From Hadesarchaea archaeon (GTDB lineage Archaea > Hadarchaeota > Hadarchaeia > Hadarchaeales > Hadarchaeaceae), in assembly GCA_030672285.1 (NCBI GenBank), contig DAOVGS010000044.1, forward strand, positions 1-34,839: DNA of 34,839 bases, in the 5' to 3' direction. Below the pieces are notes generated by a model. The model had not been told where the DNA came from. It saw only the letters and a program-made list of their open reading frames with translations, and ran no database searches. Both the position numbers and the translations under genes were made by a program. The stretch's first letter is position 1. Each line of letters opens with the position of its first letter. Shown in pieces: positions 1-34,839 of the stretch.

Positions 1-1
1 G

Positions 2-1096
2 GCCATTCCTGGCGAACCAGCGAAGAATTTCGTGGAGATATTAGAGAAGCTCTGGTGGAGATTGGATAACGCCCTGACCAAAGAAGATATCTATTACAGC
101 TCCTTGATTCCCCTGATCGAATGCGTAAGAAATGGAACTACTACAATTATTGACCACCATGAGAGCCAATCTTATCAGAAGGGAAGTTTGGAAGAAATTG
201 CTAGAGCAGTGGAGGAAGTTGGGATTCGTGGCTCCCTCTGCTTGGGAACATCTGACCGCTATGGAAGGGGGAAAGAGGGGCTGGAGGAAAATGAACGCTT
301 TCTTTCTCTCCTTAGTTCTCGACCATCCCAACTTCTGAAGGGGTTGGTTGGTCTACACGCTACATTTACGGTGAATGATGATACATTGGATAAGTCTGTT
401 AAACTGGCAAAAAAATACGGGGTTGGAATTCACGTTCACTGCGCTGAGGACAAGGCTGATGAAGATGAAAATTTGAAAAAATACAATATGCGAGTGGTTG
501 AGAGATTGAATTCACATGGAGCTCTGGGAGAAAAGTCCATCGCTGTTCACTGTGTTCACGTCGATGAAAAAGAGATAGATATTTTGAAAGCCACGGGGAC
601 CAACGTGGTTCACAACCCCGAATCAAATATGAACAATGCCGTGGGCTGTGCTGATGTCCTAGGAATGATGGGGAAGGGGATCGAGGTTGGCTTGGGCACC
701 GATGGAATGAGTTCAGATATGCTCTCTCAGATGAGATGTTCCTATCTCCTCCATCGCCACGTAAAAAAGGACCCCCGGGTTGCATTTCTGGAAGCACCTA
801 CAATGCTCCTGAACAACAATCCTAAAATTGTAAAGAGGGTCGCTGGCTGGAGAGTGGGGGAAATTGCAAAGGGTGCCTTGGCAGACATCATTTTAATTGA
901 TTACCTTCCCCCCACCATCTTAAATGAAAGCAACTTTCTTGGCCATCTGATCTTCGGTTTGGTTGATGCAACGATAGATACGACGATATGTAATGGAAAA
1001 ATTTTGATGCGAGATAAGAAATTGGTAGACTTGGACGAGAAATCTATCACCAAAAAGACTTCTCAATTGGCTTCGGAGCTTTGGAAACGTTTATAG
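2..1096 (+). CDS. ssnA: SsnA-like amidohydrolase / deaminase, 5' truncated by window edge
   Basis: This is a metal-dependent amidohydrolase of the SsnA/chlorohydrolase-deaminase family. The reading frame is open to the left edge, so the GTG at 32 is internal and roughly 80-90 N-terminal residues, including the first H-x-H metal motif, lie outside the window. Visible motifs are TTTIIDHHES, GLHATFTV, the deaminase-type HVHCAED, the metal histidine in VHCVHV, HNPESNMNNAVG, and the metal aspartate in GLGTDG. The family hydrolyses amino or other groups from purine-, pyrimidine- or triazine-like rings; the substrate of SsnA itself is not settled. It converges on the preA-like gene with a 4-bp gap. 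Its DNA is visibly more A+T-rich than the paralogue at 2194-3543. Family assignment is firm, substrate unknown. Confidence 0.85.
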   Translation, partial: AIPGEPAKNFVEILEKLWWRLDNALTKEDIYYSSLIPLIECVRNGTTTIIDHHESQSYQKGSLEEIARAVEEVGIRGSLCLGTSDRYGRGKEGLEENERFLSLLSSRPSQLLKGLVGLHATFTVNDDTLDKSVKLAKKYGVGIHVHCAEDKADEDENLKKYNMRVVERLNSHGALGEKSIAVHCVHVDEKEIDILKATGTNVVHNPESNMNNAVGCADVLGMMGKGIEVGLGTDGMSSDMLSQMRCSYLLHRHVKKDPRVAFLEAPTMLLNNNPKIVKRVAGWRVGEIAKGALADIILIDYLPPTILNESNFLGHLIFGLVDATIDTTICNGKILMRDKKLVDLDEKSITKKTSQLASELWKRL

Positions 1097-1100
1097 ATTT

Positions 1101-2189
1101 TTAGAACCGCACCGCCCTCGTCGGGCAAACCGAAACACACATCCCACATCCATAACACTTAACTGGGTCAATCCTTGCAATTTTTCTCACCACTTTAACC
1201 GCTTCGTAAACGCAGTACCGCTCGCAGAGCCCGCAGCCCGTGCATCTAGACGCTATGACCTCCGGTGGTTTGGCGGTAGTACGAAAAGGCTGCTCTGGCA
1301 GGTGGCGGAGCGCAATCCCCTTGAAATCCCCAATTGAGTTGTAACCCTTTGCGCGCATGAACTTGACCATTTCATCTGCCATGAGCCCGTAGATTTTGTA
1401 TCCTCGAACTATCGCCGCAGTTGAGAGTTGCACCGCCGAGGCCCCAGCCATAATGAACTCAACGGCGTCGCGCCCATTACTGATGCCGCCCACCCCGATG
1501 ACTGGTATCTTCACCGCACGGCAGATGTCGGCCACACACCGAACCGCGAGAGGCTTGATGGCGGGGCCCGAAAGCCAACCGTAGCCAGAAACGCTTCCCA
1601 GCATAGGCATCGTGTTTTCTATGTCGATTGCCAAGCCCGGCCCCAGCGTGTTTATCGCCACTATTCCATCCGCCCCCGCCTCTTCCACCGCTCGCGCGAA
1701 CTGGATCACGTCGAGCGCGTTCGGGCTGAGCTTCACGAACACCGGAATATCGACGACCTCTTTCGCCGCCTTCGTGGCTTCGGTCACCAGCGCCAGGTCC
1801 TTCCCGAGGTGATGCGTCGATAGTTCAAGGGCATTCACGCCAGCCGCTTTTATTTTCGGCGCAACCGCTCGAATTTCCTCGGCCTTGTAGCCCACGCTCG
1901 CTATCAACGGCAGTCCCGTCTTCTTCGCCTTCGCATACTCGTGGCGAAGCCATTGCTCGAGTGGCAAATCGCTCCAGAGCTCAGCGCTCAGGATGCTGTC
2001 CTTGACTTTCACCATGCTAGGACGCGGCACATGGGCTGGGGAAACGCTCACCGTCTTCGCGACCAACCCGCCAGCGCCTCCCTCAGCAGCTTTTACTAAT
2101 GCATCGCCATCGCGCACCGTCGGGCCAGCTGCGGGCAGAATGGGATTACGGAATTTTAAACCACATATCTCAACCGATAGGTCAACCAC
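1101..2189 (-). CDS. preA: PreA-like dihydropyrimidine/dihydroorotate dehydrogenase with C-terminal ferredoxin domain
   Basis: A 362-residue flavoprotein: an FMN-binding TIM barrel of the dihydroorotate/dihydropyrimidine dehydrogenase family (about residues 1-300) followed by a two-cluster 4Fe-4S ferredoxin domain (CTGCGLCERYC and CYGCGMCVSVCP). PreA proteins work with the NAD-binding partner PreT to reduce uracil or thymine; no PreT is visible here. The active-site loop, normally S-C-P-(N/H), reads ELSTHH, so the general acid Cys is replaced by Thr and the neighbouring Pro is lost. GTG start at 2189 (read on the minus strand), 4 bp after the stop of the amidohydrolase at 2194-3543, so the two form an operon and probably act in one pathway. 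The fold is clear; the pyrimidine substrate is doubtful because of the loop. Confidence 0.8.
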   Translation of the reverse strand: MVDLSVEICGLKFRNPILPAAGPTVRDGDALVKAAEGGAGGLVAKTVSVSPAHVPRPSMVKVKDSILSAELWSDLPLEQWLRHEYAKAKKTGLPLIASVGYKAEEIRAVAPKIKAAGVNALELSTHHLGKDLALVTEATKAAKEVVDIPVFVKLSPNALDVIQFARAVEEAGADGIVAINTLGPGLAIDIENTMPMLGSVSGYGWLSGPAIKPLAVRCVADICRAVKIPVIGVGGISNGRDAVEFIMAGASAVQLSTAAIVRGYKIYGLMADEMVKFMRAKGYNSIGDFKGIALRHLPEQPFRTTAKPPEVIASRCTGCGLCERYCVYEAVKVVRKIARIDPVKCYGCGMCVSVCPTRAVRF

Positions 2190-2193
2190 ACCA

Positions 2194-3543
2194 TCACTTC
2201 CGCTTTATCGCCCCGAGCTTCTGCCAGAGCTTCTCCGCTGACTTCCGCGCCACCTTCACCGCCTCCGCCTCGTCAAGCGTCTGCATTTTTCGCTCGCGCA
2301 TCACGACCTTACCCCCGACGATGACTGTTTCGACATCATCGCCATCCACGGTGTTAACGACGTGCCCGACGACGCTTTCGGGACGCACGGGTGTAGGCGC
2401 GAGGGCTGGATTTATGATGATGATATCCGCGAGCTTCCCGGACTCAATCGAACCTAGCTCGTTCCCCAACCCGTAGAGTTCTGCTCCACGGATCGTTGCC
2501 ATCTCGAGCGCCTCCATGGGTGAGATCGCGCGGGGATCGCGGAGGGCGACCTTGTGCAACAGGAAGGCGGCACGCAGGTTCTCGAACCCATCGAAGATAT
2601 AACCATCATTGCCCAATCCCACGGGAATATCCATCAAAAGCATTTTTGCCACTGGCGCGACCCCAACCGCGTTGAGCATGTTACTCATTGGGTTGTGGGC
2701 AACCTTTGCTCCAGTCTTTTTGAGGATTGCCAACTCATCATCGTTGACGTGTACGCAATGAGCGAGCACGACATCCTGCGCGAGCAGCCTTTCATCATTC
2801 AGCCGCTCGATGGTGCGCTTGCCAAACCGCTCTAAACTGTGATAAAGGTCCGCCAGCCCCTCGGAGGCGTGGATGGTCACGGGCACTTTGTAGCGACTCG
2901 CGAGCTCTCGGACATAGTGGAAAAGCTCGTCCGAGACCGTGAAAGAAGCGTGGATGCTGAACATCCCCTGCACCCGGCGCATGCGCTCCTTCTTGACCTT
3001 CCGGATGAATCGCTCGTTCTCTTTGGTGCCCTTGGCCCCCTCGGCGTGGGTGCGACGCTCGGTCGCCTCAAACGCTATAATGCCCCGCATCCCTGATTGC
3101 TCGACCGCGGCAGCGATTCGATCCAGCACGCCGGTTATGGCGTTCGGACCCGAGAAAGTGTCGGCAAACATGGTTGTGCCCGTCTTGATGAACTCGAGGC
3201 AGGAAATCAGGGCACTCGCATACGCGTCCTCGCGGGTCATCACCTCGTCCATCGGCCACCAGACGCGCTGCAGAATCTGCGAGAAATCTGTTGGGGGCTC
3301 AATTTTCAAAGGGGCGCCGCGCAGGAGCATGCCGTAGAGATGGGTGTGTGAGCAAATCAGACCGGGCATGACGATTTTACCGCGGGCGTCGATGACCTCC
3401 TCCGGCTTGCTCTTGGTTTTCGCCTTGCCGCGTTTAACCGAGACGATGCGGCCATCCTCGACAGCGATAGAGCCATCAGCAATTATTCGACGATCTTTAT
3501 CCATCGTGACGACCAAACCATTCTTAATTAATAGGTCAACCAT
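2194..3543 (-). CDS. SsnA/TrzA-family amidohydrolase (second copy)
   Basis: A complete 449-residue amidohydrolase with all metal motifs: HTHLYG, the H-x-x-E deaminase signature (HASEG), LAHCVHV, HNPMSNMLNAVG and GLGNDG. The N-terminal beta-sandwich starts MVDLLIKNGLVVTMD and the C-terminus returns to it (SGKLADIIII). It shares the SsnA-type blocks HASFTV and NPxSNMxNAVG with the truncated gene at the left edge, so the two are paralogues. ATG start with an upstream TATA box at 3574-3582. First gene of a two-gene operon with the PreA-like gene. Members deaminate purines, S-adenosylhomocysteine/methylthioadenosine or ring compounds; I cannot choose between these from sequence. Confidence 0.85.
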   Translation of the reverse strand: MVDLLIKNGLVVTMDKDRRIIADGSIAVEDGRIVSVKRGKAKTKSKPEEVIDARGKIVMPGLICSHTHLYGMLLRGAPLKIEPPTDFSQILQRVWWPMDEVMTREDAYASALISCLEFIKTGTTMFADTFSGPNAITGVLDRIAAAVEQSGMRGIIAFEATERRTHAEGAKGTKENERFIRKVKKERMRRVQGMFSIHASFTVSDELFHYVRELASRYKVPVTIHASEGLADLYHSLERFGKRTIERLNDERLLAQDVVLAHCVHVNDDELAILKKTGAKVAHNPMSNMLNAVGVAPVAKMLLMDIPVGLGNDGYIFDGFENLRAAFLLHKVALRDPRAISPMEALEMATIRGAELYGLGNELGSIESGKLADIIIINPALAPTPVRPESVVGHVVNTVDGDDVETVIVGGKVVMRERKMQTLDEAEAVKVARKSAEKLWQKLGAIKRK

Positions 3544-3573
3544 TCAATCCCTAACAACAAAAACGTCAGCATA

Positions 3574-3582
3574 CATTTAAGC
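3574..3582 (-). promoter_or_regulatory. TATA box of the amidohydrolase-preA operon
   Basis: Reading on the minus strand, GCTTAAATG lies about 35 bp before the ATG at 3543, giving a predicted transcript start some 9 nt upstream of the codon. The histone gene is divergent from the same 100-bp spacer. Confidence 0.5.
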
Positions 3583-3643
3583 TTTCGGTGCCCTAGCAAA
3601 CGCAAATAAACCCCCTAAATCACTTGGGTATGGTGAGGAGAAT

Positions 3644-3856
3644 ATGCCGGAATTTTCAGTGTCCACGATGGATCGACTCATTCGAAAAGCAGCCAAAGTC
3701 CGTGTGTCGCGCGGCGCCGCCCTCGAGCTCAGCGCAATCATCGAAGAATACGCGATCGAGCTCTCAAAGGAAGCGATAAAGCTAACTGAACATCGCGGCG
3801 CGAAAACCGTGAACGAAAGCGATATCCGTGCAGCTGCCCCAAGGATACGCACATGA
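3644..3856 (+). CDS. Archaeal histone
   Basis: A 70-residue single histone fold with no tails, the usual length for HMfA/HMfB-type proteins. Seen: N-terminal FSVSTMDRLIRKA, the helix-2 segment SRGAALELSAIIEEYAIELSKEA, and the C-terminal TVNESDIRAAAPRI (K/R-T-V-x-x-x-D-I). It dimerises and wraps DNA as chromatin. ATG start with a strong ribosome binding site, GGTGAGGAG at 3632-3640. It is followed after 24 bp by the cyclic amidohydrolase gene on the same strand, an unusual partner that probably reflects position only. Confidence 0.95.
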   Translation: MPEFSVSTMDRLIRKAAKVRVSRGAALELSAIIEEYAIELSKEAIKLTEHRGAKTVNESDIRAAAPRIRT

Positions 3857-3880
3857 CCTAATCTTGGCCCCGGTGATGTT

Positions 3881-5215
3881 TTGGCCGATTTAGTTATTCG
3901 AAATGGGCGCCTTGTTTTGCCCGAGGGAATCATCCGCGGAGAGCTCGCGGTCGAGAAAGGACGTATCCTCGAAATCGCCGCGAGCGGGCTACCCAAAGCC
4001 GATCGAGAAATCGATGCGAAAGAGAAAATTGTGATGCCCGGGGCCATCGACACCCACGTCCACCTTTACGATCGCCGTTACCTCTCCCGAGAGGATTTCA
4101 GAAACGGTAGCGCCGCGGCCGCAGTGGGAGGCGTCACCAGCGTAATCATGATGCCTCTCGATACTCCGATGCTGACGCCGAGAACGATAAAAAACATCAT
4201 CAAGCTCGGGCAGAAGGAGAGCCTCATAGATTTCGCCCTCCATGCGGGAAACATGACCACCGACTCGATTAAAAATATTCCTAAGCTCGCCTCGCTCGGC
4301 ATCAAATCATTCAAGGCATTCACATGTGCCCCCTATTGTATCAAAGACCCGATGTTAGGAGAGCTGATGACCGCGATAAAAAATGTTGATGGTATAGTAT
4401 TTGTCCACGCGGAGGACGACAAAGTTCTGCAGGAGCAAACCGAGCGGCTCCTCAAGGAAGGACGGAAGGATCCATTAGCCCATGCGGAATCGCGCCCGAA
4501 CGAGGCCGAAGAAAAAGCCGTTGACAAAGTAATCAAGCTCGCCAAGCGGGCCGGCTGTAAATTACACCTAGCCCACATCACGACACGCCAAGGCACCGAG
4601 CTCGTCAAAAAAGCGAAAGACAAGCGAATGCGGGTAACCGCCGAAACATCCCCGCACTACTTGTTTTTCACGCGAGAAGATATGCGAAGGTTAGGGCCGT
4701 ACCTTAAGGTGAACCCCGCGTTAAAGACGGGCGAGGACTGTGCGGCACTCTGGGATGCATTGGCCAAGGGGGTGATTGATATCGTCTCGACCGACCACGC
4801 CCCCGGTACCAAAGCGGAGAAGGAGATAGGATGGAAAAACATCTGGACGGCGCAAATCGGGATACCAGGTGTAGAAACCCTGCTGCCGCTCATGCTCGGC
4901 GAAGGCGTCACAAAGGGCAGGCTGACGCTCGAGAGGTTAGTCGATGCTCTATGCACTCGACCAGCGCAGATCTTCGGTCTTCACCCACGCAAGGGAGTCA
5001 TCCGTGAGGGCTCCGACGCCGACCTCGTGCTCGTGGACCTCAAAAAAGAGATGACGATAACGGCCGAGAAATTGCACTACAAAGTTGGCTGGACCCCATA
5101 CGAAGGGATGAGGGTTAAAGGGGCGCCAGTGATGACTATTTCACGAGGTATTGTAGTGGCTGAAGATGAGGATGTAATCGGAAACCCGGGACATGGGCAG
5201 TTCTTGACTAGATAG
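3881..5215 (+). CDS. Dihydroorotase/allantoinase/hydantoinase-family cyclic amidohydrolase
   Basis: A 444-residue cyclic amidohydrolase that opens a cyclic amide (dihydroorotate, hydantoin, dihydropyrimidine or allantoin). Metal and catalytic motifs visible: DTHVHLYD near residue 60, the lysine in SFKAF that is carbamylated in the family, HAEDD, HLAHITT and STDHAPG. The C-terminus ends in the typical GKGVIREGSDADLVLVD-type segment. The first motif has HVHLYD rather than the HVHLREP of biosynthetic dihydroorotases, and FRNGSAAAAVGGVTSVIMMP resembles allantoinase/hydantoinase more, which with the PreA-like and SsnA-like neighbours suggests a catabolic role. TTG start chosen because GGTGAT sits 3 nt upstream (3872-3877). 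It overlaps the convergent small gene at 5208-5369 by 8 bp. Confidence 0.82.
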   Translation: MADLVIRNGRLVLPEGIIRGELAVEKGRILEIAASGLPKADREIDAKEKIVMPGAIDTHVHLYDRRYLSREDFRNGSAAAAVGGVTSVIMMPLDTPMLTPRTIKNIIKLGQKESLIDFALHAGNMTTDSIKNIPKLASLGIKSFKAFTCAPYCIKDPMLGELMTAIKNVDGIVFVHAEDDKVLQEQTERLLKEGRKDPLAHAESRPNEAEEKAVDKVIKLAKRAGCKLHLAHITTRQGTELVKKAKDKRMRVTAETSPHYLFFTREDMRRLGPYLKVNPALKTGEDCAALWDALAKGVIDIVSTDHAPGTKAEKEIGWKNIWTAQIGIPGVETLLPLMLGEGVTKGRLTLERLVDALCTRPAQIFGLHPRKGVIREGSDADLVLVDLKKEMTITAEKLHYKVGWTPYEGMRVKGAPVMTISRGIVVAEDEDVIGNPGHGQFLTR

Positions 5216-5369
5216 ATTCCAGCAAAACGTCAAGCGCCTTCCGCACAGCCTCGGACTCGTCCTTGAATTTTTTCTTCTCAATCAGCCCTTGTAGGCGCTC
5301 GCGCTGCTTCTTCGTCACGACCACGCGAAGCACGGCGTTCGGGTGCAACTCCTTTACTCCCTCTTTCAT
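5208..5369 (-). CDS. Small ribbon-helix-helix-like protein (53 aa), coupled to the acyl-CoA synthetase operon
   Basis: A 53-residue protein, MKEGVKELHP...ESI. It has a short beta-strand (AVLRVVVTKKQRERL) followed by two helices with a turn (KFKDESEAVRKALDVLLES), the layout of a CopG/Arc ribbon-helix-helix DNA-binding protein. Its ATG (5369-5367) overlaps the TGA stop of the synthetase alpha gene (5368-5366) in an ATGA junction, so it is translationally coupled to that operon. The stop lies inside the last codons of the convergent amidohydrolase gene. A plausible role is autoregulation of the operon; that is inference. Confidence 0.75.
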   Translation of the reverse strand: MKEGVKELHPNAVLRVVVTKKQRERLQGLIEKKKFKDESEAVRKALDVLLESI

Positions 5370-6703
5370 CCCTCAACCCTCGCGCGAGTTTTCCCATAAG
5401 AACGAAGCGCACCCAACGCTCGAACAGCTTTCTGGGGCGAGTCGTAAACGGGAATATCCCTGCCCCTAAGTGCCTCCCGAACGAGGGTACAGTCCTCCCC
5501 TCCCATCACCACGCTGACGACTGGTTTGCCCTTCGACTTTTTCGCCGCCTCCGCTACCGCTTGAACATCTTCGGACTCAAGGAAACTCAACTTGAGCTCG
5601 TTCACCGCTACTGCACCATCCACGCTAGGATCTGAAAGCACTTGTTCGAGGATGAACTTGTACTGATCGCCCTTCGCGCCGATGCCCAAGTCCACCCAAT
5701 CCGCGATGTTGATATCTGGATATTTCCCGATGATCTTCTTCACGACCTTGTCGGAGAGCCTCGCCAACGCCAACCCCTCGCGGGAGATAGCATCCGCGAC
5801 CAAAACCGCCGGCCCGCCGACGTTGGTTACCACCGCCACCCGATCGCCATGCATGGGGGGCTGTTTCGCCAACGCATCCGCAACCCCCAGGAACTCCTCG
5901 ACATCGCCGACCTGAAGGGCTCCGACCTGCCTGAGGGAAGCAGCGAATATTTTATCTCGCTTGCCCTCACCCCGCGCTGTGTTCCCCTTCAGCACGGCGA
6001 CCGGCTTCTTCTTCACCGCTTCGCGAATTGACTTGAGAAACTTCCGCCCATCGCGAACGCTCTCCAGATAGATGCAAATTACTTTCGTTTCCTTGTCGCG
6101 CGTTAAATATTCGAGCAGGTCCGCCTCCGTGACATCGATACCATCGCCGGTCGATGCAAACTTGCTCACACCCACACCATAAAAACAGGCCCAATCGAGT
6201 ATTGCCGTTCCGACCGCGCCATCCTGCGAAATCACTGCGACGCCTCCGCGCGAGGGCATGAGCCCGCGCTCGAGCGTTGCACACAGGCCCCTCGCTGGGT
6301 TAATCGCCCCCGCCGTCGCGTTCGGGCCGAGCACGCAGACCTTTCGCTTGGTGGCCCCACGCGCAAGTTCTTCTCGCTGCTGTTGATCAAAACCCCCGGC
6401 GACCAAGACCATCGCCTTTACCTTCCGATCAAGCAGTTTTCGCCAATTCTTCATGACTAGCTTGGGGGGAAGCACCACCACTGCGAGGTCGCGCCCTTTG
6501 GGTACCAGGTTCAAATTTTTGATGGCGCCCTCAAGCTTCCCGCTCAGGTCTACAATGTGGGTCTTGCCCTTGAAGAAGCAAAGCATGTTGTGGACGAGCG
6601 AGTGAAAGAATGCCGGCGAAACGACACTCCTTCCTCCCCCATCGGAAGCACCTATAAGTACGACTGACTTCGGCTCGAAAATCGCCTTAACTTCGCCCGA
6701 CAT
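5366..6703 (-). CDS. ADP-forming acyl-CoA synthetase alpha-subunit-like protein lacking the catalytic histidine
   Basis: A 445-residue homologue of the alpha subunit of ADP-forming acetyl/acyl-CoA synthetase: N-terminal CoA-binding Rossmann domain (FEPKSVVLIGAS), then ligase-CoA domains (SQDGAVGTAILDWA, KFASTGDGIDVTEADLLEYL). Active family members carry a phosphorylated histidine in a SHTGxLAG loop between a KGGRTEAG-like strand and AAFRQAG. Here the text runs VLKGNTARGEGKRDKIFAASLRQVGALQV, about 12 residues shorter, with no HTG. GPNCxG has also become GPNATAG. The ATG overlaps the beta-subunit stop by one base (TAATG). So it is expressed with an intact beta subunit but may be non-catalytic or use another acceptor. 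Family assignment firm; activity doubtful. Confidence 0.85.
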   Translation of the reverse strand: MSGEVKAIFEPKSVVLIGASDGGGRSVVSPAFFHSLVHNMLCFFKGKTHIVDLSGKLEGAIKNLNLVPKGRDLAVVVLPPKLVMKNWRKLLDRKVKAMVLVAGGFDQQQREELARGATKRKVCVLGPNATAGAINPARGLCATLERGLMPSRGGVAVISQDGAVGTAILDWACFYGVGVSKFASTGDGIDVTEADLLEYLTRDKETKVICIYLESVRDGRKFLKSIREAVKKKPVAVLKGNTARGEGKRDKIFAASLRQVGALQVGDVEEFLGVADALAKQPPMHGDRVAVVTNVGGPAVLVADAISREGLALARLSDKVVKKIIGKYPDINIADWVDLGIGAKGDQYKFILEQVLSDPSVDGAVAVNELKLSFLESEDVQAVAEAAKKSKGKPVVSVVMGGEDCTLVREALRGRDIPVYDSPQKAVRALGALRSYGKTRARVEG

Positions 6704-7425
6704 TACTTGATCTCCCCGAGGATTATCCGGGCGTCGGCTACCACCGCGCCCTTTCCGTCGTCAAACGCGAAAATTGGGTTCAGGTCCATCTCAGTTATCT
6801 CAGGAAACTCGTGCACGAGCTGCCCGACCTTTTGGATGGTGTCGACGAGCGCGTTGACATCGGCCTGAGGCGCCCCCCGGATGCCCGCGAGCACTGGGTA
6901 GCCCTTGATCTCCTGAATCATCTCGCGCGCGTCCTCAGCGCTGAGCGGGGCTAGCCTGAAGCTGATGTCCTTGAGTACCTCGACCCATACGCCTCCCAGC
7001 CCGAACATCACCGTGGCGCCGAATGAGGGGTCCTGCAGGGCGCCCACGATCACCTCGCGGGCGGGGGGGAGGTATTCCTGGATTGTCACCCCTAGAATTT
7101 TCGCGTCCGGTTTGTATGTACGAACGTTATCGATTAGCTCGCCAAACGATTGTCTAAGCTCCAGTTCCGAGCTCAACCCCACTTTGATGCCCTTCGCCTC
7201 GCTCTTATGGATGATGTCAGGGGAGGTAATTTTCAGGACGATGGGGTAACGAACTTCTCGTGCGACCTTAACGGCCTCGCTCAGGTCGCTGGCGAACTCC
7301 GTCCGGTTCACCGGCACCCCCCATGCAGCAAGGACCTGCTTGGATTCGAACTCCATCAGCTCGCGTCTGCCGTCCTTGCGGATCGAGTTGAGGATTTCAG
7401 CCACTTTTTTCTTCGCTGCAACCAA
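6703..7425 (-). CDS. ADP-forming acyl-CoA synthetase beta subunit (ATP-grasp)
   Basis: A 240-residue ATP-grasp domain protein of the synthetase beta-subunit type. Conserved blocks: ESKQVLAAWGVPV at the N-terminus, VLKITSPDIIHKSEAKG (with the family histidine in IHKS), EVIVGALQDPSFGATVMFGLGG, EVLKDISFRLAPL and EMDLNPIFAF near the C-terminus. In archaea the alpha2beta2 enzyme makes ATP from acyl-CoA at the end of peptide or sugar fermentation. I place the start at TTG 7425, with GGTGAT at 7435-7430 as ribosome binding site; the in-frame TTG at 7443 lies at or before the transcript start predicted from the TATA box at 7462-7470. First gene of the beta-alpha-RHH operon. Confidence 0.88.
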   Translation of the reverse strand: MVAAKKKVAEILNSIRKDGRRELMEFESKQVLAAWGVPVNRTEFASDLSEAVKVAREVRYPIVLKITSPDIIHKSEAKGIKVGLSSELELRQSFGELIDNVRTYKPDAKILGVTIQEYLPPAREVIVGALQDPSFGATVMFGLGGVWVEVLKDISFRLAPLSAEDAREMIQEIKGYPVLAGIRGAPQADVNALVDTIQKVGQLVHEFPEITEMDLNPIFAFDDGKGAVVADARIILGEIK

Positions 7426-7461
7426 GCCCATCACCGAGAACAAGCTAAATTAAGGGCAAGT

Positions 7462-7470
7462 GTTATAAAG
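7462..7470 (-). promoter_or_regulatory. TATA box of the acyl-CoA synthetase operon
   Basis: CTTTATAAC on the minus strand, about 27 bp before a predicted transcript start near 7439. This excludes the upstream TTG at 7443 as the start and leaves a leader of some 14 nt that holds the GGTGAT ribosome binding site. Confidence 0.65.
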
Positions 7471-7506
7471 ATTTTCCCCAAAATTACCGAAATTTGGGTA
7501 TTTTTA

Positions 7507-7526
7507 ACTCTTTTAGCAAAAAGAGT
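7507..7526. repeat. Perfect 8-bp inverted repeat with 4-nt loop
   Basis: ACTCTTTT-agca-AAAAGAGT. It lies in the A+T-rich spacer between the hypD stop and the acyl-CoA synthetase promoter. No T-tract follows on the hypD strand, so it is only weak support for a terminator; it could also be an upstream element of the synthetase promoter. Confidence 0.5.
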
Positions 7527-7569
7527 CATTTATTCATACTTAAATCGTGAAATCGAAAATATACTTTTT

Positions 7570-7581
7570 AAAAACGAAAAA
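7570..7581 (-). terminator. T-tract terminator after hypD
   Basis: On the minus strand, 13 nt after the hypD stop, the sequence is AATTTTTCGTTTTT. Archaeal termination commonly uses such U-rich tracts without a hairpin. Confidence 0.45.
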
Positions 7582-7594
7582 TTAGGGATTTGGC

Positions 7595-8692
7595 TCACCG
7601 ATCTCTGTGGGGCCTTTCGTGCCTAAATGCTATGTTACAGGCTCCTTCTGTAGTTACCATGCACCCGCCCCTGGGTTTTTCCGGTGTACACGTCTTCCCA
7701 AAGAGTGGGCATTCTGGGGGGTAAATCAGTCCTTTCAAAACATCCCCGCACCTGCATCCCTTCGCGAAACCAACCATGCTTTCCACTTGAACATCAAATT
7801 TTGTGCGCGCATCATGCTTTTCGAACTCCCTCCTCAGCTGAAAAGCCGACCTTGGAATCACGGGGAAACCGCGCCACCGCTTGTCTACAACTTCAAACAC
7901 TTCGCTCATCTTCTCCTGCGCCACCACATTCCCTTCTGGGCGGACCGAGCGGGTGTACTCGATCTCCACCTCGCGCCTCCCTTCACGCAGCTGCTTCAAC
8001 AACATCCAGACCCCGAGTAGGACATCGATGGGCTCAAATCCCGCGATTACCTGCGGCACCCCATACTTTTTTGAGAGCGGTCCGTAGGGCTTGGAGCCGA
8101 TGATGGTCGAGACGTGACCTGGGCAGATGAACCCGTCGAGCGCGGTCTCCCCCGACGCGAGCAAAAATTCCATCGCTGGAGGGATTAAGCGGTGGCACAC
8201 GAGAAAGCTGAAGTTCTCGGGGGGCTCGCGAAGGATCTCGGCTGCGATCGTGGGGGCGGTCGTTTCAAATCCAACGGCCGCGTGGACGACCTCTCGTTCG
8301 GGATTTCGTCGCGCCATCTCGACCGCATCCGCTACACCGTAAACTATTTTGACATCCGCCCCATCAGTTCTCGCATTTTCCAGCGATGTTCGTGTTCCAG
8401 GAACCCGAAACATATCGCCGAAGGTGGTGATGAAATGACCCCGTTTAGCGAGCTCAATCGTCTCATCTATTTCCGCGGCGCTCGTCACACAAATGGGGCA
8501 GCCTGGACCGCTAATCACCTCGAGCCAATCGGGAAAAAGTGAGCGGAGGCCGAATTTTGTGATGGTTAGCTCGTGGCTCCCGCACACATGCATGAATTTT
8601 ACCCTACGATCTGGGTTGAGTCCTCGGATTTCTCGTAAAATTCGAATCGCCAACTTGCGATCCCTAAACTTCTCCAATAGCGCGCTCGCCAT
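7595..8692 (-). CDS. hypD: [NiFe]-hydrogenase maturation protein HypD
   Basis: HypD, the iron-sulfur scaffold on which the Fe(CN)2CO group is assembled with HypC before insertion into [NiFe] hydrogenase. Visible: the cysteine motif MHVCGSHE, GPGCPICVT, the TFGDMFRVPG loop, VGFETTAPT, CPGHVSTIIG, and the C-terminal cluster cysteines (GCRCGDVLKG, PPECPLFGKTC, GGCMVTTEGAC). The ATG at 8692 gives 365 residues, the family's usual size; an in-frame GTG at 8719 would start before the transcript start predicted from the TATA-like GTTAAAAG near 8714. No other hyp genes or hydrogenase genes are in the window. Confidence 0.95.
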   Translation of the reverse strand: MASALLEKFRDRKLAIRILREIRGLNPDRRVKFMHVCGSHELTITKFGLRSLFPDWLEVISGPGCPICVTSAAEIDETIELAKRGHFITTFGDMFRVPGTRTSLENARTDGADVKIVYGVADAVEMARRNPEREVVHAAVGFETTAPTIAAEILREPPENFSFLVCHRLIPPAMEFLLASGETALDGFICPGHVSTIIGSKPYGPLSKKYGVPQVIAGFEPIDVLLGVWMLLKQLREGRREVEIEYTRSVRPEGNVVAQEKMSEVFEVVDKRWRGFPVIPRSAFQLRREFEKHDARTKFDVQVESMVGFAKGCRCGDVLKGLIYPPECPLFGKTCTPEKPRGGCMVTTEGACNIAFRHERPHRDR

Positions 8693-8708
8693 TTTTAAAG
8701 CCCAAAAC

Positions 8709-8718
8709 ACTTTTAACA
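8709..8718. promoter_or_regulatory. Overlapping divergent TATA box, hypD / phosphoesterase
   Basis: CACTTTTAAC reads as a TATA box in both directions. It sits about 26 bp from the hypD ATG (8692), implying a leaderless hypD message, and about 30 bp before the region just upstream of the ribosome binding site at 8741 for the phosphoesterase. Confidence 0.45.
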
Positions 8719-8749
8719 CACTGTATTACCTATAAGCATCGGTGAGCGG

Positions 8750-9406
8750 TTGAAAATTTTAGCGGTCGCCGACTTCCATGGTCTGCCTAGCGGCGAAAAA
8801 AATCTCTTGACATTTCTCGAACGCGGCTACGACTGCCTTGTGCTCATAGGTGACCTCACGAACTTCGGCCCAGCTAATCTGGCGGAAAGCATACTCGAGC
8901 GAATCAAGACGATGGGGGTGCCCACATTTGCGGTGCCAGGCAACTGCGACCCAAAACAGATCCTGCAAGTGCTCGAGAAGTATGGGGTCAACCTCCACGG
9001 CAAGTCTGAGCGGCTCGGCAATATCACGTTTGTCGGACTTGGGGGTTCAAACCTGACCCCATTCAATACCCCCTTTGAGCTCACCGAGGCGGAGATCCAA
9101 GAGGAACTTGCGGCGCTGACCTGTACCACCGACGCAAACTGGGTGTTGGTTACCCACGCCCCGCCGCACGGCACCAAGCTCGACCAGATCGCCGAAGGCA
9201 CCCATGTGGGAAGTAAAAGCATACGCAAGTTCATCGAGCAAAAGCAACCTCTCGTGGCGCTCTGCGGCCATGTGCACGAGGCCCGAAACACCGACAAGCT
9301 AGGGCGAACCCTCATGGTCAACCCCGGGCAGATAAGCAAGGGTTACGCCGCCGAGATAACGATAAACCGCGGCGATGAAATTCGGGCCAAACTGCTCGAG
9401 CTCTAG
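8750..9406 (+). CDS. Calcineurin-like metallophosphoesterase
   Basis: A 218-residue single-domain metallophosphoesterase. All five metal motifs are present in order: ADFHG (D-x-H), GDLTNFG, GNCD, THAPP and GHVHEA, followed by NPGQ. The middle insert (GKSERLGNITFVGLGGSNLTPFNTPFELTEAEI) is like that of archaeal YfcE-type and MJ-type phosphodiesterases. The substrate cannot be told from sequence. TTG start supported by GGTGAG at 8741-8746. Divergent from hypD; the frameshifted zinc-ribbon gene follows 11 bp downstream on the same strand. Confidence 0.85.
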   Translation: MKILAVADFHGLPSGEKNLLTFLERGYDCLVLIGDLTNFGPANLAESILERIKTMGVPTFAVPGNCDPKQILQVLEKYGVNLHGKSERLGNITFVGLGGSNLTPFNTPFELTEAEIQEELAALTCTTDANWVLVTHAPPHGTKLDQIAEGTHVGSKSIRKFIEQKQPLVALCGHVHEARNTDKLGRTLMVNPGQISKGYAAEITINRGDEIRAKLLEL

Positions 9407-9417
9407 CGGTTACAAAG

Positions 9418-9620
9418 ATGATGAAACAAGTACTGAAAGTGAGATACTGCCCTCGTTGCGGTTCTTCGAGAGGCTCAAATGGGCTTCGGGCTTGCCTCAG
9501 CTCTGGTCTGTCTACGACTGTCAAGGGTGTGGATATAGGGGTTCGCTCATCATCGAGGACGGGAAGCTCGCGAGGAAAATTAGAAAGCAATGGTTGAAGG
9601 AACTGGAGGAGAAGGGCTAG
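9418..9620 (+). pseudogene. Zinc-ribbon protein broken by a -1 frameshift
   Basis: Two halves of one small zinc-ribbon protein lie in different frames. From the ATG pair at 9418/9421 one frame gives MKQVLKVRYCPRCGSS; from about 9468 the next frame gives ERLKWASGLPQLWSVYDCQGCGYRG followed by a charged helix ending KELEEKG. Together they make a C-x2-C ... C-x2-C ribbon of about 66 residues, the layout of small archaeal zinc-ribbon proteins. One base is missing between about 9463 and 9477. There is no heptanucleotide slip site there, so mutation or a sequencing error is likelier than programmed frameshifting. The stop overlaps that of the convergent gene at 9617. Confidence 0.65.
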
Positions 9621-9937
9621 ACTGGCAGACGAAATACACTTTTGGTCCTTTTCGAAATTTCCGCCTGCACCCTTTCCCGTTCGGTCCCAGTGAACTCGTC
9701 TGCACCCAGCACCTCACCATACTTGTCTAGGTGGTATACCCTCAAGTTTCCACCACTGAAAACACAGATTACGTAGTGGGTTCCTTTTACCACCCACACC
9801 TTCAGGTCGGGCAATCTACCCTTTCTCATCACCTCCTTCATCTTCACCCTGCGCACATCGACGCGGTCTGCCCGTTTCTCTTTTAGCTCCCGCGTGGCGA
9901 AATCTCTGATGAATCTCAAAACAGATCTTGGCTCCAT
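9617..9937 (-). CDS. Conserved hypothetical protein (106 aa)
   Basis: I do not recognise this protein. It is 106 residues, has a basic N-terminal helix (LRFIRDFATRELKEKRADRVDVRR), then a beta-rich part (LKVWVVKGTHYVICVFSGGNLRVYHLDKYGEVL), and a basic tail (ISKRTKSVFRLPV). No membrane segment, no cysteine pair. It follows egsA by 15 bp on the same strand, with GGTGT just before the ATG, so it is the second gene of that operon. The composition pattern suggests a small soluble protein, possibly nucleic-acid binding; this is a guess. Confidence 0.7.
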   Translation of the reverse strand: MEPRSVLRFIRDFATRELKEKRADRVDVRRVKMKEVMRKGRLPDLKVWVVKGTHYVICVFSGGNLRVYHLDKYGEVLGADEFTGTERERVQAEISKRTKSVFRLPV

Positions 9938-9952
9938 AGCACACCCGTTGAA

Positions 9953-10999
9953 CTAAATTACTTCAGTCACGTGGGCTAACCGCTCCGCCGCGAGCCTGTT
10001 CAAGCCATCTCCTAACACGGTATAACGCTCAGGCCGGATGCGATGAGCAACGGTAAGCGCCTTGACGATGTATTTAGGGGAGATGCCGAGCTCCCTTGCG
10101 CTCGTCGGGCAACCGATCGTACGCAATGCGTCCCGGATCATCTGCCAGTCCTCCCCCTGTAGGTACGCCATCATGATCGCCCCGACACCGCATTGCTCGC
10201 CGTGAAGAGCTGGTTTTACGGCGAGTTGGTCGAGCGCGTGGCTGAAGATGTGCTCGGCGCCGCTCGCGGGCCTGCTACTCCCCGCGATTCCCATCGCCAC
10301 GCTGCTAGAAATCAATGCTTTCACGACCTTGCGTACGCTCTCCTCGGTGTGGCGGTGGATGAGCTCCGCGTTGTCCATCACAATCTTGGCGCTCAGGCGT
10401 GAAAGGGCCGCCGCGTACTCACTGAAAGGTTCGTTGAATAAACGGCGGGCGAGTTTCCAATCTTGCACGGCAGTAAAGTTCGCGACGAGATCTCCACAAC
10501 CTGCCGCGAGCAGGCGGTGGGGGGCGTGTTTGATGACGAGCGTGTCGGCGACAATCGCGATCGGGGGGTGGGTCTGAATCGATGTCGGCTTTCGTCCACC
10601 CTTGATCGATGCCCTAGAGGAGGCGATGCCATCATGAGAAGCGGCAGTGGGCACCGAGATGAAAGGCTTGCCCTCCTTAAACGAAGCCAACTTTGCCACA
10701 TCTATACACGTGCCACCCCCGACGCCCAGCAGAAAATCGAACTTGCCCCTGACGAGCTTACGCACCTTGGTGACGGTCGCCATATCGGCTTGTTTAACCA
10801 ACGAGCGCTTGACCTCAAAACCAGCACGCTCGAGCGAACGCTGGACCCCAGCCCCGACCAGTTTGAAAGTCGTGGTGTCGGCGACCATCAGGACGCATTT
10901 GCCAGGGCACAGGCGCTTGCAGACATCCGTGACCCGCGCGATCACGCGTGGGCCCATCCAGATCTCTCGAGGAAGCTCGATGCGTTTGGGTTCTTTCAT
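9953..10999 (-). CDS. egsA: sn-Glycerol-1-phosphate dehydrogenase
   Basis: NAD(P)H-dependent reduction of dihydroxyacetone phosphate to sn-glycerol-1-phosphate, the step that fixes archaeal lipid stereochemistry. The protein is 348 residues, normal for the family. Motifs: nucleotide-binding GVGGGTCIDVAK, SVPTAASHDGIASSRASI, LAAGCGDLVAN (metal Asp), GSSRPASGAEHIFSHAL and LHGEQCGVG (metal histidines). ATG at 10999 with a clear TATA box TATATAAAG around 11034 on the minus strand. It is divergent from psmB. The prenyltransferase at 28407-29231 acts later in the same lipid pathway. Confidence 0.95.
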   Translation of the reverse strand: MKEPKRIELPREIWMGPRVIARVTDVCKRLCPGKCVLMVADTTTFKLVGAGVQRSLERAGFEVKRSLVKQADMATVTKVRKLVRGKFDFLLGVGGGTCIDVAKLASFKEGKPFISVPTAASHDGIASSRASIKGGRKPTSIQTHPPIAIVADTLVIKHAPHRLLAAGCGDLVANFTAVQDWKLARRLFNEPFSEYAAALSRLSAKIVMDNAELIHRHTEESVRKVVKALISSSVAMGIAGSSRPASGAEHIFSHALDQLAVKPALHGEQCGVGAIMMAYLQGEDWQMIRDALRTIGCPTSARELGISPKYIVKALTVAHRIRPERYTVLGDGLNRLAAERLAHVTEVI

Positions 11000-11027
11000 G
11001 AGCCTACCAGCTCTTCTGTTGGCGATA

Positions 11028-11039
11028 AACTTTATATAC
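11028..11039. promoter_or_regulatory. Bidirectional TATA box, egsA / psmB
   Basis: AACTTTATATAC reads as a TATA element in both directions (CTTTATATA forward, TATATAAAG reverse). The predicted transcript starts are near 11060 for psmB and near 11008 for egsA, both consistent with the chosen start codons. Confidence 0.6.
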
Positions 11040-11100
11040 AGATAATGCCAGCTCTCTATTGCTGCTTCTAGTGCAGCATCTTTTCAAGCGAGGTATATGC

Positions 11101-11724
11101 TTGGAGAAACCAAAGCTCAAACATCTCGAAGGCACGACAACCGTTGGGCTCGCGTGCAAGGACGGCGTGGTGTTCGCTACGGATACCCGGGCCACAATGG
11201 GCTACCTCGTGGCGAGCAAGCAGGCGCGAAAGGTGTTCAAGATAGCCGATTCCATCGGCGTCACCACCGCGGGAGGGGTCGCGGACACTCAGAGTTTGGT
11301 GAACATACTCCAGGTCGAGGCCGGGTATTATCTGATGCGCGAGGGAGTTCCCATGAACGTGCGAGCAAGTGCCAGGCTCGCTGCCAACATCCTCCACGCG
11401 TACAGCTTATTTCCCTACATCGCGAACCTGCTGGTCGGGGGTGCAGATATCTCCGGTTCCAAGCTGTTCTTCATCGACCTCGACGGCACCCTAACTGAGG
11501 AAACCATGATAGCCACGGGTTCGGGTTCGCCGGTTGCCTATGGTGTGCTCGAAACCGAGTTCAGGGAGGGCATGGGCATCGAGGAAGCCTTGCCCATCGC
11601 GATCAAGGCCGTGCGAACGGCGATGAAGCGCGACATCGCCACGGGCAACGAGATCATGGTCGCCACAATAACAAAGAAGGGATATCGAGAACTCTCGCCC
11701 GAAGAGATAAAAAAGTTGGCTTAG
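11101..11724 (+). CDS. psmB: Proteasome beta subunit
   Basis: Catalytic subunit of the archaeal 20S proteasome. Start chosen at TTG 11101, with GAGGT at 11090-11094; this gives an 11-residue propeptide MEKPKLKHLEG before the catalytic Thr1 of TTTVGLACKDG. Counting from Thr1, Asp17 (ATDTRA) and Lys33 (QARKVFKI) are in place, so the enzyme should be active. The remainder (GGVADTQSLVNIL, SGSPVAYGVLE, MKRDIATGNEI) is typical; the mature chain is 197 residues. fttA follows 25 bp downstream, an arrangement common in archaea. An upstream in-frame TTG at 11059 falls on the predicted transcript start and is rejected. Confidence 0.95.
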   Translation: MEKPKLKHLEGTTTVGLACKDGVVFATDTRATMGYLVASKQARKVFKIADSIGVTTAGGVADTQSLVNILQVEAGYYLMREGVPMNVRASARLAANILHAYSLFPYIANLLVGGADISGSKLFFIDLDGTLTEETMIATGSGSPVAYGVLETEFREGMGIEEALPIAIKAVRTAMKRDIATGNEIMVATITKKGYRELSPEEIKKLA

Positions 11725-11749
11725 GCTAAACTGTTTGAAAGGTGGCCGC

Positions 11750-13657
11750 ATGGCTGCGGAAGAACTATTGAAGGAAATCAAACGAATTGTGCTAGAGGAA
11801 ACTCCCTTCGCCGGCGCGATCTCCGATATAGATTTCGAGGGGCCGAGGGTCGTGTTTTACTGCAAGAACCTTGACCTTCTTATGGAGAACGGTGAGGCGA
11901 TAAAAGAGCTCGCGCGCAAGATCCGGAAACGGATAATCCTCCGTCCAGACTCTGGGATTCTGACCGAGTCCGAAAAAGCTGAGAAGGACATCCGACGCCT
12001 CGTCCCCGCCGAGGCTGGGATAACCGATATAATTTTCAGCAAAAATGTGGGGGAGGTCACCATCGAGGCGCAGAAGCCCGGAATAGCCATAGGCAAGGGG
12101 GGCTCTCTGCTCCGCGAGATAATGCGGAAGATTAGCTGGACGCCCCGGGTGGTCCGGGCGCCGCCTATCAAGTCGGACATCGTGCGAAACATCCGCCTCT
12201 CGATGATCCAAGCGGGTGCCGAGCGACGCAACAACCTGCGGAAGATAGGTAGGCGGATCCACCGCGAGCACAAGGGCAAGGGCGACTGGATTCGCTTCAC
12301 GACCCTTGGGGGGTCGCGCGAAGTCGGACGCTCTTCGTTTTTGCTCCAAACCCCTGAAAGCCGTGTCATGTTCGACTGTGGTGTAAACGTCGCGTCCGAG
12401 GATCGGGCTTTTCCCCACCTAGAGGTCCCCGAGGTCAGGCTGCCCGAACTGGATGCGGTGATTCTCACCCACTCCCACCTAGACCACTGTGGGTTCATCC
12501 CCTATCTCTACAAGTACGGGTTCGAGGGTCCGGTCTACTGCACCCCTGCCACGCGCGACCTCGCCGTGCTCCTGCAGCTGGATTACGTGGACATAGCGGA
12601 GCGCGAGGATCGACCGCCCCCCTACAACAAGCGGGACGTCAACACTTTCATTCGCTACTGCATCCCGCTCGACTACGGCGAGGTCACCGACATCGCGCCT
12701 GACATCCGGATTACCCTCCACAACGCAGGGCACATCCTAGGTTCCTCCATCGTGCACGTCCACATCGGTGAGGGGCTCTACAACCTCGTGTACACGGGTG
12801 ATATGAAGTTCGACCGCACGCGTCTCTTCTCCCCTGCTGTCTGCACGTTCCCCCGCCTGGAGACTCTCGTCATGGACAGTACCTATGGGGGCGCTGAGGA
12901 CATCCAGCCCTTCCGCGCGGACGCCGAGAAAGAATTCATCCGGATCGTGACCGAGACCACGAAACGAGGGGGCAAAGTCGTCGTGCCGGCATTCGCGGTC
13001 GGGCGCGCGCAGGAAATAATGGTCCTGCTCGAGGACTGCAGGCGGAGGGGGATGCTCGATGGGATACCTGTTTACTTGGACGGGATGATATGGGAAGCGA
13101 CGGCTATCCACACGGCTCACCCCGAATACCTGTCTCAAGAGCTGCGGGAGCGGATATTCCGGGCAGATGAGAATCCATTCCTTTCCGAGCTCTTCAAGAG
13201 GGTGACTAGCCCCGAGCAGCGCGCGCAGGTGATCGACGGCGACCCGGCGGTGATCGTATCGACGGCGGGGATGATGGCTGGAGGGCCTGTGCTCGAGTAC
13301 TTCAAGACCCTTGCACCCGACCCTCGCAACACCCTTGTCTTCGTCGGGTACCAGTGTGAGGGCTCCCTCGGGCGACGCATCCAGAAGGGATGGCGCGAGG
13401 TCCCCCTGCGCAGCGAGAAGGGGAGGGTGGTGGAGGCAAAGGTTGACATGGAAATCCGAACGGTCGAGGGGTTCAGCGGGCACTCGGATCGGGCCCAGCT
13501 GCTGAACTACATGCGGAGGGCCTCACCCAGACCGCAGCGCATCATATGTGTCCACGGCGATGAGAACAATTGTATCGACTTGGCGAGCGCGCTGCACAAA
13601 CTTTTCAATGTCGAGACGAAGGCGCCCCGGAACTTGGAAACCCTCAGGCTTCACTAG
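11750..13657 (+). CDS. fttA: FttA / aCPSF1, KH-domain beta-CASP ribonuclease and transcription termination factor
   Basis: The archaeal CPSF73 homologue that cleaves nascent RNA at U-rich sites to terminate transcription. The product is 635 residues: two N-terminal KH domains (about 1-150, with GIAIGKGGSLLREI), the metallo-beta-lactamase part with motif HSHLDHCG, HNAGHILGSS and YTGDMKFDRT, the beta-CASP part (VMDSTYGG, VPAFAVGRAQEIM, VSTAGMMAGGPVLEYF), and the C-terminal GFSGHSDRAQLL and HGDENN. ATG at 11750 with GGTGG 4 nt upstream; an upstream in-frame TTG at 11735 lacks a site. Confidence 0.97.
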   Translation: MAAEELLKEIKRIVLEETPFAGAISDIDFEGPRVVFYCKNLDLLMENGEAIKELARKIRKRIILRPDSGILTESEKAEKDIRRLVPAEAGITDIIFSKNVGEVTIEAQKPGIAIGKGGSLLREIMRKISWTPRVVRAPPIKSDIVRNIRLSMIQAGAERRNNLRKIGRRIHREHKGKGDWIRFTTLGGSREVGRSSFLLQTPESRVMFDCGVNVASEDRAFPHLEVPEVRLPELDAVILTHSHLDHCGFIPYLYKYGFEGPVYCTPATRDLAVLLQLDYVDIAEREDRPPPYNKRDVNTFIRYCIPLDYGEVTDIAPDIRITLHNAGHILGSSIVHVHIGEGLYNLVYTGDMKFDRTRLFSPAVCTFPRLETLVMDSTYGGAEDIQPFRADAEKEFIRIVTETTKRGGKVVVPAFAVGRAQEIMVLLEDCRRRGMLDGIPVYLDGMIWEATAIHTAHPEYLSQELRERIFRADENPFLSELFKRVTSPEQRAQVIDGDPAVIVSTAGMMAGGPVLEYFKTLAPDPRNTLVFVGYQCEGSLGRRIQKGWREVPLRSEKGRVVEAKVDMEIRTVEGFSGHSDRAQLLNYMRRASPRPQRIICVHGDENNCIDLASALHKLFNVETKAPRNLETLRLH

Positions 13658-13695
13658 CGCGTCTTATTTACGACACCAAACGACGGGTGTCTTCC

Positions 13696-14274
13696 TCAAG
13701 CTGCACGCGTGCGGCTGGTCCGCCCAAGTGATGCCAACTCCCGTTTGGTCAGCTTGCGTTTCCTAGCCCGCTCGTTCACGATCGCGCTGTGCCCGAATGG
13801 GTCCATGAGAATCAGCCTAGCCCTGCGCTTCCCAGCGCACACCTCATCGAGCTTTTTGATCCTCGCTTTGCCTCGCCGGCGCCTGACAGCATCGATCCCC
13901 TCGATTGCCAGCTCTATCGCCTCCTTGACGCGACCGAGCACCCCCTCGACGTTCGACACGTAACCTTGGCTCGCCGGCCCTGGCTCTACGGTCACCCCGA
14001 GCTCTGGCAGCTTAATCGTTCCCGTACTCGACTTCACGACCCTGACCTTGAGGTCTTCCTCGGATGTAACTTGAAACTCGTAACGCAGCGGGGGGCGCTC
14101 GCCCAAACACATGACGTCCGCGTGCCTGAACTTGCAGCTGGTGCAGCTCGCGGAGGTCTGCATCATCTCGCCGAAATATGGAATGTAGTCGATCCTGCCC
14201 TTGACGCGAAAAGTGCCCTTGGCTCCACATATGGGACAACGCTCGATAGGGAGCAAAAACTCCCTCTTCGGCAT
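13696..14274 (-). CDS. ZPR1-type zinc finger protein
   Basis: A 192-residue archaeal ZPR1-domain protein. It has one zinc ribbon (CPICGAKGTF near the N-terminus, CTSCKFRHADV about 35 residues later) and the ZPR1 beta-domain (GERPPLRYEFQV, VRVVKSSTGTIKLPELGVTVEPGPASQGYVSNVEGVL). Eukaryotic ZPR1 has two such units and helps fold elongation factor 1A; the archaeal single-unit protein has no proven role. ATG with GGTGA at 14283-14279. Third gene of a minus-strand run PUA - sepF - zpr1, 15 bp after sepF. The tail is very basic. Confidence 0.88.
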   Translation of the reverse strand: MPKREFLLPIERCPICGAKGTFRVKGRIDYIPYFGEMMQTSASCTSCKFRHADVMCLGERPPLRYEFQVTSEEDLKVRVVKSSTGTIKLPELGVTVEPGPASQGYVSNVEGVLGRVKEAIELAIEGIDAVRRRRGKARIKKLDEVCAGKRRARLILMDPFGHSAIVNERARKRKLTKRELASLGRTSRTRAA

Positions 14275-14289
14275 GAGTTCACCAAAAAG

Positions 14290-14673
14290 TTACGCGACGG
14301 CTTTTTTGAACTGGATGTTGATGAACCTGGGGGTGGCTATTACCTTTGACTCCGTCAGGCGGCCCACGTCCCCACCTATGGCCTGGCAAATCCCCTTCAG
14401 CTGGTCGATTGCCCGCTTGAGTTCACCGGGGTCTTGGTTCATGAGCGTGGTGATGTCGAGGATCATGATATTGCCAGCTCGGAGTTGGTCCGCGACCTCC
14501 TGGACGTCGACGAGGCTGTGAAGATCCATACTCTTGACGTAGATGGGCTCGAGCTCGCTGATGCCCCTCGGCCTGCCAACGACCTTTTCCTCAACCTCCA
14601 TTATCGGTACTTCCTCGACCGTCTCAGGCTTTACCTCGGACTTACTCCCTAACAGCCTTTTCAAGGATTTCAA
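14290..14673 (-). CDS. sepF: SepF cell-division protein
   Basis: SepF, the membrane anchor of FtsZ in FtsZ-dividing archaea. The 127-residue protein starts MKSLKRLLGSK, a short basic amphipathic membrane-targeting helix, has an acidic linker (about 12-45), and a C-terminal SepF fold: IYVKSMDLHSLVDVQEVADQL, GNIMILDITTL, DPGELKRAIDQLKGICQAIGGDVGRL. TTG start with GGTGAT 3 nt before it; a TATA-like GGTTAAATAG lies near 14712. FtsZ itself is not in the window, but a PRC-barrel protein (21252) and MinD (19751) are. Confidence 0.9.
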   Translation of the reverse strand: MKSLKRLLGSKSEVKPETVEEVPIMEVEEKVVGRPRGISELEPIYVKSMDLHSLVDVQEVADQLRAGNIMILDITTLMNQDPGELKRAIDQLKGICQAIGGDVGRLTESKVIATPRFINIQFKKAVA

Positions 14674-14712
14674 ACTATCACCCTAGCAAATGGTCGATGG
14701 CTTTCAAACTAT

Positions 14713-15198
14713 TTAACCCTTTGCTTGAAACCGCCACATTTCATCGCCGACGTGATGCAGGTTCTTAATCACCTTCCCCCTCGGGCCTCGCATCTCGGCC
14801 CCTGGCACGAGCGCTTGTCCAACCGCAATTGGCTTGCCGTGTCGTTCGTCCACGATCACCACACCCTCCCCTGGAGCGACTTCCCCGTCCGCGGAAACCA
14901 CCCCTGGGGCCATGACGTCAGCCCCGTTGGCGACATGAGGCACCGCTCCCATGTCAACGACCACGCGCTTTAACGGGATTCGATCGAGTGATTTTAGCGT
15001 CGGAAAAATCCCGCCGCTCAACCTGAACAAGAGCGCTTCGCCACCAGCTAAGATGATCTCCCTGCCCTCTTCCAGATCCAAGACCTCGATTGCTCCCTTC
15101 AAAAGTTCAGCAGTGGGCTCGCCAAACTTCTCGACGACTTCCCGTGTAAGTTGCTTGAGCAAAGCTTTTCGCGCGTGATAACGGCGCTTGGGTGGCAT
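14713..15198 (-). CDS. PUA-domain RNA-binding protein (MCT-1/Tma20-like)
   Basis: A 161-residue protein with an N-terminal alpha/beta domain ([38 protein letters not shown]) and a C-terminal PUA domain (about 75-155: [44 protein letters not shown]). This is the archaeal DUF1947+PUA layout related to eukaryotic MCT-1/Tma20, which acts on ribosomes at initiation or recycling. The start at ATG 15198 (MPPKRRYH) is set by a TATA box 26 bp upstream, giving a leaderless message; a longer frame to 15372 runs through the divergent lsm gene and is rejected. Confidence 0.88.
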
Positions 15199-15219
15199 CA
15201 AACAAAAGTGGCTCGATAA

Positions 15220-15230
15220 GGTTAAATACG
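15220..15230. promoter_or_regulatory. Bidirectional TATA box, PUA gene / lsm-rpl37e
   Basis: GGTTAAATACG serves as TATA box in both directions: centre 15225 is about 26 bp from the PUA-gene ATG (15198) and about 26 bp from the two possible lsm ATGs (15248, 15257). Both messages would be leaderless or nearly so. Confidence 0.55.
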
Positions 15231-15256
15231 CAGCTAGCGAAGAGTTGATGATTTTC

Positions 15257-15481
15257 ATGGCGCAACGACCTCTCGATGTGCTCAACCGCGCCTTGGGGTC
15301 ATCGGTGATCGTGGGGCTTAAGGGCGGCCGGGAGCTCAGGGGAAAGCTGAGCGGCTTTGACGTGCACATCAATTTGGTGCTAGAGGATGCCGAGGAGATT
15401 CAAGGCGGAGAGGCGGCGAAGCGTTACGGGACGATGGTGATCCGGGGCGACTCGGTCGTCTTCATCTCGCCGGCTGGGTGA
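15257..15481 (+). CDS. Sm-like archaeal protein (LSm)
   Basis: A 74-residue Sm fold that forms RNA-binding rings. Both Sm motifs are present: Sm1 ([35 protein letters not shown]) and Sm2 ([14 protein letters not shown]). Start at ATG 15257 (MAQRPLDVL); the ATG at 15248 in the same frame adds three residues and is also possible, since the message is predicted to be leaderless. The stop overlaps the ribosome binding site of rpl37e, an arrangement common in archaea. Confidence 0.93.
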
Positions 15482-15486
15482 GGGAA

Positions 15487-15672
15487 ATGGTCAAGGGTAC
15501 CCCATCGATGGGCAAGCGCCACAAGGTCGTACACATTCGTTGTCGACGCTGCGGGAGGCGAGCTTACCACGTCCAGCGGGGGGTCTGCGCGGCCTGCGGT
15601 TACGGGCGCTCGCGTCGCATCAAGCGCTACAACTGGAAGGTAAAAACTATTCAAGGGCTGCGGCTTCGTTAG
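15487..15672 (+). CDS. rpl37e: Ribosomal protein L37e
   Basis: A 61-residue zinc-ribbon ribosomal protein of the large subunit. It begins [13 protein letters not shown] and carries CRRCG and CAACG zinc pairs, followed by the basic [11 protein letters not shown] and a KxxxGLRLR tail. The ATG at 15487 follows GGTGAGGG (15477-15484), which overlaps the lsm stop codon, so the two genes form one operon. Length matches the family exactly. Confidence 0.96.
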
Positions 15673-15737
15673 CTGATATCTGTCTAACGTTGGACAATCA
15701 CAAAATTTCTTAAGCTCATGCGACAACTTTTTTCGGT

Positions 15738-15815
15738 GGGCCGGTAGATCAGTCTGGTATGATCGTCCGCTTGGCATGCGGGAGGTCGCGGGTTCAAATC
15801 CCGCCCGGTCCACCA
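15738..15815 (+). tRNA. tRNA-Ala (GGC), CCA encoded
   Basis: A full cloverleaf can be drawn: acceptor GGGCCGG/CCGGTCC, D stem GATC/GATC, anticodon stem TCCGC/GCGGG with loop TTGGCAT (anticodon GGC at 15773-15775), five-base variable loop, T stem GCGGG/CCCGC with loop TTCAAAT, discriminator A at 15812. The G3-U70 pair that defines alanine tRNAs is present. CCA is encoded at 15813-15815. No intron. A TATA-like TTCTTAAGC lies about 35 bp upstream. Confidence 0.97.
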
Positions 15816-15872
15816 CTACTAAAATTTCAAGTTTGATCCACCTCCGCCGCTAAAAATTCTTTATCCGCTTCG

Positions 15873-15893
15873 GAGGAGAGAGGTCGGTGAAGG
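15873..15893 (-). promoter_or_regulatory. Inverted, weaker copy of the rpa/nurA promoter element
   Basis: Read on the minus strand this stretch matches the element at 29268-29288 at 15 of 21 positions, including the block GACCTCTCTCC. About 10 bp further along the minus strand comes GGATAAAG, a possible TATA box pointing back toward the tRNA-Ala gene. No gene is seen on that strand. Confidence 0.4.
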
Positions 15894-15955
15894 GGATATT
15901 TAAACTATTTAAAGTGTGAAAAGGTGCGCCTGCCGTTTTCGTCATCGAGCCTGAA

Positions 15956-15976
15956 TACTTTCACTCACCTCTCCTC
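15956..15976 (+). promoter_or_regulatory. Candidate operator upstream of rpa-radA, shared with nurA-herA
   Basis: TACTTTC-ACTCACC-TCTCCTC. It is identical at 16 of 21 positions to 29268-29288 in front of nurA-herA. It ends 8 bp before the rpa TATA box (CTTTAAG, 15985-15991), whose predicted transcript start is near 16013, 11 nt before the ATG. Its place just upstream of TATA suits an activator, or a repressor competing with TFB. Confidence 0.55.
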
Positions 15977-16023
15977 AAAAATCCCTTTAAGCGAGAAGCT
16001 GACAATTGTTCTGAGGCTGGATT

Positions 16024-18093
16024 ATGGAGCTAAATTTTGAACAAATGGTCCAAGAGATTCTAGCTCACGCGAAGATAAGCTACGACGAGATCATGCAACG
16101 CATCCGGCAGAAGCAGGACGAACTTAGCGGCTTCGTGACCCTCGAGGGCGCGGCCAACATCATTGGGCGAGAGCTGGGCGTCGTCTTCGAGAAGAAGGAA
16201 CCTGAAGTCCGAGCGCTGCGCATCGAGGATCTCATCCCAGGGATGTCCAAGGTTGACATCGTCGCTCGGGTCATCCGCATCTACGAACCGCGCGAGTTCC
16301 AGCGCCAGAGCGGCAAGGCCGGGCGCGTGGGAAGCCTGCTGCTCCAAGATAAAACCGGGCAAATCAGGATCGCGCTGTGGGACGACAAAACCTCGCTGAT
16401 CGAGGGGGACAAGGTCCGGAAGGGAGATGCCGTCCAAGTCAAAAACGCCTACGTGCGCCGTGGATTGAACAAGGGGGCCGAGCTCAGCCTTGGGATGCGA
16501 GGTTCCCTGCTCGTGAACCCAGACGACCCGCGCGTGTCGGACCTCCCGCCGCTTGTCGAAACGAAGGTCAGGGTTGCGGACCTCAAACTCGAGCTCGCTG
16601 AGGTGGACATCATCGGCAGGGTGGTGGCGACGAGTGACATAAGGGAATTTGAGCGCCCCGATGGAAGCACAGGCAAGGTCGCGAGCCTCATGCTCATGGA
16701 CTCGACAGGTCAGGTGCGGGTCTCCCTCTGGGACGAGCGGACAGACCTCGTGAAGGACCTCAAGCTGGGGACAGCGGTGAAGCTCGAAAACGCGTCGGTA
16801 CGGCCCGGGTTGAGAGATGGGCCTGAGCTCAGCTTGGGCTCGCGTGGGCGCCTGCTCCTGAATCCGTCCGAGGCAGAAGTGGCGGAGCTGCCCGAGCTGG
16901 TCGAGCGGTTGCTCAAGATAGAGGAGCTCGAGGCCAGCATGCCGACGGTCGACCTCGCGGCGAGGGTCAGGCGAAAGCTCCCGCTGCAGGAGTTCAAGCG
17001 GGACGATGGAAGGCCCGGGAAGGTCATCAGCGTAATCCTCGCGGACGAGACGGGCACCGTTCGCGCCTCCTTTTGGGACAGCGCGGCTGAGCTCGCGCAG
17101 AACCTACAGCAGAACGATGTCGTGCTCCTGCACAACGCCTACACGCGCACAGGCTTGGCCGGTAAACCAGAGGTACATGTCGGCAAGGTCGCTCGGGTTG
17201 AAGTAAACCCACCTGGCGTGACCATCGGGGCACTCGAGCCAAGCCGCATAAAAATCGGCGAACTCGAGCCGAACATGGACGCGCTCGAAGTAATCGGGAG
17301 GGTGATCGAGGTCACCCCCTCGCGTGAGTTCACCCGAGCCGATGGCAGCAAGGGAAAAGTCGCGTCCATAACTATTGGTGACCAAACGGGTGTGACGAGG
17401 ACATCGTTTTGGCACGAGCACGTGGATAGGGTGGCCAGCATCAAGGCTGGTGACGTCATCAGGCTCATCGACTGCTACAGTACGCTGGGCCTCTTTGGCC
17501 AGCCCGAACTCCATTTCGGCAAGCAGGGACAGCTCGAGCTAAATCCGGCCACAGGCGAAGAACTGCCGCCCGCGGACGTTATCAAGCTCGCCGCACCCGC
17601 ACCCGAACAGATAGGCATCGCCGACATCCAGAAGGAGGGGATGAGGGTTCAAGTCCGAGGAACCGTGATGCGAGTCTTCCACCGGCGCCCTGTATTCGAC
17701 ATCTGTCCCGACTGCGGACGAAGCCTCGGGAGCGTTGACACCAGCTTGATGTGCGAGGAGTGTGGGAAAATCGTGACCCCGGAACATCGTGTTGTGCTGA
17801 GCTTCGTGCTCGACGATGGCACCGACAACCTCCGAGTCGCCCTCTTCGGCAAGGTCGCGGAACGCTTGCTCGGCATGGGGGCACAACAGGTCTTCGAGCT
17901 ATTCAAGGGCACCCCTGACTTGGCCGAACTCTACGACAAGTTCAAGCTGGCCGGGCGGGAGCTCGTCCTCACGGGAACGACCCGCCACGACAAGTACTTC
18001 GATCAGCTCGAACTCCGGGTGAGCGACGTGCAGTTCCCCGAGCCGAAACAAGAGGCGCGGGCGCTGCTCAAAAAGATAAAAGAGGGAAAGTGA
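16024..18093 (+). CDS. rpa: Replication protein A, four OB folds plus zinc-ribbon OB domain
   Basis: Single-stranded DNA binding protein of 689 residues. After an N-terminal helical part come four consecutive OB folds of about 110 residues, each with the pattern 'VDIIARV...G.VGSLLLQDKTGQIRIALWDD...GDAVQVKNAYV...LSLG'. The fifth, C-terminal unit (about 535-689) holds a zinc ribbon with CPDCG and CEECG. This is the layout of the single-subunit euryarchaeal RPA. The repeat units of the four OB folds are close to each other in sequence. ATG at 16024 behind GAGGCTGG. Heads the operon rpa-radA-phosphatase. Confidence 0.93.
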   Translation: MELNFEQMVQEILAHAKISYDEIMQRIRQKQDELSGFVTLEGAANIIGRELGVVFEKKEPEVRALRIEDLIPGMSKVDIVARVIRIYEPREFQRQSGKAGRVGSLLLQDKTGQIRIALWDDKTSLIEGDKVRKGDAVQVKNAYVRRGLNKGAELSLGMRGSLLVNPDDPRVSDLPPLVETKVRVADLKLELAEVDIIGRVVATSDIREFERPDGSTGKVASLMLMDSTGQVRVSLWDERTDLVKDLKLGTAVKLENASVRPGLRDGPELSLGSRGRLLLNPSEAEVAELPELVERLLKIEELEASMPTVDLAARVRRKLPLQEFKRDDGRPGKVISVILADETGTVRASFWDSAAELAQNLQQNDVVLLHNAYTRTGLAGKPEVHVGKVARVEVNPPGVTIGALEPSRIKIGELEPNMDALEVIGRVIEVTPSREFTRADGSKGKVASITIGDQTGVTRTSFWHEHVDRVASIKAGDVIRLIDCYSTLGLFGQPELHFGKQGQLELNPATGEELPPADVIKLAAPAPEQIGIADIQKEGMRVQVRGTVMRVFHRRPVFDICPDCGRSLGSVDTSLMCEECGKIVTPEHRVVLSFVLDDGTDNLRVALFGKVAERLLGMGAQQVFELFKGTPDLAELYDKFKLAGRELVLTGTTRHDKYFDQLELRVSDVQFPEPKQEARALLKKIKEGK

Positions 18094-18114
18094 AGATATA
18101 ACGGGGGTTAGTTT

Positions 18115-19065
18115 TTGGCCGAGGAAGTGAAGCGCTCGATTGAAAGTTTGCCTGGAGTTGGCGAGGCGACCGCTGAGAAGCTTCGCGAAGCTGGATATCG
18201 GACGATCGAATCGATCGCCGTGGCCTCGGTAGCCGAGTTGCACGAAGCTGCCGAGATAGGCGAGGGACAAGCAAAAAAGATAATCGCCGTCGCTGGGGAG
18301 ATCGCGGAGTTCGGCGTCTTCGTTACCGCCGACAAGGTTCTCGAGCGTCGGGAAAAAATTGGATTGATAACCACGAGTAGCGAGCAGCTCGACACCCTGC
18401 TCGGCGGCGGGGTCGAGACCCAAGCCGTGACCGAGGTTTTCGGTGAATTTGGATCAGGAAAGACCCAGATAGCCCACCAGCTCTGCGTCAACGTCCAGCT
18501 GCCCCCGGAGCAGGGAGGGCTGGGAGCAAAGGCGATTTACATCGACACTGAAAATACATTCAGGCCCGAACGAATCCGAGACATGGCGGTCGGTCTCAAC
18601 CTCGACCCGATGAAGACCCTCCAGAACGTCCTTTACATAAGGTCGTACAACACCGACCAGCAGATCCTGATAGCTGAGAAGGCCGAGGAGAAGATTGAGG
18701 AGGAAAATGTACGCCTCATGGTGATCGATTCCCTTACCTCACACTTCCGGGCCGAGTACATTGGCCGGGGAGCTCTGGCCAACCGTCAGCAGAAGTTGAA
18801 CCGCCACCTCCTGACGCTCCATCGAACAGCCGATCTCCACGACCTAGCCATCTTCGTGACGAACCAGGTGATGGCGAGGCCCGACATTTTCTTTGGGGAT
18901 CCCACCCGACCGATCGGGGGACACGTGCTCGCCCACTCCGCCACGACTCGCGTCTACCTCCGAAAGTCCAAAGGCGGAAAGCGGATCGCGCGGATCTTCG
19001 ACAGCCCCAACCTGCCCGAGGCCGAGGCGGTCTTCATGATCACCGGGCAAGGGATAAGGGACTGA
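18115..19065 (+). CDS. radA: DNA recombinase RadA
   Basis: Archaeal RecA/Rad51 recombinase that pairs homologous DNA on ssDNA filaments. The 316-residue chain has an N-terminal helix-hairpin-helix ([17 protein letters not shown]), the linker [11 protein letters not shown], Walker A GEFGSGKT, Walker B LMVIDS, QVMARPD in loop L1 and [17 protein letters not shown] at loop L2, and the C-terminal [18 protein letters not shown] start at 18115 preceded by GGGGGTTA. It lies 21 bp after rpa, so the ssDNA-binding protein and the recombinase are made from one message. Confidence 0.97.
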
Positions 19066-19077
19066 GTCGGTGGGAAT

Positions 19078-19767
19078 TTGATCAGGTTTGTTGCTGTTGA
19101 TATCGACGGCACGCTGACGTTTAGAGATCGAAAACTTGATATCGCCGCCGTGGGTGCCCTTCGAAAGGCCGAGAGTTTGGGCCTGCCCGTGGTGCTCGCG
19201 ACGGGAAACGTGCTGGCATTCGCGGAAACCGCCGCGACCCTGCTCGGGGCCTCGGGGCCGCTAATAGCCGAGGACGGAGGGATCGTGTTCGATCCGTCCA
19301 GCAAGCGGGAGCACATGCTAGGTGACCGTGTCGATGCCGACCGCGGGCTGGCCGCGCTGGAGCGGGAATTCGGGCCCCTAGAGCAGACTCGGAGCTCTGC
19401 GGCACGCCTCACGGGCCTGACCCTAAAGCGCGCGATCAAAGCGGAGGCCGCTGAAGAGCTCTTCAGGCGTGAGGGGCTCGACTTGGCTGCCGTCGACTCG
19501 GGCTTCGCGATCCACCTCCGAAGCCCAAACGTGAACAAGGGGAACGCGCTCCGGAAGGTCGCCTCGCTCCTAAAGGTTTCGTTGGTCGAAGTGGCGGCCG
19601 TGGGGGATGGGCCGAACGACATCGAAATGTTGAAGGTTGCGGGGCTGAGCTTCGCGGTGGCGAACTCGGACGAAGCGGTGAAGCGCGTATGCACTTACGT
19701 GACCAAGGAGCCCCACGGGAAGGGCGTCGTGGAAGCCATTGAAAAAATTATCAGCCTGCGGGGCTAG
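19078..19767 (+). CDS. Phosphoglycolate phosphatase, archaeal HAD type
   Basis: A 229-residue HAD hydrolase of subclass IIB, matching archaeal phosphoglycolate phosphatase. Motif I is DIDGTLT, motif II LATGN, the lysine motif is in NVNKGNALRKV, and motif IV is GDGPNDIEML; the cap domain lies at about 85-150. The enzyme removes 2-phosphoglycolate, a product of DNA 3'-end repair, which would suit its place 12 bp behind radA. TTG start with GGTGGG at 19069-19074. Its end overlaps the convergent minD by 17 bp. Other sugar-phosphate substrates cannot be excluded. Confidence 0.85.
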   Translation: MIRFVAVDIDGTLTFRDRKLDIAAVGALRKAESLGLPVVLATGNVLAFAETAATLLGASGPLIAEDGGIVFDPSSKREHMLGDRVDADRGLAALEREFGPLEQTRSSAARLTGLTLKRAIKAEAAEELFRREGLDLAAVDSGFAIHLRSPNVNKGNALRKVASLLKVSLVEVAAVGDGPNDIEMLKVAGLSFAVANSDEAVKRVCTYVTKEPHGKGVVEAIEKIISLRG

Positions 19768-20470
19768 CCTTCACAAGCGTCGCCGCCAGCTTCTTGAACT
19801 CATGCGTGGCCGGCGAATGGGAGCGATAGGTGACCACCGGCTCCCCAAAAGCCGCGGAGTGCCTCACTTCCGAGTCCTCGGGGATGGTCGCGAGCACTGG
19901 GAGCTCAAGCGTCGATGCGATGTCGTCGCCCGGGATGTCAACACGCCTACCGGTGGCTCGGTTAACTATTACTCCCGTCAATTTCACACCCAACCGCTCC
20001 GCGACCATTTTAGTCTTGAGCGCGTTGGATAGGGAGGATATATCGGGCGTGACCACGAGGATTACCTCCTGCGCCATCGTGAGCGCCACGATTGCGTCCC
20101 GGTCCAGGCCCGATGGGGCATCGATCAACACGAATTTTGATTTCCTCGCCAGCCCCGAGACCACCTTCCTGAGGCGCTCGAGCCTTGCTCGCCGGATACC
20201 GTTGAGCGATATCCCAGATGGTACGACCCTCACGCCTTGGGGGCCATCATAAATCGCTTTCGAGAGCCTAGCCTCCCCCGCGAGCACATCGTGCAGAGTC
20301 GTCTTCTGCCCCTCCAGGCCGAGCATGAGGGCTAGGTTGGCCATCGTTATGTCTGCATCTAGGAGCACGACCTTCTGCCCCAGCTGGGCCATCGCCACCC
20401 CTAGGTTGACGACCACGGAGGTCTTGCCCGTGCCCCCCTTGCTCGACGCGAAAGTTATGATTCGGGTCAT
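19751..20470 (-). CDS. minD: MinD/ParA-family ATPase
   Basis: A 239-residue deviant-Walker ATPase. Walker A is SSKGGTGKTSVVVNLG, switch I DADITMANLALMLG, switch II LIDAPSGLDRDA; VVTPDISSLSNALKT and GVIVNRATG follow. The C-terminal helix HEFKKLAATLVKAS is less amphipathic than the membrane-binding tail of bacterial MinD. Archaeal MinD homologues position surface and division structures and there is no MinE. ATG with GGTG just upstream and a TATA-like CAAATTTAAG near 20502. Single gene, divergent from the phosphoesterase. Confidence 0.88.
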   Translation of the reverse strand: MTRIITFASSKGGTGKTSVVVNLGVAMAQLGQKVVLLDADITMANLALMLGLEGQKTTLHDVLAGEARLSKAIYDGPQGVRVVPSGISLNGIRRARLERLRKVVSGLARKSKFVLIDAPSGLDRDAIVALTMAQEVILVVTPDISSLSNALKTKMVAERLGVKLTGVIVNRATGRRVDIPGDDIASTLELPVLATIPEDSEVRHSAAFGEPVVTYRSHSPATHEFKKLAATLVKASPAG

Positions 20471-20496
20471 AGCACCAAAATAACTCGGTTCGCCGT

Positions 20497-20533
20497 CTTA
20501 AATTTGTGTGGTGTGGTCGGCGGGATTTAAACA
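20497..20533. promoter_or_regulatory. Divergent promoters, minD / phosphoesterase
   Basis: On the minus strand AAATTTAAG (20497-20505) is 26 bp before a start just ahead of the minD ATG. On the plus strand GGGATTTAAAC (20522-20532) is about 26 bp before the ribosome binding site GGTGG (20555) of the phosphoesterase. Confidence 0.5.
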
Positions 20534-20564
20534 AGCTTTGACCTCTATTCTTTTGGTGGCAGCG

Positions 20565-21251
20565 ATGAAAATTGGCTTGATAGCAGACCCCCACTCGAAC
20601 CTCGCAGCGCTCGAGGCCGTGCTCAAGGACATGCCACGCGTAGACCAACTCATCTGCGCTGGCGACTTGGTTGGTTATGCTGTCGAACCAAACGAGGTGG
20701 TGAAGTTGGCTAGGGCAAAGCGAATGCAAACGGTGATGGGGAACCACGATTACGCGGCCGTGACGCGAGATGTGCGGGGCTTCAACCCGCTCGCTGCCCA
20801 AGCGGCGCTCTGGACCGCCGAGCATCTACACAAGGAAAACCTCGAGTACCTGTCGAACCTCCCAACTCATCTTGAACTGACCTACGGAAAGCAAAGGCTG
20901 TACATGGTGCATGGGAGCCCCCGCGACCCGCTCAACGAGTACATCTTTCCAGATATCCCGAACCGCGTGCTCGCTGAGCTCGTCCGCGATCTGGATGCAG
21001 ACATCGTCATGCTCGGGCACACCCACACGCCGATGGAGCGTGTAATCTTTGGGAAACTCGTGATCAATCCCGGCGGTGTGGGGCAGCCGCGCGATCGCGA
21101 CCCCCGAGCTAGCTACGCGATCCTAAATTTGGGTGAGGAGGTAAAGACAAGCTTCCATAGGGTCGACTACGACGTGAAAATCACTGCCGAGAAAATAGAA
21201 ACCGCAGGATTGCCCAGCGAACTCGCGACGCGGTTGTTTTTTGGATGGTAG
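20565..21251 (+). CDS. Calcineurin-like metallophosphoesterase (second)
   Basis: A 228-residue metallophosphoesterase with the motifs IADPHSN, CAGDLVGY, MGNHDYAA, MVHGSPRD and LGHTHTPM, then NPGGVGQPRDRDPRASYAIL. This spacing matches the MJ0936/YfcE-related archaeal phosphodiesterases; the PRDRDPRASYAIL ending is typical of that group. Natural substrate unknown. ATG at 20565 with GGTGG at 20555-20559; the longer frame from 20508 starts before the TATA box. It is distinct from the first phosphoesterase at 8750, and its stop abuts the stop of the PRC-barrel gene. Confidence 0.87.
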   Translation: MKIGLIADPHSNLAALEAVLKDMPRVDQLICAGDLVGYAVEPNEVVKLARAKRMQTVMGNHDYAAVTRDVRGFNPLAAQAALWTAEHLHKENLEYLSNLPTHLELTYGKQRLYMVHGSPRDPLNEYIFPDIPNRVLAELVRDLDADIVMLGHTHTPMERVIFGKLVINPGGVGQPRDRDPRASYAILNLGEEVKTSFHRVDYDVKITAEKIETAGLPSELATRLFFGW

Positions 21252-21554
21252 TTACTCGGGGGTTGTCTCGGCCCCGGCTCCCGGCCGCGCCCTGAGCTGC
21301 TGAATTGCTAAAACGCGCTCGTTGACGACGATGAAATCGCGAATCGACATAACGGCGCTGAACGGGATCAGGGCGTTTCCGCTCGAGTCTCGGGGGACGT
21401 TCCCGAGCGCCTCCTTCGAGATGGGTCTGACCACGAGCGATTGAATCTTTCCATCCTTCTCGTCAAACAGGATGTCGTGGAGCCGTCCCACCTGCATACC
21501 CCTGTCCGAGATGACACCTATCGCTCGGAGCTTGCTAATCATAATCTGCGCCAA
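21252..21554 (-). CDS. PRC-barrel domain protein (CdpB-like)
   Basis: A 100-residue protein made of one PRC barrel: ISKLRAIGVISDRGMQVGRLHDILFDEKDGKIQSLVVRP, then a linker and LIPFSAVMSIRDFIVVNERVL. In Haloferax, small PRC-barrel proteins (CdpB1/CdpB2) join the division ring through SepF; sepF is also in this window, so a division role is likely but not shown. TTG start with GGAGG upstream. The C-terminal tail ARPGAGAETTPE is flexible. RNA-processing roles are known for other PRC proteins. Confidence 0.8.
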   Translation of the reverse strand: MAQIMISKLRAIGVISDRGMQVGRLHDILFDEKDGKIQSLVVRPISKEALGNVPRDSSGNALIPFSAVMSIRDFIVVNERVLAIQQLRARPGAGAETTPE

Positions 21555-21596
21555 GCTCTATCCTCCGCCCTAATTTGGAGTTCGTCCTTAAAAAGG

Positions 21597-23798
21597 TTAA
21601 TAGTGCATCCCTGTCGCTTCTTCCGCCACACGTTTGCTTTTTCTCTCCGTGAAAGTTTCATATGCCTTGACCATCTCTGGTGTCAGGGAGGGTTTGATGC
21701 CTTCCGTCGCCTCGCGGAAGTGTTGCATCCTAACTTCCTTACCCTTTATGTCCTTTCGCAGCACGAGCATCGCGGCCTCGCGGCAGAGGGCGGCGATGTC
21801 CGATCCCGCGTAGCCCCCGGTCTCTTTTGCTAACAATTTGAGATCAACATCCTTCCCAAGCGGCATGCCATTTGTGTGGATTTTGAGTATTTCTAAACGG
21901 GCTTTCTCGTCGGGGGCTGGAACCAGCACAAGCCTGTCAAAGCGCCCGGGGCGGAGCAGCGCCGGGTCTACTAGGTCGGGACGATTCGTCGCACCGATCA
22001 CGACAACATTTTTAAGTTTCTCCAACCCGTCGAGCTCGGTGAGCAGCTGACTTATCACTCGCTCGGTCACGTGGGCGTCCCCGAACCCGGAACCTCGCCG
22101 GGGCACGAGCGCGTCGATCTCGTCGAAGAAGATTATCGCGGGGGCTGCCATCTTTGCCTTGCGAAAGGTCTCGCGTACCCCCTTCTCCGACTCCCCGACC
22201 CATTTTGACAACAGCTCGGGACCCTTGATCGAGATGAAGTTCGCCTCGCTCTCGGTCGCCACGGCGCGCGCAAGCAAGGTCTTCCCCGTGCCGGGCGGGC
22301 CGTAGAGTAGGATGCCGTGTGGTGGCTCGATTCCAACGCGCTTGAAGGCATCCGGATACTTGATCGGCCACTCAACTGCTTCGATCAGTTCTTGCTTCGC
22401 GCGCTCCAGCCCACCGACATCTTCCCAATGCACATCCGGGATCTCGACCAAGACCTCACGCATAGCCGAGGGTTCCGCTATCTTCAGCGCGTTGTCGAAG
22501 TCTTCCTTCGTCACCTGAAGCTTCTCGAGCACCTCGGGCGGGATGAGTTTCTCCTCGAGCTTTATCTCGGGAAGAATCCGCCGCAGAGCGCTCATCGCGG
22601 CCTCTTTTACCAACGCCTCAAGGTCGGCGCCGACGAAGCCGTGCGTGATGTTCGCGTAGCGATCGAGGTCGATGTCCTTTGCGAGAGGCATCCCCCGGGT
22701 GTGAATCTGCAGGATCTCTTTGCGCCCGTCACGATCCGGCACGCCTAACTCTATCTCGCGGTCAAATCTCCCGGGGCGGCGAATCGCTGGGTCCAAAGCA
22801 TTGACGCGGTTAGTCGCGCCGATGACGATGACCTTCCCACGAGCTTTCAAACCATCGAGGGCGGTGCAGAGCGTCGCCACCACTCGCCGCTCGACCTCGC
22901 CCGTGACCTCCTCGCGCTTTGGGGCTATCGCGTCGAGCTCATCGATGAAAACGATCGAGGGGGCATTTTTCTCCGCATCCTCAAACACCTTCCGGAGTCG
23001 GGCCTCGCTCTCCCCGTACCACTTCGACATTATCTCCGGGCCCGCTATATCTATGAAGTGCGCTCCCGACTCGTTTGCCACAGCCTTCGCTATCAGGGTC
23101 TTTCCGGTGCCCGGTGGGCCATGCAATAAGACGCCCTTTGGGGGCTCTATCCCGAGGCGATCGAAGACCTCGGGGTGCTTCAGCGGGAGCTCGATCATCT
23201 CTCGGACGCGCTGGAGTTCCACCTTCAGCCCGCCGATGTCTTCGTAGGTAACGGCAGGCACCATGACTTTAGCTTCTTTGACCTCTACTGCCCGGGGCAA
23301 CACTTTGATGTCCGTGACCTCTGTCACGAGCACTATGCCTGATGGCGAAGTATCTGTTACAACGAATTTTATCTCCCCCAAACCGAAAAACGACATCAAC
23401 CCAGCCGAACTTATTACATCCCCTTTGGTCACTGGCTTGCCCAATAGGTCTATGCCCCCACCCATCATCTGCAGCATAACGTGGGGATCAGCTGGCGCGA
23501 TGGTAACGCTCCTCGCCTCTTTTACTTCAGTTTTTTGAACTGCTACCTTCTCACCAATCGACGTGCCAGCGTTGCGCCTAACCAAACCATCTATACGAAT
23601 GATATCTAAACCACGATCCTCGAGAAAACCGCTCATAACAATCGCGCCAGTGGAGCTAGAACCGGTTATCTTAACCAGGTCTCCTTGACTAAGACCAAAC
23701 TTTTTTGCAATTTGATCTGGCACCCGCGCTATACTTCGCCCAACATCGGGCTGATAGCGGTTCTCCGCGACTACAAGCTTCAGCTCCTTCTCAACCAT
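21597..23798 (-). CDS. cdc48: CDC48/VAT-type AAA ATPase
   Basis: The archaeal p97 homologue, a hexameric unfoldase that can feed the proteasome. The 733-residue chain has the N domain (double-psi barrel, about 5-90, then the four-stranded barrel to about 180), D1 with Walker [16 protein letters not shown] and Walker [15 protein letters not shown], and D2 with [15 protein letters not shown] and [14 protein letters not shown]; arginine fingers [11 protein letters not shown] and [10 protein letters not shown]. The C-terminal tail lacks the usual hydrophobic-Tyr-x motif but ends in MHY. ATG at 23798, 11 bp after the 91-residue gene, with which it forms an operon. Confidence 0.96.
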
Positions 23799-23809
23799 CC
23801 TACCGCCCC

Positions 23810-24085
23810 TCAAATCTCGACCTCAAACCTATGCCAGACCAAGTGTTTGTTGAACTCCTTGAAAATCTTTTCGACCATCTTTGCGTACTCCTCCTCTATC
23901 AACAGGGTGCTCCGATTTATAAACTCCCAGACGTCATCCGGGATCTCGTCGAGGACCCCCGCTGAGTGGCTCCTGCCAGCCTTCGTCGGGTAATCGTACC
24001 CCCGAAGCGCCCGGTAGAAGAACGTCGCTGGCGAGCCTCGGGTCTTGACGTCCCAAACCAGCAGGATTTTTCGCATATTCTTCAC
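23810..24085 (-). CDS. Conserved hypothetical protein upstream of cdc48 (91 aa)
   Basis: I do not know its function. The 91-residue protein opens with a beta-strand and basic loop ([27 protein letters not shown]), then [44 protein letters not shown] and [10 protein letters not shown], giving an alpha/beta ferredoxin-like look. GTG at 24085 or ATG at 24076 are possible starts. It heads an operon with cdc48 (11-bp gap) and has a perfect palindrome between TATA box and start codon, so it may be the regulated gene of the pair or even the regulator. Many aromatic and charged residues look conserved, but that needs an alignment. Confidence 0.75.
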
Positions 24086-24103
24086 TTGTTATATATATAA
24101 CAA
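24086..24103. promoter_or_regulatory. Perfect 18-bp palindrome, candidate operator of the cdc48 operon
   Basis: TTGTTATATATATAACAA, centred between 24094 and 24095. On the minus strand a TATA-like GTTTAAATAAG lies upstream (about 24110-24120), so the palindrome falls on the predicted transcript start just before the GTG/ATG. That is where a repressor dimer would block the promoter. The palindrome could itself act as a TATA box if the ATG at 24076 is used. Confidence 0.5.
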
Positions 24104-24201
24104 ATATTCTTATTTAAACTTTGAGTGCGGCGCTCGAAAATCTGGCTCTCAAAAAGGTGAATAAATTTAAGGCCGAGGTACCAGCAAGGTGTGGAGTGAG
24201 C

Positions 24202-25404
24202 ATGAAGCTAGCGTTCATCGACTGCAGCATCTCGGGCATCTCGGGCGACATGCTAACAGCTGCGCTCATTGACGCGGGCGCTCCCCCAAGGAAAGTTAAA
24301 AAGGCGATGCTAAGGGCGGGTAAACTCTTCGGCGATATCGAGGTCGGGGTCAAGCGGGTTCGAGTGAACGAGATCAAGGCGACACGCATCGAGGTCGAGA
24401 CGGAGGACGAGGGAGGGCGAACCTACGTGGAAATCGTGAAGCGGCTCAGGCGGCTTCCCATGCCGTCGAAGGTTGGGGGTGCCGTGTTCGAAACGCTCAG
24501 AACTCTCGCCCGCGCTGAAGCTCGCGTGCACGGCAAGCGCCTCGAGCGGCTCGTGTTGCACGAGGTCGGGGCCGCAGATGCGATCGCGGATGTCGTGGGC
24601 TGCTGCACGGCCGCGAACGAACTCGGATTCTTCAAGCGTAAGGTGTTGGCAAGTGAGGTGGCGGTTGGAAAGGGAACTACCACCTTTGTCCACGGCAAGC
24701 TTCCCCTGCCCGCCCCCGCTACCCTCGAAATTCTCAGGGGGAAGCCGACTCGGGGGGTTGCATCCAAGACCGAGCTCACCACGCCCACCGGGGCCGCCCT
24801 GCTCGCCACGCTCGCCGATCAGTTCGTCGAGGCGTACCCGGCGATGCGCATCGACGCGGTTGGCTACGGCGCGGGTGCACGGCGACTCCCCTCGCCGAAC
24901 CTGGTGCGTGTGTGCTTGGGCGAGGCGAGCGGGCGCGGGCCCAAGCTCCAAGAGATCGCGGTGCTCGAGACGAACGTCGACAAGGTTTCGGGCGAGGTCA
25001 TCGGCTACACGCTCGAAAAACTGCTTGCGGAGGGCGCGCTGGATGCGAGCGCTACCCCTATTATTATGAAGAAGGGAAGGCCCGGATTTTTAATCAAGGT
25101 GCTCGCGAAACCCGGGGATGCCGAACGACTCGCGCGCGTGCTGATGCTGGAGACCGGGACGCTCGGGGTTCGGGTGCTGCCGTCGGTGCACCGCTATGCG
25201 CTCGAGCGTGAGGTCGTGCGGGTCGACCTGAGGCTAGCCGGGCGCAAATTTAAGCCGCGCGTGAAGGTGGCGCGAGAGAGGGGGAAGCTAGTCGGTTTTG
25301 CCGCGGAGTACGAGGACGCAAAGCAGATAGCCGAGCGAACTGGCATCGGGTTGCGCGAAGTTATCGGGCGCGTTGAAGAAATTGCTCGAAAGAAAGTCAG
25401 ATGA
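24202..25404 (+). CDS. larC: LarC, nickel-pincer cofactor nickel insertase
   Basis: LarC inserts nickel into pyridinium-3,5-bisthiocarboxylic acid mononucleotide, giving the nickel-pincer cofactor of lactate racemase-type enzymes. The 400-residue chain has the N-terminal DCSISGISGDMLTAALIDAG, VLHEVGAADAIADVVG, GKGTTTFVHGKLPLPAPATLEIL, ELTTPTGAALL, VGYGAGARRLPSPNLVRV and ETNVDKVSGEVIGYTLEKL. It is one continuous frame, unlike the larC1/larC2 frameshift of Lactobacillus. ATG at 24202; TATA-like AATAAATTTAAGG lies near 24160. LarB, LarE and LarA are not in the window. Confidence 0.92.
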   Translation: MKLAFIDCSISGISGDMLTAALIDAGAPPRKVKKAMLRAGKLFGDIEVGVKRVRVNEIKATRIEVETEDEGGRTYVEIVKRLRRLPMPSKVGGAVFETLRTLARAEARVHGKRLERLVLHEVGAADAIADVVGCCTAANELGFFKRKVLASEVAVGKGTTTFVHGKLPLPAPATLEILRGKPTRGVASKTELTTPTGAALLATLADQFVEAYPAMRIDAVGYGAGARRLPSPNLVRVCLGEASGRGPKLQEIAVLETNVDKVSGEVIGYTLEKLLAEGALDASATPIIMKKGRPGFLIKVLAKPGDAERLARVLMLETGTLGVRVLPSVHRYALEREVVRVDLRLAGRKFKPRVKVARERGKLVGFAAEYEDAKQIAERTGIGLREVIGRVEEIARKKVR

Positions 25405-25434
25405 TTCCGGCCACGCCCGGCAATCCCTACGGGT

Positions 25435-25469
25435 GGACGAGCTGATCATCGCGCCCATGACGAATATTC
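25435..25469. repeat. Left flank repeats A and B
   Basis: Repeat A, GGACGAGCTGATCATC at 25435-25450, is identical to 28393-28408. Repeat B, GACGAATATTCAACGTC at 25459-25475, matches 28366-28382 at 15 of 17 positions. Both copies are in direct orientation and flank the beta-helix gene. Confidence 0.75.
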
Positions 25470-25506
25470 AACGTCACACATCAATGCACCCAACGTAAGA
25501 GATTTA

Positions 25507-25520
25507 AAAAAATAAAAAAA
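25507..25520 (-). terminator. T-tract terminator after the beta-helix gene
   Basis: On the minus strand a run TTTTTTTATTTTTTT follows the hairpin-bearing 37-nt repeat C (25527-25563), the expected place to end transcription from the beta-helix gene. Confidence 0.5.
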
Positions 25521-25526
25521 TGGGCA

Positions 25527-25563
25527 GGGTATAACACGCTGCTTTTCCGGTGTTAGAGTGGTA
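25527..25563 (-). repeat. 37-nt repeat C, left copy
   Basis: Identical to 28305-28341 at 33 of 37 positions without gaps. On the minus strand it reads TACCACTCTAACACCGG...GTGTTATACCC, with TAACAC/GTGTTA able to pair around a short loop, and is followed by a T-tract. All four differences lie in or next to the loop. Confidence 0.75.
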
Positions 25564-25610
25564 CCCTCCAGAACCTTTCCGGAAAATTTCAGACTGCTTC
25601 AGAATGCCCA

Positions 25611-25630
25611 TGGTGCGGGGGAGGGGATTT
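25611..25630 (-). repeat. Fragment resembling a tRNA-Leu 3' end (left)
   Basis: On the minus strand AAATCCCCTCCCCCGCACCA ends in a CCCCCGC acceptor strand, discriminator A and CCA, as in archaeal tRNA-Leu. The part before it (GCTTAA) no longer matches a T-loop, and no 5' half exists. A likely remnant of an attachment site or a dead tRNA gene. Confidence 0.5.
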
Positions 25631-25677
25631 TAAGCACCAATTTACCGGTAAAAATGAGACAGACATGCCACCAAAAT

Positions 25678-26913
25678 TTATCTCTTTCTAAGCATAAAGA
25701 CCAAGCCAATTGCAGCTGCGATCGCCACCACGCCCGCAACCACATACACAATGGGTATCCCCTCGGCTGGCGGCACTCCTTCTCCAGGCACCCTCGCGTA
25801 AAGTATCGCATACTCGCTCAGGCTCGTTATTTCTACGAAGACCTTGTTTGCCCCAGTGTCAACAGTTCCTCCTAGATTCTCCCAACTGCTGTCCATTTTC
25901 CTCCAAATCGCTAGATCCTCTTCCCTCCAGCCCGTTTGTAGATCAGCCTCGTCGTAGGGCAAAGTGATGATTGCCGGCAGGGCGAATGTCGTCCCAATTG
26001 GCCTAAGCTCGTAGGCTGAACCAACGATTGAATAGCCCGATGGCGGTGAAGGCGATACCGTCTCAACTGTAAATATAATGCTTTCCGAAAGTGCATTCGT
26101 GGGGACATCTAATCTCGCATTGTTGATTGTAATAGACCCGCCTGATGGCCCGATATTTGCGGCGGGCATTTCTGTAAATTCCTGCCAACCGCCGGGTATA
26201 ATAGTATTGTTTCTTATCACAACATTCTCGACATACCCAGAGGTATAGAGGGCACCATCGATAGTGTCACGAATGATGTTGTTTTCTACCAGTACATTGC
26301 TCGACGCAATGTAAATGCCCTTAATGTTACCATAGAGCTCGTTACCTACAATCTGAGCATAGGAAACCCCACCAAAGGAGCCCCCATATAGATTTATCCC
26401 ATAGAGGGAATCGGTAATTACGCAATTTTCAATAATTAAGACCCTTCCTGATTCAAAATTAAACCCTTGTCCAAAACCATATCCGGATCCGTGCAAGTCG
26501 CTATCCCGTATAATAACGGTTGAATTAGGGGCGGTATGAGTAAGAATACTCCAGTTCCACCTGGCCGCAGAAATTGTTGTCCTCTCAATCGTCAAGGTAG
26601 ATTCACCGCTCATCCAGATACTCGTATCAAAAAATTTGCTGTCTCGGATGGTAAGGAAACCGCCATCCAAGACCCTTATTATTCCAAACCAAGTTCCCCC
26701 CTCGATGACTTCTTGACCAGTAACTGTAAGGTCTATGAATTCCCCTGGCGGTAGTCCAGGTTCTACGGGGGGGGCATTTCGGGCACGGTCACTGACGACA
26801 CCGTTATCGGGCTCGAAAGAGGGTAACGATCCTCCCCTGCTGGTGGAACAGAAAAAGTTGTATCCCCTCCTTGATAAAGGCTCCAATAGTTGCCCTCCTC
26901 GTTCCAATCCCAC
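25678..26913 (-). CDS. C-terminal part of a split beta-helix surface protein (ZU5-like domain, membrane anchor)
   Basis: This 411-codon frame holds the second half of the protein begun at 28049. Its first 50 or so codons (MGLERGGQ...NAPPV) are an out-of-frame reading of the upstream part; real coding sense starts at about 26766 with VEPGLPPGEFIDLTV. Then come right-handed beta-helix rungs (LTIRDSKFFDTS, VLIIENCVITDSLYGINLYGG, NVLVENNIIRDTIDGALYTSG), a ZU5-like domain (GGSITINNARLDVPTNAL, ITLPYDEADL, LAIWRKMDSSWENLGG, VEITSLSEYAILYAR), and a C-terminal helix GIPIVYVVAGVVAIAAAIGLVFMLRKR that anchors it in the membrane. It has no start signal of its own, so it is made only if the frame is restored at the C-tract. 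The DNA is A+T-rich. Confidence 0.75.
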   Translation of the reverse strand: MGLERGGQLLEPLSRRGYNFFCSTSRGGSLPSFEPDNGVVSDRARNAPPVEPGLPPGEFIDLTVTGQEVIEGGTWFGIIRVLDGGFLTIRDSKFFDTSIWMSGESTLTIERTTISAARWNWSILTHTAPNSTVIIRDSDLHGSGYGFGQGFNFESGRVLIIENCVITDSLYGINLYGGSFGGVSYAQIVGNELYGNIKGIYIASSNVLVENNIIRDTIDGALYTSGYVENVVIRNNTIIPGGWQEFTEMPAANIGPSGGSITINNARLDVPTNALSESIIFTVETVSPSPPSGYSIVGSAYELRPIGTTFALPAIITLPYDEADLQTGWREEDLAIWRKMDSSWENLGGTVDTGANKVFVEITSLSEYAILYARVPGEGVPPAEGIPIVYVVAGVVAIAAAIGLVFMLRKR

Positions 26914-28049
26914 TGATTCTGACCCGTGTCATCGTAGGGGGATCCGATGAAGTTGTTGCCCCATATCTTATTTCCCGCTGAATCGTGAGCGATAATACTC
27001 CTTTCCCCTTCGATGTGATTGTTATTGATTTCGTTGTTGTCGGAGTGGTGAAAAAGAAAAACGCCATGCACACCAGCTAAAACACTATTTCCGTTAAGGA
27101 TATTGTTGCGGGAACCTGCGAGCAAGATTGCTTTGCCGTTCGGCGTTGTTATCTCGTTGTTAAGCAGACTGATATTATCAGCATGGTCGAGAAGCATGGC
27201 AATCGCGTACGGGTTTTCGCCTGCTGTAATTCGGTTATTTGCCACGATGTAGTTATAGGACCAAGTTAGTCCTATCCCTATCCACGCCCTGCTGATGTCA
27301 ATATCGTTTCCTACGATACGATTGCCTACGCTACTACTAAAACCCCAAATGACCACTTCCTGACTGTTATCCATGGTATTGTTCAAGATGGTGTTGTATG
27401 AGCCATCGATAGCAAGAGTAGTGTCAGTAGAGATGACATTACCCACAAGCTGATTGTGAGAAGAACCGATCCAGATGCCAATCACGTGCGACCACAAAGG
27501 TAATGTCGTCTCTTCCAGGAATACATTATAAGCAATAACATTATAGTCAGCCCCGGACCCTACATGCATGATTCTAGAATCCACATCCGTGGCGTAACAA
27601 AATAAGTTATTTTCAATGCGGTTGTAAGAGCTGAAGATTTCTATTATGGGCATCTCCCGCTCAGTGAAATAGCCGCTGTTTTGTATCGTGAGGTTGCTGA
27701 TGGTTACATTGTTTGCATTCACTCGGACTACAGTGGCTGATCTGTCGGTGTCAATTACGGTTGTATCCCTGTTTTCCCCAATAAGTGATATGGCTTTATC
27801 TACAACTAGCTGTTCATAGTACGTTCCTGAAGATACGAAGATGGTGTCCCTCGGATTTGCTGCGTTAATGGCTTCTTGTATTGTTGGGTAGTCTGTGGGA
27901 ACTCTAATGGTCGTTGGACTTGCTACTAGGGCAACTGATGGCAAACTTGAAGCCTGTTCTTTATGAACTTTGATCAGGAAGAAAGCGCCGATTCCCGCGA
28001 CGACAATGCATGCCGCCACTATTCCGACTATCGGGATTTTCACGTTCAT
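26763..28049 (-). CDS. N-terminal part of a split NosD-type beta-helix surface protein
   Basis: The frame starts at ATG 28049 with MNVKIPIVGIVAACIVVAGIGAFFLIKV, an N-terminal membrane anchor or signal peptide, then TIRVPTDYPTIQEAINAANPRDTIFVSSGTYYEQLVV, the hallmark start of NosD/periplasmic copper-binding and pectate-lyase-like beta-helix proteins. Rungs follow (NNVTISNLTIQNSG, YNRIENNLF, YNTILNNTM, NRIVGNDI, NNILNGNSV, NNEINNNHIEG), closing with NKIWGNNFI...NQWDWNEEGNYWSLY. It ends prematurely in VTVPEMPPP at a stop right after a run of eight C (26774-26767). With nine or six C it would run on into the frame at 25678, giving a protein of about 790 residues anchored at both ends. Extracellular, probably polysaccharide-binding or adhesive. 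Confidence 0.8.
   Translation of the reverse strand: MNVKIPIVGIVAACIVVAGIGAFFLIKVHKEQASSLPSVALVASPTTIRVPTDYPTIQEAINAANPRDTIFVSSGTYYEQLVVDKAISLIGENRDTTVIDTDRSATVVRVNANNVTISNLTIQNSGYFTEREMPIIEIFSSYNRIENNLFCYATDVDSRIMHVGSGADYNVIAYNVFLEETTLPLWSHVIGIWIGSSHNQLVGNVISTDTTLAIDGSYNTILNNTMDNSQEVVIWGFSSSVGNRIVGNDIDISRAWIGIGLTWSYNYIVANNRITAGENPYAIAMLLDHADNISLLNNEITTPNGKAILLAGSRNNILNGNSVLAGVHGVFLFHHSDNNEINNNHIEGERSIIAHDSAGNKIWGNNFIGSPYDDTGQNQWDWNEEGNYWSLYQGGDTTFSVPPAGEDRYPLSSPITVSSVTVPEMPPP
26767..26774 (-). other. C8 homopolymer at the frame break
   Basis: Eight consecutive C on the coding strand, directly before the stop of the N-terminal frame. With 3n C's, ATG-(CCC)n-GTA-GAA-CCT keeps both halves in frame. 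A candidate slipped-strand switch, or a sequencing or assembly miscount. Confidence 0.8.
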
Positions 28050-28145
28050 TTCAATCAATTCTGCTTAGAGTGGCGTCATAAAAAAGGTTGGGTCGTTTAT
28101 TCACCTCAAAGAAAATAGTTCATCGAAAACTATAACCGCAAGGAG

Positions 28146-28190
28146 CTATGCTGACGAGGGAACTATCGCGATAGCATTCGTCTTAGCATT
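28146..28190. repeat. Imperfect inverted repeat with perfect 12-bp core
   Basis: CTATCGCGATAG at 28163-28174 is a perfect palindrome. On either side ATGCTGACGA and TTCGTCTTAGCAT can pair with a bulge, extending it to about 45 bp. It lies 90 bp upstream of the beta-helix gene, beyond its promoter, and could be an operator or a recombination site. Confidence 0.45.
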
Positions 28191-28227
28191 CGGCTTTTTA
28201 CTAAATGCGCCAGCCATTTTTAACCTG

Positions 28228-28256
28228 TGGTGCGGGGGGGTTTGAACCCCCGAACC
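28228..28256 (-). repeat. Fragment resembling a tRNA-Leu 3' end (right)
   Basis: On the minus strand GGTTC-GGGGG-TTCAAAC-CCCCCC-GCACCA shows a T-arm with consensus loop TTCAAA and a GC-A-CCA end, but the T stem and acceptor strands are merged by loss of several bases. Upstream, TTTTAAGACCAAG and a hairpin ACCAAGA/TCTTGGT recall a tRNA-Leu(UAA) anticodon and variable region, but no D arm or 5' acceptor can be found. I read it as a dead tRNA or attachment-site remnant. Confidence 0.5.
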
Positions 28257-28289
28257 AAGACATCAATAAGCTTGTACTTCTTGGTCTTA

Positions 28290-28298
28290 AAACAAAAA
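28290..28298 (-). terminator. T-tract terminator after ubiA
   Basis: On the minus strand CTATTTTTTGTTTT follows the right copy of repeat C, about 110 nt past the ubiA stop. This is the same arrangement as at the end of the beta-helix gene. Confidence 0.45.
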
Positions 28299-28304
28299 AT
28301 AGTG

Positions 28305-28341
28305 GGGTATAACACGACGCTTTTTCGATGTTAGAGTGGTA
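28305..28341 (-). repeat. 37-nt repeat C, right copy
   Basis: Direct, ungapped copy of 25527-25563 with four differences. On the minus strand TAACAT...TGTTA can form a short stem and a T-tract follows. Confidence 0.75.
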
Positions 28342-28365
28342 TTCGACACATCCCTTTCTCGCAGC

Positions 28366-28408
28366 GACGAATATTCGACATCCCGTTACTTCGGACGAGC
28401 TGATCATC
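28366..28408. repeat. Right flank repeats B and A
   Basis: Repeat B GACGAATATTCGACATC (28366-28382) and repeat A GGACGAGCTGATCATC (28393-28408). Repeat A overlaps the ubiA stop codon by two bases. The order is B-A here and A-B on the left side, so single motifs are in direct orientation while their order is mirrored. Confidence 0.75.
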
Positions 28409-29231
28409 AAAGTTGGGCAAGCACGCCTGCCAAGAACGCGAGCAGCCCTAACCCCATCGCCATTTTGCACGCGAGCGATGCCCGCCCAGCAGCCTCGGGC
28501 TTCCGGCTCCGCACGATGACCACTGCCGCAACGATGAAAACTGCAACCGAAGAAGCTACAACTGCGAGGTACGGCCACCCAAAAATCCCGAGCACGTAGG
28601 GTAGGGGCGAGATGGCTACGGCGGCCCCTATGAAGCCTATTGCAAGCGCGGCCGCCTTGCCCGCACCGTAGCATAGCGGAAAAGTCCTAAACCCGAGCTT
28701 TTTGTCTCCCCGCATATCCTCGATTCCCTTGATGAGCTCCCGCCCGACCGTCGAGAGTGCCGCCATGATTGCTAGGATGCCAACCACTGAAATTTCCCCT
28801 ACCGCCAGACCGCCGAACAAAAACGTTGACCCGACCAAGTAACCGATTGTCAGGTTGCCAGCCAGACCGCGACGCTTGAGCTCTGCGGAATACGTGAAAA
28901 GGACCACCGAGTTCAAGAGGGCCAGCGCAAAGCATGGTGGGCTTATGAGGGTTGCCAGAACCACACCTGCCCCGAACAGGCAACCGGCAAGGATTACGGC
29001 CGTTCGCGCGCTCAGCCTGCCGGATGGTATCGGTCGGTGGGGACGGTTGATGGCGTCGATATCCCTATCAAAATAGTCGTTGACCGCGTTGCCCGCTCCG
29101 CTGATCAGGACTGCCGCTGCAAACGCCACCCCAGCCGCGTAAGGTAGTTCCCCACCACCCGCGACTACGGCCCCTATCAACACCGCCAAGCCCGCGAGCA
29201 AGCAGTTCAGGGGCCTGACGAGCTCGAACAT
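28407..29231 (-). CDS. UbiA-family prenyltransferase, likely digeranylgeranylglyceryl phosphate synthase
   Basis: An integral membrane prenyltransferase of 274 residues with about nine hydrophobic helices. The two Asp-rich motifs are NDYFDRDIDAINRPHRPIPSGR (helix 2-3 loop) and KGIEDMRGDKKLGFRTFP (loop 6-7). N-terminal ELVRPLNCLLAGLAVLIGA matches archaeal DGGGP synthases, which add the second geranylgeranyl chain to GGGP in lipid synthesis; egsA in this window makes the glycerol phosphate. I choose ATG 29231 because the TATA box (29259-29269) predicts a transcript start near 29238; GTG 29249 with GGTGA upstream is the alternative. Confidence 0.88.
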   Translation of the reverse strand: MFELVRPLNCLLAGLAVLIGAVVAGGGELPYAAGVAFAAAVLISGAGNAVNDYFDRDIDAINRPHRPIPSGRLSARTAVILAGCLFGAGVVLATLISPPCFALALLNSVVLFTYSAELKRRGLAGNLTIGYLVGSTFLFGGLAVGEISVVGILAIMAALSTVGRELIKGIEDMRGDKKLGFRTFPLCYGAGKAAALAIGFIGAAVAISPLPYVLGIFGWPYLAVVASSVAVFIVAAVVIVRSRKPEAAGRASLACKMAMGLGLLAFLAGVLAQL

Positions 29232-29258
29232 CGCTGGTAGGCGCGGCACCTATTCACC

Positions 29259-29269
29259 CTTATAAATTA
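29259..29269 (-). promoter_or_regulatory. TATA box of ubiA
   Basis: TAATTTATAAG on the minus strand. Its edge touches the first bases of the nurA-side element at 29268, so a protein bound there could affect both genes. Confidence 0.5.
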
Positions 29270-29288
29270 CTTTCGGTGACCTCTCTCC
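29268..29288 (+). promoter_or_regulatory. Candidate operator upstream of nurA-herA, shared with rpa-radA
   Basis: TACTTTC-GGTGACC-TCTCTCC, 16/21 identical to 15956-15976. It ends 10 bp before the nurA TATA box CTTAAATA (29299-29306), compared with 8 bp at rpa. The flanking sequences of the two promoters are otherwise unrelated. Confidence 0.55.
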
Positions 29289-29339
29289 CCCAAAGCCGCT
29301 TAAATACTCCTCCAAACCTCTCAAGCGGAGGGTGAAGAA

Positions 29340-30530
29340 ATGGATGCGAGCGATGGGGTGAGGAACCCAGATGTGGAAAGGAGCGCAAGTGCAGCGTTAC
29401 CCCTCACCTCTCTCCCCAGAGAACAAGCTGGGTTCGAGAGTACGCTCGCGAACATAGCGGAGCGGATACGTGAACAAGAGGGGCAAAGGCGAAAAGTTGC
29501 GGGGGCGCTCGCTGGGCTAAGGGACGTAACTTTGGAAGGCGTGGAAGAAATTATCGAACCTTCCCTCGTGAAACTGATTGAGCAAGATGCGCTCACGAAC
29601 CTGACGGTGGCGGGCGTTGACGGTGGGATGCTTGAGCAGCAGCTCCATGGCCTCGACCTCATCCTCTTGCGGGCGGTTGTTGCGATATTTCACTACCGCG
29701 AAGCTGGGCTGGAGTGGGCCGAGTACTTCCCAAGCGAAATGCCATTCCCCCGCCTGATCGATGTCGCGGAGCCGCTGGATGCCAGAGAATTTGAGCTCCT
29801 TGCCGGAATGGAACGTCAGCTAACCGAACTCGAACTCGCGACCGAGACGATTCAAGCAAATGAAGTGAAACTCCTGTTACTGGATGGCTCTGTAGTGCCC
29901 CAGTACATCGATCGCTTCCCCCACAACCAAAGCTTGCTTGAGCGCTACCACAAGCTCATCAATGCGTATACGAAGCTTTACAAGACCTGCGCGGGGTCGG
30001 GAGCCCTCCTTGCTGGCGCGGTCAAGGACAGCCGGGGCGGGCGCTTCATCGACATCCTCAGGCGCAAAGTGCTCCCAAGCTTAGGTGGCCTCGGGCTCAA
30101 GCAAAAGGAGCTGGAGGTCCTCGAGCGCTCGCGGGACACCGTTCTCCTCGACCATGTGCTCGGGGTGGGGGAGCGAACCTTCACCTTCCGCTACGTCGAG
30201 AAGCCTGCAAGCTATGTACTTCGCGACCTCGGTGGGTGGGCGGCGAGGGTTTATGCATTTTACCTCAAGACCGTGCCATTTGACCGCCCGCTGCGCGTGG
30301 AGTTCGTCGATTTCGTGGGCGAACCTGCTGGAACCGCCGACCGCATCGCCTCGCTCATCTACGCACTTTCATCCCACCACGATGCCTTCGGCCTTCCCTC
30401 GGTGCTCATCGAGGCGGATGCGTGCGCCCGCTTGGTCGAGGAGGACTTGAGCATCGTGCGCGACAGCATTGCGGATCGCCTCGGGCCCTCGGCATTGCTC
30501 GACCTGAGGCGGCACCGGAGACCATTCTGA
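29340..30530 (+). CDS. nurA: NurA 5'-3' nuclease
   Basis: NurA works with the HerA translocase to resect DNA ends with Mre11-Rad50 ahead of RadA loading. The 396-residue protein has the NurA/RNaseH-like motifs AGVDGGM (first catalytic Asp, near residue 93), LLLLDGSVVPQYIDRF (second Asp) and GLPSVLIEADACARL near the C-terminus. The N-terminal 30 residues are poorly conserved-looking. ATG at 29340 with GGGTGA 4 nt upstream. herA follows 9 bp downstream. Mre11 and Rad50 are not in the window. Confidence 0.92.
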   Translation: MDASDGVRNPDVERSASAALPLTSLPREQAGFESTLANIAERIREQEGQRRKVAGALAGLRDVTLEGVEEIIEPSLVKLIEQDALTNLTVAGVDGGMLEQQLHGLDLILLRAVVAIFHYREAGLEWAEYFPSEMPFPRLIDVAEPLDAREFELLAGMERQLTELELATETIQANEVKLLLLDGSVVPQYIDRFPHNQSLLERYHKLINAYTKLYKTCAGSGALLAGAVKDSRGGRFIDILRRKVLPSLGGLGLKQKELEVLERSRDTVLLDHVLGVGERTFTFRYVEKPASYVLRDLGGWAARVYAFYLKTVPFDRPLRVEFVDFVGEPAGTADRIASLIYALSSHHDAFGLPSVLIEADACARLVEEDLSIVRDSIADRLGPSALLDLRRHRRPF

Positions 30531-30539
30531 GGTGAGCGA

Positions 30540-32057
30540 GTGGAGTTAGGGACCGTGGTCGCGACCGTGGATGGGCCCTCTCCGAGCAAGTTCACCTTCG
30601 TGGTCACCGAGAACGGATGCAGGATGCCGGTTCGACAGGGGCAGTTCGTGGAGGTTGAAACAGAGGAGGGTCTGGTGATCGCATTCGTCACCAACCTACT
30701 CAAAACTAACCGGTACTTCATGCGGGCTGAATCGGTCAAGGAATACGAGCGGGGAGGCAGGCCCCTGACGGCGATCTTTCCCGCCGACCGCTGGGAGTAC
30801 CTCATAGCCGAAGCCCAAGCGCTCGGGGTCCAGGGCGAAGGCGGGCTCGAGCGAACTACTTTCCCGCCATCACCTGGGCAAAAAGTGTGCGAAGCTAGGT
30901 CAGAGGCGCTAACACGCTTTCTAGGGTTAAATCCGGACGATGGGGTGGAGCTGGGCAAGCTCAAGCATCACGAGCTACCCGTGAAGCTCGACCTCACGAG
31001 GCTGTTGCGCAAACATGTGGCGGTGCTCGCGATGTCGGGAGCGGGCAAGTCTCACGGGGTGATGGTGATGATCGAGGAGCTACTCGACCGCTTACCCGAG
31101 CGTGGGCGGCCTGCGGTCGTCGTGGTGGACGTCCATGGCGAGTACGTTGGGTTGGCCGAAAGCTTCCCTGGTCGCGTGAGTATCGTCAAAGGGAGGGAAC
31201 TCAGGATAGGTGTGCCGAACCTGAGCTCGTATCAGTTCAAGGAGTTTATGTCCGACATGTCCGGGATGCAAGCGCGCGAGCTCCAGCGGGTGCTTGGTGA
31301 GCTTCGAGCCGAGATGCGGGCGGGCAAGGGGCCGTTCGGACTGGATGAGGTCATCTCGCGGATTGAGGGGGACGAGGACATTCATAAGCAGCTCCAGCAG
31401 GCTTTGCTCGGGTGGCTCTTCGACCTCCGCTCGCTCGGTGTCTTCGACCGCGCCGATCACCCGAACTGGGAAAAAGTGGTTGAACCAGGAAAGGCTGTGG
31501 TGGTCGACCTCAGCGATGTGGTCAGCTTGAGGAAGAAGCAGATGCTCGTGGCGTACGCTGCGCGGAGGCTGTTCAACGCACGCAAGCGTGGACGCGTGCC
31601 CCCGTTCGTGCTCTGCTTGGAGGAGGCCCATCAGTTTTGTCCGTCGAGCGAGTCCAAGCGTGCGGCGATTTCTAGGTCAATAATCGAAACGCTCGCTCGC
31701 GAGGGTCGCAAGTTTTACGCCTCGCTCGTGCTCATCTCCCAGCGCCCGGTGAGGCTCTCGACGACCGTGTTATCGCAGGCTAACACAAACGTCATCCTGC
31801 GGGTCACCAACCCCTATGACCTCGAGCACATCAAACAGTCTTCGGAGGCGATAACGGGGGAGGTCGCGGACATGATCTCCTCGCTGCCCGTGGGTGAGGC
31901 GTTGATTGTGGGTGAGGCCGTCAACCACCCAATCTTCGTGAAGGTTAGACGAAGGCGCTCGCGCGGGTCGGCGCACGGTGCCAGTTTGGAGGAGGTTGCG
32001 AAAGAATTTGAGCGGCGCAGCGGTCAAGGGCGCGAGGATGCGAAAGCGTTCATGTAA
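30540..32057 (+). CDS. herA: HerA bipolar DNA translocase/helicase
   Basis: Hexameric ATPase of 505 residues that drives NurA. It has an N-terminal HAS barrel (GTVVATVDGPSPSKFTFVV, QGQFVEVET), Walker A AMSGAGKSHGVM near residue 165, Walker B FVLCLEEAHQF near 360, and the C-terminal LISQRPVRLSTTVLSQANTNVILR (sensor/arginine region). GTG start with GGTGAG at 30531-30536, immediately after the nurA stop. The gene ends 7 bp before the stop of the convergent 57-residue gene. Confidence 0.95.
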   Translation: MELGTVVATVDGPSPSKFTFVVTENGCRMPVRQGQFVEVETEEGLVIAFVTNLLKTNRYFMRAESVKEYERGGRPLTAIFPADRWEYLIAEAQALGVQGEGGLERTTFPPSPGQKVCEARSEALTRFLGLNPDDGVELGKLKHHELPVKLDLTRLLRKHVAVLAMSGAGKSHGVMVMIEELLDRLPERGRPAVVVVDVHGEYVGLAESFPGRVSIVKGRELRIGVPNLSSYQFKEFMSDMSGMQARELQRVLGELRAEMRAGKGPFGLDEVISRIEGDEDIHKQLQQALLGWLFDLRSLGVFDRADHPNWEKVVEPGKAVVVDLSDVVSLRKKQMLVAYAARRLFNARKRGRVPPFVLCLEEAHQFCPSSESKRAAISRSIIETLAREGRKFYASLVLISQRPVRLSTTVLSQANTNVILRVTNPYDLEHIKQSSEAITGEVADMISSLPVGEALIVGEAVNHPIFVKVRRRRSRGSAHGASLEEVAKEFERRSGQGREDAKAFM

Positions 32058-32064
32058 GTTTGGG

Positions 32065-32238
32065 CTATTTCGAGAGCCTAATTGGCTTTTCAATCCAGCA
32101 TTCCGCAGGCAAGCCGTGGATGATGATTCTCTGATATCTGTGTGCACCTTTCGCTATCAAGATTGATTTGGTGCTCTTCCGGTACTCGCACCTGATCCTC
32201 TCGCCCACGATGCTGTCCCCAATGTCCCTGAGGATCAT
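32065..32238 (-). CDS. Small protein (57 aa) coupled to the RHH-winged helix regulator
   Basis: A 57-residue basic protein, MILRDIGDSIVG...KPIRLSK. It shows alternating short strands (GERIRCEYRKSTKSILIAKG, YQRIIIHGLP) and ends AECWIEKPIRL. Its ATG overlaps the TGA of the regulator gene (ATGA at 32238-32235), a strong sign that both are translated together. No family recognised. Partner roles (antitoxin-toxin pair, co-regulator) are possible, but nothing in the sequence resembles RelE, VapC or MazF. Confidence 0.7.
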   Translation of the reverse strand: MILRDIGDSIVGERIRCEYRKSTKSILIAKGAHRYQRIIIHGLPAECWIEKPIRLSK

Positions 32239-32561
32239 TTAACATCCTCAACTTTCTTTTCGCCCCAGAGCTCGCGGATGATGTCGGCTACTAATCCATA
32301 ATCTAGCCTCAGTTCATCAGCTATGTCGCTAGGGTATGCGACCTCTTTCTTCCGGAGATAATCTAATATCTCTCGCTTCGCCTTCTCCCTGGGCACGTCT
32401 CGCAACTTGATGATCTTCATCTCTCCGACCTCCTCGATGAAGCGCCTGATAGACTCCCTTATCACCTCGTTTCTCGAACGGTACCCCAACTTGGCGCGCA
32501 TGTTGTCAATCTTCCTTACTTCCTCAATCGGCAAGGAGATAGGGATGGTTGCCCGTTTCAT
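32235..32561 (-). CDS. Ribbon-helix-helix / winged-helix transcription regulator
   Basis: A 108-residue protein. Residues 1-45 are a CopG-type ribbon-helix-helix (MKRATIPISLPIEEVRKIDNMRAKLGYRSRNEVIRESIRRFIEE); residues 50-108 look like a winged helix (REKAKREILDYLRKKEVAYPSDIADELRLDYGLVADIIRELWGEKKVE). The ATG at 32561 begins the beta-strand of the RHH; an upstream TTG/ATG extension to 32618 lies at or before the predicted transcript start (TATA CTTTATACA near 32594). First gene of a two-gene operon with the 57-residue protein. Confidence 0.82.
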   Translation of the reverse strand: MKRATIPISLPIEEVRKIDNMRAKLGYRSRNEVIRESIRRFIEEVGEMKIIKLRDVPREKAKREILDYLRKKEVAYPSDIADELRLDYGLVADIIRELWGEKKVEDVK

Positions 32562-32639
32562 GGCATCAAAATCATTATTTGCATACGATTGTATAAAGCT
32601 TATGCTTCCCTCGACCATGCGCGTCTACCTCTGATTGTA

Positions 32640-33392
32640 TCAACTGCGTGGGTTCGCGACCAGCAGCAGCGCTCGCTCGCATAGCTCGCGCACGACCTCC
32701 GGCTGCAACACGTGCTGCCCGAGGTACTCGCGCAGGAGCGGCGTCAGATCCCATGTCACGTACCTGAAGCTCAGCCCTCCGGGATTTGCGCACGCTTGGC
32801 TCAGCTTTCGCACAGCCGTCGTCGTCGCCCGCAGACTATCACCGCGCTGTTTTCGAAGCTCGTCGACCAAGCCCTCGAACGCATGCCCGTCGTTCAAGTT
32901 TTTGTAGATGTAGCTACCCACATCGCCCGCCAGCTCGCGGTAGAGCTCGAGCGCCTCGCGGAGCGCTGACCAGTCGGAGTGCGCGTCGAGCTGCCAAAGG
33001 GTCCGCGCCCCCACGTGCTCCCGCAGGCGCTCGACGACTCCCTCATCGAAAGTCAGCAAGGGCAGCCGAATGTGCGCAGCCAGCATCAGGGCTCGCATGT
33101 CAGTGAGCGGGACATTTCGCTCCACCTCAAAAAGCAGGCGGCGCGATAGTTCATCGAGCAGCTCCGGCAGGTAGACGACGAGTAGCTCTCGGTCGCGAAC
33201 GAACTGGCTCACCAAGCTGTACCCAAGGGTCCTGCCCCGGACGGCGATCAGCTTGTCGCGCGCGAGCCAGCTGTAGGTTGCTGCAGGTAGATAGAGCTCA
33301 CCTCCATCCAGCAACTGCTGCGCCCGCTCGAAGCTAGCGCGGTCTACCAGCACGCTCACATCGCATATGGCTCCAAATCCCCGCGCTGTCAT
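32640..33392 (-). CDS. PIN-domain-like protein (250 aa)
   Basis: The N-terminal ~140 residues look like a PIN nuclease domain: GAICDVSVLVDRASFERAQQLL (first acidic residue), LLDELSRRLLFEVERN in the middle, and PLTDMRALMLAAHIRLPLLTFDEGV (the D-x-x-A-L-x-LA...LLTFD signature). About 110 further residues (ALELYRELAGDVGSYIYKNLN..., GLSFRYVTWDLTPLLREYL) are helical and unfamiliar. The start at ATG 33392 follows a strong TATA box (CTTATAAAG, 33423-33431). A longer frame to 33746 is antisense to the cyclophilin-like gene and is rejected. No antitoxin lies next to it, so a stand-alone RNase is more likely than a VapC toxin. Confidence 0.65.
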   Translation of the reverse strand: MTARGFGAICDVSVLVDRASFERAQQLLDGGELYLPAATYSWLARDKLIAVRGRTLGYSLVSQFVRDRELLVVYLPELLDELSRRLLFEVERNVPLTDMRALMLAAHIRLPLLTFDEGVVERLREHVGARTLWQLDAHSDWSALREALELYRELAGDVGSYIYKNLNDGHAFEGLVDELRKQRGDSLRATTTAVRKLSQACANPGGLSFRYVTWDLTPLLREYLGQHVLQPEVVRELCERALLLVANPRS

Positions 33393-33422
33393 CCGTCCCG
33401 CCAAGCCTTTGCGCGGAGGTTC

Positions 33423-33431
33423 TTTATAAGG
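33423..33431 (-). promoter_or_regulatory. TATA box of the PIN-domain gene
   Basis: CTTATAAAG on the minus strand, 26 bp before a predicted start near 33401, nine nt upstream of the ATG at 33392. Confidence 0.6.
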
Positions 33432-33491
33432 GAGAAAAATTACCCCATAGCAGAATTTTAAGCGCGAGTTGTGATACCAAGTTGGTAAATT

Positions 33492-33845
33492 ATGAGAAAA
33501 ATCAAGATAGTGTGCCGCGACTTTGAGGTCGAGGCTGAGCTGCTGGAAAAGCTGTGCCTCAATACCTGCGACGCAATTTGGAAAGCTTTGCCCTTCGATG
33601 CAGAAGTAGAAATCTGGAAGGAGGAGGTCTACTTCGAGATTTCGGTAAAGGTTCAACCAGAAAACCCAACGCCCAAAACTCAATCGGGTGATGTCTCCTA
33701 CTGGCCCCAAGGCCCGGGCTTCTGCATCTTCTTCGGCCGCTCGCAACCCGTCAGCCCCGTGAACACCTTCGCTCGGATAAAAAGTGGTGTTGAAAAATTT
33801 AGGGCCGCACGAACGGGGGATCGAATAACCGTGCGCCGAGCCTAA
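33492..33845 (+). CDS. Cyclophilin-like fold protein (TM1367/COG2164 type)
   Basis: A 117-residue single-domain protein with the cyclophilin-like barrel found in TM1367 and related prokaryotic proteins. Its signature is GDVSYWPQGPGFCIFFG, preceded by ISVKVQPENPTPKTQS. The catalytic residues of true peptidyl-prolyl isomerases are not evident and no activity is established for the family. ATG at 33492, with a TATA-like ATTTTAAGC near 33458. The stop lies 3 bp from the stop of the convergent methyltransferase gene. Confidence 0.75.
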   Translation: MRKIKIVCRDFEVEAELLEKLCLNTCDAIWKALPFDAEVEIWKEEVYFEISVKVQPENPTPKTQSGDVSYWPQGPGFCIFFGRSQPVSPVNTFARIKSGVEKFRAARTGDRITVRRA

Positions 33846-33848
33846 TGA

Positions 33849-34688
33849 TTAGAATATTTTCAAGTCGAGCACTACGTGGTAAACTCTAGTGGCGTAGGAG
33901 CGAATCGCCCTGCTCTCGAGCAACTCCACCTTCCTCCCCTTCGCGGCTGCGGCGGCACGAACGAACTCGAGTGAGGGCCTGAAAAGCTCGGGCTCCTTCC
34001 CGAAATCGTAGAAGTGCACCACGCCTCCCTCGGGCTTCAGCGCGAGCAATGCGACATCGAAGAACTCGCGTGCTAGCTCTGGAAGCGGCATGAGCACGCG
34101 GTCCGCCTTCCCCTTCAGGCGGGTTTCAACCACCTCTCGCGCGTCTCCCAAAATCAGCACCACACTATCACCGACCTTGTTGATGCGGATGTTCGTGCAC
34201 ATGTAGTTGAAGGCCGCCGGGTTCTTGTCGATCGAGTAAACACGCGAAGCTTGGCCGTGCTTGGCTATGACAACCGAGTAGCACCCCGCACCAGCGAACA
34301 AGTTTGTCACCGTTTCACCTGGTTTAACCAGCTGGGCGATGCGAAGACGTTCATGAGCCAGCCGAGGTGAGAAATACACCTTAGCAAGGTCGACCTTGAA
34401 GCTACATCCACTCTCGTGATACGTTGTTTCAGTTTCGGGCTCGCCTGCTATGACCTCTAACTCACGCGTCCGAAACTCGCCCCTCACCGCGCTCGTCTGG
34501 CGGAGGACCGTTCGGATGCGGCGATGGACCTGCATCAGGGCCTCGCCGATGAGGTGTTTTTTGGGGAGAAGCCCGTCAGGCAGCTTGACCACTGCAATAT
34601 TTCCAATGACGTCGAATGCCCGCCCTAGCTGCTTGAGCTCCTCGTCTGACAGTTGCCCCTTTAACGCCTCGCGCAGATTTCTTGGCAT
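33849..34688 (-). CDS. Trm5/Taw2-like tRNA methyltransferase
   Basis: A class I SAM-dependent methyltransferase of the Trm5 family, which methylates N1 of G37 in tRNA (or, for Taw2-type members, transfers aminocarboxypropyl in wyosine synthesis). The 279-residue chain has the D2 domain (FDVIGNIAVVKLP, EVIAGEPETETTYHESGCSFKVDLAKVYFSPRLAHERLRIA), SAM motif I NLFAGAGCYSVVIAK, motif II SIDKNPAAFNYM and the catalytic-loop region ADRVLMPLPELA. ATG 34688 with GGGAG upstream. A third domain (D1) of some Trm5 proteins is absent. Confidence 0.85.
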   Translation of the reverse strand: MPRNLREALKGQLSDEELKQLGRAFDVIGNIAVVKLPDGLLPKKHLIGEALMQVHRRIRTVLRQTSAVRGEFRTRELEVIAGEPETETTYHESGCSFKVDLAKVYFSPRLAHERLRIAQLVKPGETVTNLFAGAGCYSVVIAKHGQASRVYSIDKNPAAFNYMCTNIRINKVGDSVVLILGDAREVVETRLKGKADRVLMPLPELAREFFDVALLALKPEGGVVHFYDFGKEPELFRPSLEFVRAAAAAKGRKVELLESRAIRSYATRVYHVVLDLKIF

Positions 34689-34734
34689 GCTTGCTCCCAA
34701 AACAATTTCGTGCCGAAGCAAAAGGTTTTAGGGG

Positions 34735-34839
34735 CTATAGCATTTCCCTGCGCTTCGCCAGCCAGATGCTCAGGATGAAGGGGACGATAAAGTATCCTAA
34801 CATTACAAAAAAGCTTGTAGTCGGATCCGGGTTCCTCGC
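34735..34839 (-). CDS. C-terminus of a membrane protein, cut by window edge
   Basis: The open frame enters from the right edge and gives 34 residues: RNPDPTTSFF, a hydrophobic helix VMLGYFIVPFILSIWLA, then the basic tail KRREML and a TAG stop. It is the last transmembrane segment of an unknown membrane protein whose body is outside the window. It lies 46 bp upstream of the methyltransferase start, so the two may be cotranscribed. Confidence 0.65.
   Translation of the reverse strand, partial: ARNPDPTTSFFVMLGYFIVPFILSIWLAKRREML

Follow-up and report, generated by a model that had tools for sequence, protein, structure and literature searches.

Integron attC sites have the core consensus RYYYAAC/GTTRRRY, and their paired R and L boxes form a hairpin of about 57–141 nt with extrahelical bases. 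Integrons have been reported in archaea, Hadarchaeota included (PMC9668308). Genomic islands and integrative elements that target tRNA genes and have tyrosine integrases are collected in the Islander database (PMC4383910). Acinetobacter has small gene modules, called pdif/dif, with short Xer-type sites at their borders, each made up of two arms and a spacer (PMC6449649, PMC12907356), and for some casposons the target may be the 3′ end of a tRNA-Leu gene (PMC10359463, PMC6977970). Here we describe insertions in a Hadesarchaea MAG (G000, the source genome) that look like an undescribed single-gene mobile cassette frame, partly built from the end of a leucine-tRNA gene.

The window, that is, the whole stretch of 34,839 nt that was analysed, contains two 37-nt sequences, at 25527–25563 and 28305–28341, both on the minus strand. 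Direct comparison bore out what the sequence-only reading had reported of them: they are 33/37 identical, differ at four positions, lie on the same strand and are each followed by a T-tract. When extended, the pair was also the best direct repeat that a repeat finder gave for the window (68 nt, 74%). On its sense (minus) strand the repeat, designated C, reads TACCACTCTAACA-NNNN-AAAAGC-NNCG-TGTTATACC, followed by a short C-rich link and the T-tract, and chance matches to this pattern in shuffled sequences amounted to 0.00. The arms TAACA and TGTTA, earlier described as invariant, are so within the window; across the family they are not, since relatives carry CGTTA or GCATT-type arms. The dyad of C spans about 30 nt with 7–8 pairs at most and breaks in several copies, and the T-runs start about 10 nt past it, not right at the stem. 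The proposal of a structured 3′-UTR was not supported: there is one weak 8-pair stem, the covariation check on it yielded 0–1 compensatory pairs, the same as in shuffles, and C had no match in Rfam. A 9-mer, CCACTCTAA, does recur ahead of the beta-helix gene as had been noticed (28065–28073). About 0.08 chance matches to it are expected in the window, no extended C similarity surrounds it, and we rejected it as a further piece of C and regard it as a probable chance match.

Genome-wide scans for C were carried out by pattern and profile searches. The source genome contains four strong copies, two in the window and two on contig C55, and not just the two that a single duplication would have left. 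Of the 28 Hadarchaeota genomes in the profile search, 6 had C, with 13 copies in total; 12 copies belong to this genus, and the remaining one to a second genus of the same family. Weak degenerate relatives of C occupy one orthologous divergent intergenic site in G004–G006. All genomes compared were MAGs, and certain C copies lie at contig ends. At E 1e-4 C was not found in 22 of the 28 assemblies, which are incomplete; because of this absence from most relatives, a chromosomal dif or host Xer site was rejected as an identity for C. Three scans of viral contigs revealed no C, so that no free circle or virus form of the C element is known. Another repeat, Q (ATTAGG...GGCAATACCACTTATTTCTTTT), directly precedes C in G014 and on contig C1 of G001; it was rejected as a longer form of C and is a separate boundary repeat. 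Q (ATTAGGTTAGGAATAGGCAATACCACTTATTTCTTTT, L158–L166) has variable sequence behind it and often stands upstream of an HD-domain gene.

The C copies of G000 are paired and bracket insertions between neighbouring genes, one of about 3.0 kb between ubiA and a Ni-insertion gene in the window, and the other of about 2.0 kb between eS1 and phosphomannomutase (PMM) on contig C55. The distance from ubiA to the Ni-insertion gene is 64–180 bp in G001, G007, G008, and G003, only a few nucleotides separate eS1 from PMM in relatives, and neither C nor the intervening gene of G000 was found at these two sites in the relatives. A third insertion was observed in G003, where C, L3 (a linker segment, see below) and a tRNA-Leu end lie behind a conserved 3′ flank, with about 38 nt of other new sequence before C; in four relatives (G000, G001, G007, and G008) the same flank leads directly into the next gene. 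The three sites (ubiA, eS1, and that of G003) are independent. The sequence-only reading had also offered C as the end of a small mobile element, and this suggestion gained from the comparison: everything from C to C is missing at the orthologous loci of relatives, and elsewhere a different gene is flanked by the same modules. The C copies are best read as junctions, not as terminators. About 95 nt are identical between both left modules of G000, and such shared runs, which short-read assembly usually spans, could in principle mislead it. The same joins occur in separate assemblies (G001, G003, and G008), which makes misassembly unlikely. In the interval from ubiA to the Ni-insertion gene (between 25404 and 28407 in the window; L131, L134), relatives have as many as four repeats of a palindromic TGTCGAATATTCGTC-type motif, and the left C junction falls within one copy of it.

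All features of the insertion lie on the minus strand, within an intergenic stretch (25405–28406). The left junction repeat, C copy 2 (TACCACTCTAACATCGAAAAAGCGTCGTGTTATACC, 28306–28341), stands between host sequence and L3, and is followed by the C-rich link with its T-tract (CCACTATTTTTTGTTTTAAG, 28286–28305) and by the L3 linker (AAGACCAAGAAGTACAAGCTTATTGATGTCTTGG, 28255–28288), which is also present on contig C55 and in G001, G008, and G003. A copy of the tRNA-Leu 3′ end (GGTTCGGGGGTTCAAACCCCCCCGCACCA, 28228–28256) closes the left module. The segment R4 (28203–28224) is also found downstream of the true tRNA-Leu gene on contig C10. The cargo is a gene for a NosD/beta-helix secreted protein (25678–28058); it is read in two overlapping frames, 25678–26913 and 26763–28058, through either a frameshift or an assembly error. 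At the cargo side of the right module lies the end motif E (TTTTTACCGGTAAATTGGTGCTTA, 25631–25654), behind which a tRNA-Leu 3′ end comes in nearly all copies of the genus; here it is the second such copy (AAATCCCCTCCCCCGCACCA, 25611–25630). The R1 segment (25564–25610), also found downstream of the true tRNA-Leu on contig C10 and on contig C14 of G001, is followed by the right junction repeat, C copy 1 (TACCACTCTAACACCGGAAAAGCAGCGTGTTATACC, 25528–25563), which stands between R1 and host sequence, and by the right copy of the C-rich link and T-tract (25505–25527).

The two insertions of G000 share this frame and differ in cargo. Their left modules, with C, T-tract, L3, and tRNA-Leu 3′ end in that order, show 2 differences in 116 aligned columns from ATACC to CACCA, and stop exactly at the tRNA-Leu CCA. 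The right modules (about 150 bp) match through E, tRNA-Leu 3′ end, R1, C, and T-tract, with one length difference, in R1. Nothing comparable matched outside or between the left and right modules, and the host flanks of the two insertions are unrelated to each other. The cargo is likewise unrelated, being the NosD/beta-helix protein in the window versus an NHL-like repeat protein (Pfam DUF6923) on contig C55, and the inserts of 2–3 kb contain only the cargo gene.

In G000 the true tRNA-Leu(CAG) gene is located on contig C10, and R1 and R4 recur downstream of it. There the tRNA gene stands immediately before R1 (the empty state), whereas the filled locus of G001 has, immediately before R1, the last part of a radical-SAM gene together with E and a tRNA-Leu end. 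Compared with G002, G003 has an extra YgiQ-type radical-SAM insert at this locus, whose borders re-create the CCCCCGCAC end. An insert with an intact tRNA gene on one side and a displaced tRNA 3′ end on the other was seen at the tRNA-Leu locus, in G002 and G003; no intact tRNA gene was found at the window insert or on contig C55. Among 15 copies of E, 14 lie directly before a tRNA-Leu-like 3′ end (≤2 mismatches; one in another genus). These locus comparisons, together with the pairing of E with the tRNA-Leu end, mark the tRNA-Leu 3′ end as a cargo insertion site, which the frame takes elsewhere. As a separate observation, tRNA-Leu(CAG) is a hotspot with stacked radical-SAM inserts that re-create the CCCCCGCAC end (L063, 4056–8892; L198, 6770–9510).

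The flanks of C combine freely. We found R1 with L3 (G001), R1 with host sequence (right copies of G000), host sequence with L3 (left copies of G000, G008, and G003), host sequence on both sides (contig C210 of G002), and Q with host sequence (G014 and contig C1 of G001). In the R1-C-L3 copy of G001 (G001a), the left flank matched right copies only, with scores of 25–39, and the right flank matched left copies only, with scores of 23–45, the 99% level of shuffled sequences being 11–12. Set against the left and right copies, R1-C-L3 reads as the pattern of attP versus attL and attR. G014 and G001c fall outside this two-class flank pattern. Within the strong copies of C, AAAAGC is invariant between two variable halves. 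The left variable bases track the flank (ACCGG with R1, p 0.018), and the right ones show a tendency that was not significant (GTCG with L3, p 0.12); 12 copies enter this correlation, and common descent links some of them. From these 12 copies, flank switching would be the expected trace of conservative site-specific recombination in AAAAGC.

Our preferred reading, to which we assign a probability of about 0.6, is that of an integrative cassette frame, non-autonomous and with a single gene, whose ends are recombination sites formed by C and which makes use of the tRNA-Leu 3′ end as well. Four things can be read from the sequences themselves: DNA was inserted, the modules are shared, the cargo differs, and the flanks switch at C. 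C would be a short recombination-site repeat, with a core of about 36 bp and a T-tract, that serves as direct-repeat ends in one Hadesarchaea genus. The frame would run C, T-tract, L3, tRNA-Leu 3′ end, one cargo gene, E, tRNA-Leu 3′ end, R1, C, and T-tract. Cargo would be swapped at the tRNA-Leu 3′-end sites, as comparison demonstrates for the tRNA-Leu locus and as we infer for the frame. Entry into a new intergenic site would leave a C on either side of the frame; the entering form would most likely be a circle, represented by R1-C-L3, which a tyrosine recombinase would recombine by crossover in the invariant AAAAGC between two half-sites. Such a frame would offer an uncultured archaeal lineage a concrete, sequence-defined way to gain and swap genes for surface proteins and metabolism.

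Candidates for the enzyme were sought near C. Of the 9 contigs that carry C, 3 have a PF00589 integrase no more than 6 kb away from it, where 0.3 were expected (rough p 0.004). Two of the three integrases overlap tRNA sequence and may therefore belong to elements with a tRNA target of their own. Against the archaeal XerA/integron model the three tyrosine recombinases scored 28–50 bits, none reaching the cut-off of 220, in incomplete genomes and with one of the three partial; all three appear only remotely similar to XerA/integron integrases. No PF00589 match was obtained in the G000 assembly (82% complete). An integrase gene of G006 (323 aa), about 0.55 kb after tRNA-Leu, immediately behind a tRNA-Leu 3′ end and with an E-like left end, ATTTTACCAGTAAG (L195, 1400–2995), is a candidate autonomous helper for the cassettes.

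The frame resembles tRNA islands in the displaced tRNA 3′ end at the ends of its insert and in the integrase genes that the genus has beside tRNA-Leu. Unlike them, it lies at non-tRNA loci, encloses its one cargo gene between a pair of tRNA-Leu 3′ ends, lacks an integrase, and has at its borders a second repeat, C, which is not a tRNA sequence. Like integron cassettes, it has one gene as cargo, at whose end lies a short conserved site resembling a recombination site; it differs in having its cargo bounded by tRNA-Leu 3′ ends. The C half-sites CTCTAAC and GTTATAC each match the attC core consensus at 6/7 positions; unlike attC, C has about 30 nt between its outer boxes and no L boxes. C does not have the hairpin of an integron attC site, its dyad of about 30 nt having at most 7–8 pairs that are not kept in all copies. 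Casposons have terminal inverted repeats and Cas1/PolB, whereas the cargo of the frame is one gene, and comparison of the insert ends by eye revealed no terminal inverted repeats between E and the left ends. The dif modules, with their short two-arm sites and spacer, are nearest to the frame in size and logic. They are without tRNA-Leu sites, which the frame has inside its C repeats.

A more elaborate, tentative version takes the system as an integron-like two-site platform, in which single genes are swapped at tRNA-Leu 3′-end copies inside small carrier frames, and the frames move between intergenic sites via C by tyrosine recombinases acting in trans. If it is true, archaeal gene-cassette exchange extends beyond integrons, and the 3′ end of a tRNA, once displaced from its gene, can act as a portable cargo site.

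Since relatives lack C at the ubiA and eS1 sites, no pre-existing C-type attB is in evidence, and a transposition mechanism that brings C along at both ends is an alternative. C would then be the terminal direct repeat of a transposase-moved unit, for example of the single-strand HUH type with hairpin ends in the same orientation, which needs no C-type target; R1-C-L3 would have arisen by homologous recombination between ends. C-free target sites in relatives, the shared orientation of both C copies, the folding of the best copy with one bulged base, and the TA with which C always begins all fit this scheme. Nevertheless we consider it unlikely, as several C copies are unable to form the hairpin, the invariant block is the loop AAAAGC and not the stem, and Y1 transposases (PF01797) are absent from G000 and from all C contigs, the two of G001 being on contigs without C. 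An IS200/IS605 or REP-type element was specifically rejected, with no linked Y1 transposase and no conserved C hairpin.

Still less probable is that C is a repeat of the host, REP-like or terminator-like and dispersed, whose recombination follows simply from its being repeated, the insertions being due to homologous recombination. Lone copies without the frame (G002:C210 and G014:C31) and the degenerate copies at the orthologous site in G004–G006 would suit it; however, there are at most four C copies per genome and none in most genomes, and C occurs mainly where accessory DNA has inserted. Least credible of all is the proposed terminator or FttA signal, a 3′-end processing or termination element of the ubiA and beta-helix gene mRNAs: every C copy has a T-tract behind it, and six have a gene or RNA-like gene of the same strand on their 5′ side, yet covariation is lacking, a terminator scan gave no intrinsic-terminator call at either window site, some copies stand ahead of genes or between divergent ones (G001:C16 and the degenerate copies), similarity continues through L3, tRNA-Leu, and R1, and the insertions and long shared modules are left without account. 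With the cassette frame as the preferred reading, the T-tracts may terminate archaeal transcription in a way incidental to the insertions.

Another conserved element was observed in the genus, a GC-rich, noncoding-looking stretch of about 240 nt (L062, about 3440–3690; G000 contig C64, 1185–1681; G000 contig C10, 22026–22276). It had no match in Rfam even at E 5. Each genome of the genus carries 1–2 copies, with complementary ends, and the stretch is a possible undescribed structured RNA.
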